Shown here: positions 1 through 64,000 of the stretch, piece by piece
Numbering within the stretch: position 1 is the first letter of the stretch
Layout of the letters: each line of letters begins with the position of its first letter
NCBI RefSeq assembly: GCF_004336745.1
Contig: NZ_SJXD01000022.1
Coordinates: 372,001-436,000 of the forward strand
Direction: 5' to 3'
DNA from: Roseococcus sp. SYP-B2431
GTDB taxonomy: Bacteria; Pseudomonadota; Alphaproteobacteria; Acetobacterales; Acetobacteraceae
DNA: 64,000 bases
Program-made: the position numbers and the translations under genes
Notes under the pieces: generated by a model
What the model saw: the letters and a program-made list of their open reading frames with translations, nothing else
Told to the model about the DNA's origin: nothing
The model's database searches: none

Positions 1-46
1 CGGAACTTCGACGGCACCGGCCGGCCGGCGACGAACATCCCGCAGC

Positions 47-1015
47 CTACCCCGCAGGCGGGGCGCTGAGCGTCAGCCCGGCCTCGCGGTAGAAGCGGGC
101 CGCGCCGGGGTGGAAGGGCAGGACGCGGTTGTTCACCGCGGCCTCCTTGCGCGTCGTCGCCGCGACCTGGCCAATATCGCGCGCCGGGTCGGCCACGGTC
201 AGCACGGCACGGGTGATGGCATAGGCCGTCTCCTCCGGCAGCGCCCGGTTGGCGACGATGAAGTTCCAGGCGGCAAAGCTCTCGATCGGCGCCGTCTGGC
301 CCGGATAGGTGCCGGGCGGCAGGGTCGTCGGCGCCAGCATGGGCAGGCGCTGCGTGACGCGGCCCACCACCTCGGCGCCCGGACCGAAGACGACGCCGGG
401 TGCGCGGGCCAGGGCTTCCAGGATCGAGGGAATCGGCACGATGGCGCCCTGCCATAGCGCGTCCATCCCGCCATTCAGCAGGCCCTGCGTCATCTCGGCC
501 GGGCTGCCGCTGACAATCTCGACACGGATGCCGGCCGCCTCGGCGGCCGCGACGAGAAAGGTCTCGGCCGGGCCGCGGGCGGGGCCGGCGCCGACCCGCT
601 TGCCGGCGAGCTGGGCGAAGGCGGTCAGCCCGCTGGAGGTCAGGGCCGCGACCTGGAAGCTCGTCTCGTACATCGGCCAGAGGGCACGCACGTTCAGGTG
701 CTTCCGGTTGCCGGCGGCCGGTGTGCCTTGAACCGCGTCCCAGGCGGAGCCGAGGAAGGCGGTGCCCAGCGCATTGGCATTGTCCTCGACGGCGGTGAGG
801 TTCTGCAGCGAGCCGGTGCTGGCCTCGACCGTGGCGGTGATCCCCTGCCGCGAGAGCAGGGCCGCGATCGCCCGGCCATAGGTCACGAAGGGGCTGCCCT
901 GCCCGGCCGTATGAATGGCCAGCGTGGGATGCGCCACGGCAGGCTGGGCTTGGGCGGAGGCCGGATCCGCCACGGCCAGGACGGCAGGGGCGGCGAGAAG
1001 GCTGCGACGCATCAT
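47..1015 (-). CDS. TAXI-family TRAP transporter solute-binding receptor
   Basis: Predicted periplasmic receptor of a TAXI-type TRAP transporter, 322 residues. The N-terminus is a typical export signal (MMRRSLLAAPAVLAV, then an Ala-rich cleavage region ending ASAQA), followed by the family-typical 'IHTAGQGSPF' strand and a two-lobe receptor. I chose the ATG at 1015; an in-frame TTG six codons upstream is possible, but the signal peptide fits the ATG better. It diverges from the M81 peptidase gene, with only 76 nt between them. No TRAP membrane subunit is nearby, so the partner permease must lie elsewhere or be missing. The ligand cannot be told from sequence. Confidence 0.85.
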   Translation of the reverse strand: MMRRSLLAAPAVLAVADPASAQAQPAVAHPTLAIHTAGQGSPFVTYGRAIAALLSRQGITATVEASTGSLQNLTAVEDNANALGTAFLGSAWDAVQGTPAAGNRKHLNVRALWPMYETSFQVAALTSSGLTAFAQLAGKRVGAGPARGPAETFLVAAAEAAGIRVEIVSGSPAEMTQGLLNGGMDALWQGAIVPIPSILEALARAPGVVFGPGAEVVGRVTQRLPMLAPTTLPPGTYPGQTAPIESFAAWNFIVANRALPEETAYAITRAVLTVADPARDIGQVAATTRKEAAVNNRVLPFHPGAARFYREAGLTLSAPPAG

Positions 1016-1091
1016 TCGTTCACCTATCCTCAAGGGGCGGCGCGGATTAGATGCGACGCAGCCCGTTTCACCAAGGGATCAAGCCAGGCTC

Positions 1092-2546
1092 ATGCCGCAC
1101 ATCGCCGTCGCCCGCCTGTGGTTCGAGGGAAACAGCTTCGCGCCGGAGCCCACGCCGCTCTCCGCCTTCCAGGGGCGCGAATGGGTGGCCGGGCCGGAAG
1201 CGCTGGAGCGCTACCGCGGCACGGCCACCGAACTCGGCGCCGTGGATGCCTTCCTCGCCGAGCGGCCCGCCTGGACCGCCACGATCCTGCGCTGCACGGC
1301 GGCCCAGCCCGGCGGGCCGATGTCCGACGAGGCCTATGACACCTGGATCGCCGAGGTGGAATCGGGGCTGAAGGCCGGCCATTTCGACGGCGTCTACCTC
1401 TCGCTGCACGGCGCCTGCCTGACCGAAAGCGACCCGGAGGCCGATCTCACCACGATCCGCCGCGTGCGCGCGCTGATCGGGCCGCGCGTGAAGCTGGTGG
1501 CGAGCTTCGACTTCCATGGCAATATCTCGCCGCAGGTGGTCGGGCTGCTGGACGGCGCCTCGGTGTACCGCACCTATCCGCATGTCGACATGGACAAGGC
1601 GGCGCTGCGCGCCCTGCGGCAGCTGGAGCGCGGGCTGGCGGGCGGGGCCGTGCATGGCGCGATCGCCAAGCTGCCGGTGGTGCTGCACTCCTTCCACATG
1701 CGCGATGCCGAGGGGCCGATGGCCGAGGTCTGGGCCGAGGCCTGGGCCGCGGAACAGACGCCGATCCTCGACGCCTCGCTCTTCGGCGGCTTCGCTTGGG
1801 GCGACACGCCGACGGCCGGGCCCTCGGCCATGGTCTGGGCGGAGGAGCATGCGCCGGCCCGTGCGCTCGCCCGCAGGCTCGTCGGCGAGATCGAGGCGCG
1901 GCGCGGCCGCTTCGCCGTCACCCTGCCCACGCCGGAGAAGGCGCTGCAGACCGCGCTGGCCGCCCCACCCGGCCTCGTGGCGCTGCTGGACCCGGCCGAC
2001 AACCCGCTCTCCGGGGGCGCGGCGGACACACCGGGCCTGCTGCGCGTCCTGATGGAGGCGCAGCTGGACGTTGAATGCGTCTATTGCTTCCTGCACGATC
2101 CCGAGGCCGTGATGGCAGCGCAACAGGCCGGCCTGGGCGGCGCCTTCTCGCGCGATCTGGCGGGCAGGACCACGACGGATTTCGGCCCACCCGTTCCCTT
2201 CTCCGGCACGGTCGAGGCGCTGACCAATGGCCGTTTCCTCAACACCGGCCCCATGGAGCACGGCGCGCCCGTGGACCTCGGCGCCACCGCGATGCTGCGC
2301 GCCGGAAAGCTGCGCGTGGTGGTGACGAGCCGGAAGGAAGCCGCGGTGGACCCGGCCTTCTTCGCGCTGCACGGCATCGACCTCGACCGGGTGCGGCTGC
2401 TGGCCAACAAGGCGAAGAACCACTTCCGCGCCGCCTTCGCCTCGCGCTGCAGCGCCATCGTGGAATGCGACACGCCGGGCCCCGCCGCGCTGGACCTGCT
2501 CGCCCTGCCCTTCCGCCACGTGCCCGAGGCCTGGCGCGAGGGATGA
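1092..2546 (+). CDS. M81 family metallopeptidase (MlrC-like)
   Basis: 484-residue protein of the MlrC/M81 family, named after the enzyme that degrades linearised microcystin. The probable metal site is visible: E12 in 'WFEGNSF', H106 in 'LSLHGACL', and D140 and H142 in 'ASFDFHGN'. The C-terminal domain carries the family-like 'DNPLSGGAADT' segment. The open frame reaches upstream to 915, but the family N-terminus begins at the ATG at 1092. It overlaps the GNAT gene by 4 nt (ATGA), so the two are probably co-translated. Such proteins are common in bacteria that do not degrade microcystin, so the substrate here is unknown. Confidence 0.88.
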   Translation: MPHIAVARLWFEGNSFAPEPTPLSAFQGREWVAGPEALERYRGTATELGAVDAFLAERPAWTATILRCTAAQPGGPMSDEAYDTWIAEVESGLKAGHFDGVYLSLHGACLTESDPEADLTTIRRVRALIGPRVKLVASFDFHGNISPQVVGLLDGASVYRTYPHVDMDKAALRALRQLERGLAGGAVHGAIAKLPVVLHSFHMRDAEGPMAEVWAEAWAAEQTPILDASLFGGFAWGDTPTAGPSAMVWAEEHAPARALARRLVGEIEARRGRFAVTLPTPEKALQTALAAPPGLVALLDPADNPLSGGAADTPGLLRVLMEAQLDVECVYCFLHDPEAVMAAQQAGLGGAFSRDLAGRTTTDFGPPVPFSGTVEALTNGRFLNTGPMEHGAPVDLGATAMLRAGKLRVVVTSRKEAAVDPAFFALHGIDLDRVRLLANKAKNHFRAAFASRCSAIVECDTPGPAALDLLALPFRHVPEAWREG

Positions 2547-2992
2547 TCCGCGACATCGGGGCGGCCGACCTGCCGGCGCTGCTCGCGCTCAACAATGCCG
2601 AGGCAGCGGCTGTGAACGCCCTCACGCTGGAGGCGCTGTCGGCGCAGGTCGCCGCGGCCTTCTCCGCCCGGATGTCGGCTGACGGCTTCCTGGTCGCCTT
2701 CTCCGAGACCACGCCGGCGCAGGGTCCCAACCACGCCTGGTTCCTGCGGCGCGGCGGGCGCTTCGCCTATATCGACCGCGTCGTCGTGGCGCCGGAAGCA
2801 CGCGGGCAGGGCGTGGCGCGCTCGCTCTACGAGGATCTTGCCGCGCGCGGCCTGCCCCTGGCCTGCGAGGTGAATCTCGACCCGCCCAATCCCGCCGGCC
2901 AGGCCTTTCACGCGCGGCTGGGATTCCGGCCCGTCGGCGAGGCCGTGGATGTTCGCAACGGTAAGCGCGTGCGATATATGATGCGAGGCTAA
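2543..2992 (+). CDS. GNAT family N-acetyltransferase
   Basis: 149-residue acetyltransferase of the GNAT superfamily. The acetyl-CoA binding motif A is clear: 'YIDRVVVAPEARGQGVA', with the pyrophosphate loop RGQGVA at residues 87-92. A C-terminal 'NPAGQAFHARLGFRP' block corresponds to motif B. The ATG overlaps the stop of the M81 gene (ATGA), so it belongs to the same transcript. The acceptor substrate is not known; the pairing suggests it may act on an amide or amino product of the peptidase-like enzyme, which is inference only. Confidence 0.85.
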   Translation: MIRDIGAADLPALLALNNAEAAAVNALTLEALSAQVAAAFSARMSADGFLVAFSETTPAQGPNHAWFLRRGGRFAYIDRVVVAPEARGQGVARSLYEDLAARGLPLACEVNLDPPNPAGQAFHARLGFRPVGEAVDVRNGKRVRYMMRG

Positions 2993-3030
2993 CGGTCGCT
3001 CCACATAAGGGCCGGGCCCGGGAGAAATCG

Positions 3031-4011
3031 ATGGTCCTGCGCATCCTGGCGGCGATGGCCGCGCTGCTTCTCGCCCTTCCCGCCCAGGTCCATGCTCAGG
3101 CCCAGCCCTGGCCTGGCAACCGGCAGGTCCGCCTTCTCGTCACCTATCCGCCCGGCGGCACCACCGACTTCGTCGCGCGCCTCTTCGCCCAGCGCCTCGG
3201 CGAGCAGACCGGCGCCAGCTTCGTCGTGGAAAACCGCTCCGGCGGCGGCGGCGTGGTCGGCTGGACCGCCGCGGTGCGCTCGCCGCCCGACGGCACGACG
3301 CTGCTGCTGACCGACAATTCCCTGGCGACGGCACCGCCGCTCTATCCCAACCTCGGCTTCGACATCCGCGCGGACTTCACGCCGATCTCGCTGCTGGTGG
3401 ACTATCCGACGGTCTTCGTCGTCCCGGCGAGCTCCCCCGCGCGCAGCCTGCGCGACTTCGTCGAGCGGCAGCGCGCGCCGGCCGCCGAGCCGGCCTTCTA
3501 CGGCTCCATGGGCGCCGGCTCCTCGCCGCATCTCTACACCGAGCACCTGCAGGACTTGGCCGAGATCCGCATGACCCACGTGCCCTATCGCGGCATGGGC
3601 CCGGCCTTCGCGGATCTCCTGGCCGGCCGCATCGGGCTGCTGATCGCCGCGCCGCCGACCGTGCTCGGCGCGCTGCGCGACAACCGGGCGCGGGCCATCG
3701 CCATCGGCACCGCCGGCGGGCGCATCCCGGCCTTGCCGGACGTGCCGACGGCGCGCGAGCTCGGCATCGATTTCACCTATTCCTTCTGGTACGGCCTCGT
3801 CGGCCCGCGTGGGATGGATCCGGCGGTGGTCGCGCGCATCCAGGCGGAGATCGGGAAGGTGCTCGCCAATCCCGAGGTGCGGGCCCGCTTCGTCGAGCAG
3901 GGCGCGACGCCCGTGGCGGGCGATGCCGCCGCGCTGACGGCGGTGATGGAGAACGACCTCGCGCGCTGGAGCGAGGTGGTGCGCGCCAAGGGCATTACGC
4001 TCCAGCAGTAG
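3031..4011 (+). CDS. Bug/TctC family tripartite tricarboxylate receptor
   Basis: 326-residue periplasmic binding protein of the Bug family. It has a signal peptide (residues 1-23, MVLRILAAMAALLLALPA... ending at HAQA) and the conserved 'VTYPPGGTTDFVAR' strand-loop that contacts the carboxylate ligand. 'MTHVPYRGMGPA' and 'LPDVPTARELG' are further family blocks. A Shine-Dalgarno-like GGGAG lies just upstream of the ATG. No TctA/TctB membrane genes adjoin, which is normal for this expanded family of orphan receptors. The 3' end overlaps the convergent tetR-like gene by 17 nt. Confidence 0.9.
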   Translation: MVLRILAAMAALLLALPAQVHAQAQPWPGNRQVRLLVTYPPGGTTDFVARLFAQRLGEQTGASFVVENRSGGGGVVGWTAAVRSPPDGTTLLLTDNSLATAPPLYPNLGFDIRADFTPISLLVDYPTVFVVPASSPARSLRDFVERQRAPAAEPAFYGSMGAGSSPHLYTEHLQDLAEIRMTHVPYRGMGPAFADLLAGRIGLLIAAPPTVLGALRDNRARAIAIGTAGGRIPALPDVPTARELGIDFTYSFWYGLVGPRGMDPAVVARIQAEIGKVLANPEVRARFVEQGATPVAGDAAALTAVMENDLARWSEVVRAKGITLQQ

Positions 4012-4546
4012 GCACCGGGATCAGGCGGTCGATCAGCGCGTCCGGGTCGCCCGCCTCGTCCAGGCCGGCGGCGCCGTCGAGCAGCAGATGCGCGAGGCCG
4101 TGCACCAGGCCCCAGCGGCGCAGCGCCTCGTCCTTGTCGCCCGCGGCGCTCTCGAGGGCGGCGAAGGTTCGTCGCGAGGTCTCGTGCAGCTCCGGATGAT
4201 CGGCGGCCCGCGACAGCAGCGGCCCGAACATGAGGCGGAAGCGCCCCGGCCGTGCGAGGGCGAAGCGGATATAGGCCCGGCCCCGCGCCACCAGCTCATG
4301 AGCCGGATCGCGCGCCGCGGCCTCGTTCAGCGCCGCCCCGAATTCCCGGAAGCCCCGCACGGCCAGCGCCGCCAGCAGGGCGTCCTTGTCGGCGAAGTGG
4401 CGATAGGCGGCGGTCGGCGAGACGCCGGCCAGGCGCGCGGCCTCACGCAGGCTGATGTCGCCGCCGGCGTCGAGAAGGGTCTCGGCGGCGTCGATCAGGG
4501 CCGCGCGCAGGTCGCCGTGATGATAGGGCTTTTCAGATGTTGACAT
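3995..4546 (-). CDS. TetR/AcrR family regulator with WHG-type C-terminal domain
   Basis: 183-residue repressor-like protein. Residues 10-57 form the TetR DNA-binding domain ('YHHGDLRAALIDAAETLL', then 'ISLREAARLAGVSPTAAYRHF'). The C-terminal ligand domain has 'RWGLVHGLAHLLLDG', typical of the WHG-type subfamily. It is divergent from a small membrane-protein gene. A perfect palindrome (GTATGTT-N9-AACATAC, 4561-4583) sits in the shared upstream region, which fits repression of itself and of that neighbour. The inducer is unknown. Confidence 0.9.
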   Translation of the reverse strand: MSTSEKPYHHGDLRAALIDAAETLLDAGGDISLREAARLAGVSPTAAYRHFADKDALLAALAVRGFREFGAALNEAAARDPAHELVARGRAYIRFALARPGRFRLMFGPLLSRAADHPELHETSRRTFAALESAAGDKDEALRRWGLVHGLAHLLLDGAAGLDEAGDPDALIDRLIPVPTAGA

Positions 4547-4560
4547 CGATCACATCCAGC

Positions 4561-4583
4561 GTATGTTTACGACGATAACATAC
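4561..4583. promoter_or_regulatory. Palindromic operator candidate for the TetR-family regulator
   Basis: Perfect inverted repeat GTATGTT - 9 nt - AACATAC, in an AT-richer stretch just upstream of the tetR-like start codon (4546) and of the divergent membrane-protein gene. A TTGACA hexamer (4541-4546) with TATGTT 15 nt downstream could be the plus-strand promoter, in which case the palindrome would cover its -10 region. Size and position fit a TetR dimer site; binding is inferred. Confidence 0.5.
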
Positions 4584-4641
4584 CCCGGGACGATGCGCCC
4601 TGCAGGTTCTCCACCTCCACCTCGCCCTCTCGCTGATCGCG

Positions 4642-4959
4642 ATGATGCTCATCCTGGCGATCTTCGCCCTTCCCAAGGGCCGGGGCGCGCATCGCAGCCT
4701 TGGCCGGTGGGCCGCGGCGGCCTTGCTGCTCAGCGCGCTTTCCTCCTTCGCGATCCAGTCGCGCGGGCATCTCTCGGCGCTGCACATCCTCTCGGCGATC
4801 ACGCTGGTGAACATCCCCTATGCGGTCTGGATGGCGCGGACCGGGCGCATCCCGGCGCACAGGCGGGCGATGCTCATCAATGCCGGCGGGCTCTTCACCG
4901 CCGGCCTCGCCGCCACCTTCGCGCCGGGGCGGTACCTCCACACGCTGCTGTTCGGTTAG
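4642..4959 (+). CDS. Small multi-pass membrane protein (DUF2306-like)
   Basis: About 105 residues with three to four hydrophobic segments and a basic 'LPKGRGAHRSLGR' loop like the start of DUF2306-type membrane proteins. The first ATG in frame (4642) would cut the first helix in half. Frame-conserved hydrophobic sequence (LQVLHLHLALSLIA) continues upstream to a CTG at 4600, with no ATG, GTG or TTG before the in-frame stop at 4576. The true start may therefore be CTG 4600, or an ATG (4593) in another frame may have been lost by an indel. It diverges from the TetR-type gene and is its likely target. Function unknown. Confidence 0.6.
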   Translation: MMLILAIFALPKGRGAHRSLGRWAAAALLLSALSSFAIQSRGHLSALHILSAITLVNIPYAVWMARTGRIPAHRRAMLINAGGLFTAGLAATFAPGRYLHTLLFG

Positions 4960-5798
4960 CGCGGCGTCCGTAGCGCCGCCACTTCCTCCCGCAGCGCCCG
5001 GACTTCCTGCACCAGCAGGTGGATCTCCCGCCGCTCCTCGTTCTTCGCGACCTCCTCGGCGACGATCTCGCCCCGGTCCCGCTCCTCGCGCAGCGTCTGG
5101 ATGCTGTCCACGATCACGCCGATGAACAGGTTCAGCACCACGAACGTCGAGAGGATGATGAAGGGCAGGAAGAAGACCAGCGCGTAAGGCACGGCCTCCA
5201 TGGCCGGCTTCACGATATTGGCCCAGTCGTCCAGCGTCATCAGCTGGAAGAGCGTGAAGAGGCTGCCGCCCAGCGAGCCGAACTGTTCGGGCATCGCGGC
5301 GCCGAAGAGCTTCGTCGCCATCACGGCGAAGACGTAGAAGATCAGGGCCATCAGCAGCACGATGCTGCCCATGCCTGGCAGCGCGCCCAGCATCGCCTCC
5401 ACCACGTGGCGCAGCGAGGGGACCACGGAAATCAGCCGCAGCACCCGAAGCACGCGCAGCGCCCGCAGGACCGAGAGCGGCCCGCTGCCGGGCAGCCAGG
5501 CGATGCCGACCACGACGAGATCGAAGAGGCCCCAGGGGTCGCGGAAGAAGCGCCCGCGGAAGGCGTAGATGCGCAGGCCGAGCTCGGCGGTGAAGAGCCA
5601 GAGCAGGATGTCGTCCAGCAGCTCCAGCTCCGGGCCGATGCGGGCCATCGTGGCCTCGCTGGTCTCGAGGCCCAGCGAGACCGCGTTCAGCAGGATGAGT
5701 CCGACCACGGCATATTGGAAGGCCGGCGCCAGCACGAGTCGCGCCACGCGCGAGCGTAGATCGTCGCCGGCGTGCTCCGCCGTCAGCGCTTCCTGCAT
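4956..5798 (-). CDS. Bacterial voltage-gated cation channel (NaChBac/BacNav type)
   Basis: 280-residue single-domain, six-helix channel that should form tetramers in the inner membrane. Voltage sensor: S1 about 24-43, S2 62-80, S3 88-104 (with D93), S4 108-125 with arginines 112, 115, 118 and 121 at three-residue spacing. Pore: S5 133-165, pore helix and filter 'FTLFQLMTLDDWAN' (181-194), S6 204-232, then a charged C-terminal coiled coil to residue 280. The filter reads TLDDWAN, where sodium-selective NaChBac/NavAb have TLESW; the two adjacent aspartates resemble engineered calcium-selective CavAb. The start is the ATG at 5798; longer in-frame versions add only low-complexity sequence. It stands alone, 4 nt over the end of the convergent membrane-protein gene. 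Confidence 0.9.
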   Translation of the reverse strand: MQEALTAEHAGDDLRSRVARLVLAPAFQYAVVGLILLNAVSLGLETSEATMARIGPELELLDDILLWLFTAELGLRIYAFRGRFFRDPWGLFDLVVVGIAWLPGSGPLSVLRALRVLRVLRLISVVPSLRHVVEAMLGALPGMGSIVLLMALIFYVFAVMATKLFGAAMPEQFGSLGGSLFTLFQLMTLDDWANIVKPAMEAVPYALVFFLPFIILSTFVVLNLFIGVIVDSIQTLREERDRGEIVAEEVAKNEERREIHLLVQEVRALREEVAALRTPR

Positions 5799-6036
5799 GT
5801 CCAAGGCTCCATGTTCCGGACAGGAATGGCCGTGCCGCGGAGCGGGATCAAGTCCCCGCCGGCGTGATGCGCCGGGGCCGCGCGCCCGGACGGCGGCGGC
5901 ACGCTGTTCGCCGGGGCGCCGCGAGGCTATTCCTGCGGGCCTGGCCAGGGCCTGGACGGCGCCCGCCTGAAACCTGGCTCCGGAGCAGCTGCATGGATCG
6001 CCATGGGACGGCCTCATTGTTTCGGCGCGGCTGGCG

Positions 6037-7152
6037 ATGACCATCGGCCTCGTCCATTTCAACCACACCACGACCGGCGGCCTGACCGGCTGGCCCGCCG
6101 TCCGCACGGCGAAGTGGACGCCGAACTACGGGGACATGCTCGTCGGCGCCTCGGTGGTGCGGCAGCTCAAGGTGCAGAAGGGCGAGCGGATCCATTTCGG
6201 CGGAGCGCCGCGGCAGCCGGTGGAACGGGCCATCATCCGCGGCTCGACCTATCTGCACGACGCCCTCGACTTCGAGAAGGCGAACCGGACCCTCGACAGC
6301 ATCCCAGCGCCGCTCGCGATCGTGGGCCTCGGCGCCCAGCACCCGACCCTCGACCCGGCCTTCCTGGACGGCCACCGGGGCGCCCGCGACTTCATTGCAC
6401 GGCTGAACGAGAAGTCGGCCAGCATCTCCGTGCGGGGCGCCTTCTCGGCAGCGGTCGTCGAACGGCTCGGCGGGCGGAACATCCGCATCACGGGCTGCCC
6501 CTCGCTCTTCTATTCGCTGACCTGCCCGGCCGTTCGCGTCCCGGAGATGCTCCGCCGGCCGGAGCGCACGGTCGGGGTGTCGATCCTCTCGGTGCTCGTG
6601 GCCAATATGTTCTGCCATGCCCCCAGGGAGGGGCTGGAGAAGCACCGGCTCGCCATCGAATGGGCGATCGGCAACGCGGTGAACGTGCCCATCTTCGAGC
6701 AGGGCGTTCTCGAGGAATACGACATCGCCGACCAGGAGCTGAGCTTCGAGGAACGGCTGGAAGCCGCCCGGCGGATGCTCGCGCGGATCGGCGCCACCGG
6801 CCGGCTCCTGCCGGAGGATCTGATGGCGCGGGTGGTCAGCGTCCGCAACGTCGAGGAATGGCTGGCGAGGGTCCGCGAGGTCGATGCGATGATCGGCTTC
6901 CGCTTCCACGGCAACATGATCGCCCTGCTGCAGGGCAAGCCCTGCTACTACTACACCTATGATTCCCGGCTGAAGGAATTCGCCGACGTCTACGGCCTGC
7001 CGCAGCAGGACGTGACGGAGCCCTGGGTCGATCCGGCCGCGGCCATGATCTCCCATGACTGGGACGGGACGAATGCCCGGATCAGGACGCTCTTCGCGGA
7101 GCTGAAGGCCTTCTATGCCGAGAACGGCTTCGATCACGCCCTGGAGGGGTGA
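6037..7152 (+). CDS. Polysaccharide pyruvyl transferase family protein
   Basis: 371-residue protein of the PF04230 family, which moves ketal pyruvate from phosphoenolpyruvate onto surface sugars. Family marks are the N-terminal 'NYGDMLVGASVV' segment, the central 'SVRGAFSAAVVERLG' block and the C-terminal 'GFRFHGNMIALLQGKP' motif. It stands by itself between the channel gene and rlmH, with 238 nt upstream in which I see no other gene and no clear promoter. No other exopolysaccharide gene adjoins, so its acceptor is unknown. Confidence 0.82.
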   Translation: MTIGLVHFNHTTTGGLTGWPAVRTAKWTPNYGDMLVGASVVRQLKVQKGERIHFGGAPRQPVERAIIRGSTYLHDALDFEKANRTLDSIPAPLAIVGLGAQHPTLDPAFLDGHRGARDFIARLNEKSASISVRGAFSAAVVERLGGRNIRITGCPSLFYSLTCPAVRVPEMLRRPERTVGVSILSVLVANMFCHAPREGLEKHRLAIEWAIGNAVNVPIFEQGVLEEYDIADQELSFEERLEAARRMLARIGATGRLLPEDLMARVVSVRNVEEWLARVREVDAMIGFRFHGNMIALLQGKPCYYYTYDSRLKEFADVYGLPQQDVTEPWVDPAAAMISHDWDGTNARIRTLFAELKAFYAENGFDHALEG

Positions 7153-7159
7153 GGCGCCG

Positions 7160-7621
7160 TCACGGGCGCCAGGCGCGGTGATAGGGGTGGTTGGTCCGGA
7201 TGCACTGCGCCCGGAACAGCTGCTCGGCCAGCAGCGCCCGGACCAGCAGGTGCGGCCAGGTCAGCGGGCCCAGCGAGAGCCGGTGCTCGGCGCGGCGGGT
7301 GACGGCCTCGTCCAGCCCCTCCGCGCCGCCGATGGCGAAGCAGATGGGCCGCGCGGCCTCCTCCCAGCGGGTGGTCAGGGCCGCAAGCGCCTCGCTGGAG
7401 GGCGCCGCGCCGCCCAGGTCCAGCGCCACCAGCAGCGCCTGGGCGGGCAGGGCGGCGAGGATGGAAGCGCCCTCGCGCCGGCGGATCTCGGGCGGGCTGC
7501 CCGCCGCGTCGGCCAGCTCCGCCAGTTCCAGCGGCGGCCGCAGCCGCGCGTTGTACTGGGCGAAGAGTGTGCCCTCGGCGCCGGACTTGAAGCGGCCGAC
7601 GGCGAGCAGCTTCGCCTTCAA
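7160..7621 (-). CDS. rlmH: 23S rRNA pseudouridine-1915 N3-methyltransferase RlmH
   Basis: 153-residue SPOUT-class methyltransferase acting on pseudouridine 1915 in helix 69 of 23S rRNA. The knotted SAM site is visible: '[15 protein letters not shown]', then '[20 protein letters not shown]' and the terminal 'NHPYHR'. The homologous N-terminus ([14 protein letters not shown]) begins at a TTG codon at 7621 that overlaps the rsfS stop (TTGA); an upstream in-frame start would give an 18-residue extension not expected in the family. Last gene of the proA-hydratase-nadD-rsfS-rlmH block. Confidence 0.92.
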
Positions 7622-8379
7622 ATCGGCGACTGTTCCCCGGGCCCCGACTCGCCCAGCGGGCTGTCCGGCCCCCACATCTTCTCCAGGTCGAACTTCAGGC
7701 GCGATTCCGGCTTGAAGAGGTGGATGATGAGATCGCCGGCGTCGATCAGCACCCAGTCCTCGCTGGACTGCACGGAGTCGCGGCGGAGCTTCAGCCCCTC
7801 CTCGGCCAGCGCCTGGTCGATATGCGATGCCATCGCCTGGATCTGCCGGTCGACCTGGCCGGTCGCGATGATCAGCCAGTCGGCGTAGCTGGCGCGCGAC
7901 CGGACATCGAGCACGACGATGTCCTCGGCCTTGTCGTCGTCCAGGCTCTTGCGGGCCGCCTCCACGAGGCGCGCCAGCCGGTCCGGATCGGTCTTGGCCG
8001 CGCGGCGCTTGGGCGCGGCCTTGGCCTTCGGCGCCGCGGCCGGCCTGGCGGCCGCCTTGGGGGCGGCGCGGACATTGGCCGTCGTGCGCGGGGCCGGCTT
8101 GGCCGGGGCGGCGGCCGGCTTGGCGATGGCGCGCGTCTTGGTCGTGGCCGGCTTCGCGGCGGCGCGGGCGCGGGATGGCTTGGCCTCCGGCTCGGCGGCG
8201 CGGGGCTTCGGCGCGGCGGAGCGAGCGCGGGCGGGCTTCGCCGCGGGCTCTGCGGCGGTTGTCCGCGACGGCTTCGCGGCGGCGGGCGTGGCGGCGCGCG
8301 TCTTCGGGGCGGGCTTCGCCACGGCTCCGGCGGGGGCCTTTCGCGCCGGCTTCTTCGTCTCGTCTGGGGTCCGCGCCAT
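7618..8379 (-). CDS. rsfS: Ribosome silencing factor RsfS with long Ala/Lys/Pro-rich N-terminal tail
   Basis: 253 residues. The C-terminal half (about 130-250) is a normal RsfS/Iojap domain with '[19 protein letters not shown]', '[15 protein letters not shown]' and 'KFDLEKMW'; it binds L14 (uL14) and blocks 30S-50S joining. Residues 1-129 are a low-complexity basic tail made almost only of A, K, P and R (for example [17 protein letters not shown]), similar in composition to histone H1-like bacterial proteins. RsfS is usually 105-140 residues, so the tail doubles it. The ATG at 8379 starts the tail with no break in frame. Co-transcribed with nadD (16 nt upstream) and overlapping rlmH. Confidence 0.93.
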
Positions 8380-8395
8380 GCGCCGAAATCTTTCT

Positions 8396-9019
8396 CTATC
8401 CGATGGGTGGGCCAAGGGGCCGGGAGGCTGCCCGGATGGCAGTGGCCGAGATCGCCCGCTCCGCAGCCGGCACGAAGCACCAGGGGGCCCCCGCCGTCCA
8501 CCGCGAATTGAGCAGGGAAGCCGCGCGTCGGCGGCGATGCCGCAACACCGAGGCAGCCTGCCCACGCAAAGCGGTCCTGCTGTAGCCCGGCCGCGGCAGG
8601 ACCGCCAGCGGAACATGACGCAGCATCTGCCGCCAGCGCTGCCAGCGCGGCAGCTGGACCAGGTTGTCCGCGCCCAGGATCAGCACGAAACGGGCCCGGG
8701 GGAATCGCCGGCGCAGCAGCGACAGCGTGCGGTGCGTGTAGCGCGAGCCCAGCCTCTGCTCGATGTCGGCCGCGACCACGCGCACGCCATCGGCGACCCG
8801 CCGGGCGCTCGCCAGACGTTCGGCGAAGGGGGCCATGCCCCTGGCGGGCTTCAGCGGATTGCCCGGCGAGACCATCAGCCAGACCTGGTCCAGCCCGAGG
8901 GAACGCAGCGCCGCCCGCGCCACATGCGCATGGCCGTGATGGGCGGGGTTGAAGCTGCCGCCCAGCAGGCCGATGCGCCGCCGGCGTCCGTCCCCATAAC
9001 GTCCCGGCCCGTGGCTCAA
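8396..9019 (-). CDS. nadD: Nicotinate-nucleotide adenylyltransferase NadD
   Basis: 207 residues; makes nicotinic acid adenine dinucleotide from NaMN and ATP in NAD synthesis. It has the nucleotidyltransferase motif 'GLLGGSFNPAHHGH' near the N-terminus and 'FVLILGADNLVQLPRW' in the centre. 'ISATAIR' near the C-terminus replaces the usual ISSTxIR. The start is a TTG at 9019 overlapping the stop of the upstream hydratase-like gene (TTGA). It sits in the conserved nadD-rsfS-rlmH order. Confidence 0.93.
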   Translation of the reverse strand: MSHGPGRYGDGRRRRIGLLGGSFNPAHHGHAHVARAALRSLGLDQVWLMVSPGNPLKPARGMAPFAERLASARRVADGVRVVAADIEQRLGSRYTHRTLSLLRRRFPRARFVLILGADNLVQLPRWQRWRQMLRHVPLAVLPRPGYSRTALRGQAASVLRHRRRRAASLLNSRWTAGAPWCFVPAAERAISATAIRAASRPLGPPIG

Positions 9020-9867
9020 TGCGTTCGGACGCTCACGGTGACCGGCTGGGCCAGCAGGCCGTCATAACGCACCGTGTAGGTCCGGCCCGCCTCGGCCGCC
9101 ACGGCCGGCGAGAACCCGCCCAGCGAGATGTACTGGCCGGCCCGCATGCGCTGGCCGCGCCGCGCGAGGTCCTCGGCGAGCCAGGGGATCACGTTCAGCG
9201 GATGCCCCAGCAGCGCCGTGCCCGGCGCGCGCGCGATCTCCCGCTGGTCGTTCGAGAGGGTCACGACCATGCTGCCGAGACGCGCGGCGAACTCCTCCGT
9301 GGCCTCGGCGGGGATGGCCTCGCCGACCGCGCCGAGCCGCGCGCCGACATTGATCGCCAGCAGGTTCGGCCCGTCCATGCCGGCGGAGAGCACGAGGTCC
9401 GGCAGCTCGATGAAGGGGATCACGAGGTCGATCGCGCGAAGCACCTCCAGATGGGTGCGCGCCTGGTTGATCGAATCGTCGCGCACGCGGACCAGCAGGT
9501 CGGCCTCGACGTTCGGCACGGCGCCGAAGCGCGCCGGCACCTCGCCGCCAGAGCGCAGGGCGATGGTCCGCTGGTAGATCGTGCCCACGACCGGCTGGGG
9601 CACGCCGAAACGCTGCTGCGCGGCGGCATTGGTCAGCCCCACCTTGTAGCCGACCGGCTGGCCGAGATGCGGCACCATCAGCGGCACGAGGAGATCCTGC
9701 GCGCATTGCCCGTCCGCGAGGCTGGCCATGCCGGTCAGCGCGGGGGCGGGGGCATTGGCGAGGATCGAGCGGGCGAGCGCCTGGACCGCCTCGGCCGTGG
9801 GGCAGGCGGCCATGGCGGGGCCGAGGGTCGCGAGGCTCGCGACCGCGGCGAGCAGCAGGCTGCGCAT
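9016..9867 (-). CDS. Secreted fumarylacetoacetate-hydrolase-fold protein (2-keto-4-pentenoate hydratase-like)
   Basis: 283 residues resembling 2-keto-4-pentenoate hydratases (MhpD/XylJ type): 'GYKVGLTNAAAQQRFGV', 'VPNVEADLLVRV' (metal-site Glu), 'FIELPDL', and the terminal 'GHPLNVIPWLAEDLARRG'. Unlike the cytoplasmic enzymes it starts with a clear signal peptide (MRSLLLAAVASLATLGPAMAA) and has two cysteines, C22 and one near residue 55, that could pair in the periplasm. It lies between proA and nadD, overlapping nadD by 4 nt. Whether it is an enzyme or a binding protein cannot be said. Confidence 0.8.
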   Translation of the reverse strand: MRSLLLAAVASLATLGPAMAACPTAEAVQALARSILANAPAPALTGMASLADGQCAQDLLVPLMVPHLGQPVGYKVGLTNAAAQQRFGVPQPVVGTIYQRTIALRSGGEVPARFGAVPNVEADLLVRVRDDSINQARTHLEVLRAIDLVIPFIELPDLVLSAGMDGPNLLAINVGARLGAVGEAIPAEATEEFAARLGSMVVTLSNDQREIARAPGTALLGHPLNVIPWLAEDLARRGQRMRAGQYISLGGFSPAVAAEAGRTYTVRYDGLLAQPVTVSVRTH

Positions 9868-9934
9868 GGTGGTTCACTCCCGTGGTTCGGGAGAGACTAG
9901 CCTGTTGCCGGGCCGCATCAACAGCGCGGCGCGC

Positions 9935-11215
9935 CTAGCCCCGAATCTGGCCTGTGCCGGTGATCCTGTAGCGGAAGGTGCAGAGCTGCTCGAGGCCGAC
10001 CGGGCCCCGCGCATGCAGCCGCCCCGTGGCGATGCCGATCTCCGCCCCGAAGCCGAACTCGCCGCCGTCGCAGAACTGGGTCGACGCGTTCCACAGCCCC
10101 ACCGAGGAATCGATGCCGTCGAGGAACTGCGCCGCCGCCGCGGCATCCTCGGTGACGATGCATTCGGTGTGCTCGCTGCCGTGGCGGCGGATATGGGCGA
10201 GCGCGCCGTCCACCCCGTCCACCACGGCGACGTTCAGCACCGCGTCCAGCCATTCCGTGGAGAAGTCCTCGTCGGTCGCGGCCGGTAGGACCGGCATGAT
10301 CGCCCGCGCCCGCGCATCGGCATGGAAGGCGCAGCCGGCGGCGGCGAGGTCGCCCAGCAGCAGGGGCAGCAGGGCCGGGGCGACCTCCGCGTCGATCAGC
10401 AGCGTCTCGGTCGCGCCGCAGACGCCGGTGCGGCGCAGCTTCGCGTCCATCAGGATGCGCCGCGCCATCTCCGGATCGGCGGCCCGGTGGACATAGGTGT
10501 GGCAAAGCCCCTCGGCATGGGCGAGGACGGGCACCCGCGCCTCCTCCAGCACCCGGTTCACCAGGCCCTTGCCGCCGCGCGGGATGATGAGGTCGATCAG
10601 CCCCGCCGCGCGCAGCATGGCGCCGACGAAGGCGCGGTCCTGCGTGGGGGCGAGCTGCACCGCATCCTCGGGCAGGCCGGCCTGGCGCAGGCCGGCGCGC
10701 AGGCAGTCCGCGATGGCACGGGCGGAGCGGGCGCTCTCGCTGCCGCCGCGCAGCAGCACGGCCGAGCCCGCCTTGAGGCAGAGCGCGCCGGCATCGGCGG
10801 TGACGTTGGGGCGGCTCTCGAAGATCATGCCGATCACCCCGAGCGGCTGCGCGACGCGCTGGATATGCAGGCCGTTGGGCCGCGTCCATTCGGACAGCGT
10901 GCGGCCGACCGGGTCGGGCAGGTCGGCGATCTCGTCGAGGCCCTGCGCCATGGCCTCGACACGCGCGGGCGTGAGGGTCGCCCGGTCCAGGAAGGCGGAG
11001 GTCAGGCCGGGCGCGGCGGCGAGGTCGGCCGCATTGGCGGCGAGGATCCCGGCGGAACGGGCGCGGATCTCGGCGGCGGCATGGCGCAGCGCCGCGTCCT
11101 TGGCCGGTCGGCCGGCGCGCGCGAGCGGGCCCGCCGCGGCGCGGGCGGCGCGGGCGGCGGTGTCGAGCAGCGTGGCGGTGTCGTCGGCCAGGACGTTCAT
11201 GGTGAGGGCGCTCAC
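9935..11215 (-). CDS. proA: Gamma-glutamyl phosphate reductase ProA
   Basis: 426 residues; the NADPH-dependent reductase that turns gamma-glutamyl phosphate into glutamate semialdehyde for proline. The active-site cysteine is in 'RRTGVCGATETLLID' and the cofactor region in 'GVIGMIFESRPNVT'. The 'GSEHTECIVTED' and 'FGFGAEIGIATGRLHARGP' blocks are diagnostic. The glutamate kinase gene proB is not in the window. The first ATG is used; a second Met five codons in is possible. First gene of the minus-strand block that continues into nadD. Confidence 0.95.
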   Translation of the reverse strand: MSALTMNVLADDTATLLDTAARAARAAAGPLARAGRPAKDAALRHAAAEIRARSAGILAANAADLAAAPGLTSAFLDRATLTPARVEAMAQGLDEIADLPDPVGRTLSEWTRPNGLHIQRVAQPLGVIGMIFESRPNVTADAGALCLKAGSAVLLRGGSESARSARAIADCLRAGLRQAGLPEDAVQLAPTQDRAFVGAMLRAAGLIDLIIPRGGKGLVNRVLEEARVPVLAHAEGLCHTYVHRAADPEMARRILMDAKLRRTGVCGATETLLIDAEVAPALLPLLLGDLAAAGCAFHADARARAIMPVLPAATDEDFSTEWLDAVLNVAVVDGVDGALAHIRRHGSEHTECIVTEDAAAAAQFLDGIDSSVGLWNASTQFCDGGEFGFGAEIGIATGRLHARGPVGLEQLCTFRYRITGTGQIRG

Positions 11216-11275
11216 TTTCGGGTTCTCCTTCCCAGGACATAGGCCCGCGGGGCAACCTTCGCCAGCATCCGCGCG

Positions 11276-11430
11276 TCAGGTTCTGAGACCCGTGGCCGCC
11301 TCTCCCTCCGGCGTCGCGCCGCTCGTCCGGACCATGGGCGCCCAGCGTGCGGTCTCGGTGCGGATGGCGGCCGCCAGCTCGCCGGGCGAGCGCGGATCGG
11401 GAACCGGCGCCCCCGCCAGCCACGCCACAG
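11276..11430 (-). pseudogene. C-terminal remnant of a Bug/TctC receptor gene
   Basis: The minus-strand reading here ends with '[16 protein letters not shown]' and '[14 protein letters not shown]' before a stop at 11276. This pattern (a P-x-EL/F run, a RxExARW block, then a short VxRxxG end) is how Bug-family receptors close. No matching N-terminal or central domain lies upstream, because rpe starts at 11489 on the other strand. I read it as the tail of a lost receptor gene; the call rests on a short, family-like match and is tentative. The rest of the 273-nt gap (11216-11488) shows nothing else I can name. Confidence 0.4.
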
Positions 11431-11488
11431 GTTTGCAGAGGGTGGGGAATGGTTTAGGTCCAAGGGTCACGCCTTCCCCCAAGGACCG

Positions 11489-12145
11489 ATGCCCGATATC
11501 CGCATAGCCCCCTCCCTGCTCGCCGCCGATTTCTCCCGTCTGGGCGAGGAGGTGCGCGCCATCGAGCAGGGCGGCGCGGACTGGCTGCACCTTGACATCA
11601 TGGACGGGCATTTCGTCCCGAACATCAGCTTCGGCCCGGGTCTCATCAAGGCCCTGCGGCCGCACAGCAGGATGCCCTTCGACGTCCATCTGATGATCGC
11701 GCCGGCGGACCCCTACCTCGCCGCCTTCGCCGAGGCCGGGGCCGATCTCATCAGCCTCCATCCCGAGGCGGGCCCCCACCTGCATCGCAGCCTCCAGACG
11801 ATCCGGGCCCTGGGGAAGAAGGCGGGCGTGGTGCTGAACCCGGGCACGCCGGTCGAGGTGCTGGCCCATGTGATGGACCTCGTGGACCTCATCCTGGTGA
11901 TGTCGGTGAATCCGGGCTTCGGCGGCCAGTCCTTCCTGTCCGGCCAGCTCTCCAAGATCGCCACCCTGCGCCGGATGATCGATGCCACCGGCCGGGAGAT
12001 CGCACTCCAGGTGGATGGCGGCGTCACCGCGAAGACAGCTCCTGATTGCATCGCGGCCGGCGCGGATGTTCTGGTGGCGGGGACGGCGGTCTTCGGCGCG
12101 CCGGACTACGCGGCGGCGATCACCGCGCTGAAGGGAGGGCGTTGA
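11489..12145 (+). CDS. rpe: Ribulose-phosphate 3-epimerase
   Basis: 218-residue TIM-barrel epimerase interconverting ribulose 5-phosphate and xylulose 5-phosphate (pentose phosphate and Calvin pathways). Family marks: '[17 protein letters not shown]', '[18 protein letters not shown]', '[10 protein letters not shown]', '[13 protein letters not shown]' and '[11 protein letters not shown]', carrying the metal His/Asp residues. Its stop shares one base with the start of the heparinase-like gene (TGATG), the start of a plus-strand run that reaches purH. Confidence 0.96.
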
Positions 12146-13782
12146 TGTCCGACATGATCCGCAACGCCCGCAAGCTCTTCTCCAGGCTCAAGCCCATCCG
12201 CGTGCCGGACGCGCCGGCCCGCGTCTTCCGCGACCTCTGGCCCGGCGACGCCAATCGCGGCGCCCGCCTGCTGCGCGGCGAGTTCGAGGTGAGCGGCAGC
12301 GCCCGCCAGCTCGACGAATGGGGCCCCTCCGCCGGCCCGACGCCCTGGCGCCAGGCCGCCCATGGCTTCGCCTGGCTGCGCGACCTGCGCATGCTCGGCA
12401 CCGACGCCGCCCGGGTGAAGGCGCGCGACCTTGCGGAGGACTGGCTGGCCCGCGGCGCCGCCGATCCCATGGCCATGGCGCCCGAGGTGGCCGCAGCCCG
12501 CATCTCCGCCTGGCTCGGCCATTGGGACTTTCTCGCCGCCACCGCCGAGGACGGCTTCCGGCGTGCCCTGCTCCAGAGGATGGCGCAGGACGGGCGGGCG
12601 ATCTCGGCCTCGCTGCCGGCCGAGGCCGCGCATCGCGGAGCGCTGGTGGTGCTGAAGGGCACCATCGCCGCCGCCGTGGCCCTGGAGGAGGAGGCCTGGC
12701 TCACGCGGGCCCTTCGGTTCCTGCCCGGCGAGCTGGAGCGGCAGTTCCATCCGGATGGCGGCCATGTGGAGCGCAGCCCGGCGGCGCAGCTCCTGGCCCT
12801 GCAGGACCTCATCGAGATCCGCAACCTGCTGAACGGCTGCGGCGTGAACTCGCCCCCGCAGCTTTCCACCGCGCTGGACCGCGCCGGCCAGGCGCTGCGC
12901 CTCTTCCGCCACGGCGACATGGCCCTGGCGCTGTTCAACGGCACGCGCGAGGAGGCGCCGGCCCTGGTCGACGTCGTGCTGACCCAGGGCCAGGCCAAGG
13001 GCCGGGCGCCCATGCTGCTGGAGGAGACGGGCTTCCACCGCCTCGCGGCCGGCCGGACGCTCGTCATCGCCGATTGCGGCGCGCCGCCGCCGGGCCGCGC
13101 GCCCGACCCCGCCTCGGGCCTGCCGCGCGGGGCCGATCGCGGGGCGCATGCCGGCACGCTCTCCTTCGAGATGTCGATCGGGCGCGACCGGCTGATCGTG
13201 AATTGCGGCGCGGCCCCGGCCGCCGAGGCCGGCTGGCGCGACGCGCTGCGCGGGACCGCCGCCCATTCCACCCTGATCCTCGCCGACACCAACAGCAGCG
13301 AGCTCAAGGACGAGGGCCTCGGCCGCCATCCCGAGCGCGTGGAGATCGAGCGGCAGGAGGCCAATGGCGCCCAGTGGCTCGAGGCCGGGCATGACGGCTA
13401 CCGCCGCACCCATGGCGTCATCCATCGCCGCCGCCTCTACCTCTCCGAGACGGGCGACGACCTCCGTGGCGAGGACGCGCTGGAGCCCTTCCCCGGCCCG
13501 GCCGTGCCCTGGACCATCCGCTTCCACCTGCATCCGGGCGTGACCGCCGTGCTGCAGGAGGAGGAGGGCGGCGTGCTCATGCGGCTGCCGGGCGGCCAGG
13601 GCTGGCGCTTCCGGGCGCGCGGCGCGCGGGTGGAGCTGGAGGAAAGCATCTACTTCGCCGCCGATCCGCGCCGGACGAACCAGATCGTCCTGACCTCGGA
13701 CGGCGAGGCGGAGACGGTGCAATGGGCCATCAGCCGCGTGGTCTCCGGCGGAAGCCCCAGCGAGACGCCGGCCGACGGCTAG
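12145..13782 (+). CDS. Heparinase II/III family protein
   Basis: 545 residues with an all-alpha N-terminal part ('WGPSAGPTPWRQAAHGFAWL', 'DGGHVERSPAAQLLALQDL') and a beta-rich C-terminal heparinase II/III domain ('GTLSFEMSIGRDRLIVNCG', 'LRGTAAHSTLILADTNSSE', 'HDGYRRTHGVIHRRRLYLS'). No signal peptide is visible, so it may be cytosolic or exported by another route. This gene type sits between rpe or rsmB and purH in many alphaproteobacteria; its substrate there is not established. The ATG overlaps the rpe stop by one base. Confidence 0.88.
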   Translation: MSDMIRNARKLFSRLKPIRVPDAPARVFRDLWPGDANRGARLLRGEFEVSGSARQLDEWGPSAGPTPWRQAAHGFAWLRDLRMLGTDAARVKARDLAEDWLARGAADPMAMAPEVAAARISAWLGHWDFLAATAEDGFRRALLQRMAQDGRAISASLPAEAAHRGALVVLKGTIAAAVALEEEAWLTRALRFLPGELERQFHPDGGHVERSPAAQLLALQDLIEIRNLLNGCGVNSPPQLSTALDRAGQALRLFRHGDMALALFNGTREEAPALVDVVLTQGQAKGRAPMLLEETGFHRLAAGRTLVIADCGAPPPGRAPDPASGLPRGADRGAHAGTLSFEMSIGRDRLIVNCGAAPAAEAGWRDALRGTAAHSTLILADTNSSELKDEGLGRHPERVEIERQEANGAQWLEAGHDGYRRTHGVIHRRRLYLSETGDDLRGEDALEPFPGPAVPWTIRFHLHPGVTAVLQEEEGGVLMRLPGGQGWRFRARGARVELEESIYFAADPRRTNQIVLTSDGEAETVQWAISRVVSGGSPSETPADG

Positions 13783-13834
13783 AAGCGTGATCGTCGCCGG
13801 CGGAAACGCCGGAGACGCCGATCACGCTTTCGGA
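13783..13834. repeat. Intergenic hairpin (AAGCGTGATCG ... CGATCACGCTT)
   Basis: Near-perfect inverted repeat just after the heparinase stop: AAGCGTGATCG at the left end, GCCGGCG-GAAA-CGCCGG in the middle and CGATCACGCTT at the right end. It could fold into a stem of about 17 pairs capped by GAAA. There is no T-run, so it is not a classic terminator. The word AGCGTGATC recurs in the kdsB-pheA gap (27180-27189), which suggests a dispersed REP-like element. The annotated GTG of the next gene lies inside it. Confidence 0.6.
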
Positions 13835-14956
13835 AAGGCTGCTCCCATCAAGGTTCTTCAGCTCACCAACGTCGATTTCTCGCTTCGCCACTTCCTGCTG
13901 CCGGTGATGCGCGGCGCCCGCGCGCGCGGGCACGAGGTGGTGGGGATCAGCGCGGAGGGGCCGCTGCTGGACGTGCCGCGGGCGGAGGGGTTCCGGATCC
14001 TTCCCGTGCCCATGGCGCGCAGCCTGAACCCGCGCTCGCACCTGCCGGCCTTCCGGGAACTGCGCCGGATCCTGCGGGAGGAGCGCTTCGATCTCGTCCA
14101 TGCGCATATGCCGATCTCGGGCTTCCTGGCCCGCGCGGCGGCCAGGGCCGAGGGCGTCCCGCGCATCGCCTATACCTGCCACGGCTTCCTCTTCAACCAG
14201 CCGGGGCCGGTCTGGCGGCGGGGGCTGTCGCTGGGCGTGGAGTGGCTCGGCGGGCGGATGACCGACACCTTCCTGACCGTTTCCGAGGAGGAGGCGCGGG
14301 ACGCGCGGCGCCTCCGGATTCATCGCGGCGCCACGGCCACGGGCAATGGGCGCGACCCGGCGATCTTCCATCCCGACGCCCAGGCCCGCGCCGCGCTGCG
14401 GGCCGAGATGGGCCTGGGCGACGCGGATTGCGTGGTCATCGGCATCTCCCGCCTCGTGCGCCACAAGGGCTGGCCGGAGCTGCTCCAGGCCATGGAGCGG
14501 GTGCCCCGCGCGCATCTCTGGGTGGTCGGCGAGCGGCTGCCGAGCGATCACGGCGAGGATCTGACGCCGCATTTCGCGCGGGCCGCCGAGGCGCTGGGGC
14601 CGCGGCTGCGCCTGCTCGGCTACCGCCACGACGTGCCCCGCTGGCTTCAGGCCGCCGACATCTTCGCCCTGCCCAGCCATTTCGAGGGCCTGCCCATGTC
14701 CATCATCGAGGCGATGCTGACCGGCCTGCCCGTCGTCGCCACGGATATCGGTGGCTGCCGCGAGCAGGTGGTGACCGGAGAGACGGGTTATCTGGTGCCT
14801 CCCATGCAGGTTTCGGGCCTCGCCGATGCGCTGGCGCGGCTGGCGGGCGACGCCGGCCTGCGGCAGAGGATGGGCGCAGCGGGCCTGGCCCGCGCCCGCT
14901 CCCTTTTCACCGAGCAGGTCGTCGTGGACCGCACTCTGGACCTGCTCGGGCTATGA
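13787..14956 (+). CDS. Glycosyltransferase family 4 protein
   Basis: 389 residues from the GTG at 13787. N-terminal GT-B domain '[19 protein letters not shown]' and '[19 protein letters not shown]'; C-terminal domain '[18 protein letters not shown]', '[20 protein letters not shown]' and '[13 protein letters not shown]', with the E-x7-E-type nucleotide-sugar site. The first 20 residues are encoded by the hairpin at 13783-13834 and do not look like the family. The homologous part begins only at PIKVLQL, where no ATG, GTG or TTG is in frame, so the start remains uncertain. It lies between the heparinase gene and purH; the sugar acceptor is unknown. Confidence 0.82.
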
Positions 14957-14966
14957 TGGACGCCCC

Positions 14967-16544
14967 ATGACCCAAGCCCTCCCCATCCGCCGCGCTTTGC
15001 TCTCCGTCTCCGACAAGACGGGGATCGTGGAATTCGCCCGCTTCCTGGCGGCGCGGGGCGCGGAGATCCTCTCCACCGGCGGCACGGCCCAGGCCATCCG
15101 CGACGCCGGCGTGCCGGTGAAGGACGTCAGCGAGCATACGGGCTTCCCGGAGATCCTGGACGGCCGCGTGAAGACGCTGGTGCCGCAGGTGCATGGCGGC
15201 ATCCTCGGCCGGCGCGACGAGGCCTCGCACCTCGCGCAGATGGAGCAGCACGCCATCGCGCCGATCGATCTGGTGGCCGTGAACCTCTACCCCTTCGAGG
15301 CGACGGTCGCGAAAGGCGCCGCCTTCGAGGACTGCATCGAGAATATCGACATCGGCGGGCCGGCGATGATCCGCAGCGCCGCGAAGAATTTTTCGGGCGT
15401 GGTGGTCTGCACCGAGCCGGCGCATCTGGCCCGCGTCACCGCCGAGATCGAGGCGGCCGGCGGCACCTCGCTGGCGCTGCGCAAGGAGCTGGCGGCCGCC
15501 GCCTATGCCCGCACCGCGGCCTATGACGCCGCCATCTCCGGCTGGTTCGCCGGGCAGCTCGGCCAGGACTTCCCGCCGCGCCTCGCCGTCGCGGGCCTCC
15601 TCAGGCAGACGCTCCGCTACGGCGAGAACCCGCACCAGCAGGCAGGTTTCTACCTGAGCGGCGAGAGCCGCGCCGGGGTCGCCACCGCGCGGCAGGTGCA
15701 GGGCAAGGAACTCTCCTACAACAACCTCAACGACACCGACGCCGCCTATGAATGCCTCGCCGAGTTCGACAAGCCCGCCATCGTCATCGTGAAGCACGCC
15801 AATCCCTGCGGCGTGGCTGAGGGCGCGGACCTGGCCTCCGCCTGGGACCAGGCGCTGCTCTGCGACCCCGTCTCGGCCTTCGGCGGCATCGTGGCCGCCA
15901 ACCGCAAGCTGGACGCGGCGGCGGCCGAGAAGATCGCGGCCATCTTCACCGAGGTGGTGATCGCCCCCGACGCCGACGAGGCCGCGCAGGCCGTCTTCGC
16001 GAAGAAGAAGAACCTGCGCCTGCTGCTGACCGGCGGCCTGCCCGACCCGGCGGCGCCCGGCCTGTTCTTCAAGAGCGTGGCGGGCGGCTTCCTGGCGCAG
16101 TCGCGCGACGGCGGCCGGGTCACGGCCGAGACATTGAAGGTGGTCACGAAGCGCGCGCCGACGGAGGCCGAGATCGCCGATCTCCTCTTCGCCTTCCGCG
16201 TCTGCAAGCACGTGAAGTCCAACGCCATCATCTACGCCAAGGGCCTGGCCACGGTGGGCATCGGCGCGGGGCAGATGAACCGCGTGGAGAGCAGCCGCAT
16301 CGCCGCCTGGAAGTCCGAGGCCGCGGCCAAGGCGGCCGGCCTGCCGGAGCCGCTGGCCAGGGGCAGCGTCGTGGCCTCCGACGCCTTCTTCCCCTTCGCC
16401 GACGGGCTGGAGACGGCGGCGGCGGCGGGGGTGACGGCCGTGATCCAGCCGGGTGGCTCCATCCGTGACGCCGAGGTGATCGCGGCGGCGGATGCCGCGG
16501 GTCTCGCCATGGTCTTCACCGGCATGCGGCACTTCCGGCATTGA
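14967..16544 (+). CDS. purH: Bifunctional AICAR formyltransferase / IMP cyclohydrolase
   Basis: 525 residues; last two steps of IMP synthesis. The N-terminal cyclohydrolase (MGS-like) domain has '[18 protein letters not shown]', '[15 protein letters not shown]' and '[20 protein letters not shown]'. The AICAR transformylase domain has '[14 protein letters not shown]', '[16 protein letters not shown]', '[10 protein letters not shown]' (catalytic Lys-His) and '[12 protein letters not shown]'. The ATG is 11 nt after the glycosyltransferase stop. Length matches the usual 510-530. Confidence 0.97.
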
Positions 16545-16665
16545 TCCGGCCCTCGGGCGCCGGCCGCCCCGCGGCCCGGTTCCCGGAGGTTTCCGCAGCG
16601 TCTTCGCAGCGAATCCGGTTTGGTGCTCATACTGCGCCGATGCGGTTGACGGGCGGGTTCGGACG

Positions 16666-18111
16666 ATGACGGTGGAAGCGGCGCTGCTCGGAGTCGTGGT
16701 CCTGCTGCTGCTCGCGGTGCTGGCCGTGCTGCTGACGCGGCGGCCGCCCGGGGATCCGACCCTGCCTTTGCTCCAGGCCGGTCAGGAGCGACAGGCGGCG
16801 GCGCTTGCGACGACGAAGGAAGCACTGGCCGGCGACATCGCGCGCCAGAAGACCGAGCTCTCGCTGGAACTTTCCGGCTTCACCGCCGAGCAGACCAGGG
16901 CGCTCGGCGCGGCCATGCTCAAGCAAACGGAATCCCTGGCCGCAACGGAGAGGGCGCTGCTCGACCGCCTCGCCGCCGGCGCGGCGCTCACGCAGGAGAC
17001 GACGGCCGCTCAGACCAAGGCCGTCAACGCGGCGATGCTGAAGCAGGCGGAATCGCTCGCCGTGATGCAGACGTCGCTGCTCGAGCGCCTGACGGCCGAC
17101 GCCAAAGCCACGCAGGAGGCGATGAGCGCCGAGACGGCGCGCTCGCGCGACGTGCTCGACAAGAAGCTCACCGAGATGCGCGAGAACAGCGAGAAGCGCC
17201 TCGCCGAGATCCAGAAGAGCGTGAATGAGCAGCTCGCCAGCGCCGTCGAGAAGCAGATGAACGAGAGCTTCCAGCGAGTTATCGACCAGTTCACCGCCGT
17301 GCAGAAGGCGATGGGCGACGTGCAGGCCGTCACGGCGCAGATCGGCGACATCAAGCGGCTCTTCGGCAATGTGAAGACGCGCGGCGGCTGGGGCGAGACC
17401 CAGGTGAAGGCGCTGCTGGACGACATCCTCCCCGAGGGCTCGTACGAGGTGAATGTCCGGCTGCGCGAGGGCAGCTCGGACTCCGTCGAGTTCTGCGTGG
17501 TCATGCCGATGTCGGGTAGCGAGCGCGTGCTGCTGCCGGTGGATGCGAAATTCCCGATCGAGGATTACGAGCGCCTGCTGGCCGCCTGGGAAATCGCGGA
17601 CCCGATCGCGGAAATCGCCGCGCGGAAGGGGCTTGAGAACCGCATCCGCGGCGAGGCCCAGAAGATCGCGCAGAAGTACATCTGCCCGCCGCGCACGGTG
17701 GAGTTCGGCGTGATGTACCTGCCGACCGAGGGCCTCTACGCCGAGGTCGCGCGCATCCCCGGCCTGATCGACGATGTCGGCCGCGTGCACCGCGTGCTCA
17801 TCCTAGGGCCGACGCTGCTGCCGGCGCTGCTGCGGACCATCCAGCTCGGCCACGTCACGCTCGCGCTGTCGAAGAATGCGGAATCGGTGCGCGAGCTGCT
17901 CTCCGCCACGAAGGCGGAGATGTCGAAGATGGATGGCGTGCTCAGTTCCCTCGGCAAGCAAGTGGGCACCGTGGCGAACACCATCGGCAGGGCGCAGGTC
18001 CGCACCCGCGCCATCACGCGCAAGCTGCGCGGCATGGACACACTGCCGGGCGAGCGTGTGGATCAGATCTTCGAGATCGAGCAGGAGATCGCCGAGGACG
18101 AGGAGGCGTGA
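16666..18111 (+). CDS. rmuC: DNA recombination protein RmuC
   Basis: 481 residues. An N-terminal membrane helix (residues 5-24, [20 protein letters not shown]) is followed by a long coiled coil (about 40-220) and the RmuC nuclease-like domain ('[22 protein letters not shown]', '[18 protein letters not shown]', '[20 protein letters not shown]'). RmuC limits recombination at inverted repeats in E. coli. The coiled coil holds two near-copies of a unit with '[11 protein letters not shown]' / '[11 protein letters not shown]', an internal duplication. Its stop overlaps the nupC-like GTG by 4 nt. A 121-nt gap separates it from purH. Confidence 0.92.
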
Positions 18112-19346
18112 GCCTCCCCCAGCTGCAATCGGCGCTTGGCCTCGTATTGCTGTGCCTGCTGTGCTGGGTCCTGGGCGGCTGCAAGCGGCATGTCTCCTGG
18201 CGCGCTGTCATCGGCGGGCTCGTCGGCACCATCGGCCTGGCCGCGCTGCTGCTGAACATTCCGCCGCTGCGCGCCGCCTTTTCCTATTTCGGCCGCGCGG
18301 TGGACGCGCTGGCGCGCGCGACCCAGGCCGGCACCTCCCTGGTCTTCGGCTATCTCGGCGGCGCGCCGCTGCCCTATGCCGAGACGGCGCCGGGCGCCAG
18401 CTTCATCCTTTTCTTCCAGGCGCTGCCGATCCTGCTGCTGGTCGGCGCGCTCTCCGCGCTGCTCTACCACTGGCGCGTGCTGCCCTTCGTGGTGCGCATC
18501 CTGGCGATCGCGCTGCGGCGTTGCCTTGGCCTCGGCGGCGCGGCCGGCTTCTCCGTCGCGGCGAACGTCTTCGTCGGCATGGTGGAGGCGCCGCTGCTCA
18601 TCCGCCCCTGGCTGAGCCGCCTCACCCGCTCCGAGCTTTTCGTCGTCATGGTCGCGGGCCTCGCGACCATCTCCGGCAACATGCTGGTGGTCTATGCGCT
18701 GCTGATTTCCTCCCTCGTGCCGGATGCGGCGGGGCAGCTGCTCACGGCATCGCTGATGGGCGCGCCGGCGGCCGTCCTGGCCGCGCAGCTCATGATCCCC
18801 TCCACCGGCATCACCGAGGGCGAGGCCGAAGCGCCACGCCTCTATTCCAGCAGCATGGAGGCGCTGGTCCAGGGCACCTCCGACGGACTGCAGCTGCTGC
18901 TGGGCATCATGGCCGCGCTGGTGGTCTTCGTGGCGCTGGTGGCGCTGGGCAACGAGATCGTCCAGCCCATCCTGGGCATCACGCTGCAGCAGATCGCCGG
19001 CTGGGTCCTCTGGCCGCTGGCCTGGGCCATGGGCACGCCGGCCGCCGAGGCGCAGGTCGTGGGCCAGTCGCTCGGCATCAAGCTCGTGATCAACGAGTTC
19101 GTCGCCTATCTCGACTTCGCGCGCAGCAGCGGCGAGGCGCTGTCGCCGCGGACACGGCTGATCCTGTCCTACGCGCTCTGCGGCTTCGCCAATTTCGGCT
19201 CCGTCGGGATCATGCTGGGCGGCATGTGCACCATGTGCCCGGAGCGCCGCGCGGAGATCGTCTCCCTCGGCCTGCCGGCGCTGGCGGCGGGGACCATCGC
19301 CTGCTGCATGCTCGGCGCGGCGGTCGGGGTGCTGACGCCGCCCTAA
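18108..19346 (+). CDS. Concentrative nucleoside transporter (NupC/CNT family)
   Basis: 412-residue inner-membrane symporter for nucleosides. Typical CNT features: 'GASFILFFQALPILLLVGALSALLYH', 'SVAANVFVGMVEAPLLIRP', 'MVAGLATISGNMLVVYA', the ligand-binding 'INEFVAYLDF' and 'LCGFANFGSVGIMLGGM'. Around ten hydrophobic segments are seen. The start is a GTG (18108) overlapping the rmuC stop. Substrate range (pyrimidine or broad) cannot be read from the sequence. Confidence 0.92.
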   Translation: MSLPQLQSALGLVLLCLLCWVLGGCKRHVSWRAVIGGLVGTIGLAALLLNIPPLRAAFSYFGRAVDALARATQAGTSLVFGYLGGAPLPYAETAPGASFILFFQALPILLLVGALSALLYHWRVLPFVVRILAIALRRCLGLGGAAGFSVAANVFVGMVEAPLLIRPWLSRLTRSELFVVMVAGLATISGNMLVVYALLISSLVPDAAGQLLTASLMGAPAAVLAAQLMIPSTGITEGEAEAPRLYSSSMEALVQGTSDGLQLLLGIMAALVVFVALVALGNEIVQPILGITLQQIAGWVLWPLAWAMGTPAAEAQVVGQSLGIKLVINEFVAYLDFARSSGEALSPRTRLILSYALCGFANFGSVGIMLGGMCTMCPERRAEIVSLGLPALAAGTIACCMLGAAVGVLTPP

Positions 19347-19383
19347 CCCCGGGATACGCTGCCGGCAACAACCGGAGCGTGCC

Positions 19384-20712
19384 ATGTCCAACCTCGTCCA
19401 TCGCAGCCTCATGACCGATCCGCCCATCGCCGTTTCCGGCAAGGGGATCTGGCTGCGCGAGGCGTCGGGCCACGAGGTGATCGACGGCTCCGGAGGCGCC
19501 GCCGTCGCCTGCCTCGGCCATGGCCATCCGCATGTGCTGGCCGCCATGCGCGCGCAGCTGGAGAAGCTGACCTACGCCCACACGGCCCTCTTCTCCTGCG
19601 AGAGCGCGGAAAAGCTCGCGGACATGCTGGTCGGCCACGCGCCGGGCGGGCTGACGCATGCCTATTTCATCTCCTCCGGCAGCGAGGGGATGGAAGCCGC
19701 GATCAAGATGGCGCGGCAGTATTTCGTCGAGATCGGCCAGCCGCAGCGCAAGCACTACATCGCGCGTAAGCAGAGCTATCACGGCAACACGCTCGGCGCG
19801 CTCTCGGCCGGCGGCAACGCCATGCGCCGCGCACCCTATGCGCCGATCCTGAGCCCCGCTTTCAGCCACGTCTCGGCCTGCTACGCCTATCGCGACCGCG
19901 CCGACCACGAGAGCGACGCCGACTACGTCCAGCGCCTGGCCGACGAGCTGGAAGCGGAGTTCCAGCGCCTCGGCCCTGACAACGTCATCGCCTTCTGCGC
20001 CGAGACGGTGGTGGGCGCCACGCTCGGCTGCGTCGCCGCCCTGCCCGGCTACTTCCCCGCCATGCGCGCCGTCTGCGACCGGCACGGCGCGCTGATGATC
20101 CTCGACGAGGTGATGTCCGGCATGGGCCGCTGCGGCACCATGCATACCTGGGAGCAGGAGGGCATCGTCCCCGACATCCAGGTGATCGCAAAGGGCCTCG
20201 GCGGCGGCTACCAGCCGATCGGCGGCATCCTGGCCCAGGGCAAGGTCATCTCCGCCATCCGCGACGGGTCGGGCGGCTTCATGCACGGCCACACCTACCA
20301 GGCGCATCCCATGGCCTGCGCCGCGGCCCTCGCCGTGCAGGAGGTCATCGCCAGGGACGGCCTGCTCGGCAATGTCCAGGCAATGGGCGCGCTGCTGGAG
20401 CAGCGGCTGACCGAGCGCCTGGGCAACCACCGCAACATCGGCGACATCCGCGGCCGCGGGCTCTTCTGGGCCATCGAACTGGTGCAGGACCGCGGCACCA
20501 AGGCCGTCTTCGACCCCAAGCTCAAGATGAACGAGCGGGTGAAGAAGGAGGCCTATGCGCGCGGCCTCGGCTGCTACCCGATGGGCGGCACGATCGACGG
20601 GCTGCAGGGCGACCACGTGATCCTCGCGCCGCCCTATACCGTCACCGCCGGGGAGGTGGAGATGATCGTCGAGCGTTTCGGCGATGCGGTAGAGGCCGCG
20701 CTGGCCGGCTGA
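19384..20712 (+). CDS. Class III aminotransferase (omega-transaminase type)
   Basis: 442-residue PLP-dependent fold-type I enzyme. PLP lysine in 'DIQVIAKGLGGGYQPIGG', phosphate loop in 'YFISSGSEGMEAAIKMARQY', the PLP-ring aspartate in 'LMILDEVMSGMGRCGTMH', and 'FMHGHTYQAHPMACAAAL' typical of beta-alanine/4-aminobutyrate-type enzymes. A GGAG ribosome site precedes the ATG. It stands alone; the amine donor is unknown. It abuts the convergent recR gene with a 1-nt gap. Confidence 0.92.
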   Translation: MSNLVHRSLMTDPPIAVSGKGIWLREASGHEVIDGSGGAAVACLGHGHPHVLAAMRAQLEKLTYAHTALFSCESAEKLADMLVGHAPGGLTHAYFISSGSEGMEAAIKMARQYFVEIGQPQRKHYIARKQSYHGNTLGALSAGGNAMRRAPYAPILSPAFSHVSACYAYRDRADHESDADYVQRLADELEAEFQRLGPDNVIAFCAETVVGATLGCVAALPGYFPAMRAVCDRHGALMILDEVMSGMGRCGTMHTWEQEGIVPDIQVIAKGLGGGYQPIGGILAQGKVISAIRDGSGGFMHGHTYQAHPMACAAALAVQEVIARDGLLGNVQAMGALLEQRLTERLGNHRNIGDIRGRGLFWAIELVQDRGTKAVFDPKLKMNERVKKEAYARGLGCYPMGGTIDGLQGDHVILAPPYTVTAGEVEMIVERFGDAVEAALAG

Positions 20713-20713
20713 T

Positions 20714-21298
20714 TCAGCGCCGCGCCTTGAAGGCGGCGGCCAGAGTGCCGTCGTCCAGCACGTCGAGGGCGCCGCCCATGGGCACCCCCTGCGCCAGGCG
20801 CGTCACCGGCACTTTCGTGGATTCCAACCGCTCGGCCAGGTAATGCGCCGTGCTCGCGCCCTCCACGGTCGCGGGCAGCGCCAGGATGATCTCGCGGGCC
20901 CCCGCCGCGCGGGTCAGCAGTCGCGGAATCGCCAGCTCGTCCGGCCCCACGCCGCCCAGCGCCGAAAGCGTGCCGCCCAGCACGTGATAGGCCCCGTGAT
21001 GCGCCTGCGCGCGCTCCAGCGCCCAGAGCTCGGCCACGCCTTCCACCACGCAGATCAGCCCCTGGTCGCGCTGGTTGTCCGAGCAGATGTGGCAGGGGTT
21101 GGCGGCGTCCAGATTGCCGCAGTTGGAACAAGGCTTCACCGCCGCCGCCGCGGCGCGCATCGCATCGGCCAGCGGCAGCATGCGGCTCTCCGGCTCCATC
21201 AGCATCCGCAGGGCCGCGCGCCGCGCGCTGCGCCGGCCGAGGCCGGGCAGCTTGGCCAGCAGCGCGATCAGATGCTCGACGGGGTCGTTGGGCCGCAT
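20714..21298 (-). CDS. recR: Recombination mediator RecR
   Basis: 194 residues; the RecFOR-pathway clamp that helps RecA load onto gapped DNA. N-terminal helix-hairpin-helix ('LLAKLPGLGRRSARRAAL'), C4 zinc finger 'CSNCGNLDAANPCHIC', then a Toprim domain ('GLICVVEGVAELWALE' with the acidic Glu, 'ILALPATVEG') and the closing 'TRLAQGVPMGGALDVLDDGT'. Third gene of the dnaX-ybaB-recR unit, 16 nt after ybaB. Confidence 0.96.
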   Translation of the reverse strand: MRPNDPVEHLIALLAKLPGLGRRSARRAALRMLMEPESRMLPLADAMRAAAAAVKPCSNCGNLDAANPCHICSDNQRDQGLICVVEGVAELWALERAQAHHGAYHVLGGTLSALGGVGPDELAIPRLLTRAAGAREIILALPATVEGASTAHYLAERLESTKVPVTRLAQGVPMGGALDVLDDGTLAAAFKARR

Positions 21299-21314
21299 CG
21301 CCGCAAGGGACCGA

Positions 21315-21638
21315 TCAGAAGGGCAGCTTCAGCCCCGGCGGGAGGGACATGCCGGCCGTGGCCTTCTGCATCTCCTCGGCCATCGTGGCCTCGACCTTCT
21401 GCTTCGCGTCGGCATGCGCGGCGACGATGAGGTCCTCCAGCACCTCGCGATCGTCGGCGGTCATCAGCGAGGGGTCGATGGAGATGCGCCGCAGGTCGCC
21501 CTTGCCGGTCAGGCGGACCTTCACCATCCCGGCGCCGGCCTGGCCCTCGACCTCGGTGGATTCGAGCTTGGCCTGCATCTCCGCCATCTTGGTCTGCATC
21601 TGCTGGGCCTGCTTCAGCATATTGCCGAGATTCTTCAA
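21315..21638 (-). CDS. YbaB/EbfC family nucleoid-associated protein
   Basis: 107-residue DNA-binding homodimer-type protein. N-terminal coiled helix rich in Met and Gln ('[20 protein letters not shown]') and the conserved '[15 protein letters not shown]' and '[14 protein letters not shown]' blocks, ending '[11 protein letters not shown]'. It directly follows dnaX with no gap and precedes recR, the usual order. Confidence 0.95.
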
Positions 21639-23558
21639 TCAATCCTCCTCTGGGATATCGGGGTCGAAGCCCGCCGGCTCGGCGTCGGGCGGCGCGAAGT
21701 CCGGAAGATCCGGCTCCTCCTGCGCCTGGACCGGCAGCAGCCCGTAGGCGTCGACATTCTCGTCGCGCACGGCATCGAGCGTGGCGCCGGGGAACTCCTG
21801 CAGGATCATCTGCACGAGCGGATGGTTCAGCGCGCTGGTCCGCCGATCGGTCTCGGCACTGCGCGACTGCTCGGCGAGAGTCGGCTCGCCCCCGGCATTG
21901 GAGAGCGCGATCGTCCAGCGCTCGCCGGTCTTCGCCTCCAGCATGGCGGCGAGCTGCGCGCCGAGGTCGCGCGGCGCCTGGGGCCGGACCCGGATCTCGA
22001 CCTGCCGGGGCGCCACGCGCACGGGATGAACGTCGTGCAGGAGATGCGCGTGCAGCAGCGCATGCGAACCGGAGGCCAGCGCCACGACCTCGCGCCAGGC
22101 CGTGGGCTGCGGGAGGGCCTCGACGAGGGGCGCCGGCTCGGCGGCCATGATCGCCCCCCCGCCCGCCATCGCGCGAAGGCCGCCCCCATTCGGTGCCGGG
22201 CCGGGCGAGCCGGAGGCGACGGAGCCACCGGATTCCAGCCGCTTCAGGATATCGCCCGGCGTGGGCATCTCGGCGACATGGGCCAGGCGGATCAGCACCA
22301 TCTCGGCCGCGGCGCGGCGATCGGGCGCGGCCAGCACCTCCTCAATGCCCTTGAGGAGCATCTGCCAGGCGCGCGTGAGCATGGGCACGGACAGCTTCTG
22401 CGCCAGGGCCGCGCCGCGGACGCGCTCGGTCTCGGGGATGCCGGCATCCTCGCGCAGCGCGGGGATCGCCGCGAAGCGCGTCAGCATGTGCACCTGCTCC
22501 AGCAGGTCGTTCATGATGGTCGCGGGGTCCGCGCCGCGCTCATGCGCCTCGTCCATGCGGCGCAGCGCGGTCGGCAGGTCGGCCGAGAGCACCGCATCCA
22601 GCACGTCGAAAACCAGGGCCCGGTCGGCGAGGCCCAGCATGTCGCGCACGCTCTCGGCTGCCACGCCGCCGCCCTCGCCCGCCAGCGCGATCGCCTGGTC
22701 GAGCAGCGACAGCCCGTCGCGCACCGAGCCGTCGGCGGCGCGGGCCAGCATGGCCAGCGCGCCCTCCTCGATCTCGGCGCCCTCCTGGCCGGCAATTCCC
22801 CGGAAATGCGTGCGCAGCCGCTCCTCCGGCACGCGCTTGAGGGAAAACACCTGGCAGCGGCTGCGGATGGTGATGGGCACCTTCCTCAGCTCGGTCGTGG
22901 CCAGGATGAAGGTGATGCTGGGCGGCGGCTCCTCGAGCGACTTGAGCAGGGCGTTGAAGGCCTGCTCCGTCAGCATGTGGACCTCGTCCAGGATGAAGAC
23001 CTTCTGGCGCCCCTGGGCCGGGCGGAACCGGAGCGCCTCGCGCAGCTCGCGCACATCGTCGATGCCGCGATTGGAGGCGGCGTCCATCTCGATCACGTCG
23101 GGGTGGCGGTCGGCGAGGATGGCCGCGCATTCGGGGCAGGCGCCGCAGGGATCGGCCGTCGGCCCGCCATTACCGTCCACGCCGATGCAGTTGAGCGCGC
23201 GGGCGATGATGCGCGCCGTGGTCGTCTTGCCCACGCCGCGCACGCCGGTCAGCAGGAAGGCGTGGTGCACCCGGCCGCGCGCGAAGGCGTTGCGCAGGGT
23301 GCGGACCAGTGCCTCCTGCCCGATCAGGTCGTCGAAATTCTGCGGGCGGTACTTTCTCGCCAGCACCCGATAGGGCGTCGGCTTGGCCGCGACCGGCACG
23401 GCCACCGGCGCCACGGCCGGACCGGGCCCGACGCCGACAGGGTCCACCGCCGGCTCGTCGAATCCGAAAAGGCCCGGCCCCTCGGGCGGAGGCGGCTCGG
23501 GGATACCCTCCTCGAGGACCCCCTCGGGGCCGATGTCGCCGATCAGATCGCTGGGCAT
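21639..23558 (-). CDS. dnaX: DNA polymerase III subunit gamma/tau
   Basis: 639 residues; the ATPase of the replicative clamp loader. Residues 1-60 are a Pro/Glu-rich leader; the AAA+ module has Walker A 'GVRGVGKTTTARIIARAL', the zinc site C...'CGACPEC', 'VFILDEVHML' and sensor region 'ATTELRKVPITIRSRC'. The C-terminal half is tau-specific. The ATG at 23558 is chosen because upstream in-frame sequence runs through the SRP RNA gene. I see no A-run slippage signal typical of E. coli dnaX, so a short gamma form is not predicted. Confidence 0.95.
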   Translation of the reverse strand: MPSDLIGDIGPEGVLEEGIPEPPPPEGPGLFGFDEPAVDPVGVGPGPAVAPVAVPVAAKPTPYRVLARKYRPQNFDDLIGQEALVRTLRNAFARGRVHHAFLLTGVRGVGKTTTARIIARALNCIGVDGNGGPTADPCGACPECAAILADRHPDVIEMDAASNRGIDDVRELREALRFRPAQGRQKVFILDEVHMLTEQAFNALLKSLEEPPPSITFILATTELRKVPITIRSRCQVFSLKRVPEERLRTHFRGIAGQEGAEIEEGALAMLARAADGSVRDGLSLLDQAIALAGEGGGVAAESVRDMLGLADRALVFDVLDAVLSADLPTALRRMDEAHERGADPATIMNDLLEQVHMLTRFAAIPALREDAGIPETERVRGAALAQKLSVPMLTRAWQMLLKGIEEVLAAPDRRAAAEMVLIRLAHVAEMPTPGDILKRLESGGSVASGSPGPAPNGGGLRAMAGGGAIMAAEPAPLVEALPQPTAWREVVALASGSHALLHAHLLHDVHPVRVAPRQVEIRVRPQAPRDLGAQLAAMLEAKTGERWTIALSNAGGEPTLAEQSRSAETDRRTSALNHPLVQMILQEFPGATLDAVRDENVDAYGLLPVQAQEEPDLPDFAPPDAEPAGFDPDIPEED

Positions 23559-23585
23559 CGTCCGCGCCAAGGAGAAGCACAAGGT

Positions 23586-23679
23586 GGAAGGCCGACATCG
23601 ACCCGGGCAAGAACCCGTTACGGCTGCTTCCTTCCGGACCTGACCGGGTTGGCGAGGAGCCCGTCCGCGCCGACCTTCC
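23586..23679 (-). ncRNA. ffs: Signal recognition particle RNA (4.5S-type)
   Basis: The minus strand carries the universally conserved SRP apical core GGTCAGGTCCGGAAGGAAGC followed by AGCC, read from + positions about 23647 down to 23620. The flanks GGAAGGTCGGC (23679-23669) and GTCGGCCTTCC (23596-23586) can pair and close a rod of about 94 nt, the usual small bacterial form. It lies immediately upstream of dnaX on the same strand, the classic alphaproteobacterial position. Ends are set from the outer stem and may be off by a few bases. Confidence 0.93.
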
Positions 23680-23743
23680 GGGAGTGCATATAGCACGCCC
23701 CCCGCGCCGTTGCATGGGGGGGTTGGGATCATCCGCCCTCCGC

Positions 23744-23880
23744 GCCAGGCGAATGGCTCCGGATCCGGGAGGTTTCCGCCCCGGCGGGCTTCCGGCTCCG
23801 CCAATCCGCCATAGGAGGCCCATCCGCCGGAGGAAGCGAAAGGCACGGCCGTCCGGCGGAAACCTTCCCGGAAGCCTGGC
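23744..23880. repeat. Long imperfect inverted repeat upstream of ffs
   Basis: Left arm: GCCAGGC (23744-23750) and CCGGGAGGTTTCCGCC (23765-23780). Right arm: GGCGGAAACCTTCCCGG (23855-23871) and GCCTGGC (23874-23880). Inner sequence also pairs (CTTCCGG near 23790 with CCGGAGGAAG near 23828-23837). It fills the gap between ffs and the small membrane-peptide gene. It may be a dispersed extragenic element or a transcript end structure; no T-run is present. Confidence 0.5.
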
Positions 23881-23891
23881 GTTGCTCCGGC

Positions 23892-24032
23892 ATGAGCGAT
23901 CACAAGCCCGCCCTCACCGCGACCGAGGCCCGACAGGGGCAGCCCGTGAACATGACCCGCTGGGTCCTGATCGGCGGGTTGTGCCTGGTGATCCCGGCCT
24001 TCGCCCTCGCCTGGTACTTCCTCGCCCCCTGA
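23892..24032 (+). CDS. Small single-pass membrane protein, 46 residues
   Basis: Short frame MSDHKPALTATEARQGQPVN followed by one strong hydrophobic helix (about residues 21-43, with WVLIGGLCLVIPAFALAWYF) and a stop. It has a hydrophilic N-terminus, one helix and almost no tail, the pattern of small bacterial membrane peptides. The ATG follows a GC-rich inverted repeat; a weak GCTCCGG is all there is for a ribosome site. It lies 45 nt before nudC. Function unknown; it may be missed by automatic annotation. Confidence 0.6.
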   Translation: MSDHKPALTATEARQGQPVNMTRWVLIGGLCLVIPAFALAWYFLAP

Positions 24033-24057
24033 GACCCCTCAGTTGGCGGGCAAGGCG

Positions 24058-24083
24058 GAGCATGGCAGGTTGCTGCCATGCTC
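24058..24083 (+). promoter_or_regulatory. Perfect hairpin at the nudC start codon
   Basis: GAGCATGGCAG-GTTG-CTGCCATGCTC: an 11-bp perfect stem with a 4-nt loop. Two candidate nudC start codons are at 24078 (inside the right arm) and 24084 (the next base after the stem). The only nearby ribosome-site-like AGG is in the left arm and loop. The structure could hide the start region (translation control) or end transcripts from the small gene upstream; no U-run follows, so I favour the former. Confidence 0.45.
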
Positions 24084-25001
24084 ATGATCCCTGCCAGCCG
24101 CGAGAACGTCTACACCGGGAGCCCGCTCGACCGGCTCTCGGGCAAGCGCGACGACGCGGAGTTCATCGCCGCCCAGCTCGCCGACGACGCGGCGCTCTTC
24201 GTGCCCGTCTGGCGCTCCCGCAGCCTGATGCGCGGCCTGGAGGAGGGCCGCCCCGAGGCCGTGCTGCTCAGCCGCGCGGGCGCCGAGGCCGTCCGCATGG
24301 CCGGCGGCCCCTGGGCCTTCCTCGGCCTGTGGGAGAAGCGCCCGGTCTTCGCGGTGGACTGCTCCCGCACGGACGATCCGCTGCCCCTCCTGCCGCCCGA
24401 GATGGGGACGTTCAGCGACCTGCGCGGCGTCGCCGGCCTGCTGCCCGAGGGCGAGGCCAGCGTGCTGGCTCATGCCCGCGGCCTCATGCACTGGCGGGTG
24501 AAGCACCTCTTCTGCGGCGTCTGCGGCAACGGGACGGAGCCGCGCAACGCCGGCAATGCCCTGGCCTGCCCGCATTGCGGCGCCCAGCATTTCCCCCGGA
24601 CCGACCCGGCGGTGATCATGCTGGTCGTGCGCGGCGACCATTGCCTGCTCGGCCATTCGCACCGTTTTCCCAATGTAAAGATGTACTCGACGCTGGCCGG
24701 CTTCGTGGAGCCGGGCGAGAGCCTGGAGGAGGCAGTTCGCCGCGAGGTGATGGAGGAATCCGGCATCTCCGTGGGCCTCGTGCGCTATCATTCGTCGCAG
24801 CCCTGGCCCTTCCCGGCCTCCATCATGCTCGGCTTCTACGGCGAGGGGCTGACCGAGCAGATCGTCATCGATCCCGAGGAGCTGCAGGATGCCCGCTGGT
24901 TCAGCCGGGCCGAGCTGCGCGACCCGGCCGCCAATGGCTTCGCCCTGCCCCGGGTGGATTCCATCGCGCGGCGCCTGATCGAGGACTGGCTCGCGGCATG
25001 A
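24078..25001 (+). CDS. nudC: NAD(+) diphosphatase / NAD-decapping Nudix hydrolase NudC
   Basis: 307 residues. Zinc ribbon 'CGVCGNGTEPRNAGNALACPHC', catalytic domain 'FPRTDPAVIMLVV', Nudix box 'GFVEPGESLEEAVRREVMEESG' (positions 24701 on) and the NudC-specific 'SSQPWPFPASIMLGF' just after it. It splits NAD(H) and removes NAD caps from RNA. The start is 24078 or the in-frame ATG 24084, both at a hairpin. It overlaps the next lipoprotein gene by 4 nt. Confidence 0.95.
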   Translation: MLMIPASRENVYTGSPLDRLSGKRDDAEFIAAQLADDAALFVPVWRSRSLMRGLEEGRPEAVLLSRAGAEAVRMAGGPWAFLGLWEKRPVFAVDCSRTDDPLPLLPPEMGTFSDLRGVAGLLPEGEASVLAHARGLMHWRVKHLFCGVCGNGTEPRNAGNALACPHCGAQHFPRTDPAVIMLVVRGDHCLLGHSHRFPNVKMYSTLAGFVEPGESLEEAVRREVMEESGISVGLVRYHSSQPWPFPASIMLGFYGEGLTEQIVIDPEELQDARWFSRAELRDPAANGFALPRVDSIARRLIEDWLAA

Positions 25002-25288
25002 AGCGCTTTCTCCCCGCCCCCATGCTCGCTTTCGCCCTCGCCGGCTGCACCGGCCTCGTGCCCATCACCGCGCCGCCCGTCATGACGGACGACCAGTGCC
25101 GCGCCGAGGCGACGAGCTCCCGTGACGTCCGCATCGTCTCGCGCGAGGCGAATTTCGAGAATTACGCCAATATGCGGCAGGTCCAGTCGGATCGGAACGT
25201 GGCGCTGCGCGAGGCTTACGACAATTGCCTCCGGGCCCATGGCCGGCCCGTCGGCGGCGGCGTGGAACCGGTGCGCCGGATCGATTAG
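24998..25288 (+). CDS. Small lipoprotein of unknown function
   Basis: 96 residues. The signal peptide MKRFLPAPMLAFALAGC ends in a lipobox (LAGC), so Cys17 should be lipidated and the protein held at the outer or inner membrane. The mature part is hydrophilic with a 'DDQCRAEATSS' segment and two more cysteines (one in 'AYDNCLRAHGRP'), which could form a disulfide. The ATG overlaps the nudC stop (ATGA). I do not recognise the family. Confidence 0.75.
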   Translation: MKRFLPAPMLAFALAGCTGLVPITAPPVMTDDQCRAEATSSRDVRIVSREANFENYANMRQVQSDRNVALREAYDNCLRAHGRPVGGGVEPVRRID

Positions 25289-25348
25289 GCTTCGGCCCCT
25301 GGTGAAAAACCTGCGCCGCGCCATCTCACAGGCGCGGAGGAGCGCCCC

Positions 25349-26227
25349 ATGACCCAGCCGGCGAACAATCAGACGGCGAAGAACCAGTTCGGCGCCGTCC
25401 TGCGGCATCCCTGCACCGCCGCCTCGACCCCCTCCCTCCGCCTCTGGGCGCGCATCGTGGAAGAGGCCGCGGCCCTTGCCTCGGCCGACCGGCTGATGGC
25501 GGGGCCGGTGAGCCGCGCCGTGCTCTCTCACGCCTGCCTCGCCGAGGCGCTGGCCGCGCGCATCGCCACCCGTCTCGGCGACGCCGAGCTGGACGCGGCC
25601 GCCCTGCGCGACGTGGCGCGCGAGGTCTTCCTCGACCGGCCGGAGGTCGTGAATTCCGCGACGGCCGATCTCCTTGCGGTTCAGGACCGCGACCCGGCCT
25701 GCCCGGACCTCCTGACCCCCTTCCTGCATTTCAAGGGCTATCTGGCCCTTCAGGCGCATCGCGTGGCACACGCGCTCTGGCAGGCAGGCCGGCCGCACCT
25801 GGCCCGGCACATCCAGGCGCGGGCCTCGGAGGTCTTCGCCGTCGACATCCACCCCGCGGCCCGCTTCGGCTGCCGGGTGATGCTGGATCATGCGACCGGG
25901 CTGGTCGTGGGCGAGACGGCCTCGGTCGGCGACGACGTGTCGATCCTCCAGGGCGTCACCCTCGGCGGCACGGGCAAGGAGTGCGGCCAGCGCCATCCGC
26001 AGGTGGAGCGCGGCGTGCTGATCGGCGCGGGGGCTCAGATCCTGGGCAATATCCGGGTCGGCGAGGGCGCCAAGGTCGGCGCGGGCAGCGTGGTGCTGGC
26101 CGATGTGGCGCCCTTCACCACCGTGGTGGGCGTGCCGGCGCGGCCGGTCGGGCGGCATCGCGGGTTGCCGGCGCTGACCATGGAGCATGGGCTGCCCGAA
26201 GGCGAGGTTGCGATCACCGGGGACTGA
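25349..26227 (+). CDS. cysE: Serine O-acetyltransferase
   Basis: 292 residues; acetylates serine, the first step to cysteine. An N-terminal helical domain (about 1-160) is followed by left-handed beta-helix hexapeptide repeats with the catalytic 'AVDIHPAARFG' and 'MLDHATGLVVGETASVGDDV' (catalytic Asp and His), then 'ILQGVTLGGTGKECGQRHP'. The C-terminal tail 'PEGEVAITGD' is longer than minimal SATs and lacks the usual terminal Ile that docks into the sulfhydrylase. It stands alone, convergent with pheA. Confidence 0.95.
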   Translation: MTQPANNQTAKNQFGAVLRHPCTAASTPSLRLWARIVEEAAALASADRLMAGPVSRAVLSHACLAEALAARIATRLGDAELDAAALRDVAREVFLDRPEVVNSATADLLAVQDRDPACPDLLTPFLHFKGYLALQAHRVAHALWQAGRPHLARHIQARASEVFAVDIHPAARFGCRVMLDHATGLVVGETASVGDDVSILQGVTLGGTGKECGQRHPQVERGVLIGAGAQILGNIRVGEGAKVGAGSVVLADVAPFTTVVGVPARPVGRHRGLPALTMEHGLPEGEVAITGD

Positions 26228-26250
26228 GCGACTCGCCGCCGGGGCGGACG

Positions 26251-27102
26251 TCAGACGCCCTCATGCGCCAAGCGGAACGGGCTGGCCGGATAGGTTCCCA
26301 GGATCCGCAGCTCGCGCGAGAAGAAGCGCAGTTCCTCCAGGGCGCGGAACAGATGCGGCTCGTCCGGATGCCCGTCCACGTCGCAGAGGAACTGCGTCGC
26401 GGTGAAGTTGCCGTCGAGCATGTAGCTCTCCAGCTTGGTCATGTTCACGCCATTGGTCGCGAAGCCGCCGAGCGCCTTGTAGAGCGCCGCGGGCATGTTG
26501 CGGACGCGGAAGACGAAGGTCGTCACCGGGTTCAGCATCTCGCTGGCCGCCGCCAGCCGCCGCTCCCTCGTCATCACGTAGAAGCGCGTGGTGTTGTGCA
26601 GCGCGTCCTCGACGTTGCGGCGCAGGATTTCCAGGCCGTAGATCTCGGCGGCCAGCTCGCTGGCGATGGCCGCGTCCTCCATGGTGCCGTTCTTCGCGAT
26701 CATCTCCGCCGCGCCGGCCGTGTCGGCCTCGATGACGGGGGTGAGGTCCAGCTCCTTCAGGATCTTGAGCACCTGGCCCAGCGCTACGGGATGGCTGTGC
26801 GCCTTGCGGATCGTGGCGAGCGTCGCGCCCTTGCGGGCCAGCAGGCAGTGCTCCACGCGCTCGAAATGCTCGCCGATCACGGAGAGGCCGGAATCCGGCA
26901 GCAGCCGGTGGATGTCGGGCACCCGGCCGGCCAGGCTGTTCTCGCAAGGCAGCATGGCGAGGTCGGCCTCGCCGTCGCGCACCGCCTTCATCGCCGCCTC
27001 GAAGCTCGGGCAGGGAAGGGTCGTCCAGCCGGGATAGGCGTGGCGGCAGGCCAGGTCGGAATAGGCGCCGGGAACGCCCTGGAAGGCGATGGTCTGGGAC
27101 AT
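26251..27102 (-). CDS. pheA: Prephenate dehydratase
   Basis: 283 residues; monofunctional enzyme turning prephenate into phenylpyruvate. 'TIAFQGVPGAYSDLACR' at the N-terminus, 'PCENSLAGRV', and the catalytic 'NTTRFYVMTR' (TRF motif). The C-terminal ACT domain is about residues 200-275 ('TTFVFRVRNMPAALYKALGGF', 'NMTKLESYML'), where phenylalanine should bind for feedback control. No chorismate mutase domain is fused. Downstream of kdsB on the same strand, with a 105-nt repeat-rich gap. Confidence 0.95.
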   Translation of the reverse strand: MSQTIAFQGVPGAYSDLACRHAYPGWTTLPCPSFEAAMKAVRDGEADLAMLPCENSLAGRVPDIHRLLPDSGLSVIGEHFERVEHCLLARKGATLATIRKAHSHPVALGQVLKILKELDLTPVIEADTAGAAEMIAKNGTMEDAAIASELAAEIYGLEILRRNVEDALHNTTRFYVMTRERRLAAASEMLNPVTTFVFRVRNMPAALYKALGGFATNGVNMTKLESYMLDGNFTATQFLCDVDGHPDEPHLFRALEELRFFSRELRILGTYPASPFRLAHEGV

Positions 27103-27112
27103 GACTTTCTTC

Positions 27113-27206
27113 TTTCTAGAGTGCGATCCGATGAGGCGGAATCGCCGAAGCGGTGAATGGCCCTCTCAGTGAAAGCCGAAGCGTGATCCAGCGAGGCGGA
27201 TCCTGC
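27113..27206. repeat. REP-like inverted repeats between kdsB and pheA
   Basis: Two related stem-loops. On the minus strand the first reads GAAGC-a-GGATCC...GGATC-ac-GCTTC and the second CGATTCCG...CGGATCG next to CACTCTAGA. Both share the frame ATCCGCCTC-x-C-x-GGATC. The word AGCGTGATC links them with the hairpin at 13783-13834. This looks like a family of short extragenic palindromes of the kind spread through alphaproteobacterial genomes. They may fold in the kdsB-pheA transcript. Confidence 0.55.
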
Positions 27207-27207
27207 T

Positions 27208-27936
27208 TCAGCCGAGCAGTTGGCGGGCGCGTTCGAGATCGGCCGACGTATCCACCCCGAAGGGTCCATGGGCGACGCGGGTCACCGCGATGCGCATGCC
27301 CGCCTCCAGGGCGCGGAGCTGCTCCAGCCTCTCCCGTCGCTCCAGGGGGGATTCCTTCAGCGTCACGAAGCGCTCCAGCGCCGGGCGGCGAAAGGCGTAG
27401 ACGCCGATGTGGTGCCAGCGCGGCCCGTCCCCCCAGGGAATGGGATTGCGGCTGAAGTAGAGGGCCGGCGCGACCTCGGCCTCGCCGTCGAAGGCGCAGG
27501 CGGCCTTCACGAAGGAGGAGGTGGCGGCCTCCACCTCGTCGGCGATGGGACAGACCAGCGTGGCGATGTCGGTGCCCGGATCGGCCAGGCCCTTCAGGAC
27601 GGCCCGCAGCAGGGCAGGGTCCAGCGTGGGCATGTCGCCCTGCAGGTTCACCACCACGTCATGCGCGCCGAAGGGGTCGAGCTGCGCCAGGGAGCGCTGG
27701 ACGCGGTCCGTGCCGCTCGGCAGGTCGTCGGCGACGAGCACCGCCCGGCCGCCCGCCTGCTCCACCGCCGAAACGATCTCGGCCTCGCCGGCGGCGACCG
27801 CCACGGGGCCGATGCCTGCCTCGCGCGCGCGGTCCAGCACATGGGCGACCATCGGACGGCCGGCGATGTCGGCCAGCGGCTTGCCGGGCAGCCGGCTCGC
27901 GGCCATGCGGGCCGGAATGATGACGATGGGGTTCAC
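27208..27936 (-). CDS. kdsB: CMP-KDO synthetase (3-deoxy-manno-octulosonate cytidylyltransferase)
   Basis: 242 residues; activates KDO with CTP for lipid A-core assembly. 'VIIPARMAASRLPGKPLADI' is the nucleotide-binding N-terminus; 'VVVNLQGDMPTLDP' carries the metal-site Asp; 'YFSRNPIPW', 'HHIGVYAFRR' and the closing 'GVDTSADLERAR' are all present. The homologous N-terminus begins at a GTG (27936). The frame is open further upstream, but that part has no family character. Confidence 0.94.
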   Translation of the reverse strand: MNPIVIIPARMAASRLPGKPLADIAGRPMVAHVLDRAREAGIGPVAVAAGEAEIVSAVEQAGGRAVLVADDLPSGTDRVQRSLAQLDPFGAHDVVVNLQGDMPTLDPALLRAVLKGLADPGTDIATLVCPIADEVEAATSSFVKAACAFDGEAEVAPALYFSRNPIPWGDGPRWHHIGVYAFRRPALERFVTLKESPLERRERLEQLRALEAGMRIAVTRVAHGPFGVDTSADLERARQLLG

Positions 27937-28078
27937 TGTTCGAAATCCAGGGATTCGCTCACGCGGGGGCGGTTGATGCAGGGCACGGGCGCCTGTATGG
28001 GGGAGGACGAATAAGTCAGGGTCCGGCTTCGCGCAAACGCCGTTGCCGGCGCCCCTCGCTCGGAAGGGTCTGCTAGGC

Positions 28079-28612
28079 ATGAGCCTGGAGTTCAACAAGG
28101 GGTTCGCGGCGGTCCTGACCGCGGGCATCGTATTCATGGGCGCGGGCGTCGTCGGCAGCCAGCTGGTCAAGCCGCACCGCCTGCATGAGCCGGCGATCAC
28201 CCTGGGCGCCGTGGCACCGACCGCTGCGCCAGCGGCGGCACCGGCCGCGCTGGAGCCGATCGGGCCCGTGCTGGCGGCGGCCAATGCCGACAACGGCCGC
28301 GCCATCGCCGGCCGCGTCTGCGGCTCCTGCCACACCTTCAACGAGGGCGGCCGTTCCGGCGTGGGCCCGAACCTCTATGGCATCGTCGGCGCCAACCACG
28401 CCCATGTCGCGGGCTTCAACTACAGCGCCGGCATGAAGGCCAAGAGCGACCAGCCCTGGGACTACGAGGCGCTGAACACCTTCATCGCCGGCCCGGCCCG
28501 CGCCATCCCCGGGACGCGCATGGCCTATGCCGGCATGAACAGCACCGCCCAGAGGGCCGACCTGATCGCCTTCCTGCGCAGCCTCTCGGCCAATCCGGCG
28601 CCGCTGCCCTGA
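28079..28612 (+). CDS. Membrane-anchored class I cytochrome c
   Basis: 177 residues. An uncleaved N-terminal anchor (about 9-30, FAAVLTAGIVFMGAGVVGS), an Ala/Pro-rich linker (about 45-70), then a cytochrome c domain with haem site 'CGSCH' and the sixth-ligand methionine in 'GTRMAYAGM'. The layout matches the CycM/c552 type that carries electrons from the bc1 complex to terminal oxidases in alphaproteobacteria. It diverges from kdsB and is followed 10 nt later by the hisN-like gene. Confidence 0.9.
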   Translation: MSLEFNKGFAAVLTAGIVFMGAGVVGSQLVKPHRLHEPAITLGAVAPTAAPAAAPAALEPIGPVLAAANADNGRAIAGRVCGSCHTFNEGGRSGVGPNLYGIVGANHAHVAGFNYSAGMKAKSDQPWDYEALNTFIAGPARAIPGTRMAYAGMNSTAQRADLIAFLRSLSANPAPLP

Positions 28613-28622
28613 TCCGGGACGC

Positions 28623-29399
28623 ATGATCGATCCCGCCTTCGTCGGGGCGGCCGAGGCCGCCGCCGACCTGGCGGGCGGGATCATCCGCCCGCTCTTCCGC
28701 TCCGCCCTGCTGGTCGAGGCCAAGGGCGACGCCTCCCCCGTCACCGAGGCGGATCGCGCGGCCGAGCGCGCCTTGCGCGCCTTCCTTTCCGAACGCTTCC
28801 CGACCCACGGCATCATGGGCGAGGAATACGGCACCGAGCGCGGTGACGCGGAATACCTCTGGGTTCTCGACCCCATCGACGGCACCCGCGCCTTCCTCAC
28901 CGGCCGCCCCCTCTTCGGCACGCTGATCGGCCTGCTCCATCGCGGCGAGCCGGTGCTAGGCCTCATCGACCAGCCCGTGACGCGCGAGCGCTGGCTGGGC
29001 GTGGCCGGCCAGGGCACCACCTTCCGCAGCCCCCTCGGCGGGACCATCGGTCCCCGGGCCTGCGAATCCCTTTCGGTGGCGGAACTCTCCTGCACCTCGC
29101 CCGACATGTTCCCGGCCGGCGAGGCCGAGCGCTTCCGGAAGGTCCGCAACGCGGCCCGGCGCGTCACCTGGGGCGGCGACTGCTACAGCTACGGGCTGAT
29201 CCCGCTCGGCCTGCTCGACGCCGTGGTCGAGACCACGCTGAAGCCCTGGGACTGGGCCGCGCTGGTCCCCGTCGTCGAGGGTGCCGGCGGCCGCATGACC
29301 GACTGGCGCGGCCAGACCCTCACCCTGGAGAGCCGCGGCGACGTGATCGCCGTGGGCGATCCGGCCCTGCTGCCCGAGATCGCGAGGCTTCTCGGCTGA
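28623..29399 (+). CDS. hisN: Histidinol-phosphatase, inositol-monophosphatase family (HisN type)
   Basis: 258 residues. The metal-binding motifs of the IMPase fold are intact: 'MGEEYGTERGD' and 'WVLDPIDGTRAFLTGRPLFG', with the second acidic site at 'LKPWDWAALVPVVEGAGG'. The 'GTRAFLTGRP' variant of the DPxDGT motif is typical of the histidinol-phosphatase branch rather than inositol or sulfite-assimilation enzymes. No his operon genes are near. A role in histidine synthesis is likely but inferred from subfamily motifs. Confidence 0.85.
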   Translation: MIDPAFVGAAEAAADLAGGIIRPLFRSALLVEAKGDASPVTEADRAAERALRAFLSERFPTHGIMGEEYGTERGDAEYLWVLDPIDGTRAFLTGRPLFGTLIGLLHRGEPVLGLIDQPVTRERWLGVAGQGTTFRSPLGGTIGPRACESLSVAELSCTSPDMFPAGEAERFRKVRNAARRVTWGGDCYSYGLIPLGLLDAVVETTLKPWDWAALVPVVEGAGGRMTDWRGQTLTLESRGDVIAVGDPALLPEIARLLG

Positions 29400-29444
29400 C
29401 GGGAAAACTTGTCCTGGGAGGGGGCCTCCCCCAATCTGTCCCGC

Positions 29445-31271
29445 ATGAAACGCCGTGACCTCTTCGCCGCGGGCTTCGGCCTGGTTCCCTTCGCCGCCTC
29501 GGGCCAGAGCCAGGAGGTCATCCGCACCCACGCGCTCTCGCTCCTCGGCGAGCCGGCCCTGCCGGCGGACTTCCCGCATTTCCCCTGGGCCAACCCCGAT
29601 GCCCCCAAGGGCGGCGAGGTGGCGCTGACGCGGCTCGGCAGCTTCGACAGCTTCAACCCTTTCATCCTGCGCGGCACCGCGGATCCGGGGATCGTGAACA
29701 TCTATGACAGCCTGCTGATCGACAGCCCGGACGAGGCCAGCACGGAATACGCGCACCTCGCCTCCGCGATCGAGCTCCCGGCCGACCGCATGGGCGTCAC
29801 CTTCGAAATCCGCGACGGGGCCCGCTGGCACGACGGCCGTCCGGTCACGGCCGACGACGTGGTCTGGACCTTCGACACCCTCCGCACCCAGGGCCGGCCC
29901 TTCTACCGCGCCTATTGGGCCGATGTGACGGAGGTGGTGGCCGACGGCCCGCGCCGCGCGGTCTTCCGCTTCCGCAGCAACGAGAATCGCGAGCTGGCGC
30001 TGATCCTGGGCCAGATTCAGGTCATGCCGAAGCACTGGTGGGAGGGGCGCGACTTCTCCCGCCCCTCGCTCGACGTGCCGCTGGGCAGCGGCCCCTACAG
30101 GCTGGAGCGCTTCGAGCCGGGGCGCAGCGTCGTCTACCGGCGCGTGGACGACTACTGGGCGCGCGACCTGCCCAGCAAGCGCGGCTTCAACAACTTCGAT
30201 GTCCTCCGCTACGAGTATTTCCGCGACACCACCGTGGATTTCGAGGCTTTCAAGGCCGGCCAGATCGACTTCCGGACGGAGAACACCGCGCGCAACTGGG
30301 CCACGGGCTACGACTTCCCCGCCGTGCGCCGCGGCCTCGTGAAGCGGGACGAGATCCGCCACGAGCGGCCGACCGGCATGCAGGCCTTCGTGATGAACCT
30401 GCGCCGCCCGCTGTTCCAGGATGCGCGGGTGCGCGAGGCGCTGGGCCAGGTCTTCGACTTCGAATGGCTGAACGCCAATATCTTCAACGGGCTCTACACG
30501 CGCACGGCGAGCTTCTTCTCCAACAGCGAGCTCGCCTCCTCCGGCCTGCCGGCGGGCAAGGAGCTCGCGGTGCTGGAGCCCTTCCGCTCGCAGCTGCCCG
30601 ATACGGTCTTCACCGTGGAATCCCGTCTGCCGAGGACCGACGGCAGCGGCAACAACCGCGACGGTCTGCGCCGCGCCCTCGACCTGATGCGGCAGGCCGG
30701 CTGGACCATCCGCGACCGGAGGCTGGTGAATGCCCAGGGCCAGCGCTTCGAGTTCGAGATCCTGCTGAACGGCCCCACCTTCGAGCGCATCGCGCTGCCC
30801 TATGTACAGTGGCTGCAGCGCCTGGGCGTGGAGGCGCGGGTGCGCACGGTGGATCCGGCGCAGTACCAGGTCCGCACCGACGCCTTCGACTACGACATGA
30901 CGGTGGATGTGATCCCGCAATCGCTCTCGCCCGGCAACGAGCAGCGCGACTTCTTCACCTGTGCGAAGGCGCAGGAGAACGGCTCGCAGAACATCGCCGG
31001 CATCTGCTCGCCGGTGATCGATGCGCTGGTGGAGCTGGTGATCCACGCGCCGGACCGCGAGGAGCTGCTCGCTCGCACGCGGGCACTGGACCGGGTGCTG
31101 CTGAACGGCGCCTTCGTGATCCCGCAATGGCATCTGCGCGCCTTCTGGATCGCCTATTGGAACCGCTTCGGCCGGCCGGCCCGCAATCCGAAATACGGTC
31201 TGGGCTTCGACACCTGGTGGATCGACGCGGCGCTCGACCGGGCGCTGGCCGAGGCCAGGCGGACACTCTGA
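29445..31271 (+). CDS. yejA: Peptide ABC transporter substrate-binding protein (YejA type)
   Basis: 608-residue family 5 extracellular binding protein. Signal peptide [20 protein letters not shown], then '[20 protein letters not shown]' typical of YejA, and '[27 protein letters not shown]', the family 5 signature. Ends '[16 protein letters not shown]'. The ATG at 29445 starts the signal peptide; the frame is open 12 codons further up. In E. coli YejABEF takes up oligopeptides and microcin C. First gene of the yej operon here. Confidence 0.92.
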
Positions 31272-31380
31272 TGCGTCAGCGATACACGCGCCGCGGAGCT
31301 TCCGCGCCGCCCCTTCACGCTGCGCGGCGCGCGCCGCTGCGCGATGGCGGCGGGCGCCGCCCCGCGATCGCGGCCTAGCC

Positions 31381-32481
31381 GTGGCTGCTTATCTCTTCCG
31401 GCGCCTGCTGCTGATCGTGCCGACGCTGTTCGGCATCATCCTCATCAACTTCGCCGTGGTGCAGTTCGCGCCCGGCGGGCCGGTGGAGCAGATGATCGCG
31501 GAGATCCGCGGCCAGGGGCAGGCGCTGGGCCGCCTCACGGGCGAGGGCGGCGGCGAGGTGCGTCAGCCATCCTCCTCCTCCAGCTCCGAGGGCAGCGGCT
31601 CCACCTATCGCGGCGCGCGCGGCCTCGACCCCGCCGTGGTGCGCGAGATCGAGCGCGCCTTCGGCTTCGACAAGCCGGCCCATGTGCGCTTCGGCGAGAT
31701 GCTCTGGGGCTATCTGCGCTTCGACTTCGGCCGCTCGCTGTTCCAGGACCGGCCGGTCTGGACGATGATGCTGGAGAAGCTGCCGGTCTCCATCTCGCTC
31801 GGCCTCTGGTCGACGCTGATCGTCTATCTGATCTCCATCCCGCTCGGCATCCGCAAGGCGGTGCGCGACGGCTCACGCTTCGACCTCTGGACCAGCGCGG
31901 TGCTGCTGGTGGGCTATGCGATCCCGGGCTTTCTCTTCGCCATCATGCTGGTGGTGCTCTTCGCCGGCGGCAGCTTCTTCCAGTGGTTCCCGCTGCGCGG
32001 GCTCACCTCCTCCGGCAGCGAGGCCTGGCCCTTCTGGGAGCGCGCGATCGACTATGCCTGGCACATGGTGCTGCCCACCATCACGCTGGTCATCGGCGGC
32101 TTCGCCGGGCTCACGATGCTGACCAAGAACTCCTTCCTGGAGGAGATCAACAAGCAATACGTGCTGACCGCGCGCGCGAAGGGCGCGGGCGAGCATCGCG
32201 TGCTGTATGGCCATGTGTTCCGCAACGCCATGCTCATCATCATCGCGGGGTTTCCCTCGGCCTTCATCGGCATCCTCTTCACGGGCGCGCTGCTGGTGGA
32301 GATCATCTTCTCGCTCGACGGTCTCGGGCTGCTCGGCTTCGAATCCGCGATCCGGCGCGACTACACGGTGATGTTCGGCACGCTCTACATCTTCACCCTG
32401 CTCGGGCTGGTGATGCAGGTCGTGAGCGACTTCACCTACACGCTTGTCGATCCGCGCATCGACTTCGAGGCAAGACGCTGA
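31381..32481 (+). CDS. yejB: Peptide ABC transporter permease (YejB type)
   Basis: 366-residue inner-membrane permease of the DppB/OppB superfamily. N-terminal helix '[19 protein letters not shown]', the Ser-rich periplasmic loop and '[14 protein letters not shown]' typical of YejB, and the cytoplasmic EAA loop '[23 protein letters not shown]'. The start is a GTG at 31381. A 109-nt gap to yejA holds a small hairpin (CGCGGA-gct-TCCGCG, 31292-31306) that could lower read-through. Its stop overlaps the first unit of the 50-bp tandem repeat. Confidence 0.92.
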
Positions 32482-32680
32482 TGTGCGGCCTGCCGATCCT
32501 CCTCGCCGCGCTCGTCGGGCAGGACGCATGATGCGCGGCCTGCCGATCCTCCTCGCCGCGCTCGTCGGGCAGGACGCATGATGCGCGGCCTGCCGATCCC
32601 CCTCGCTGCGCTCGTCGGGCAGGACGCATGATGCGCGGCCTGCCGATCCTCCTCGCTGCGCTCGTCGGGCAGGACGCAAG
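32481..32680 (+). repeat. Four tandem copies of a 50-bp repeat
   Basis: Units at 32481-32530, 32531-32580, 32581-32630 and 32631-32680 differ at only one to three positions each (T/C in unit 1, C/T and C/T changes in units 3 and 4, A at the end of unit 4). Each begins ATG-(C/T)GCGGCCTGCC and ends GGGCAGGACGCA. CCTGCC and GGCAGG in every unit can pair to a 22-nt-loop stem. The array fills the whole yejB-to-DUF3891 gap. The 50-nt period shifts frame each unit, so it is not a coding repeat. Confidence 0.95.
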
Positions 32681-33409
32681 ATGATCCTCTGGAAGCAGGA
32701 AGACGGCAGCGTGATCGCCACGCCGCAGCCCGCCCATGCCGTCCTCTCCGGCCAGCTCATGCGCGTGCTGGCCGACCCGCCTGACCCCTTCGAGCCCGTC
32801 GTCACCGCCGCCGCGCAGCACGACTGCGGCTGGATGCGCTGGGAGGCCGATCCGGAGTTCGACGCCGGGACCGGCCTGCCGCGCGCCTTCAACGACCTCT
32901 CCGGCACCGAGCATGTGCCCCTCTGGGAATCCGGCGTGCGATTGGCGCTGGCGAGCTGGGGCCTCTGGGCCGGGCTGCTGGTCCTGCGGCACGGCTCCTT
33001 CATCTATCGGCTCGGCATCGAGCACCAGCGCATGGCGCCGGGCGACGACAGCCTCCGCGCCATGCAGGGTTATATCGAGCGCGAGAAAGCCTGGAGCGCC
33101 GCGCTGGCCGAAAGGCTGGGCGTGGGCGAGGCCCAGGTGGCCGCCAATTCCCGGAAGGTGGCGCTGGTGGACGCGATCGCGCTCGGCCTCTGCTGGGGCC
33201 GCGATCCCTTCGACTGCGGCGAGACGAAGCTGAAGCGGACCGGCCCCTTCGAGGCGATCCTCGACCCCTGGCCGCTCTCGGTGCCGGAGATCACGCTGGA
33301 GACCGAGGCGCTGCGCCTGAAGCCGCGCTACCGGGACAGCGGGGACATGCGGTCGGGCCTCGCCGAGGCCCCACGCCTCCCGCTGCGGTTCCGGCTGACG
33401 CAGGCATGA
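32681..33409 (+). CDS. DUF3891 family protein
   Basis: 242-residue soluble protein. 'AQHDCGWMRWEADPEFDAGTG' with an HD-like pair and the C-terminal 'ALGLCWGRDPFDCGETKL' are typical of DUF3891. No signal or membrane segment. It lies between yejB and yejE and overlaps yejE by 4 nt, so it is translated with the transporter. The conserved His-Asp and Cys residues suggest a metal site, but no function is known. The ATG at 32681 is the first base after the tandem array. Confidence 0.8.
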   Translation: MILWKQEDGSVIATPQPAHAVLSGQLMRVLADPPDPFEPVVTAAAQHDCGWMRWEADPEFDAGTGLPRAFNDLSGTEHVPLWESGVRLALASWGLWAGLLVLRHGSFIYRLGIEHQRMAPGDDSLRAMQGYIEREKAWSAALAERLGVGEAQVAANSRKVALVDAIALGLCWGRDPFDCGETKLKRTGPFEAILDPWPLSVPEITLETEALRLKPRYRDSGDMRSGLAEAPRLPLRFRLTQA

Positions 33410-34440
33410 GTCCGCTAAACCGGCGTCGCATCGCGAATTTCCGCGCCAACCGGCGCGGCGCCATCTCGCTCGCGATCTTCGCGATCCTCTTCATCCTGAC
33501 CCTCTTCGCGGAGCTGCTGGCCAACGACCGCCCGCTCGTCGCGCAGGTGGACGGTCATTGGCGCTTCCCCGTCCTTATCGAATACGCCGAAAGCGACATC
33601 GTCCCCGACGGCCTGCCCACCCAGGCCGACTGGCACGACCCGGAATTCATGCGCGAGGTCGAGCAGCGCGGCTGGGTGATCTGGCCGCCCATCCGCTACA
33701 GCTACGCCTCGGTCGTGACCGGGCTCACGGTGCCTGCGCCCTCGCCGCCTACCTGGAAGAACCTCCTGGGCACCGACGACCAGGCCCGCGACGTGATGGC
33801 GCGGGTGATCTACGGCTTCCGCATCTCGGTGCTCTTCGGCTTTACCCTGACCCTCTTCGCCTCGGTCATCGGCATCCTCGCGGGCGCCGTGCAGGGCTAT
33901 TACGGCGGCTGGACCGACCTGCTCTTCCAGCGCTTCATCGAGATCTGGTCGGGCCTGCCGCAGCTTTTCCTGCTCATCATCCTGAGCAGCGTGATCGAGC
34001 CCGGCTTCTGGACGCTGCTCCTCTTCCTGCTGCTCTTCTCCTGGATGGGCCTGGTCGGCGTCGTGCGCGCGGAATTCCTGCGCGGCCGCAACCTCGACTA
34101 TGTGCGCGCGGCCCGGGCACTGGGCGTCTCGGACGGCCGACTGATGTTCCAGCACATCCTGCCCAATGCCATGGTGGCGACGCTGACCTTCCTGCCCTTC
34201 ATCCTTTCGGGATCCGTCACGGTGCTTTCCACGCTGGACTTCCTCGGCTTCGGCCTGCCTCCCGGCTCGGCCTCGCTGGGCGAGCTGCTGAGCCAGGGCA
34301 AGAACAACCTCCAGGCGCCCTGGCTCGCCTTCACGGGCTTCGCGGTGCTGGGCGGCGTGCTGACGCTGCTGATCTTCATCGGCGAGGGCATCCGCGACGC
34401 CTTCGATCCAAGAAAGCTGCCCGGGGGGCAGCGTTCTTGA
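33406..34440 (+). CDS. yejE: Peptide ABC transporter permease (YejE type)
   Basis: 344 residues; second permease of the Yej importer. 'RIANFRANRRGAISLAIFAIL' and 'FTLFAELLANDRPL' at the N-terminus, the large periplasmic loop with 'LLGTDDQARDVMARVIYGFR', and the EAA loop 'YVRAARALGVSDGRLMFQHIL'. Ends 'GEGIRDAFDPRK', normal for the family. The ATG overlaps the DUF3891 stop (ATGA). Confidence 0.93.
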   Translation: MSPLNRRRIANFRANRRGAISLAIFAILFILTLFAELLANDRPLVAQVDGHWRFPVLIEYAESDIVPDGLPTQADWHDPEFMREVEQRGWVIWPPIRYSYASVVTGLTVPAPSPPTWKNLLGTDDQARDVMARVIYGFRISVLFGFTLTLFASVIGILAGAVQGYYGGWTDLLFQRFIEIWSGLPQLFLLIILSSVIEPGFWTLLLFLLLFSWMGLVGVVRAEFLRGRNLDYVRAARALGVSDGRLMFQHILPNAMVATLTFLPFILSGSVTVLSTLDFLGFGLPPGSASLGELLSQGKNNLQAPWLAFTGFAVLGGVLTLLIFIGEGIRDAFDPRKLPGGQRS

Positions 34441-34446
34441 GCATTC

Positions 34447-34561
34447 TTGTGCCCTCAGACGCCGGGCGGCGGCTCCGCCGCCTTGGCTTCGCCGCGCCAA
34501 TGGAGCGCCTGGTCGTTGAGGATCGTGGGCGGCGCCGGCCGCCGTGCGGCCGGATTCTGGG
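34447..34561 (+). repeat. Dispersed intergenic repeat, copy A (about 115 bp)
   Basis: Fills most of the yejE-yejF gap. It matches copy B (54785-54900, opposite strand) along its whole length. Shared blocks in order: GCCCTCAGACGCCGGG, a GGCGGC/GCCGCC hairpin, CTTGGCTTCGCCGCG, a less alike middle, then GGGCGGCGCCGGCCG, TGCGGCCGGAT and CTGGG. A second internal hairpin is formed around GGCGCCGGCC. No gene or transposase lies in it. Confidence 0.85.
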
Positions 34562-34570
34562 AGGGCGTTG

Positions 34571-36175
34571 ATGAGCTTGCTCGAAGTCCAGAACCTCTCG
34601 GTCGCCTTCCGCGGCAAGCGCGTGGTGCAGGGCGTCTCCTTCCACGTCGATCCAGGCGAGGTGGTGGCCCTGGTGGGCGAAAGCGGCTCGGGCAAGTCCG
34701 TCACCGCGCTCTCCATCCTCCAGCTCCTCGCCAATACCGGCTCGAACCCGGAAGGGCGCATCACCCTCGACGGCGTGGACGTGCTGAAGGCCGGCGCGGC
34801 GGAGCTCCAACGCCTGCGCGGCGGCACGGCCGGCATGGTCTTCCAGGAGCCCATGACCTCGCTCAACCCGCTGCACAGCGTCGGGCGGCAGGTGGGCGAG
34901 GCCATCACCCTCCACCGGCCCTTGCGCGGCAACGTCCTGCGCAAGGCCGTGATCGACACGCTGGTCCGCGCCGGCCTGCCCAATGCGGAGGAGCGGCTCT
35001 CCGCCTATCCGCACCAGCTCTCGGGCGGGCAGCGGCAGCGCGTGATGATCGGCGCGGCGCTGGCCAACGAGCCCAGGCTGCTCATCGCCGACGAGCCCAC
35101 GACGGCGCTCGACGTCACCATCCAGGCGCAGATCCTAAAGCTGCTGACCGACCTCAAGAAGCGGCTCGGCATGGCCATGCTGCTCATCACCCACGATCTG
35201 CAGATCGTCCGACACCATGCCGACCGCGTGGTCGTGATGAAGGACGGCGCCGTGGTCGAGCAGGGCGCGGTCGGGACCGTCTTCGCCGACCCCAAGCACC
35301 CCTATACGCGCATGCTGCTCGCCACCGAGCCGCGCGGCCGCCCGGCACCCGTCGCGCACGATGCCGTGGAGGTGCTGGAAGGCGACCAGATCCGCGTCCA
35401 CTTTCCGATCCGCAAGGGCTTCCTGCGCCGCACGGTCGCAGTGGTGAAGGCGGTGGACGGCGTGGACGTCTCGGTGCGCGAGGGCGAGACGCTCGGCCTC
35501 GTCGGCGAGAGCGGCAGCGGCAAGACGACGCTCGGCCTCGCGCTCATCCGCATGGAGGGGAGCGAGGGCGTCATCCGCTTCGAGGGGCGCGACATCCAGG
35601 GCCTCTCGCGCGGCGAGCTGCGGCCGCTGCGCGCGCGCATGCAGATCGTCTTCCAGGATCCCTACGGCTCGCTGTCGCCGCGCATGAACGCCGGCGAGAT
35701 CGTCGGCGAGGGGCTGACGGTGCACGAGCCCGGCCTCAATGCCGCCGGCCGGGCCATCCGCGTCGGCCAGGCCCTGGAGGAGGTCGGCCTGGATGCCGCC
35801 ATGGCCGAGCGCTACCCGCATGAATTCTCGGGCGGCCAGCGCCAGCGCATCGCCATCGCGCGCGCCCTGGTGCTGAAGCCGCGCCTCGTGGTGCTCGACG
35901 AGCCGACCAGCGCGCTCGACGTCAGCGTGCAGGCGCAGGTGGTGGAATTGCTGCGCGGCCTGCAGGAGCGACATCGCCTGGCCTATCTCTTCATCAGCCA
36001 CGACCTGCGCGTGGTGCGCGCCATGGCGCACCGCATCATCGTCATGAGGAACGGCCGGATCGTCGAAGCCGGCGAGGCCGAGACCCTTACCCAAAGCCCG
36101 CGCGAGCCCTATACGCGCGCCCTGATGGCCGCCGCCTTCGAACTGCGCGCGGCCGAGGAGAAGGGCGGGCCTTGA
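34571..36175 (+). CDS. yejF: Peptide ABC transporter double ATPase (YejF type)
   Basis: 534 residues with two complete nucleotide-binding domains in one chain. Domain 1: Walker A '[13 protein letters not shown]', signature '[12 protein letters not shown]', Walker B '[12 protein letters not shown]'. Domain 2: '[14 protein letters not shown]', '[15 protein letters not shown]', '[12 protein letters not shown]'. Each is followed by the oligopeptide-transporter C-terminal extension ('[14 protein letters not shown]', '[14 protein letters not shown]'). The ATG at 34571 is 10 nt beyond repeat copy A. It overlaps the next gene by 4 nt. Confidence 0.94.
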
Positions 36176-36621
36176 GCGAGACCGAAGACCATCCCTGGGC
36201 CGGCCAGGAGCGCCAGAAGCTGCAGGAGCTGATGGATGCCGAGCACGTGAAGCTCGGCATCCACATCCGGAAGATGAACTCGCCCGGCAGCCCGGTGTAC
36301 CGCACCTCCGAGAATGTCGTGCCGGCGGGCGCCATCCTGGTCAGCTCCTTCGCCGCGACGGCGCTGATCCATTTCTATGTCGGCGCCGTGATCCTGGCGA
36401 TCGGCTGCACCTGGTGGCTGTGGAAGATCCTGCCGCAGATCCGCGAGGCGGTCTTCCTCCGCTCCTCCGCCTATGTGCTGGAGAGCGACGCCCATTTCGA
36501 CCAGATGTGGGCGCGCGGCATGCTGAGTCTCTACGCCAAGCTGCCCGACGGCACCGCGCGCGCGGCCACGCGCCGCGACGACTGGCGCGCCTTCGTCCGC
36601 TCCCTGCACGGAATCTTCTGA
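36172..36621 (+). CDS. Conserved-type hypothetical protein with a membrane hairpin
   Basis: 149 residues. A charged N-terminal half with a helical stretch (residues 11-35), then two closely spaced hydrophobic segments (about 50-85, 'VVPAGAILVSSFAATALIHF' and 'YVGAVILAIGCTWWLW'), and an amphipathic C-terminal part. The start is a TTG overlapping the yejF stop (TTGA), and its own stop overlaps the ghrA ATG (TGATG), so it is coupled on both sides. I do not recognise the family; it may be an accessory of the Yej importer. Confidence 0.65.
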   Translation: MSETEDHPWAGQERQKLQELMDAEHVKLGIHIRKMNSPGSPVYRTSENVVPAGAILVSSFAATALIHFYVGAVILAIGCTWWLWKILPQIREAVFLRSSAYVLESDAHFDQMWARGMLSLYAKLPDGTARAATRRDDWRAFVRSLHGIF

Positions 36622-37553
36622 TGGCCATCCTGCTCTGCACCAAGACCGCCGCCATGAACGACTGGCGGGATGCGCTGCTGGCGGAGGATTCCTCGCTGGA
36701 AATCCGCCTCTTCCCCGAGGCCGGCGATCCCGCCGACATCGAGGCCGCCGTCTGCTGGAACCAGCACGACATGGCGGAGCTGCGGCGCTATCCGAACCTG
36801 AAGCTGATCGTCTCGATGGGCGCCGGCGTGGACCACCTGCTGCGTCCGCCGGGTCCGCCGCCGGGCATTCCGGTCGCGCGGCTGAAGGACCATCGCCTCA
36901 CCACCGGCATGACGGAGTTCGTCGTGCTGAACGTGCTGCGCTTCCACCGGCAGGACCTGGAATACCGCGCGCTTCAGGCGAAGCGCGTCTGGGAGGAGCT
37001 GCCGGCGCCGGACACGGCCAGGCGCCGCATCGGCATCCTCGGGCTCGGCGAGCTGGGCGCGGCCTCGGCGCGGGCGCTGCTCTCCTTCGGCTTCCCGGTC
37101 TCGGGCTGGACGCGCACCCCGCGCGAGGTGGAGGGCGTGACGGGATTCCACGGCACCGAGGGGCTGGACGCCATGCTGCGCCAGACGGACATCCTCTGCT
37201 GCCTCCTGCCGCTGACGCCGCAGACACGCGGCGTGATCAACGCGCGCACGCTGGCGCTGCTGCCGCGCGGCGCCTTCGTCATCAACTCGGCCCGCGGAGG
37301 GCACGTCGTCGCGGAGGATCTCCTGGCGGCGCTGGATTCCGGCCATATCGCCGCGGCGGCGCTGGATGTCTTCGAGCCGGAGCCGCTGCCGGCCGAGCAT
37401 CCCTTCTGGGGGCATCCGCGCGTGCTGGTCTGGCCGCATGCCTCGGCCATCACCATCCCGTCGAGCGCGGCGCCGCAGGTGGTGGAGAATCTCCGCCGGG
37501 CGCGCGAAGGGCGCGAGCTGATCAACCTGGTGGATTTCTCCGCGGGCTACTGA
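36621..37553 (+). CDS. ghrA: Glyoxylate/hydroxypyruvate reductase A (D-2-hydroxyacid dehydrogenase)
   Basis: 310 residues. NAD(P)-binding 'RRIGILGLGELGAASARALL', followed by 'VSGWTRTPREVEGV' typical of GhrA. Catalytic Arg in 'VINSARGGHVV', Glu in 'ALDVFEPEPLP' and His in 'VLVWPHASAI'. GhrA reduces glyoxylate and hydroxypyruvate with NADPH. It ends the yej plus-strand run. A 200-nt gap follows (37554-37753), in which I see no gene or clear signal. Confidence 0.9.
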   Translation: MAILLCTKTAAMNDWRDALLAEDSSLEIRLFPEAGDPADIEAAVCWNQHDMAELRRYPNLKLIVSMGAGVDHLLRPPGPPPGIPVARLKDHRLTTGMTEFVVLNVLRFHRQDLEYRALQAKRVWEELPAPDTARRRIGILGLGELGAASARALLSFGFPVSGWTRTPREVEGVTGFHGTEGLDAMLRQTDILCCLLPLTPQTRGVINARTLALLPRGAFVINSARGGHVVAEDLLAALDSGHIAAAALDVFEPEPLPAEHPFWGHPRVLVWPHASAITIPSSAAPQVVENLRRAREGRELINLVDFSAGY

Positions 37554-37753
37554 TCCGAGGCGCCTCGCGGCTCACCCCCGCGTGATGGGCGTCGGATCCG
37601 GCATCCAACTCTGCCCGCGAGGAGGTCGCGGCGGGCCATGTCGACTCCAGAGCTGGGCTGTGCCGGCGGCCTTCCCTCTGGCGGCTCGGCGCGGGTCCGA
37701 CATGCCATCGCGTTGAGCTTCCATGGGCGCGGGCGCTCGGGCAGGATGGGCGG

Positions 37754-38875
37754 ATGGAAACGCGGCCGGCTGCCCTGGTGCTCGGGGCTGGGATCATGGG
37801 GCTCTGCACGGCCTGGGGGCTGCTGCGCGAGGGATATTCCGTGCGGGTGGTCGACCAGGCGCCGCCGCCCAACCCGCGCGGCTCTTCGGTGGACCATCAC
37901 CGGCTGATCCGGCACGCCTATGGCGCGCAGGCGGGCTACATGCGGATGGTCGATTCGGCCTATGCGGCCTGGGACGAGCTCTGGGCCGATCTGGGCGAGG
38001 TACTGCACGTGCCGACCGGCGTGCTGGCGATCGACGAGGCCGGCGGGGAATGGCTGCGCGAGAGCCGCGCCGCCCTGCGCGCCGAGGGCCGGGCCGTGAC
38101 GGACCTCTCCGCGCCCGAGGTGACGGCGCGCTTTCCCTACCTCGCCGGGGACGGCATCGCCGGCGCCTTCTGGTGCCCCGAGGGCGGGGTGCTTCTGGCC
38201 GAGCGCATCGTGGCGGCGCTGGCGAGGCATGTCGTCGCGCGCGGCGCCGTGATCGAGACGGCGCGCGCCGTGCGCGTGGATGCCGCCCATGCGTCGCTGG
38301 TGCTGGAGGATGGCAGCCGGCGCAGCGCCGAGGTGCTGGTCGTCGCGGCGGGCCCGTGGATTCCGCGGCTCCTGCCCTCTATCGGCCAGCGCGTGACGGC
38401 CTCGAGGCAGGTGCTGGTGCGGCTCGCGCCGCCGCCGGAGCTGGCGGAAAGCTTCGCCGGCGCGCCCATGATCATCGACCTGTCCGGCGGTTTCTACATG
38501 GTGCCGCCCGTGGCCGGGACGCCGCTCAAGATCGGCGACCACAGCTTCTCGCTGGAAGGTGATCCGGACGATCCCGACCGCACGCCCGATCCGCGCGAGG
38601 CTGAGCGCATCCTGGCGCTCGCGCGCCGGCGCATTCCCGCGCTGGACCGCTTCGCCCATCTGGGCGCGGCGACCTGCTTCTACGATGTCGAGCCGGAGGA
38701 ACGCTTCGTGGTGGAGAAGATCTCCCGCCGCGCCTGGGTGATGTCCGGCTTCTCCGGCCATGGCTTCAAGTTCGGCGCGCTGCTGGGAAGGCGGCTCGCG
38801 GAGGCGATCGCGAAGCCGGAGCTGGAGGCGTTCCTGCCCGCATGGGCCGCGGGCGACGAGGTGATGGCGGCATGA
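37754..38875 (+). CDS. Monomeric sarcosine oxidase-like FAD amine oxidase
   Basis: 373-residue DAO-fold flavoprotein. FAD motif 'ALVLGAGIMGLCTAWGLL', the MSOX-like 'GSSVDHHRLIRHAYG', and near the end 'MSGFSGHGFKFGALLG'. A cysteine in 'AATCFYDVEPEERFVVEK' lies where monomeric sarcosine oxidase and N-methyltryptophan oxidase bind FAD covalently. It probably oxidises an N-methyl or secondary amine with release of peroxide. The exact substrate is unknown. Its stop overlaps the acyl-CoA dehydrogenase start (ATGA). Confidence 0.85.
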   Translation: METRPAALVLGAGIMGLCTAWGLLREGYSVRVVDQAPPPNPRGSSVDHHRLIRHAYGAQAGYMRMVDSAYAAWDELWADLGEVLHVPTGVLAIDEAGGEWLRESRAALRAEGRAVTDLSAPEVTARFPYLAGDGIAGAFWCPEGGVLLAERIVAALARHVVARGAVIETARAVRVDAAHASLVLEDGSRRSAEVLVVAAGPWIPRLLPSIGQRVTASRQVLVRLAPPPELAESFAGAPMIIDLSGGFYMVPPVAGTPLKIGDHSFSLEGDPDDPDRTPDPREAERILALARRRIPALDRFAHLGAATCFYDVEPEERFVVEKISRRAWVMSGFSGHGFKFGALLGRRLAEAIAKPELEAFLPAWAAGDEVMAA

Positions 38876-40476
38876 CGGCGCAGATCGAGGACATCCATTT
38901 CGCGCTGACGAAGCTCCACGCCATGCCCGATGCGGGGCTGGGCGCCGGCGACATCGCCGCGCTGCTCGAGGAAATGCGGAAATTCGCGATGGAGGTGGTC
39001 GAGCCCGGCCGGCTGGAGGCGGACCGCATCGGCGCGCGCTTCGAGAATGGCGCCGTCACCTGCCCGCCCGGCTTCCGCGCCGCCTATGCGGCCTGGATCG
39101 AGGGCGGATGGCAGGGGCTCTGCGCGGCGGAGGCGCATGGCGGGCAGGGGCTGCCCTTCGCGCTCTGGGCCGCGCTGAAGGAGATCATGACGACCGCCGA
39201 CATGGCCTTCTCGCTGTGCCCCACGCTGACCGCCGGCGCCATCGAGCTGCTGGAGCGCTACGCCACGCCGGAGCAGGCGGAAAAATGGCTGCCCGAGCTG
39301 GTGAGCGGCCGCTGGAACGGCACCATGTGCCTCACGGAATCCCAGGCGGGGAGCGACCTCGCGGCGGTGCGCACCAAGGCCGAGCCCCTGGACAACGGCC
39401 ACTACGCGCTCGCGGGGCAGAAGATCTTCATCACCTACGGCGCGCACGACCTTTGCGCGAACAGCCTGCATCTCGTGCTCGCGCGGCTGCCGGACGCGCC
39501 GGCCGGCTCGCGCGGGATCAGCCTCTTCGCCACCACCACGCTGCGCGCGGACGGCACGCCCAACGCGCTGCGCTGCGGCGGCATCGAGCGCAAGCTCGGC
39601 ATCCACGCCTCCCCCACCTGCCTCATGCTCTTCGAGGGCGCCGAGGCCGAGCTGATCGGCGAGGCGCATCGGGGCCTGCCGGCCATGTTCGCCATGATGA
39701 ACAATGCGCGGCTGCAGATCGGCATCGAGGGCGTCGCCGCCGGCGCCCGGGCCCTGCACCTCGCCGAGACCTATGCGGCCCAGCGCGTCCAGGGCGGCCG
39801 CCCCATCGCGCATCATCCCGATGTCGCGCGCATGCTCGCGGAAATCCGCGCCGTCACGCTGGCCGGACGCTTCCTCGCCCTGGATGCCGCCGTCGCCGCC
39901 GACCACGCAAGGCTCGGCGACGAGACCGCCGAGGCGCGGCTCGCTTTGCTCACCCCCATCGTGAAGGCCTGGTGCACCGAGCGCGGCGTGCAATCGGCCC
40001 ATCTCGGCGTGCAGGTGCATGGGGGCACGGGCTTCGTGGAGGATACGGGCGCCGCGCAGGTGCTGCGCGACAGCCGCATCGCGCCGATCTACGAAGGCAC
40101 CAACGGCATCCAGGCGCTCGACCTCGTCACGCGCAAGCTGCCGCGCGACCAGGGCGCCGTCCTGCGCGGCATGCTGGCCGAGGCGCGCTCGGCCGACATG
40201 CGGCTGGCGCCCGCGCTAGACGCGCTGGAAGTCGCGACGAGCTGGATCCTGGCCGCCTCGCCGGAAGAGGCCGCGGCCTCCGCCAGCGCCTATCTCGAGG
40301 CCTGCGGCTGGGTGCTGGGCGGCGCGCTGCTGGCCCGCGCGGCGAAGCTGGACGATCGTTACGCGCCCATCGCCGACTTCTATCGCGCGCGCCTGCTGCC
40401 GCGCGCCCAGGCGCATTGCTCGGAGATCCGGGGAGCGGCCGAGCTCCTGGCGCTGCTGCCTGCCGATGCAGCCTAG
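38872..40476 (+). CDS. Acyl-CoA dehydrogenase
   Basis: 534 residues, longer than the 380-residue short-chain type because of a C-terminal extra domain (about 440-534, 'WILAASPEEAAASASAYLEAC'). FAD/substrate motifs 'MCLTESQAGSDLAAVRTKAEP' and 'GIERKLGIHASPTCLMLFEGAEAE'; 'HLGVQVHGGTGFVEDTGAAQVLRD' and the catalytic Glu in 'IAPIYEGTNGIQALDL'. This layout is shared with DmdC-type and aromatic or long-chain acyl-CoA dehydrogenases. The acyl substrate is not evident. A 170-nt gap follows before the carotenoid operon. Confidence 0.9.
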   Translation: MTAQIEDIHFALTKLHAMPDAGLGAGDIAALLEEMRKFAMEVVEPGRLEADRIGARFENGAVTCPPGFRAAYAAWIEGGWQGLCAAEAHGGQGLPFALWAALKEIMTTADMAFSLCPTLTAGAIELLERYATPEQAEKWLPELVSGRWNGTMCLTESQAGSDLAAVRTKAEPLDNGHYALAGQKIFITYGAHDLCANSLHLVLARLPDAPAGSRGISLFATTTLRADGTPNALRCGGIERKLGIHASPTCLMLFEGAEAELIGEAHRGLPAMFAMMNNARLQIGIEGVAAGARALHLAETYAAQRVQGGRPIAHHPDVARMLAEIRAVTLAGRFLALDAAVAADHARLGDETAEARLALLTPIVKAWCTERGVQSAHLGVQVHGGTGFVEDTGAAQVLRDSRIAPIYEGTNGIQALDLVTRKLPRDQGAVLRGMLAEARSADMRLAPALDALEVATSWILAASPEEAAASASAYLEACGWVLGGALLARAAKLDDRYAPIADFYRARLLPRAQAHCSEIRGAAELLALLPADAA

Positions 40477-40646
40477 GGCATGGCCGCCCCGGGTGGTCAT
40501 CGACGGGGCGCGAACCCTGCTGTCCGAACGCGCCAGAGCCCATGCAGCGAGAGTTCTTGCGCGCGGAGTCGGCTCCCGCATCCGTGCGGTCTCTTGCGCG
40601 TTCAGCGCGCGACCGCATCTGTCGTGAACCCAATATAGGCCTCCGC

Positions 40647-42191
40647 ATGAACGCCCCGCTGCCCGCCCCCTCCCTGCGCCGCCTTCGGCCGCATGTCGCC
40701 GTGATCGGCGCAGGCCCTGGGGGGCTTGCCGCCGCCATGCAGCTGGCGGCCTCCGGCGCCCGGGTGACTCTCTTCGAGAAGGATGCCGTGGTCGGCGGGC
40801 GCACGCGCACGCTGACCTCGCCGGAGGGCTACCGCTTCGACCTGGGCCCGACCTTCTTCCTCTATCCGCGCATCCTGAAGGAAATCTTCGCGAGCTGCGG
40901 CGCCGACCTCGACGAGGAGGTCGACCTGATCCGCCTCGATCCACAGTACCGGCTGATCTTCGAGGGGCAGCCCGGCGCGACTCTCGAAGCCACCTCCGAC
41001 ATTCCGCGCATGGAGGCCGCCATCGCCGCCCTCGCGCCCGGCGACGTCGCGGGGCTGCGCCGCTTCATGGCCGACAACCGGCGCAAGCTGGAGATCTTCC
41101 GGCCCTTTCTCGAGCGCCCCTTCCTTCGCCGGCGCGACATGATGGTGCCGGGGGTGATGAAGAGCCTGCCGCAGCTTCGCCCGCACCGGCAGGTGGACCA
41201 GGACCTGCGCCGCTACTTCGCCGATCCGCGCGTGCGGCTGGCCTTCGGCTTCCAGACGAAATACCTGGGCATGTCTCCATTCAAATGCCCCTCGCTCTTC
41301 ACCATCCTGAGCTTTCTCGAATACGAGCATGGCGTGTACCATCCGCGCGGCGGCTGCGGCGCCGTGAGCGACGCCATGGCGCGCGTGGCCGAGCGGCTCG
41401 GCGCGGAGATCCGGCTGGACACGCCGGTCGAGCGGATCGCCTTCGCCGGCCGCCGCGCGGTGGGCGTCGAGGCCCGGGGCGAGCACATCGCCGCTGACGC
41501 CGTCGTGCTCAATGCCGATTTCGCGCATGCCGTGCCCCGGCTGGTGCCCGACCACATCCGCAAGGACTGGTCCGACCGGAAGATCGCGAAGGCGCGCTAC
41601 TCCTGCTCGACCTTCATGCTCTATCTCGGCGTCGAGGGCAGGTTTCCGCAGCTCGCGCACCACAACGTGCTGCTGGCCGAGGAATACCAGCGCAACATCC
41701 GCCAGATCCAGGCCGGCGAGCTGCCCGACACGCCCAGCATCTATGTGCAGAATCCCTGCGTCACCGATCCCGGCATGGCGCCGGAAGGACACTCCGCGCT
41801 CTACGTGCTGGTGCCGGTGCCGAACCTGCGGCACGGCTGCGACTGGGAGGCCGAGGCGCCCCGCTATCGGCGACTCGCGCTGGACCGGCTGAAGGCGCTG
41901 GGCCTGCACGACATCGAGCAGCGCATCCGCTACGAGCGGATGGTCACCCCGCAATCCTGGCAGGACGAATTCGCCGTGGGCTATGGCGCCACCTTCAATC
42001 TCAGTCACGATCTGATGCAGATGCTCAGCTTCCGCCCGCGCAACCGCTTCAACGACACGCAGGGCCTATATCTGGTGGGGGGCGGCACGCATCCCGGCTC
42101 GGGCCTGCCCGTCATCTATGAGGGCGCGCGCATCACCGCCAAGCTCGTGCAAGAGGAGCTGGCGCTGACGCTGCATCCGGTGACGGCATGA
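40647..42191 (+). CDS. CrtN-like squalene/diapophytoene desaturase
   Basis: 514-residue FAD-dependent carotenoid desaturase. Dinucleotide site 'VAVIGAGPGGLAAAMQLAA', 'VVGGRTRTLTSPEGYRFDLG', and the C-terminal family end 'LYLVGGGTHPGSGLPVIYEG'. In squalene-based C30 pathways CrtN adds double bonds to squalene. I call this the desaturase and its neighbour the oxidase by motif look and order; the two could be swapped. First gene of a seven-gene unit; the next start overlaps its stop by 4 nt. The 170-nt leader holds AATATA about 10 nt upstream, but no convincing promoter. Confidence 0.85.
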   Translation: MNAPLPAPSLRRLRPHVAVIGAGPGGLAAAMQLAASGARVTLFEKDAVVGGRTRTLTSPEGYRFDLGPTFFLYPRILKEIFASCGADLDEEVDLIRLDPQYRLIFEGQPGATLEATSDIPRMEAAIAALAPGDVAGLRRFMADNRRKLEIFRPFLERPFLRRRDMMVPGVMKSLPQLRPHRQVDQDLRRYFADPRVRLAFGFQTKYLGMSPFKCPSLFTILSFLEYEHGVYHPRGGCGAVSDAMARVAERLGAEIRLDTPVERIAFAGRRAVGVEARGEHIAADAVVLNADFAHAVPRLVPDHIRKDWSDRKIAKARYSCSTFMLYLGVEGRFPQLAHHNVLLAEEYQRNIRQIQAGELPDTPSIYVQNPCVTDPGMAPEGHSALYVLVPVPNLRHGCDWEAEAPRYRRLALDRLKALGLHDIEQRIRYERMVTPQSWQDEFAVGYGATFNLSHDLMQMLSFRPRNRFNDTQGLYLVGGGTHPGSGLPVIYEGARITAKLVQEELALTLHPVTA

Positions 42192-43768
42192 GCGCGCATG
42201 TCGTCGTGGTCGGCGCGGGGCTGGGCGGCCTCGCCGCGGCCTGCGTCGCTGCCGCGCGCGGCCATCGCGTGACGCTGCTCGACAAGAACCCCTGGCTCGG
42301 CGGCAAGGCCGCGCAGCTCTTCCTCGACGCCCCGGACGGCTCGGGGCGATTCCGCTTCGACATGGGGCCGACCATCCTCACCGTGCCGCGCGTCCTGCGC
42401 CGCATCTACGCCGAGGCGCGCCGCGACCAGACGAAGGAGCTGCCGCTGATTCGGCTCGACCCGCAATGGCGCTGCTTCTTCGACGACGGCACGCGCATCG
42501 ACCTGATGGAGAATGTGGATGCCATGGCACAGGCCATGGACGGCTTCGCGCCGGGCACGGGCGTGGGCGACGGCTACCGGACGTTCCAGCGTGTCTCGAA
42601 GCACCTGCACGGCGTCTCCGAAAGGTTCTTCTTCTGGAAGTCGGTGGAGGGCATCGGCGACACGCTCGACGTGAAGCGGAATTTCTCGCCGAACACGCTG
42701 AAGGACGTGCTGGCCCTGCGCATGGGCCAGACGGTCGCGAAGGTGATCCGCGGCCATGTGCCGGACGAGCGCCTGGCGCAGATGCTGGACCATTACTGCC
42801 AGTATGTCGGCAGCAACCCCTATCTCGCGCCGGCGGTGCTGTCTTCGATCGGCGACATGCAGGCGAGCGAGGGCGTGTGGTATCCGGTCGGCGGCACGCG
42901 CGCGGTGGCGGAAGGGCTGGCGAAGCTCGCCGGAGAGCTGGGCGTAGAGCTGCGTCCCGACAGCGACGTGGCGCAGTTCGGCATCGAGAAGGGCGCGGTG
43001 ACATCCGTCACGCTCGCCACCGGCGAGCGCATCCGCTGCGACGCGGTGATCTCCAACATGGACGCGATCCGCACCTACAAGGAGCTGGTCGGCGGCCCGG
43101 CGGGCGAGGCCTATGCGAAGAAGGGCTACGAGCCGGCCTGCTCCGGCGTGGTGCTCTATCTCGGGCTGAACCGCCGCTACGAGCATCTCGCGCATCACGA
43201 CTTCGTCTTCTCGCGCGATGCGGAGGAGGAGTTCGACGCCATCTACAAGCGCGGCGAGCCGGCACCCGATCCCACCGCCTATCTCGCCGCGACGGCCGGT
43301 ACCGACCCCACCAGCGCGCCCGAAGGGGGAGAGTCCCTGTATGTGCTGGTCCACACGCCGCATCTGCGCCCGCATCACGACTGGAACGAGCTCTTCCCCG
43401 GCTATCGCCAGAAGATCCTCGACAAGCTGAAGCGCACCGCCGGTCTGGACGACATCGAGGAGCGCATCGTCGTCGAGCGCCGCCTCACGCCCGTCGACAT
43501 CCACGAGCGCTACCGCGTGCTGGACGGGGCGATCTACGGCCTCGCCTCGCACGGCGCCTTCACCGGCGCCTTCAAGCCGGGCAATCGCAGCCGCAAGGTC
43601 AAGGGACTCTACCTCGCCGGCGGCGCGGCGCATCCCGGCCCCGGCATGCCCATGGTGATGATGAGCGGCTGGATCGCCGCCGACAGCCTGGACCGCGACC
43701 TCGGAGGGCGCGGCATGGCCCCGGAGGCGGAGGCGGCCGGCCGGCGCGAGGCCGAGCTGCTCGGGTGA
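42188..43768 (+). CDS. CrtP-like carotenoid desaturase/terminal oxidase
   Basis: 526 residues, paralogous to the gene before it. 'VVVVGAGLGGLAAACVAAARG', 'GRFRFDMGPTILTVPRVL', 'MLDHYCQYVGSNPYLAPAVL' and C-terminal 'LYLAGGAAHPGPGMPMVMMSG'. The ending resembles CrtP-type diaponeurosporene oxygenases that turn a terminal methyl into an aldehyde, which fits an aldehyde dehydrogenase gene in the same operon. Assignment as oxidase rather than second desaturase is inference. Overlaps neighbours by 4 nt on both sides. Confidence 0.82.
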   Translation: MSAHVVVVGAGLGGLAAACVAAARGHRVTLLDKNPWLGGKAAQLFLDAPDGSGRFRFDMGPTILTVPRVLRRIYAEARRDQTKELPLIRLDPQWRCFFDDGTRIDLMENVDAMAQAMDGFAPGTGVGDGYRTFQRVSKHLHGVSERFFFWKSVEGIGDTLDVKRNFSPNTLKDVLALRMGQTVAKVIRGHVPDERLAQMLDHYCQYVGSNPYLAPAVLSSIGDMQASEGVWYPVGGTRAVAEGLAKLAGELGVELRPDSDVAQFGIEKGAVTSVTLATGERIRCDAVISNMDAIRTYKELVGGPAGEAYAKKGYEPACSGVVLYLGLNRRYEHLAHHDFVFSRDAEEEFDAIYKRGEPAPDPTAYLAATAGTDPTSAPEGGESLYVLVHTPHLRPHHDWNELFPGYRQKILDKLKRTAGLDDIEERIVVERRLTPVDIHERYRVLDGAIYGLASHGAFTGAFKPGNRSRKVKGLYLAGGAAHPGPGMPMVMMSGWIAADSLDRDLGGRGMAPEAEAAGRREAELLG

Positions 43769-44508
43769 CGGAACCGCTGCCCCGGCGATCGGAAGCCATG
43801 CTGCGCTTCTTCGACTGGGCCTTCCGGCGGCATTTCGCCGGCAGCTTCTCGGCGCTGCGGATCGCGCGATGGGGCGAGCCCCTCGCGCCGCCGGGCCGGC
43901 CGCTCGTCATCCTCGCGAATCATCCTGGATGGTGGGACGGCGTGCTGGTCCTGCTGGTGACGCGGCACCTCTTTCCAGGCCGCCCCTGCTACGTGCCGAT
44001 GGACGCCGCCGCGCTGGAGAAATACGGCTTCATGCGCCGGCTCGGCGTCTTCGGCGTGGAGCAGAACTCCCCGCGCGGCGCCGTGCGCTTCCTTCGGACC
44101 GTGGCGGCGGTCCTGGCCGATCCGCGCCACATCCTCTGGATGAACGCCCCGGGCCGTTTCGCCGATCCGCGCGAGCGCCCGGTCCCTCTCGCGCCCGGCG
44201 TCGCGCGCCTGCCGGCCGCCGCGCCCGAGGCGGTGATCCTGCCTCTCGCCATCGAATACACCCATTGGACGGAGAAGCGCGGCGAGACGCTGATCGCCTT
44301 CGGGCCGCCCGTCGCCGCCACGGACGAAGACGGCATCCGCGCCGCCATGACGGCGACCATGGACCGCCTCGCCGCCGACGCCATCAGCCGCGATCCCGCC
44401 CGCTTCCGCGTGATGCTGGAAGGCCGGCGCGGCATGGGCGGCCTCTACGGGCTCTGGCAGCGGCGGCGCTTCGCCCCCGACCACGATCCGCGCGCGCGCC
44501 AGGGCTGA
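43765..44508 (+). CDS. PlsC-like acyltransferase of the carotenoid operon
   Basis: 247 residues from a GTG overlapping the upstream stop (GTGA); an ATG 11 codons in is the alternative. The acyltransferase catalytic motif H-x4-D is seen in 'ILANHPGWWDGVLV' and 'NSPRGAVRFLRT' fits the substrate loop. In known glycosyl-carotenoid ester pathways an acyltransferase adds a fatty acid to the sugar; that role is inferred from position. Confidence 0.82.
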   Translation: MTEPLPRRSEAMLRFFDWAFRRHFAGSFSALRIARWGEPLAPPGRPLVILANHPGWWDGVLVLLVTRHLFPGRPCYVPMDAAALEKYGFMRRLGVFGVEQNSPRGAVRFLRTVAAVLADPRHILWMNAPGRFADPRERPVPLAPGVARLPAAAPEAVILPLAIEYTHWTEKRGETLIAFGPPVAATDEDGIRAAMTATMDRLAADAISRDPARFRVMLEGRRGMGGLYGLWQRRRFAPDHDPRARQG

Positions 44509-44509
44509 C

Positions 44510-45583
44510 ATGGAGCCCGCCCACGTCGCCCTGGCGCTCGCGCTACTGCCCGCCATCCTGGGCCTGATCAATCTGATCCGCCTGCCCGTCGCGCGCGGCA
44601 CGCCGCCCGCCGGCACGCGCGTCTCCGTGCTCATCCCCGCGCGCAACGAGGCGGACAATATCGGCGCCTGCCTGGAGGCCGCGCTGGCCTCCACCGGCTG
44701 CGCGATCGAGGTGCTGGTCATCGACGACGGGAGCACCGACGCCACCGCCGCCATCGTCGCCGGGTACCCCGCCGTCCGGCTGCTCCAGGCGCCGCCCCTG
44801 CCGCCCGGCTGGACCGGCAAGGTGCATGCCTGCGCCCGCCTGGCCGAGGCCGCCACCGGCACGCATCTGCTCTTCATCGACGCCGATGTCCGCCTCGCCC
44901 CGCATGCCGCCGCCGCCATGGCCGCGCGCGGGACGCCGATGGTGAGCGGCGTCCCGCGCCAGCGCATCGGCAGCCTGGGCGAGGCGCTGACCGTTCCCTT
45001 CATCAACTTCCTGCTGCTCTGCTACCTGCCCTTCGGCGGCCGCGCCGTCACGCGCCATCCGGGCCTCGCGGCCGCCTGCGGGCAGCTGCTGATGGTGGAG
45101 CGCGGCGCCTATGAGCGGGCCGGCGGGCATGCCGCCATCCGCGCCGTGCTGCATGACGCCATCGCCCTCGCCCGCCGCTTCCGCCGGGCCGGCGCCGATA
45201 CCGAGGTCGTGGACGGCGCTCCGCTGGCCGATTGCCGCATGTATGCGAGCTTCCCGGAGGCCTGGGCCGGCTTCCTCAAGAACGCGCGCGAGGGCATGGC
45301 CACGCCGCTCGGCCTTCCCGTCTGGACGGTGCTGCTGGCGGGCGCGCATCTCTGGCCCTGGGCGCTCCTGCCCGCGCCCGAGGCGGTCGCGGCGATCCTA
45401 CTGGGCCTCGCGGCCCGCACCGCCATCGCCTGGCGCGTGCGCGAGCCCTGGTGGACCGTGCCCCTGCATCCGCTGACCGTCCTCGTCGCGCTGGCCCTGC
45501 AATGGACGGCGCTGGCCCGCGGCGTCCTCGGCTACCCGGCGGGCTGGAAAGGGCGCGCATATCCCGGCACAAAGCGGGCATGA
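44510..45583 (+). CDS. Family 2 glycosyltransferase (CrtQ-like)
   Basis: 357 residues. N-terminal membrane helix, GT-A domain 'VSVLIPARNEADNIGACLEAA', 'VLVIDDGSTDATAAIV' and the metal DxD in 'LLFIDADVRLAPHA', then C-terminal hydrophobic helices (about 255-340). Such a layout is shared by CrtQ, which adds glucose to a C30 carotenoic acid, and by hopanoid-linked glycosyltransferases. The operon context favours CrtQ. One nt gap from the acyltransferase; 4-nt overlap with the synthase. Confidence 0.84.
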   Translation: MEPAHVALALALLPAILGLINLIRLPVARGTPPAGTRVSVLIPARNEADNIGACLEAALASTGCAIEVLVIDDGSTDATAAIVAGYPAVRLLQAPPLPPGWTGKVHACARLAEAATGTHLLFIDADVRLAPHAAAAMAARGTPMVSGVPRQRIGSLGEALTVPFINFLLLCYLPFGGRAVTRHPGLAAACGQLLMVERGAYERAGGHAAIRAVLHDAIALARRFRRAGADTEVVDGAPLADCRMYASFPEAWAGFLKNAREGMATPLGLPVWTVLLAGAHLWPWALLPAPEAVAAILLGLAARTAIAWRVREPWWTVPLHPLTVLVALALQWTALARGVLGYPAGWKGRAYPGTKRA

Positions 45584-47205
45584 ACCACCTGGCCGCCCCG
45601 GAGACGCCGAACCGGGACCACGACACGGAGAATTTCCCGACGGCCTCGCTCATCCTGGCAAAGCCCGTGCGCGCCCAGGTGATGGCCTTCTACCGCTTCG
45701 TCCGCATGGCCGACGACATCGCCGACAGCCCCTCCTTGCCGCCCGCGGAGAAGATCGCCCGGCTGGATGCCATGGAGGCCGCGCTGGACGATCCGGCCAC
45801 GTCGCTCGCCGTTGCGGCGCACCTGCATCGCGAGGGGGTCGGCACCGAGGAGGCGCGGCGCATGCTCTCGGCCTTCCGCCAGGATTCCGGACAGCGCCGC
45901 TATGCCGAGTGGGCCGATCTCGAGGACTACTGCACCTACAGCGCCGATCCCGTGGGCCGCATGCTGCTGCGCCTGCACGGCACCCATTCCGCCGAGGCGA
46001 AGCATGCGGCGGACGGGCTCTGCACCGCCCTTCAGATCCTGAATCACCTGCAGGACCTGGTGCCCGATCGGGACACTCTCGACCGCGTCTACCTCCCGCA
46101 ATCCTGGCTGGCCCTGGCCGGCGGCGAGGCCGCCTTCTTCGAGCCGGGCAACACGCGCCGCCGCGAGATCCTCGACGCCGCGCTGGACCGTGTGGAGGAT
46201 CAGCTGGACCGCGCCGCCGCCCTGCCCCGCCTCGTCGCCTCGCGGCGCCTGCGGCTGCAGTCGGCCATGACCCTCGGCCTCGCGCGCCGGCTGCTGGCGA
46301 AGCTGCGGGGAGCGGATCCAGTGCTCGGCCGCGTGGCCCTGGGCAAGGTGGATATGGCACGCGAGGCCCTGGCCGCGCCCTTCCCGACCCCCTCCGACGC
46401 CGAGGTGGTGGCCGATCGCGTGCGCCGCGCCGGCTCCTCCTTCGCGCGTGGCATGGCGACGCTGAAGGGCGACCGCCGCCGGGCGCTCTGGGGCGTCTAT
46501 GCCTTCTGCCGCGTGGTGGACGACATCGCCGACGGCCGGATGCCGGAGACGGAGAAGCGCCGCCTCCTCGCCGGCTGGCGGGCGAAGCTGACCACGCCGG
46601 ACTGCGCCCTCTCGCGCGAGCTCCTCTGGGCGCGCGAGGCTTTCGAGATCCCGTATGCCGAATGCGACGCCATGATCGCCGGCATGGAGACCGATGCCGG
46701 CGACCGCGTGCGCCTGCCCGACGAGGCCGCGCTCGACCTCTACTGCCGCCGCGTCGCGGGCAGCGTGGGTGCGATGAGCGTCCGCATCTTCGGCGATCCC
46801 GAGGCCGAAGCCTGGGGCCTGGCGCTCGGCCACACATTTCAGCTCACCAACATCCTGCGCGACGTGGACGAGGATGCGGTGCGTGACCGCGTCTATGTGC
46901 CGCTCAGCGTGCTGAGGAAGGCCGGCATCCCGGACGGTCCGGCGCAAATGATCGTGGCGCATCCGGCTTTCGCCGGCATCTGCAAGGAGATCGCCGGCCG
47001 CGCCTCCGGCGGCTATCTCCAGGCCGAGGCGCTGCTGCCGCGCCATGACGTCGAGGCGCTGCGCCCGGCGCGCGTGATGATGTGGGGCTATCGCCGCATC
47101 CTCGACCACATGCTGGCCCAGGGCTGGTCGCTGCCGCGTGCCCGCGCGCGGCTGACGAAATCGGAGAAGCTGCGCATGGCGGTCTTCGCGGTCACGGGCA
47201 AGTGA
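45580..47205 (+). CDS. Fused HpnC-HpnD squalene synthase (two-domain)
   Basis: 541 residues with two complete squalene/phytoene synthase domains. Residues 1 to about 275 are HpnC-like: starts 'RDHDTENFPTASLILAKPVR', first acidic motif DDIAD (45-49), second region 'LQDLVPDRDTLDRVYLP' (157-173). Residues about 278-541 are HpnD-like: 'VRRAGSSFARGMATLKGDRR', DDIAD (314-318), 'LTNILRDVDEDAVRDRVYVP' (422-441). HpnD makes presqualene diphosphate from farnesyl diphosphate; HpnC turns it into hydroxysqualene. These are normally separate genes. The frame is continuous with no stop or second start signal between. Confidence 0.88.
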   Translation: MNHLAAPETPNRDHDTENFPTASLILAKPVRAQVMAFYRFVRMADDIADSPSLPPAEKIARLDAMEAALDDPATSLAVAAHLHREGVGTEEARRMLSAFRQDSGQRRYAEWADLEDYCTYSADPVGRMLLRLHGTHSAEAKHAADGLCTALQILNHLQDLVPDRDTLDRVYLPQSWLALAGGEAAFFEPGNTRRREILDAALDRVEDQLDRAAALPRLVASRRLRLQSAMTLGLARRLLAKLRGADPVLGRVALGKVDMAREALAAPFPTPSDAEVVADRVRRAGSSFARGMATLKGDRRRALWGVYAFCRVVDDIADGRMPETEKRRLLAGWRAKLTTPDCALSRELLWAREAFEIPYAECDAMIAGMETDAGDRVRLPDEAALDLYCRRVAGSVGAMSVRIFGDPEAEAWGLALGHTFQLTNILRDVDEDAVRDRVYVPLSVLRKAGIPDGPAQMIVAHPAFAGICKEIAGRASGGYLQAEALLPRHDVEALRPARVMMWGYRRILDHMLAQGWSLPRARARLTKSEKLRMAVFAVTGK

Positions 47206-48470
47206 GCATCCCGTCCGATCGCGACGCGGAGCGGCGCGTGAATCGGCCGGGTGTTGGTGTCACCCATGTGGTGGGCGCCGGCCTGGCCGGCCTCGCCGCG
47301 GCGCATGCGCTCGCCACGCAGGGCCGCATGGTCACGCTCCATGAATCCACGCCCGGCGCCGGCGGCCGCGCCCGCGCCCTGCCCGACGGGACCGACAACG
47401 GCACCCATGCGCTGATCGGCGCCAACCGGGCCGCGCTGGGCTTCCTCGACGCCATCGGCGCGCGACAGTTCTGGCTGGAGCCGGAGCCGGACGGACTGCC
47501 CGTGCTGGACCTCGCGGACGGCTCCGCCCGGCAGGTGGCGCTCTCGCCCTTCGGCTGGTGGCGGGCGGATCGCCGCCCCGCCGGCGTCACGCCCGGCGCC
47601 GTGCTCGCCATGGCCGGCATGGCGATGTCCGGCGAGGACCGCACCGTCGCCGAAGCCATGCGGGCCCATCCCGCCTTCCTGCGCGGCTTCGTGGACCCGC
47701 TGGTGATCGCGGCGTTGAACACGCCCTCCGCCGAGGCCTCCTCGCAGCGCCTGGCCCAGGTGCTGCGGCGCCTGGGCGCGCCGGGCGCGACGCGGCTGCT
47801 GGTGGCGCGGCGCGGCCTGGGGCCGGACCTCGTGGAGCCGGCGCTGGCCGCGCTCGCCCTGGCCGGCGCGGCCTATCGTCCGGGCCATCGGCTGCGGGGC
47901 ATCACGCAGGAGGGAGGCCGCGCCACCGCGCTGTCCTTCCAGGACCACGAGACGCCGCTCGCGCCGGCCGACCGCGTGATCCTGGCCCTCCCGCCCTGGG
48001 AGGCGCTACGCCTGATGCCGGGCCTGCCGGCGCCGGAGGCCCATGCGCCGATCGTGAACCTGCACTTCGCGCAGGGATGTCCCGGCGCGGTGCGCTTCCT
48101 CGGCCTGCTCGGCGGGCTGTGCCAATGGGTGCTGATCCGCCCCTCCGGCGTGGCCGTCACCGTGAGCGCGGGCGATGCCGAGGCGGATCAGGAGGTGGAG
48201 GAACTTGCCCCGCGCGCCTGGGCCGAGATTCGCCGCGCCGTGAAGGCCTTCGGCGTCGCCGGCGACTGGCCCGAGGCGCCGCCGCCCTGCCGCGTCGTGA
48301 AGGAGCGTCGGGCCACGCCCCGCCATCGCGTGGGCCATATCCCCACGCCGCCGCGCCTGCCCCTCGCCAACCTCGCCTTGGCCGGCGACTGGACCTGGCC
48401 GGACCTGCCGGCGACCATCGACGCGGCCATCCGCTCCGGCCTCGCCGCCGCGCAGGCCTTGCCCGAATGA
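47202..48470 (+). CDS. hpnE: HpnE-like hydroxysqualene dehydroxylase
   Basis: 422 residues from a GTG that overlaps the upstream stop. FAD-dependent amine-oxidase fold: 'THVVGAGLAGLAAAHALATQG', 'GAGGRARALPDGTDNGTHAL', and the C-terminal 'LAGDWTWPDLPATIDAAIRSG' typical of HpnE. HpnE reduces hydroxysqualene to squalene, completing the HpnC/D/E route. A few extra N-terminal residues before THVVG suggest a later start is possible (GTG near 47238). Confidence 0.86.
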   Translation: MSIPSDRDAERRVNRPGVGVTHVVGAGLAGLAAAHALATQGRMVTLHESTPGAGGRARALPDGTDNGTHALIGANRAALGFLDAIGARQFWLEPEPDGLPVLDLADGSARQVALSPFGWWRADRRPAGVTPGAVLAMAGMAMSGEDRTVAEAMRAHPAFLRGFVDPLVIAALNTPSAEASSQRLAQVLRRLGAPGATRLLVARRGLGPDLVEPALAALALAGAAYRPGHRLRGITQEGGRATALSFQDHETPLAPADRVILALPPWEALRLMPGLPAPEAHAPIVNLHFAQGCPGAVRFLGLLGGLCQWVLIRPSGVAVTVSAGDAEADQEVEELAPRAWAEIRRAVKAFGVAGDWPEAPPPCRVVKERRATPRHRVGHIPTPPRLPLANLALAGDWTWPDLPATIDAAIRSGLAAAQALPE

Positions 48471-49789
48471 CCCCGGCCAGCGCCCTGGCCCGCCTCCGCA
48501 CCGTCGAAGCCGAGGATGGCGCGCCCAGCCTGGCGCGGCGGCGGGCGCTGCTCGCCGCCCTCCGCCGCTCGGTGATCGCCCGCGCCGATGCCGTCGCCGA
48601 GGCGGCCCATGCCGATTTCGGCCAGCGCGACCGCACGGACACGCTGCTGGCCGATGTCCTGCTCGTCGCCGAGGCGGCCGCCTATTCGCGCCGCTGGCTG
48701 CGCGACTGGGCGCGCCCGAAGCCGGCGCCCGTGCCGCTGCCCTTCCTGCCCGCACGCGCCTGGACGGAATGCGTGCCGAAGGGCGTCGTCGGCATCATGG
48801 CGCCGTGGAACTACCCGCTGCAGCTCGCGCTGCTGCCCGCGATCGACGCCATCGCCGCCGGCAACCGCGTGGTGCTGAAGCCGTCCGAATCCGCGCCGCG
48901 CGTCGCCGCGCTCATCGCGGAGATCGCGGCCGAGGCCTGGGGGCCGCGCATCGCCGCGGTGGTCCAGGGCGCATCCGAGGTGGCGGCCGATTTCGCCGCG
49001 CAGCCTTGGGATCACCTGGTCTTCACGGGCGGCACGGAGACCGGCCGCAAGGTCATGCGGGCGGCGGCGGAACACCTCACCCCGCTGACGCTCGAGCTCG
49101 GCGGCAAATGCCCGGCGCTGGTCCTGCCCGGGGCCGATCTGGCCCGCGCAGCGCGCGACATCCTGGCTGCCAAGGCCGTGAATGCCGGCCAGACCTGCAT
49201 CGCGCCCGACACCGTGCTCCTTGTGGGCCACGGCGCGGCGGAGTTCGCGCGCGCCGCCCGGGCCAGCGGAATCGCGGGGACCGGTACGGCCGTGATCAAC
49301 ACGGCGCAACAGGAACGGCTTGACCGCCTCGGCGCCGGGAGCGCCATCACCTGGCTGGGGGCGGAACCGGGGGCGATCGGCCTGGCCCCGTCGAAAGGCG
49401 GCCTGGCCGAGGAGGAGATCTTCGGGCCCATCCTGGCCGTCGAGGAATGCGCGGGGCTGGACGCGGCCCTCGCCTGGATTCGCGCCCGCCCGCATCCGCT
49501 GGCCATCTATGCCTTCGGCGCCACCGGCGCCGAGGAGGCGGCCATTGCCGCCGGCACCAAATCCGGGGCACTGCTGACCGGCCGGGCGCTGGACTATGCG
49601 GCCTTCCCCGGCCTCCCCTTCGGCGGGGTCGGCGCCTCGGGCTTCGGCCGCCGGAACGGCGAGGCCGGCTTCCGCGAATTCAGCCATTCACGCGCCCGGG
49701 TGCGGCACGGAGGCTGGAGCCTGTCGCGGCTCCTCGACCGGCCGCGGGCCGCCATGGCGCAGCGGCTGGCGCGACGGCTGGTGCGGTGA
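48467..49789 (+). CDS. Aldehyde dehydrogenase of the carotenoid operon
   Basis: 440 residues. Catalytic Cys in 'KAVNAGQTCIAPDTVLL', Glu in 'LTLELGGKCPALV', cofactor region 'GIMAPWNYPLQLALLPAIDA' and 'LVFTGGTETGRKVM'; ends 'LPFGGVGASGFGRRNGEAG'. In C30 pathways such an enzyme (AldH) turns diapocarotenals into carotenoic acids. Last gene of the unit and overlaps HpnE by 4 nt. Slightly shorter than many ALDHs (about 450-500). Confidence 0.88.
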   Translation: MTPASALARLRTVEAEDGAPSLARRRALLAALRRSVIARADAVAEAAHADFGQRDRTDTLLADVLLVAEAAAYSRRWLRDWARPKPAPVPLPFLPARAWTECVPKGVVGIMAPWNYPLQLALLPAIDAIAAGNRVVLKPSESAPRVAALIAEIAAEAWGPRIAAVVQGASEVAADFAAQPWDHLVFTGGTETGRKVMRAAAEHLTPLTLELGGKCPALVLPGADLARAARDILAAKAVNAGQTCIAPDTVLLVGHGAAEFARAARASGIAGTGTAVINTAQQERLDRLGAGSAITWLGAEPGAIGLAPSKGGLAEEEIFGPILAVEECAGLDAALAWIRARPHPLAIYAFGATGAEEAAIAAGTKSGALLTGRALDYAAFPGLPFGGVGASGFGRRNGEAGFREFSHSRARVRHGGWSLSRLLDRPRAAMAQRLARRLVR

Positions 49790-49792
49790 CGT

Positions 49793-51124
49793 TCAACTCT
49801 CCCTGAACGCCCGCGCGAAGGAATCCCGGATGGGCTGCGTCAGGTAGTCCCAGAAGGACCGCTGTCCGAGCATGATATGCGCCTCGACGGGCATGCCGGG
49901 CGTGAGCGCCATTCCGTTCAGCCGCGCGAGCTGCTCCGGATCCACCTGGATCTGGGCGCGGTAATGCGAGGCCCGTGCCTGCTGATCGATAGTGACGTCG
50001 GCGGCGACGAAGGTCACGTGCCCATGCAGCGCGGGCACGAGCCTCTGGCGGAAGGCCGGCAGCCGGATCTCCGCCGGCAGTCCCGGATGCACCACGTCGA
50101 TGTCGGTCGGCTGGATCTGCACCTCGGCGACGAGACGGTCCCGGGCGGGCACCAGCTCCATCACAGGATCGCCCGCCCGGACCACCGCCCCCAGGTTGAA
50201 CACCCGCAGGTTGACGATCGTCCCATCCTCCGGCGCCAGGATATCGCGGCGGGTGGAGACATCCGCCGCGGCCTTCAGGCGCTCCTCGGCCTCGGCCAGG
50301 CGGGCAGCGACCTCGCGGGCCTCGGTGCCGGCCTCCTGCATGCGCTGGTCCAGGGCGGCTTGCCCCTGGCTCCCCGACTCCTCGATCGCGGCCTCGGAGC
50401 GGCGGATCTGGCCCTGCAGGTCGGCGACGGTGCCTTCGACGCCGGCGAGCGAGCGCTGGAGCGCAAGAAGTTCGGGAAGCCGGGCCAGGCCCTGCCGGAC
50501 GAGGCTGCGGCGCATGGCCTCCTCCTGGCGCAGCAGCGCGAGCTGGCGCTGCGCCGCTTCCATCTGCCCGCCCGCAGAGGCGATCCCGGCCCGGGCCTGG
50601 TCGCGGCGATGGGCCAGCACGGCGAGCTGGCTGTCGAGGCTGGCCTGGCGGGCCTGGAACAGTGCGCGCTGCCCGGCGATCGCCTCGGCGACGCGCGGAT
50701 CGGCGGCTAGGGCCAGCAGCTCCGGCGGAAACCGGATCTCTAGCGCCCGGGACAGCTCGGCGGCGAGCCGCGCCTGCTGGGCGAGCAGCGCCGCCCGTTG
50801 GGCCTGGGCGGCGAGGCTGGCCGCGCCGGACTGGGCATCGTCGAGGCGCAGGACGAGCTGTCCCTGCCGGACCCGGTCGCCGTCGCGGACCAGGATCTCG
50901 CGGACGAGGCCGCCTTCGAGGTGCTGCAAGGTGCGCCGCGTGCCCTCGACCTTGATCATGCCCGGCGCCAGCGCCGCTTCGGCCAGCGGCGCCAGCGCGG
51001 CCCAGGCCGCGAAGCCTCCCCCGCAACCCAGCATGGTGAGAAGGCCAATGGCGAGCGCCGCGCCGGCGCGCGGCCGGTCGCCCGGCGGAAGGAGGGCGGG
51101 GAGCGGGAGGAGGGCGGCGGGCAT
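49793..51124 (-). CDS. HlyD-family periplasmic adaptor of a type I secretion system
   Basis: 443 residues. One membrane helix at about 20-45 ('ALAIGLLTMLGCGGGFAAWAAL'), then a beta-barrel/lipoyl part 'VEGTRRTLQHLEGGLVREIL', a long coiled-coil hairpin (about 100-290) and the second lipoyl half 'ILAPEDGTIVNLRVFNLGAVV', closing with 'GMPVEAHIMLGQRSFWDYLTQP'. This is the PrtE/HlyD adaptor plan that links the inner-membrane ABC protein with TolC. The ATG overlaps the exporter stop (ATGA). Confidence 0.93.
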   Translation of the reverse strand: MPAALLPLPALLPPGDRPRAGAALAIGLLTMLGCGGGFAAWAALAPLAEAALAPGMIKVEGTRRTLQHLEGGLVREILVRDGDRVRQGQLVLRLDDAQSGAASLAAQAQRAALLAQQARLAAELSRALEIRFPPELLALAADPRVAEAIAGQRALFQARQASLDSQLAVLAHRRDQARAGIASAGGQMEAAQRQLALLRQEEAMRRSLVRQGLARLPELLALQRSLAGVEGTVADLQGQIRRSEAAIEESGSQGQAALDQRMQEAGTEAREVAARLAEAEERLKAAADVSTRRDILAPEDGTIVNLRVFNLGAVVRAGDPVMELVPARDRLVAEVQIQPTDIDVVHPGLPAEIRLPAFRQRLVPALHGHVTFVAADVTIDQQARASHYRAQIQVDPEQLARLNGMALTPGMPVEAHIMLGQRSFWDYLTQPIRDSFARAFRES

Positions 51125-52860
51125 CAGGCGCGAGCTCCGATGAGTTCGACGGGGGGCCTGGCCAGGCCCGAGGAATGCGCGGGGCCGGCGAGGCGCTTCA
51201 GGACCTCCGCGCGCGGCCCGAACATCTCGGCCGCGCCGTCGCGGAGGACGAGGAGCTTGTCGGCCTGGTTCATCAGGGCAGGCCGGTGCGAGACGAGGAC
51301 GACGGTGACCCGCCGTTCCCGCAGGCGGCAGATCGCACGGGCCAGCGCCAGCTCGCCATCCCCGTCGAGATTGGAGTTGGGCTCGTCGAGGACGACGAGG
51401 CGGGGCCCGCCATGCAGCGCGCGGGCCAGCCCGATCAACTGGCGCTGGCCGCCGGAGAGATGGGCGCCGCCCTCGCCGATCTCGGTCTCGTAGCCCTGGG
51501 GCAGTCGCAGGATCATCTCGTGGCAGCCGGCGAGCCGGGCGGCCTCGTAGACATCCTCCGGGGCGGGATTCTCCGCCATGCGGGCGATGTTCTCGAGCAC
51601 GGTTCCCTCGAAGAGCTCGACGCCCTGGGGCAGGTAGCCGAGATGGCGGCCGATATCCTCGCGCCGCCACAGGAAGACATCGGCGCCGTCGAGGCGGACG
51701 CGGCCCATCGAGGGGGCCAGCGTCCCGATGATCAGGCGCAGCAGGGTGGTCTTGCCGGCGCCGGAGGGGCCGATGACGGCGAGGCTTTCGCCGGGAGCCA
51801 GCGCCAGGGCCACGCCCTTGATGACCGGCACCTGCCGGCCGGGCAGCGCATAGGAGATGCGGTCGACCTGCAGCGCGCCCTTGGGGGCGGGAAGCGGCAG
51901 GCCGGGCGGACGCAGGCGGGGGAGCGCCAGGAAGGATTGCAGCCGGCGCAGCGCCTGGCGGGCCTGGACGAGCTGCTTCCATCCGCCGACGACCTGCTCG
52001 ACGGGAGCGAGCGCCCGCCCCATGACGATGGAGGCGGCGATGGAGGCGCCGGCGGTGAGCTGCTGCTGCAGGACCAGCCAGGCGCCTGCGCCCAGCACCG
52101 CGAGTTGCAGGAGCAGGCGGAGCAGCTTGGTGAGCGCGAGGCAGGCGGCGGCGCGGTCGGCGGCCTCGTCCTGAGGCGCCTGCGCCTCGAGATGGGCGCG
52201 GCGCCAGCGGGCGGTCAGCGCCGGCATCATCCCCATGCTGTCGATGACCTCGGCGTTGCGGGCGACGCCCTCGGCGCGACGATGGCCCTGCAGCGCGGCG
52301 AAGCCGGCTTGCTGGAGGGCGTGGGCCGTCAACGCCTCATGGGCGACGGCCAGCGCCAGGAGGAGGAGGGCCCCGGCCAGCGCGATGCCGCCCATGAGCG
52401 GGTGCAGCAGGAAGATCATCGCGAGGTAGATCGGCACCCAGGGGAGGTCGAAGAGGGCCAGCATGCCGGGGGAGCCGAGAAAGCCGCGGCACAGGCCAAG
52501 GTCGCGCAGCGCCTCCATCCGGTAGGGCAGGCCGCGCAACTGCGCCTCGATGGCGCGGGCGAAGCCCTCCGGGGCCACGCGTGCCTCGATCCAGGCCGCG
52601 GCGCGCTGCATCACGACGCTGCGGCAGAATTCCAGGACCGAGAAGACCACCAGGGCGAAGGACGCCAGCAGGGTGAGGTACAGGAGCGTGTCCAGGTTCC
52701 GCGTGGCCAGGACGCGGTCGAACACCTGCATCATGTAGATGGAAACGGTCAGCTGGAGGACGTTCACCACGCCGGAGAACATCCCCACCGCCCCGAAATA
52801 GGGACGGCAGGACCGCAGCGCCTGCGTGATCGGAGACGCCGCCAGGGGCACCGGCGTCAT
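51124..52860 (-). CDS. Type I secretion ABC transporter (PrtD type)
   Basis: 578 residues. N-terminal membrane domain with about six helices starting 'YFGAVGMFSGVVNVLQLTVS' and 'MMQVFDRVLATRNLDTLLYL'; ATPase domain with Walker A 'IGPSGAGKTTLLRLIIG', signature 'LSGGQRQLIGLARAL' and Walker B 'LVVLDEPNSNLD' (the 'PNSNLD' form is usual in PrtD exporters). I chose ATG 52860; an in-frame GTG at 52974 would add 38 residues without family likeness. No RTX or other substrate gene and no tolC lies in the window. Confidence 0.93.
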   Translation of the reverse strand: MTPVPLAASPITQALRSCRPYFGAVGMFSGVVNVLQLTVSIYMMQVFDRVLATRNLDTLLYLTLLASFALVVFSVLEFCRSVVMQRAAAWIEARVAPEGFARAIEAQLRGLPYRMEALRDLGLCRGFLGSPGMLALFDLPWVPIYLAMIFLLHPLMGGIALAGALLLLALAVAHEALTAHALQQAGFAALQGHRRAEGVARNAEVIDSMGMMPALTARWRRAHLEAQAPQDEAADRAAACLALTKLLRLLLQLAVLGAGAWLVLQQQLTAGASIAASIVMGRALAPVEQVVGGWKQLVQARQALRRLQSFLALPRLRPPGLPLPAPKGALQVDRISYALPGRQVPVIKGVALALAPGESLAVIGPSGAGKTTLLRLIIGTLAPSMGRVRLDGADVFLWRREDIGRHLGYLPQGVELFEGTVLENIARMAENPAPEDVYEAARLAGCHEMILRLPQGYETEIGEGGAHLSGGQRQLIGLARALHGGPRLVVLDEPNSNLDGDGELALARAICRLRERRVTVVLVSHRPALMNQADKLLVLRDGAAEMFGPRAEVLKRLAGPAHSSGLARPPVELIGARA

Positions 52861-53020
52861 GGCGCGGGCCGGCGCGAAACCGGGCCCCGACACGGGCTCC
52901 GACACGGGCAAAGGGACATCATCGAAGGAGCCTCTCGCACATTTTGTGGATCGGAACCGAAGCGGTGTCTCCACCGTCCGGGCCGCCGCAATCTGCGCTG
53001 AGGATCCTTGCTTGACCGTT

Positions 53021-53034
53021 AACGCGAGCGCGTT
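53021..53034. terminator. Short palindrome, possible weak terminator
   Basis: AACGCG-AG-CGCGTT followed by TTTG on the plus strand, just past the ankyrin gene's stop and before the exporter gene (both minus). It is perfectly palindromic but short, and its loop is too tight for a full stem, so only a weak transcription block or protein site is plausible. The surrounding 52861-53043 gap is AT-richer than average. Confidence 0.3.
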
Positions 53035-53043
53035 TTGTTCCGG

Positions 53044-53706
53044 TCAGTTCCGGCCACGGCGGACGGCCGCCGGGCCCGGCCGCGAGGCGCCGGCCGGAAG
53101 GCCGGCATCGAAGCCCAGGAAGCCGATCGAGGGCTGCGGCGTCCCGCCATTGGCCTGCCAGAGCTGCGGCAGGCGCGCGGCGCCGCCGGTCGCCTGGATC
53201 GGGGGTTCCGGGGCCGGACGGGAACGCGCGGCCGCGGCGGCCGCGGCCGCGCGCTGGGCCCGGGGATCCGGCCCCGAACGCTCGGGCGGAGGCGGCGCGC
53301 TGCCCGAGCCGCGCATCGAGAGGAGGTAGAACATGATGTCCGGCCGCCCGCGATCCACGGCGGAATCCACCGCGGTCAGGCCGAGCGCATTGCGTGCGTT
53401 CACGTCGGCGCCGCGCGCCACCGCGTCGCGCACCGTCTGGATGTCGCCGCGGGTGATGCCGTCGAAGAGCGCGTCGTTGGGATTCATGGCCGAGGGAGGG
53501 GTCTCGGCCGGAATCGGCGCCGTGCCACGCTGAGCCGCCACGCCCGGCAGGGCCGGCGCCGGCTCGCGCGGGCGCTGGTCGGGCGCGGGACGCGCCGTCG
53601 TGCGGCCGCTGCCGAGCATGCCCTGCGCGAAGGCGGGGGGCGCGAAGGCCGGCAGGGTCGCGAGAAAGGCGGTGGCGGCGATCGCCGCCCGGGCCGTGCT
53701 GCGCAT
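53044..53706 (-). CDS. Secreted protein with ankyrin repeats
   Basis: 220 residues. Signal peptide MRSTARAAIAATAFLATLPA... ending AFAQG, a Pro/Ala-rich linker (about 28-75), then about two ankyrin repeats ('NDALFDGITRGDIQTVRDAV', 'ARGADVNARNALGLTAVDSA', 'DRGRPDIMFYLLSMRG') and an Ala/Pro-rich tail. It should act in the periplasm or outside, in protein binding. It lies upstream of the type I exporter pair on the same strand, separated by 183 nt. It lacks an RTX-type C-terminus, and its Sec signal argues against being that exporter's substrate. Confidence 0.8.
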   Translation of the reverse strand: MRSTARAAIAATAFLATLPAFAPPAFAQGMLGSGRTTARPAPDQRPREPAPALPGVAAQRGTAPIPAETPPSAMNPNDALFDGITRGDIQTVRDAVARGADVNARNALGLTAVDSAVDRGRPDIMFYLLSMRGSGSAPPPPERSGPDPRAQRAAAAAAAARSRPAPEPPIQATGGAARLPQLWQANGGTPQPSIGFLGFDAGLPAGASRPGPAAVRRGRN

Positions 53707-53770
53707 CGTGTGTCTTCCTCCGAAGGTCGCCGGCGAGGCTTAGCCCAGGGGGCCGGCTTGGGCGAGGCCT

Positions 53771-54199
53771 CTACCAGGTCATGGGCACGCTGAAGCGGGC
53801 GCCGGCGGCCGGATTGTCGAGGAAGCGCTGCTCGCGCTGATTGATGGCGCCCTGCGTCGCGGTGCTCCGGCCGGGAAGCGCCGGGTTGATGAGCGTCGGG
53901 CTGATGGTCGCGACAGGGGGCGGATCGATCCGGGCCGGCCGGTACTCCAGGTCGTTGTTCGGCCGCGGGGCCAGCTCGGCCTGGGGCGCCATCGGGGCCG
54001 GCCGGCCGAAGCCGGAAAAGCCGGGATTGGACGGCAGGCCACCATCCATGAAGGCGCGGTCGCGCGGATCGGTCGGGCGGGGACGCGGGCGGGCGGGGGC
54101 GGCGCGCGGCGCCTCGACACGGAGCTGGGTGTCCACGCCCTGCGCCGAGGGCGCGGCGGCCGGGCCGAGGACCGCCGCCATCGCCAAGACCAGGGTCAA
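53771..54199 (-). CDS. Small Pro-rich secreted protein of unknown function
   Basis: 142 residues from a TTG at 54199: [21 protein letters not shown] is a good signal peptide, and TTGA overlaps the original end of the upstream Nudix frame. The mature part is rich in Pro, Arg and Ala, with '[19 protein letters not shown]' and '[20 protein letters not shown]'. A start at 54325 is open in the same frame but lies inside the Nudix tail. No family recognised. Confidence 0.5.
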
Positions 54200-54720
54200 A
54201 GCCCAGCGGTCCCGCGCGGATCCTGCGGCGGGTTGCCGGAAATGGCCGTTCCGCCTTCGGCCCAGGCCCGCAAGGCCCAACGCACCGAAGGAAAGGCGAG
54301 GTCGTTCCAAGGGATATCTCCCCAAGCGAAGAGCCGGACTTCGAGGCTTTCCGGTCCCGCAGCAAAGCCAGGTTAGGCCAAACGCGCGCGATAGATGATC
54401 TGCACCTGACCGATTCTGGCAATCGAATAAATGGCAAGAACGCCATCCAATTCAAGCCTGGCGCGGGCTTCCTCCCAGGCTCCGCGCCGCGCGCCCTCCT
54501 CCACCGTCTCGCCGAGCTCCATGTATCCGGCGGGGAGCGTCCAGTATCCGCGGCGGGGCTCGATCGCCCGGCGGCAGAGCAGAATCCGGCCGTCCTCGGC
54601 CACGACGCTGCCGACGACGATCTTGGGGTTCTCATAGGCGACGAAGCCGCAATCGCCGCAGACGAGGCGCTCGCGGTCCTCGCCCTCGGGAGTGCGGCGG
54701 GTGAAGTTTTCCGGGTGCAT
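54196..54720 (-). pseudogene. Nudix hydrolase gene broken by an in-frame TAA
   Basis: From the ATG at 54720, 115 residues read as an ADP-ribose/NADH-type Nudix protein with '[19 protein letters not shown]' and a Nudix box starting '[14 protein letters not shown]'. A TAA at 54375-54373 then stops it, yet the same frame continues for 58 more codons (54372-54196) with the expected C-terminus: '[17 protein letters not shown]', '[17 protein letters not shown]'. GAA to TAA is the simplest change. The first Nudix-box Glu of RExxEE is also Gly here (RRGAWEE), a catalytic loss. Both point to decay, although read-through or a sequencing error for the stop is possible. Confidence 0.8.
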
Positions 54721-54784
54721 CGCCGGCAGGCTGGCCGCGGACGCGCCGCCCGGCAAGAGCCGGAGATCAAAGCCAGTGGGTCTT

Positions 54785-54900
54785 CCCAGCATCCGGCCGC
54801 ATAGCGGCCGGCGCCGCCCGCCCGACCGTGCGGCCGGGCGCTTCAGTCGCGCGGCGAAGCCAAGCCGCCGGAGGCGGCACCCGGCGTCTGAGGGCGCAAA
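54785..54900 (-). repeat. Dispersed intergenic repeat, copy B (about 115 bp)
   Basis: Minus-strand copy of the element at 34447-34561, in the gap between the DctP-type receptor gene and the Nudix gene. Read on the minus strand, the matching blocks are GCCCTCAGACGCCGGG, GCCGCCTCCGGCGGC (hairpin), TTGGCTTCGCCGCG, GGCGGCGCCGGCCG and TGCGGCCGGAT, then CTGGG. Two copies 20 kb apart in opposite directions show it is a mobile or dispersed family. Confidence 0.85.
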
Positions 54901-54905
54901 AACCC

Positions 54906-55988
54906 CTACCTCGCCGCTTCGGCGAAGGCGAAGTTGTCGTAGCTGTTCTCGGCCACGCGGAACCACTGGAACAGCTCGCCGCGATAAGGGCGGTAGTTCT
55001 CCCAGATGGTCTTGAAGCGCGGGTTCTGGTTCGAGAGGTCCGACATCAACGCCTCGTTCGACCGCCAGGCGAGCTGCAGGATCTCGCGCGAGTAGAAGCG
55101 CAGCTGCGCGCCGGCGGCGACCAGGCGGCGCAGCGCGATCGGGTTCAGGTGGTCGTAGCGGCTGACCATCTCGCTGTCCGCCTCGGCGCAGGCGATGGAG
55201 AGCGCCTCCTTGTAGAGGGCGGGCAGCCCCTCGTAGGCGCGCTTGTTGATCAGCATGTGCAGACGCGCGCAGGGCTCGAAGAAGCCGGGAGCGTAATAGA
55301 AGCGGGCGACGCGGTGGAAGCCGAGGCGCTCGTCGTCATGCGGGCCGGTGAACTCGGTGGCGTCGATCGTGCCGCGCTCCAGCGCCGGGTAGATGTCGGC
55401 CGGGGCAACCAGGGTCGGGTTCGCGCCCATCCGCTTGAAGACCTCGCCGGCGAGGCCGGAGATGCGGAACTTCAGCCCCTGCACGTCCTGCTGGGTGCGG
55501 ATCTCCTGGCGGAACCAGCCGCCCATCTGCGCGCCCGTGTCGCCGCAGGGAATGCCGACGCAGTTGTAGTCCGCGAAGAGCGCGTCGGCGAGCTGGTTGC
55601 CGCCGCCATGGCGCAGCCAGGCCGTCATCTGCCGGGTGTTCAGGCCGAAGGGGACCGCCGTGAAGAAGGCGAAGCCGGGCTCCTTGCCGATGTACCAGTA
55701 GCTGGCGGTGTGGCCGCACTCGATGGTGCCGGCCTGCACGGCGTCGAGCACCTGGAGCCCCGGGACGATCTCGCCCGCCTGGAAGGCCTGGATGCGGAAC
55801 TTGTTCTCGGTCAGCGCGGCCACGCGGGCGGCGACCTTCTCGGCCGTTCCGAAGAGCACGTCGAGGTTCCGGGGGAAGCTCGACTGGAAGCGCCAGCGCA
55901 GCTCCGGCAGGGCCTGGGCAAGGGCCGGAGCGGCGAGCGCGGCCGGAGCAGCGCCAGCGGCCGCGCCGAGGACGAGACGACGATTCAT
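54906..55988 (-). CDS. DctP-type TRAP transporter solute receptor (TakP-like)
   Basis: 360 residues. Signal peptide [25 protein letters not shown], then '[22 protein letters not shown]', the central '[19 protein letters not shown]' and '[21 protein letters not shown]' where the carboxylate-binding Arg of DctP proteins lies, and '[23 protein letters not shown]'. The pattern matches the TakP branch (2-oxo acids). No DctQ or DctM genes adjoin. The end lies next to the dispersed repeat. Confidence 0.9.
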
Positions 55989-56091
55989 GGGCGTTTGCCT
56001 CCGGTGGATTCAGGACTGAGTCCTTCGCCCATATCCCAGACCCTGGGCGGGGGAAAGGGTCAAGCCGCTGGACCGCCCAGGAAGCGCCGCG

Positions 56092-56112
56092 GGCGGCTCC
56101 GGCGGAGCCGCC
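56092..56112 (-). terminator. GC-rich hairpin after hslU
   Basis: GGCGGCTCC-ggc-GGAGCCGCC forms a perfect 9-bp stem nine bases past the hslU stop. No T-run follows, so it is not a classic rho-independent terminator, but the position suits the 3' end of hslVU. Confidence 0.45.
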
Positions 56113-56120
56113 CCGTCGTC

Positions 56121-57458
56121 CTACAGGATGTAGCGCGACAGGTCCGCGCTGGCCGCGAGGCTCGCCACGCGGTCCTTCACCATCGCCGCATCGACCGTCA
56201 CGCTCTCGCCGCGCTTGTCGCTGGCGGAGAAGCTGATCTCCTCCAGCAGGCGTTCCAGCACCGTCGAGAGGCGCCGCGCGCCGATGTTCTCGACCGTCGC
56301 GTTGATCTCGGCGGCGAGGTCGGCCAGCGCGTCCACGGCCTCCGGCTGGAAGCTCAGCTCCACGCCCTCGGTCCCCATCAGCGCGCTCGCCTGCTTGAGC
56401 AGGGAGTGCTCGGGCTCGGTGAGGATGCGCCGGAAATCCTCGCGGGTCAGCGCCTTCAGCTCCACGCGGATCGGCAGGCGGCCCTGCAGCTCGGGCAGCA
56501 GGTCCGACGGCTTGGAGAGATGAAAGGCGCCGCTGGCCACGAAGAGGATGTAGTCCGTCCGGACCGGGCCATGGCGGGTGTTCACCGTCGTGCCCTCGAT
56601 GAGCGGCAGCAGGTCGCGCTGGACGCCCTCGCGGGAGACATCGCCGCCGCGCACGCCGCCCTCGCTCGAGCGCGCGATCTTGTCGATCTCGTCGAGGAAG
56701 ACGATGCCGTTGTTCTCGGCGTTCTGGACGGCGGCGCGGGTCAGCGCCTCCTGGTCGACGAGCTTGTCGGCCTCCTCGCGCGTCAGGGCCTCGCGGGCGG
56801 CGGCCACGGTCATCTTCCGCGGCTTGGCGCGGCCGCCGAACATCTTGCCGAACATCTCCTGCATGTTCTGCATCTGGCCGGGCGGCATGCCGGGCATGTC
56901 CATCATGCCGATGGGCTGGCCCTGCGCTTCGGTGACCTCGATCTCGATTTCCCGCGTCTCGATCTGCCCCTCGCGAAGCATCTTGCGGAACTTCATCTTG
57001 GTCTCGCCGGAGGCGCCCTCGCCGGTGAGCGCGGACACCAGCCGTTCCTCGGCATGCAGCTCCGCCTTGGCCTGCACGCCCTTGCGCGCGGCCTCGCGCG
57101 TCTGGACGATCGAGGCCTCCACCAGGTCGCGCACGATGGATTCCACGTCGCGGCCGACATAGCCGACCTCGGTGAACTTCGTGGCCTCGACCTTGAGGAA
57201 GGGCGCGTTGGCGAGCTTGGCAAGCCGCCGCGCGATCTCCGTCTTGCCGCAGCCGGTGGGGCCGATCATCAGGATGTTCTTCGGCACCACCTCCTCCTGC
57301 CAGGATTCGGGGAGCTGCTGGCGGCGCCAGCGGTTGCGGAGCGCGATGGCCACGGCGCGCTTGGCGTCGTGCTGGCCGATGATGAAGCGGTCGAGCTCGC
57401 TGACGATCTCGCGCGGGGAGAGGTTCACCGTCTCCGGTGCGGTGATGACGTCGCTCAT
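56121..57458 (-). CDS. hslU: ATPase subunit of the HslVU protease
   Basis: 445 residues; AAA+ unfoldase that feeds HslV. Walker A '[17 protein letters not shown]', the pore-loop '[16 protein letters not shown]', an intermediate domain with Met/Gly-rich '[18 protein letters not shown]' (a helical insertion), Walker B '[12 protein letters not shown]', and the C-terminal 'ADLSRYIL' that docks into HslV. Its start overlaps the hslV stop (ATGA). Confidence 0.97.
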
Positions 57459-58015
57459 TCCCCAAGCGTCTCCAGGATGAAGTTGCCGTTCGTGTAGACG
57501 CAGATATCCGCCGCGATCTTCATCGAGCGCCTGGCGATCTCCTCGGCGCCGATCCCGTCCACCGTCATCAGGGCGCGCGCGGCGGAAAGCGCGAAATTGC
57601 CGCCCGAGCCGATGCCGATGAGGGAATCCTCGGGCTCCAGCACGTCGCCCTGGCCGGTGAGCAGCAGGGAGCGGTCCTTGTCGGCCACGGCCAGCAGGGC
57701 CTCCAGCCGGCGCAGGTAGCGGTCGGTCCGCCAATCCTTGGCGAGCTCGACGCAGGCGCGCTCCAGCTGATCGGGGAAGCGCTCCAGCTTGGCCTCCAGC
57801 CGCTCCAGCAGCGTGAAGGCGTCGGCGGTGGCGCCCGCGAAGCCGGCGATCACCTTGCCCTGGGCGATGCGCCGCACCTTGCGCGCGTTGTTCTTCACCA
57901 CGGTCTGGCCGATCGAGACCTGGCCATCGCCCGCCATGGCGACCTTTCCGTCGCGGCGGACACAGAGGATCGTGGTGCCATGCCACCCGATCATGTCGTT
58001 TGGGGATGTTTGCAT
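57455..58015 (-). CDS. hslV: Peptidase subunit of the HslVU protease
   Basis: 186 residues. The nucleophile Thr is the first T of '[20 protein letters not shown]'; here it follows a 13-residue leader ([13 protein letters not shown]), so propeptide removal is needed. A start at the inner Met gives a 6-residue leader. Further marks: '[19 protein letters not shown]', '[13 protein letters not shown]' and 'ICVYTNGNF'. The gene pair hslV-hslU is in the usual order. Confidence 0.96.
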
Positions 58016-58110
58016 GGACGCCGATGTGGCGTGTGCGACGGCATTCGGCAATGCGGGTTGTCCACCTGCATGACTGGCCCCAACGTTACGCATCGGAGGA
58101 ACCTTTCGTC

Positions 58111-59460
58111 ATGCTGCCCTGTCTCGTCCCGGATGCCGCCCAGGCGCTTCCCCTCCATGTCGTGACGCCGGAGGGCTGGGAGGGTCTGCCGGGCGCGGGA
58201 TTCGCCAAGGCATCCGGCTTCGCGGGCAAGCCGGGCGAGATCGCCTTGTTGCCGGGTGGGGATGGGATCGCCGGGGCGCTGTTCGGCGCGCCGAGGATGG
58301 CGGAGGGCTACGGCGCCCTGCCCTTCGGCCTGCCCGAGGGGACCAGCTGGACGCTGATGGGCGGCGACCCTGGCCAGGCCACGCTGGGCTGGTGCCTCGG
58401 CGCCTATCGCTACACGCGGTTCAAGGCCGGCAAGCGCCCGCCGGCGCGGCTCGTCCCGCCCGCGGGCGGCGCCGGCGCCGAGGCGCTGGCCACCGCCATC
58501 TGGCGCGCGCGCGACCTGATCAATACGCCGGCCAATCACCTCGGCCCGGCCGAGCTGGCCGAGGCCGTCGGCGAGGTCGCGGCGGCCCATGGCGCGCGCT
58601 TCCGCGTCATCGAGGGCGATGCGCTGCGGACGGGCTTCCCCGCCATCCACGCGGTGGGCCAGGGCAGCCCCCGGGCGCCGCGCGTCGCCGTGCTGGAATG
58701 GGGCGCCGAGGACGCGCCGCTCGTCGCGCTCTGCGGCAAGGGCGTGTGCTTCGACACGGGCGGGCTCGACCTCAAGCCACCCTCGGGCATGCTGCGGATG
58801 AAGAAGGACATGGGCGGCGCGGCCGTCATGCTCGGCCTGGCCGAGGCGCTGATGGCGGCGAAGGCCCCGATCCGCCTGCTGCTGCTGGTCGGAGCCGTGG
58901 AGAACAGCGTCTCCGGCGACGCCTTCCGGCCCCTGGACGTGATCCGCACCCGCAAGGGCCTCACGGTCGAGATCGGCAACACCGACGCCGAGGGGCGTCT
59001 CGTCCTGTCCGACCTGCTGACCTATGCCGGCGAGCAGGCGCCGAAGCTGATCCTCAACGGCTGCACGCTGACCGGCGCGGCCCGCGTGGCGCTGGGCCCC
59101 GACCTGCCGGCGCTGTTCTGCAACGACGACGGGCTGGCGGAGGCGCTGCTGGCCGGGGGGCTGGAGGCCAGCGATCCCCTCTGGCGCCTTCCCTTGCACG
59201 ACGGCTATGCGGGCTGGCTCGACAGCGGCATCGCCGACCTGAACAACGTCGCCGCACGGCCGATGGCCGGCGCCGTCGTCGCCGCGCTGTTCCTGAAGCG
59301 CTTCGTGCCCGAGGGAATCCCCTGGGGACACCTCGATCTCTATGCCTGGAACGATTCGCATCGCCCTGGCAGGCCAGAGGGCGGCGAGGCCACGGGCCTG
59401 CGCGCCGCCCTTGCGGGGATCGGTGGGTTCCTGGGATTCGGGAAACAGTCGCACCCGTAA
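58111..59460 (+). CDS. M17 leucyl aminopeptidase family protein
   Basis: 449 residues. Metal-binding and catalytic motifs 'CGKGVCFDTGGLDLKP', 'MLRMKKDMGGAAVMLGLAEA', 'VENSVSGDAFRPLDVI' and the M17 signature 'NTDAEGRLVLSDLL'. A strong ribosome site GGAGGA (58096-58101) precedes the ATG at 58111, which decides the start against a longer frame. This is the short-N-domain type found in alphaproteobacteria. Divergent from hslV. Confidence 0.93.
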   Translation: MLPCLVPDAAQALPLHVVTPEGWEGLPGAGFAKASGFAGKPGEIALLPGGDGIAGALFGAPRMAEGYGALPFGLPEGTSWTLMGGDPGQATLGWCLGAYRYTRFKAGKRPPARLVPPAGGAGAEALATAIWRARDLINTPANHLGPAELAEAVGEVAAAHGARFRVIEGDALRTGFPAIHAVGQGSPRAPRVAVLEWGAEDAPLVALCGKGVCFDTGGLDLKPPSGMLRMKKDMGGAAVMLGLAEALMAAKAPIRLLLLVGAVENSVSGDAFRPLDVIRTRKGLTVEIGNTDAEGRLVLSDLLTYAGEQAPKLILNGCTLTGAARVALGPDLPALFCNDDGLAEALLAGGLEASDPLWRLPLHDGYAGWLDSGIADLNNVAARPMAGAVVAALFLKRFVPEGIPWGHLDLYAWNDSHRPGRPEGGEATGLRAALAGIGGFLGFGKQSHP

Positions 59461-59494
59461 CGATCTACCGCATCATCACGGCAAAATGAACTTC

Positions 59495-59525
59495 TTGCAA
59501 TTCGTTGCCAATCTGAGCCTATATA
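59495..59525 (+). promoter_or_regulatory. Candidate promoter of the MarR-family gene
   Basis: TTGCAA (59495-59500) and TATATA (59520-59525) with a 19-nt spacer, in an AT-rich island that contrasts with the local GC content. It lies about 110 nt before the MarR-family start. Downstream GACAT-CGCA-ATGTC (59550-59563) is a short palindrome that may be an operator. The spacing is long, so the call is weak. Confidence 0.35.
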
Positions 59526-59633
59526 TGGTCCTCGCTTCCCATTTTTTGGGACATCGCAATGTCGTGTTCGGGTCCGGCCGTCCGGGCTCCGAAGTGGCCG
59601 ATCGGCCCGCGGCGCGTAGAAGGACAGGTGCCG

Positions 59634-60008
59634 ATGTCGATCCAGATCAACCCGGACCAGCTCGTCGGGATCCTTCGGGACACGACGGTGGCGCTGGTCC
59701 GCCGCGACGGGCCCGACCTTTCCGCCCGGCAGCTGGGCGTGTTCCTGACGGTCTATCTCAGCCCGGGGCCGCATACCGTGCGCGGGCTGGCGCTGGACCT
59801 GAACGTCTCGAAACCCGCCATCACCCGCGCGCTGGACCGGCTGGGCGAGCTGGATCTGGCACGCCGCAAGGTGGACCCGATGGACCGCCGCAGCGTGCTC
59901 GTGCAGCGGACCCTCAAGGGCGCGATCTTCCTTCGCGAGCTGCGGCAGACGATGTCGGAGGCGGAAGGAATCATCTCCCCGCAGGTGCAGCAGGAAGAGT
60001 TCGTCTGA
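59634..60008 (+). CDS. MarR-family winged-helix transcriptional regulator
   Basis: 124 residues. Winged helix with 'LSARQLGVFLTVYLSPGPHT', recognition helix 'NVSKPAITRALDRLGELDLA' and wing 'RRKVDPMDRRSVLVQ'. The ATG at 59634 is chosen because the upstream frame crosses the AT-rich promoter-like stretch. It lacks a long C-terminal dimer helix, but the size is within the family. Target genes unknown; probably regulates itself. Confidence 0.85.
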   Translation: MSIQINPDQLVGILRDTTVALVRRDGPDLSARQLGVFLTVYLSPGPHTVRGLALDLNVSKPAITRALDRLGELDLARRKVDPMDRRSVLVQRTLKGAIFLRELRQTMSEAEGIISPQVQQEEFV

Positions 60009-60035
60009 GACGGGCCCGGGCCCTTCGCGCCGTCT

Positions 60036-60635
60036 TCAGGGCCCGACCACGCGCGCCAGCGTCAGCCGCGCCACTTCCTCCTCCAGCGCCGAGATGCGGC
60101 GGTCGCGCAGCGCCAGCGCCGCCGCCACGTCCTTCGCCTCGAAGCGCTGCGGGATGTGCTGCTGGCAGTTCACGTCCCAGGCGCGGAGCCTGAACAGGAT
60201 CGCCTGCTCCGGGATCGCCTTGTAGTCCGCGGGGCGCAGCGCTTCGAGCAGCGCCGGATCGTCCTCCACGACCCGCGCCTCGCCCCAGAGCTTGATGCGG
60301 CGCCGTTGCGCATAGTCGATCAGGAAGAGGAAGGCCTTGGGATTCTCGGCGAGGTTGCCGAGGGTGATGAACTGCCGGTTCCCCCGGAAATCCGCAAAGC
60401 CCAATGTCTCGCCGTCCAGCACGCGCAGGAAGCCCGGCGGGGCGCCGCGGTGCTGGACATAGGGCTGGCCGTCGGCGCTGGCCGTAGAGAGAAAGAAGCT
60501 GGTCTGCGCCGCGACGAACTCCGCGAGCTCGGGCGAAATGCGGTCGGGCCATTCGGCACGCGCCTCGAACCGCGCCCGCGAGCCGCGGCGGGCCTGAACC
60601 GATCTCACGCTGGGCGAGAACATGACGTCGGACAT
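60036..60635 (-). CDS. Pyridoxamine 5'-phosphate oxidase family flavin protein
   Basis: 199 residues of the PNPOx-like split-barrel fold. 'AEFVAAQTSFFLSTASADGQPYVQHRGAPPGF' as in the family N-terminus, 'FADFRGNRQFITLGNLAENP' and 'YAQRRRIKLWGEARVV', then 'DVNCQQHIPQRF' and a C-terminal coiled coil ('RRISALEEEVARL'). Probably an FMN- or F420-type reductase, not the vitamin B6 enzyme itself. A good GAAGGAG ribosome site precedes the ATG. Divergent from the LysR gene, which likely controls it. Confidence 0.85.
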   Translation of the reverse strand: MSDVMFSPSVRSVQARRGSRARFEARAEWPDRISPELAEFVAAQTSFFLSTASADGQPYVQHRGAPPGFLRVLDGETLGFADFRGNRQFITLGNLAENPKAFLFLIDYAQRRRIKLWGEARVVEDDPALLEALRPADYKAIPEQAILFRLRAWDVNCQQHIPQRFEAKDVAAALALRDRRISALEEEVARLTLARVVGP

Positions 60636-60699
60636 CGGGATAGCTCCTTCGGACAGGCGGCGATGTGCGCCTGTCGCGCTACCCCGATAATCCGGAAGA

Positions 60700-60729
60700 T
60701 TGACACTTCATCATTGCCCGATCTGCAAT
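60700..60729 (+). promoter_or_regulatory. Predicted lysR promoter, likely giving a leaderless mRNA
   Basis: TTGACA (60700-60705), an 18-nt spacer and TGCAAT (60724-60729). Transcription would begin about 6-8 nt later, at or next to the lysR ATG at 60735, so the message would have no leader. No ribosome site is seen before that ATG, which agrees. Confidence 0.5.
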
Positions 60730-60733
60730 GATG
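60709..60733. promoter_or_regulatory. Palindromic operator of the LysR-family regulator
   Basis: Perfect 9-bp inverted repeat CATCATTGC-N7-GCAATGATG ending two bases before the lysR start codon and covering its predicted -10 region. It contains the T-N11-A core of LysR sites (ATTGC-N7-GCAAT). It lies between the divergent lysR and flavin-protein genes, as expected for autorepression and control of the neighbour. Confidence 0.65.
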
Positions 60734-60734
60734 C

Positions 60735-61670
60735 ATGGACCGCTTCGCCGCCATGTCGGCTTTCGTCGCCGTTGCGGACCAGCGAGGCTTCGCGCCCGCC
60801 GCCCGGCATCTCGGCCTCGCGCCCTCGGCCGTGACGCGGCAGGTGGCGGCGCTGGAGGAGCATCTCGGCCTGCGGCTGCTCCAGCGGACCACGCGCTCCG
60901 TCACGCTCACCGATGCCGGGGCCCGCTATCTCGATCGCGCCCGCCGCATCCTGATCGAGATGCAGGAGGCCGAGGATTTCGCGCAGTCCGACCGGCTGTG
61001 CCCCGCCGGCCGCCTCACCGTCACCGCGCCGGCGACCTTCGGCCACCTCCACGTGGCTCCGCTGATGGCGGAATACCTCCGGCGCTACCCTGACGTGCAG
61101 GGGCAGCTCCTGCTGTCCGACCGCTGGATCAACCTGGTGGAGGAGGGTGTGGACCTCGCCGTCCGCATCGGACGGCTGCCGGATTCCGCGCTGGTCGCCC
61201 GGCCGCTCGGCCTGACGCGGCGGGTCGTCGTCGGCGCCGCGGCCTATCTGGATCGGCACGGCACGCCGCAGGCGCCGCGGGATCTCGCGGGACACCAGCT
61301 CATCCACTTCGCCGGCTTCGACGGGCCGGAGGAGTGGCGCTTCGAGCGGGACGGCGTGGAGGAGCGCGTCGCCGTCGCGCCGCGCCTTTTCACCAACAGC
61401 GCCGACGCCGCGATCAGCGCGGCCGGGCACCAGGGCGGGCTGGCGCGCGTGCTCAGCTATCAGGCGGCGGAGGCGCTGCGGGCGGGACGGCTGCGCATCG
61501 TGCTGGCGGAGTTCGAGCCGCCGGCGCGCCCCATCCAGATCGTCCGGCCGGCGGCGCGGCTGGTCTCGGCCAAGCTGCGCGCCTTCATCGAACTCGCCGC
61601 CGCGACCGCCGACTGGAACTTCTCGATGGGAGGCGGGCCGCCATCCGCCCCGATGCGGCCGGATCCCTAA
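60735..61670 (+). CDS. LysR-family transcriptional regulator
   Basis: 311 residues. N-terminal winged HTH 'MDRFAAMSAFVAVADQRGF' and 'PSAVTRQVAALEEHLGLRLL', then a substrate-binding domain (about 90-300). The start ATG is typical of the family and immediately follows the palindrome at 60709-60733. It overlaps the convergent Bug-receptor gene by 4 nt. It probably controls itself and the divergent flavin-protein gene; the ligand is unknown. Confidence 0.92.
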   Translation: MDRFAAMSAFVAVADQRGFAPAARHLGLAPSAVTRQVAALEEHLGLRLLQRTTRSVTLTDAGARYLDRARRILIEMQEAEDFAQSDRLCPAGRLTVTAPATFGHLHVAPLMAEYLRRYPDVQGQLLLSDRWINLVEEGVDLAVRIGRLPDSALVARPLGLTRRVVVGAAAYLDRHGTPQAPRDLAGHQLIHFAGFDGPEEWRFERDGVEERVAVAPRLFTNSADAAISAAGHQGGLARVLSYQAAEALRAGRLRIVLAEFEPPARPIQIVRPAARLVSAKLRAFIELAAATADWNFSMGGGPPSAPMRPDP

Positions 61671-62647
61671 TCGAGCTTGATGCCCGCCGTGCGGATGACG
61701 CCGGCATAGCGTTCGGCGTCGCGGCGCAGGAGGTTGGCCGCATCCTCCTGGCTGCCGCCGCCGGGAATGAAGCCGGCGTCGCTGACCTTGGCCCGCACCG
61801 CGGGATCGTTCAGCGCCTTGTTCACCCCGGCGACCCAGCGCGCCGAGATCTCCGGCGGCAGCCCGCCCGGGCCCATGATCATGTACCAGACATTGGCGTC
61901 GAAGCCGGGGAACCCGCGCTCGGCGACCGTGGGCACGTCGGGCAGCCACTGGACCCGCTGGGGCATGGTCACGGCGATGGCGCGGACGCGGCCCGCGCGG
62001 ATATGCGGCAGGTAGGTGGGCAGCGTGTCGAAGGCGATGTCGATGCGGCCGGCCAGGATCTCCGTCACGGCCTGGCCGGTGCCGCGGAAGGGCACATGGG
62101 TCATGCGCAGCCCGGCCTGGACCGAGAGCAGCTCGGCCGCCAGGTGCTGCTGCGTCGCGACGCCGGAGGAGGAGTAGTTCAAGGCGCCGGGATTGGCGCG
62201 GGCATGGGCCAGGAAACCGTCGAAATCCTGCGCGGGCGAACTCAGCGGCACCACGCCCACCAGCGGCACCGTGCCGGCCAGCACCACGGCCGTCTGGTCG
62301 CGGTAGATGTCGTAGGGCGGCGGGTTGAGCAGCGGCGGCACCACGGCCGAGGCGCTGACCGTCGTCATGAGCATCGTGTAGCCGTCCGGCCGCGCGCGGG
62401 AGAGCTGGGCCACGGCCAGCGTGCCCGAGGCGCCGGGCCGGTTCTCCATGGCGATGGCCTGGCCGTTCAGCTCCTCCTGCAAGGTCGGCTGCAGGGCGCG
62501 GGCGATGATGTCCGTGCCGCCGCCGGGCGCGAAGGGGATGAGAAAGGAGATGCTGCGGTTGGGATAGCCGCCCTGCGCCTGCGCGCCGCGCACGAAAGCG
62601 GGCGCGGCCAGGGCGCCGAGCAGCAGGCCGCGGCGTGGGGTGTTCAT
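61667..62647 (-). CDS. Bug/TctC family tripartite tricarboxylate receptor
   Basis: 326 residues. Signal peptide MNTPRRGLLLGALAAPAFVRGAQA, then 'ISFLIPFAPGGGTDIIARAL', 'VENRPGASGTLAVA' type block, 'MTHVPFRGTGQAVTEILAGR' and the closing 'AERYAGVIRTAGIKLD'. GGAGGA lies 7 nt before the ATG at 62647, which is why I prefer it over an ATG two codons upstream. It follows the crotonase-family gene on the same strand by 41 nt, suggesting a catabolic unit. Confidence 0.9.
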   Translation of the reverse strand: MNTPRRGLLLGALAAPAFVRGAQAQGGYPNRSISFLIPFAPGGGTDIIARALQPTLQEELNGQAIAMENRPGASGTLAVAQLSRARPDGYTMLMTTVSASAVVPPLLNPPPYDIYRDQTAVVLAGTVPLVGVVPLSSPAQDFDGFLAHARANPGALNYSSSGVATQQHLAAELLSVQAGLRMTHVPFRGTGQAVTEILAGRIDIAFDTLPTYLPHIRAGRVRAIAVTMPQRVQWLPDVPTVAERGFPGFDANVWYMIMGPGGLPPEISARWVAGVNKALNDPAVRAKVSDAGFIPGGGSQEDAANLLRRDAERYAGVIRTAGIKLD

Positions 62648-62688
62648 GGGCATTCCTCCGGTCGTTGCGGAGGAGCCTAGCCCCCGCT

Positions 62689-63468
62689 TTAGCTGCCCGT
62701 CCATTTCGCCGGACGGCGGGCGAGGAAGCTTTCCACGCCCTCGGCGAAATCCCGGCTCGTGAAGCACATCTCCACGAGGTCGTCCCCCTGGATCTCGCGC
62801 AGCGGCGCGCGCAGGCGGCGCATCGCCTCCTTGGTCGCGCGCATGGTGAGCGGCGCATGGGTCATGAGGATCCGCGCCAGCTCCTCCGCCCGCGCCTGGA
62901 GGGCGGCGTGGTCGGGCAGGATCTCGCTGAGAAGTCCCACGGACTTCATCTCCTCCGCGCCCAGCAGACGCGCCGTGTAGACGAGGTCCATCACGCGCGC
63001 CGGCCCCATCATCACCGCGAGCCGCGCGTAATTGGCCATGGAGAGGCAGTTCCCCAGCGTCTTGGCGATCGGAAAGCCGAAACGCGCATTGGCCGCGCCG
63101 ATCCGCAGGTCGCAGACGCTCGCGATCGCCGCGCCGCCGCCCGTGGCCGCGCCGGCGATGGCGGCGATGGTCGGCTTCTGGCAGTTCTCCAGCGCCGTCA
63201 TGATGCGGTCGATCTTCTCCTCATAGACGAGGGCGTCGGCGGCGGTCCGGAAATTGGTGAACTGGCTGATGTCGGTCCCGGCCGCGAAGGCCTTCTCGCC
63301 CGCCCCGGTGATGACGATCACCTTGACGGCATCATCCGTGTTGGCCTCGATCGCGACCTTGTAAAGGCCCTCATACATCGGGAAGGTCATGGCGTTGCGC
63401 GCCTGGGGGCGGTTGAGCGTCACGAAGACGATCCCGTCGCGCTTCTCGATCAGCAATTCGTCGGACAT
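62689..63468 (-). CDS. Enoyl-CoA hydratase/isomerase (crotonase) family protein
   Basis: 259 residues. Oxyanion-hole regions 'KAFAAGTDISQF' and 'AAIAGAATGGGAAIASVCDL' are intact. The loop with the first catalytic Glu of hydratases reads 'FGFPIAKTLGNCLSM', without that Glu, and the second is Asp-like ('VMDLVYTARLL'). So a hydratase reaction is doubtful, and an isomerase, epimerase or ligase-linked role is likelier. Divergent from a CaiB-type CoA-transferase gene; the two may use the same CoA thioester. Confidence 0.88.
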   Translation of the reverse strand: MSDELLIEKRDGIVFVTLNRPQARNAMTFPMYEGLYKVAIEANTDDAVKVIVITGAGEKAFAAGTDISQFTNFRTAADALVYEEKIDRIMTALENCQKPTIAAIAGAATGGGAAIASVCDLRIGAANARFGFPIAKTLGNCLSMANYARLAVMMGPARVMDLVYTARLLGAEEMKSVGLLSEILPDHAALQARAEELARILMTHAPLTMRATKEAMRRLRAPLREIQGDDLVEMCFTSRDFAEGVESFLARRPAKWTGS

Positions 63469-63552
63469 GGGGCTTCCTCCATTTCCGGGTCAGGGTTGCA
63501 GCGATCCGGCTGCGGTGGAAGATGCGCGCCACGTTCCAGGAGAACTCCCGCC

Positions 63553-64000
63553 ATGATGCCCTTGTCCCGCTTCACCGTGCTCGACCTCACCCGCGTCCGT
63601 TCGGGCCCGACCTGCGTGCGCCAGCTCGCCGACTGGGGCGCCAATGTCATCAAGATCGAGGCCACGGACGAGATGGACACCGGCAAGGGCCTCGGCGGCG
63701 AGCGCGACGGGCCGGACTTCCAGCACGTCCACCGCAACAAGCGGGCCATGACGCTGAACCTGAAGTCGCCCGAGGGCCTGGCCGTCCTCAAGAAGCTGGT
63801 CGAGAAGGCCGATGTGGTCGTCGAGAACTTCCGGCCCGACGTGAAGACCCGCCTGGGCATCGACTACGAGGCGCTGGCCGCGGTGAACCCGCGCATCATC
63901 CTGGGCTCCATCTCCGGCTTCGGGCAGGACGGCCCCTATGCCCGCCGCCCCGGCTTCGACCAGATCGCCCAGGGCATGGGCGGGCTCATGTCGGTGACCG
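63553..64000 (+). CDS. CaiB/BaiF family CoA-transferase, cut off at window end
   Basis: The first 149 codons run off the window. 'SRFTVLDLTRVRSGPTCVRQLADWGANVIKIE' style start, 'FQHVHRNKRAMTLNLKSPEG' and 'IILGSISGFGQDGPYARRPG' identify a class III (Frc/CaiB) CoA-transferase. The catalytic Asp expected near residue 165-170 would lie outside. AGGAG before the ATG at 63553 supports the start. Divergent from the crotonase-family gene with an 84-nt gap. Confidence 0.9.
   Translation, partial: MMPLSRFTVLDLTRVRSGPTCVRQLADWGANVIKIEATDEMDTGKGLGGERDGPDFQHVHRNKRAMTLNLKSPEGLAVLKKLVEKADVVVENFRPDVKTRLGIDYEALAAVNPRIILGSISGFGQDGPYARRPGFDQIAQGMGGLMSVT

Follow-up and report, generated by a model that had tools for sequence, protein, structure and literature searches.

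A native TLDDWAN selectivity filter in a NavAb-type channel of Roseococcus marks a candidate natural bacterial calcium channel

The window analysed here, a stretch of 64,000 nucleotides from Roseococcus sp. SYP-B2431, carries on its minus strand a channel gene (P0001, 4956..5798) whose reading frame is intact and complete, with the ATG at 5798 and the stop codon ending at 4956. According to the reading frame, Pfam and AlphaFold/Foldseek, it encodes a single-domain six-transmembrane voltage-gated cation channel of 280 aa. A preliminary description of this DNA had reported the same reading frame and the filter TLDDWAN, and both coordinates and letters agree with the sequence and its translation. 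The annotated ATG is supported by a GGAG read from the sequence 8 nt 5' of it, the likely ribosome-binding site (5807..5810, minus strand), and by MQE, which opens (residues 1-3) all 14 of the aligned proteins with the same kind of short, double-aspartate (DD) pore. In the Pfam search the protein matches Ion_trans (6.4e-47) and, more weakly, PKD_channel, and it is the only protein of the genome to match Ion_trans at E 1e-3. An artefact or a pseudogene is ruled out by the intact reading frame together with the many intact relatives. Nearby lie a TetR-type regulator gene (3998..4546, minus strand; Pfam and synteny) and a gene for a SPOUT methyltransferase (7163..7627, minus strand; Pfam PF02590, 1e-37, and synteny), presumably rlmH, which marks the locus as one shared with relatives.

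The protein combines one Ion_trans domain, six transmembrane helices and a P1-filter-P2 pore (Pfam, AlphaFold, Foldseek) with the four regularly spaced S4 arginines of BacNavs. These gating charges, R112, R115, R118 and R121 (5436..5465, minus strand), do not vary in any of the 87 aligned relatives, bearing out the earlier statement that the S4 charges are intact. F69, E72 and D93, which we take to be the charge-transfer centre and the S4 counter-charges, are likewise invariant in all 87. An AlphaFold model computed with the alignment of 87 sequences reached a pLDDT of 92.4, and our structural statements rest on it; with 14 sequences the pLDDT was a poor 67.6. The model predicts a P1 pore helix (residues 176-187; 5238..5273, minus strand), a filter turn of four residues (188-191), a P2 helix (residues 192-202; 5193..5225, minus strand) whose stretch from W192 to the V-K/R-P motif is, by alignment, one residue shorter than in NavAb-type channels, and a helix comprising S6 and the C-terminal region (residues 206-277; 4968..5183, minus strand), the C-terminal part of which we assume to resemble the tetramer coiled coil of BacNavs. 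Foldseek matched the model best to NavAb and CavAb (5klb, titled CavAb, E 4.4e-16), and among the 50 matches listed the best single-domain PDB entries were NavAb/CavAb chains, 42-50% identical. A phmmer search against the PDB gave its top four scores to four-domain T-type Cavs, because phmmer sums several domains, followed by single-domain matches that include 5klb and 6juh. With the voltage-sensor part alone, the top scores went to N- and P/Q-type Cavs (several domains each), then to a T-type Cav and single-domain chains. Judged by its sequence and predicted fold, the channel is thus a NavAb-type single-domain BacNav with an intact voltage sensor.

The selectivity filter, T188 L189 D190 D191 W192 A193 N194 (5217..5237, minus strand), can be read from the sequence, the translation and the relatives. 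It has TLDDW in place of the TLESW of canonical Na+-selective BacNavs and, like CavAb-type filters, has Asp in both variable positions of T-L-x-x-W, 3 and 4 (D190 and D191); position 4 is D191 and not the Gly of CavMr-type filters. The native LDDW filter to which the preliminary description drew attention is therefore present in the translation, and it is kept in relatives. Just past the filter one residue is absent: TLDDWAN-IVKP stands against NavAb-type TLESWSMGIVRP, and it aligns to TLDDWSNGIVRP in chains 6juh, 6ke5 and 5klg, of which 6juh is titled CavAb (TLDDWSNG). The alignment with 6juh otherwise runs residue for residue save for the absent G, so that the proposed likeness to the engineered CavAb filter stands apart from that glycine. 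Because the residue is missing between W192 and IVKP, the register of N194 is unsure. The MAFFT gap falls before or after N194, varying with the sequence set, and N194 may stand for filter position 7 or 8, that is, NavAb 181 or 182. The asparagine assigned earlier to the outer position is accordingly there, but that assignment presumed an ungapped alignment. No gap is needed in the filter when the protein is aligned with domain II of Cav3 (TQEDWNVV).

Set beside known systems, the channel resembles CavAb (engineered from NavAb; 6juh, 5klb), with which it shares the fold and, with regard to the filter of 6juh (TLDDWSNG), the aspartates at positions 3 and 4, the Trp and the Asn. It differs in being native, in having Ala for Ser at position 6 and in the residue absent past the Asn, and its overall identity to the 5klb and 6juh chains is 44-45%. 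With NavAb and NavMs (TLESWSM) it has in common the six segments, the S4 charges, the P1 and P2 helices and the C-terminal helix, but it departs from them in filter and P2 length. CavMr of Meiothermus ruber (TLEGWVD) is also native and of the homotetrameric type, and has a measured preference for Ca2+ of the kind we propose here, but it has Gly at position 4 where our channel has Asp, and its authors set it apart from CavAb in both group and mechanism. Five Roseomonas rows with TLEGWVE resemble CavMr more than the window channel does. NavPp of Plesiocystis pacifica (TLEDWTD) is likewise acidic at both position 3 and position 4 but differs by its Glu at 3 and Asp at 7 and prefers Na+ with Ca2+ block. 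Domain II of eukaryotic Cavs (EDW) and, according to part of a review, CatSper1 also place an Asp directly after the high-field-strength acid, in channels that are four-domain or heteromeric.

The preliminary description had suggested aligning the filters of homologues from related genomes, which revealed a sizeable family sharing TLDDWAN; that description had overlooked the family, the deletion and the counter-example of NavPp. Within Roseococcus, 18 of 21 genomes carry the channel, 10 with TLDDWAN and 8 with TLESW(A/S)E, and this exact recurrence in 10 of the 18 channel-bearing genomes makes TLDDWAN more than chance. Across the Acetobacteraceae, matches at E 1e-3 occur in 61 of the 299 genomes, a count that includes weak matches to other channels. 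The family sample comprised 30 listed loci and 20 further places that were read, and a scan of named genomes added 79 loci from the best 80 of 187 relatives. At that stage, 176 proteins (127 distinct) had been gathered, three distant ones being dropped before trees were built. Among the 79 rows of the careful tree (76 of Acetobacteraceae type and 3 outgroup), the short DD pore occurs in 34 distinct Acetobacteraceae proteins, 20 reading TLDDWAN and 14 AMDDFGN, and the many relatives with DD filters rule out TLDDWAN as a lone oddity. In the AMDDFGN proteins (L026, L028-L030, L063-L065, L116, L118, L121, L129, L131, L135 and L136) the filter Thr and Trp, kept by at least 90% of the 87 aligned relatives, are replaced together by Ala and Phe. 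Paired loss of the two would fit a lost Thr-Trp contact. The 20 distinct proteins picked for reading TLDDWAN encode it with silently differing codons (D190, GAC 6 and GAT 14; N194, AAC 10 and AAT 10; L189, three codons; D191, GAC 20/20), which argues that these genes are not recent copies.

Wider samples of the class (taken without its 29 weakest matches) and of the phylum (the best 30 loci, ranked by pore match, of 127 genomes with a match) amounted to 119 loci and 124 rows, with the window counted twice. TLESWSMGIV occurs in 88 of the 124 rows, and one further DD filter was found among the rows read: TFDDWSNG (L242), from another alphaproteobacterial genus and one residue apart from the TLDDWSNG of 6juh CavAb. 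In that genus 14 of 17 genomes have the channel, and the 13 that were read show TFDDWSN (6) or TFDDWSG (7), all without the deletion. The short P2 spacing recurs in 17 other class and phylum rows, with EG (13), DG (3) or ES (1) at positions 3-4, and in ten actinobacterial loci. These ten channels (L164, L166-L174) have TG(E/D)xW filters that recall the TGEDW of eukaryotic Cav domain II. Channels of another genus of the same family as the window (L055-L059) read TLDAWSDG, with Asp at positions 3 and 7, and three distant relatives in that family (L060, L061 and L062; 33-35% identity) have a pore without TLxxW.

We then compared neighbours at the named loci, with flanks of at most 3 kb that are often cut by contig ends and with the tandem locus L125 outside the counts. 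The channel adjoins rlmH at 12 of 13 AMDDFGN, 4 of 17 TLDDWAN and 12 of 18 TLESW(A/S)E loci, as well as at 4/4 Elioraea TLESWST, 0/2 Elioraea TLESWSM, 2/2 TLEGWPS and 0/5 TLEGWVE loci. The TetR gene, a neighbour common to the Roseococcus DD and LESW loci, flanks the channel together with a 105-aa gene at 6 of 17 TLDDWAN and 4 of 18 TLESW(A/S)E loci. Two Roseococcus loci with TLESWSE (L111 and L113) show the succession TetR, hyp105, channel, rlmH, rsfS, nadD in the order and on the strands of the window, so that in Roseococcus at least, channels of both filter types are positional orthologues. In the window, a polysaccharide pyruvyl transferase gene (6037-7149) lies between channel and rlmH; it has no match in the flanks of the compared loci, L111 and L113 included, and therefore looks like an insertion. 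A mobile or viral origin of the channel was considered and rejected, as 16 viral-contig stretches matched a pattern and none of them encodes a relative. In one record titled as a Bryobacteraceae MAG (L130) the channel is Acetobacteraceae-like and the rlmH next to it shares 77% identity with that of the window; this contig is probably misbinned.

The fixed differences between DD and TLESW(A/S)E channels fall almost wholly in the filter and the P2 helix. Comparing 34 DD with 23 TLESW(A/S)E proteins, seven columns are fixed at 80% or more in each group and yet differ (172, 190, 191, 194, the deletion, 199 and 200), six of them within 190-200. The seventh, turret position 172 (5283..5285, minus strand), is Q in the window channel; of the 34 DD proteins, 30 have Q, two E, one R and one H, and the TLESW(A/S)E proteins have R in 23 of 23. 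We take the loss of this Arg to ease cation entry. The filter columns were excluded from all trees. The careful tree left the deep Acetobacteraceae branches mostly unsupported and, when free, required 4 changes for the short DD filter; a tree constrained to unite the 34 short-DD rows withstood the AU test (p 0.521), with a likelihood 0.94 higher. This is no proof of a clade, and it means that the short DD filter need not have arisen more than once within Acetobacteraceae. In the quick tree the DD proteins joined five TLEGWVED proteins (SH-aLRT 95), a grouping that the careful tree does not recover with support; the five share an I-V-K/T-P-A stretch past the filter with the TLDDWAN type. Their filters, found in Roseomonas channels (L033, L143, L144, L145 and L155), are very like the TLEGWVD of CavMr. 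In trees that contain neither CavMr nor NavPp, the window channel itself falls among Acetobacteraceae channels, TLESW types being part of that group. The TFDDW genus forms its own clade (SH-aLRT 100, quick LG tree), next to the TLDAWSDG channels. A single origin of all DD filters is accordingly not favoured, the fewest changes in the quick LG tree being 3, a kind of count that cannot tell gain from loss. Assuming that DD is not ancestral, we infer that DD filters arose at least twice.

In order to rationalise these observations, we propose that the channel is voltage-gated, Ca2+-permeable and probably Ca2+-preferring, a candidate natural bacterial calcium channel, and we give this reading a probability of roughly 60% on the strength of sequence and analogy. 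A homotetrameric NavAb-type channel would open on depolarisation, with D190 at the high-field-strength site and D191 just above, placing two carboxylates per subunit, eight per tetramer, on the ion path; the Met that contributes to Ca2+ exclusion in NavAb is missing. A NavAb-type ancestor would in this way have become Ca2+-permeable and probably Ca2+-preferring, and the cellular role of the channel would be that of a voltage-to-Ca2+ coupler. Ca2+ preference is favoured because the pore aligns with CavAb-type chains, the model matches 5klb and engineered LDDW filters can confer Ca2+ selectivity, because the DD/TLESW(A/S)E differences cluster in 190-200 with S4 and the counter-charges invariant, and because a separate genus also has DD (TFDDWSNG) without the deletion. 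The published engineered precedents are LDDWAD in NaChBac and LDDWSD in NavAb, both Ca2+-selective, and LDDWADG in NsvBa, with PCa/PNa of about 30; a review adds that Asp at position 4 alone (TLEDWSM) raises Ca2+ over Na+ about 100-fold in NavAb. The NavAb mutant M181A, nonselective but with Ca2+ selectivity of about 10-fold, also speaks for this reading. The effect of Asp at position 4 in NaChBac, NavAb and CavMr mutants, where the excerpts report altered selectivity, also argues against a channel that is still Na+-selective and in which DD is a neutral variant. That reading draws on the remaining protein being almost as in the TLESW orthologues, and seems very improbable given that the DD pair stands in separate tree clades; the open-licence literature searched, so far as its text was available, describes no Na+-selective channel that has exactly TLDDWAN.

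The aspartates alone do not decide for Ca2+, because NavPp with TLEDWTD prefers Na+. According to the excerpts, NavPp belongs to the AnclNav group, has one aspartate more than CavMr and is Na+-preferring and blocked by Ca2+, and NavSp LDDWSD is reported only with a higher Ca2+ affinity, preferring Na+ over K+. The window channel could by analogy be Na+-permeable, bind Ca2+ tightly in its filter and be blocked by it, given that Ca2+ might be bound too tightly in a filter so short and so rich in D. We consider this unlikely, though the foremost of the alternatives, since NavPp is an AnclNav, whereas the window channel is nearest to NavAb and CavAb, a background in which LDDW permits Ca2+ in the published excerpts. 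The filter letters act in their backbone context, which by analogy is here NavAb-like, the one where the Asp residues work. CavMr G4D, with Asp at position 4, has a lowered Ca2+ selectivity, and NavAb S178G, with the TLEGW of CavMr, is not Ca2+-selective. Against Ca2+ preference it also counts that the absent P2 residue matches none of the engineered Ca2+ filters met in the literature excerpts, and that short P2 spacing elsewhere goes mostly with EG/DG (16 of 17 other class and phylum rows), filters that are nearer to that of CavMr, in which an added Asp failed to favour Ca2+.

Alternatively, the absence of the P2 residue could widen or loosen the filter and thereby let through Na+, K+ and Ca2+ alike. 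Non-selective behaviour is described, in the passages available, for NsvBa TLDSWGS (Asp at position 3), NaChBac LEDWAS and NavAb M181A, the last having lost Na+ selectivity with about 10-fold Ca2+ selectivity, and for filters one residue short, where a review puts the gap at position 4; the AMDDFGN relatives without the filter Thr and Trp would fit as well. A non-selective pore appears a little less likely still than a Ca2+-blocked one, in view of the identical filter kept across species despite silent codon changes, the two carboxylates per subunit and the ordered P1-filter-P2 turn (pLDDT 96-98 in a monomer model, which is silent on pore width). For the preferred reading, a Ca2+-preferring channel, the genome offers little further guidance: it encodes a protein of the Na+/Ca2+ exchanger family, which says little of a link to Ca2+ handling because the family also occurs in 11 of the 14 control genomes.

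More tentatively, and at slightly less than even odds, the DD channels may add to the native prokaryotic voltage-gated Ca2+ channels a second kind with a mechanism of its own. On at least two occasions in Alphaproteobacteria, a BacNav of Na+ type would have been converted to a CavAb-type Ca2+ channel, in Acetobacteraceae through a few clustered changes in filter and P2 (gain of two Asp and an Asn, loss of one residue) at the rlmH-rsfS-nadD address, with a further branch doing so even without Thr and Trp (AMDDFGN). A 2026 paper still names CavMr as the sole prokaryotic Cav identified, and the authors who described CavMr themselves mention BLAST candidates with more acidic filters. The open-licence literature searched yielded no native LDDW channel, the LDDW filters in its accessible text being engineered, and no BacNav in Roseomonas. 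CavAb is artificial and serves as a model for Ca2+ selectivity and calcium-channel drug binding. If the proposal is true, the DD family offers a series of natural variants of the Na+/Ca2+ switch, which native channels with the CavAb pair and their positional TLESW orthologues, alike in nearly everything except the filter, would make testable on pairs that evolution has made. Such channels would also widen the case for bacterial voltage-gated Ca2+ entry, and the AMDDFGN branch raises the question of whether a filter can work without Thr and Trp.

Some carriers of TLESW (Roseococcus suduntuyensis, Neoroseomonas alkaliterrae and Crenalkalicoccus) bear names that presumably point to soda or alkaline habitats, and the record titles of several DD carriers mention a pond or lake, both observations resting on names. 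Tandem pairs of channel genes occur at L043/L125 (Siccirubricoccus deserti), at L193, L194 and L196, and at L243; the filters are unlike within L043/L125 (TMEGWIQD and TLESWAEA) and within L243 (TTEGWP and TMEGWP), and such tandem genes are possible sources of heteromeric bacterial channels.
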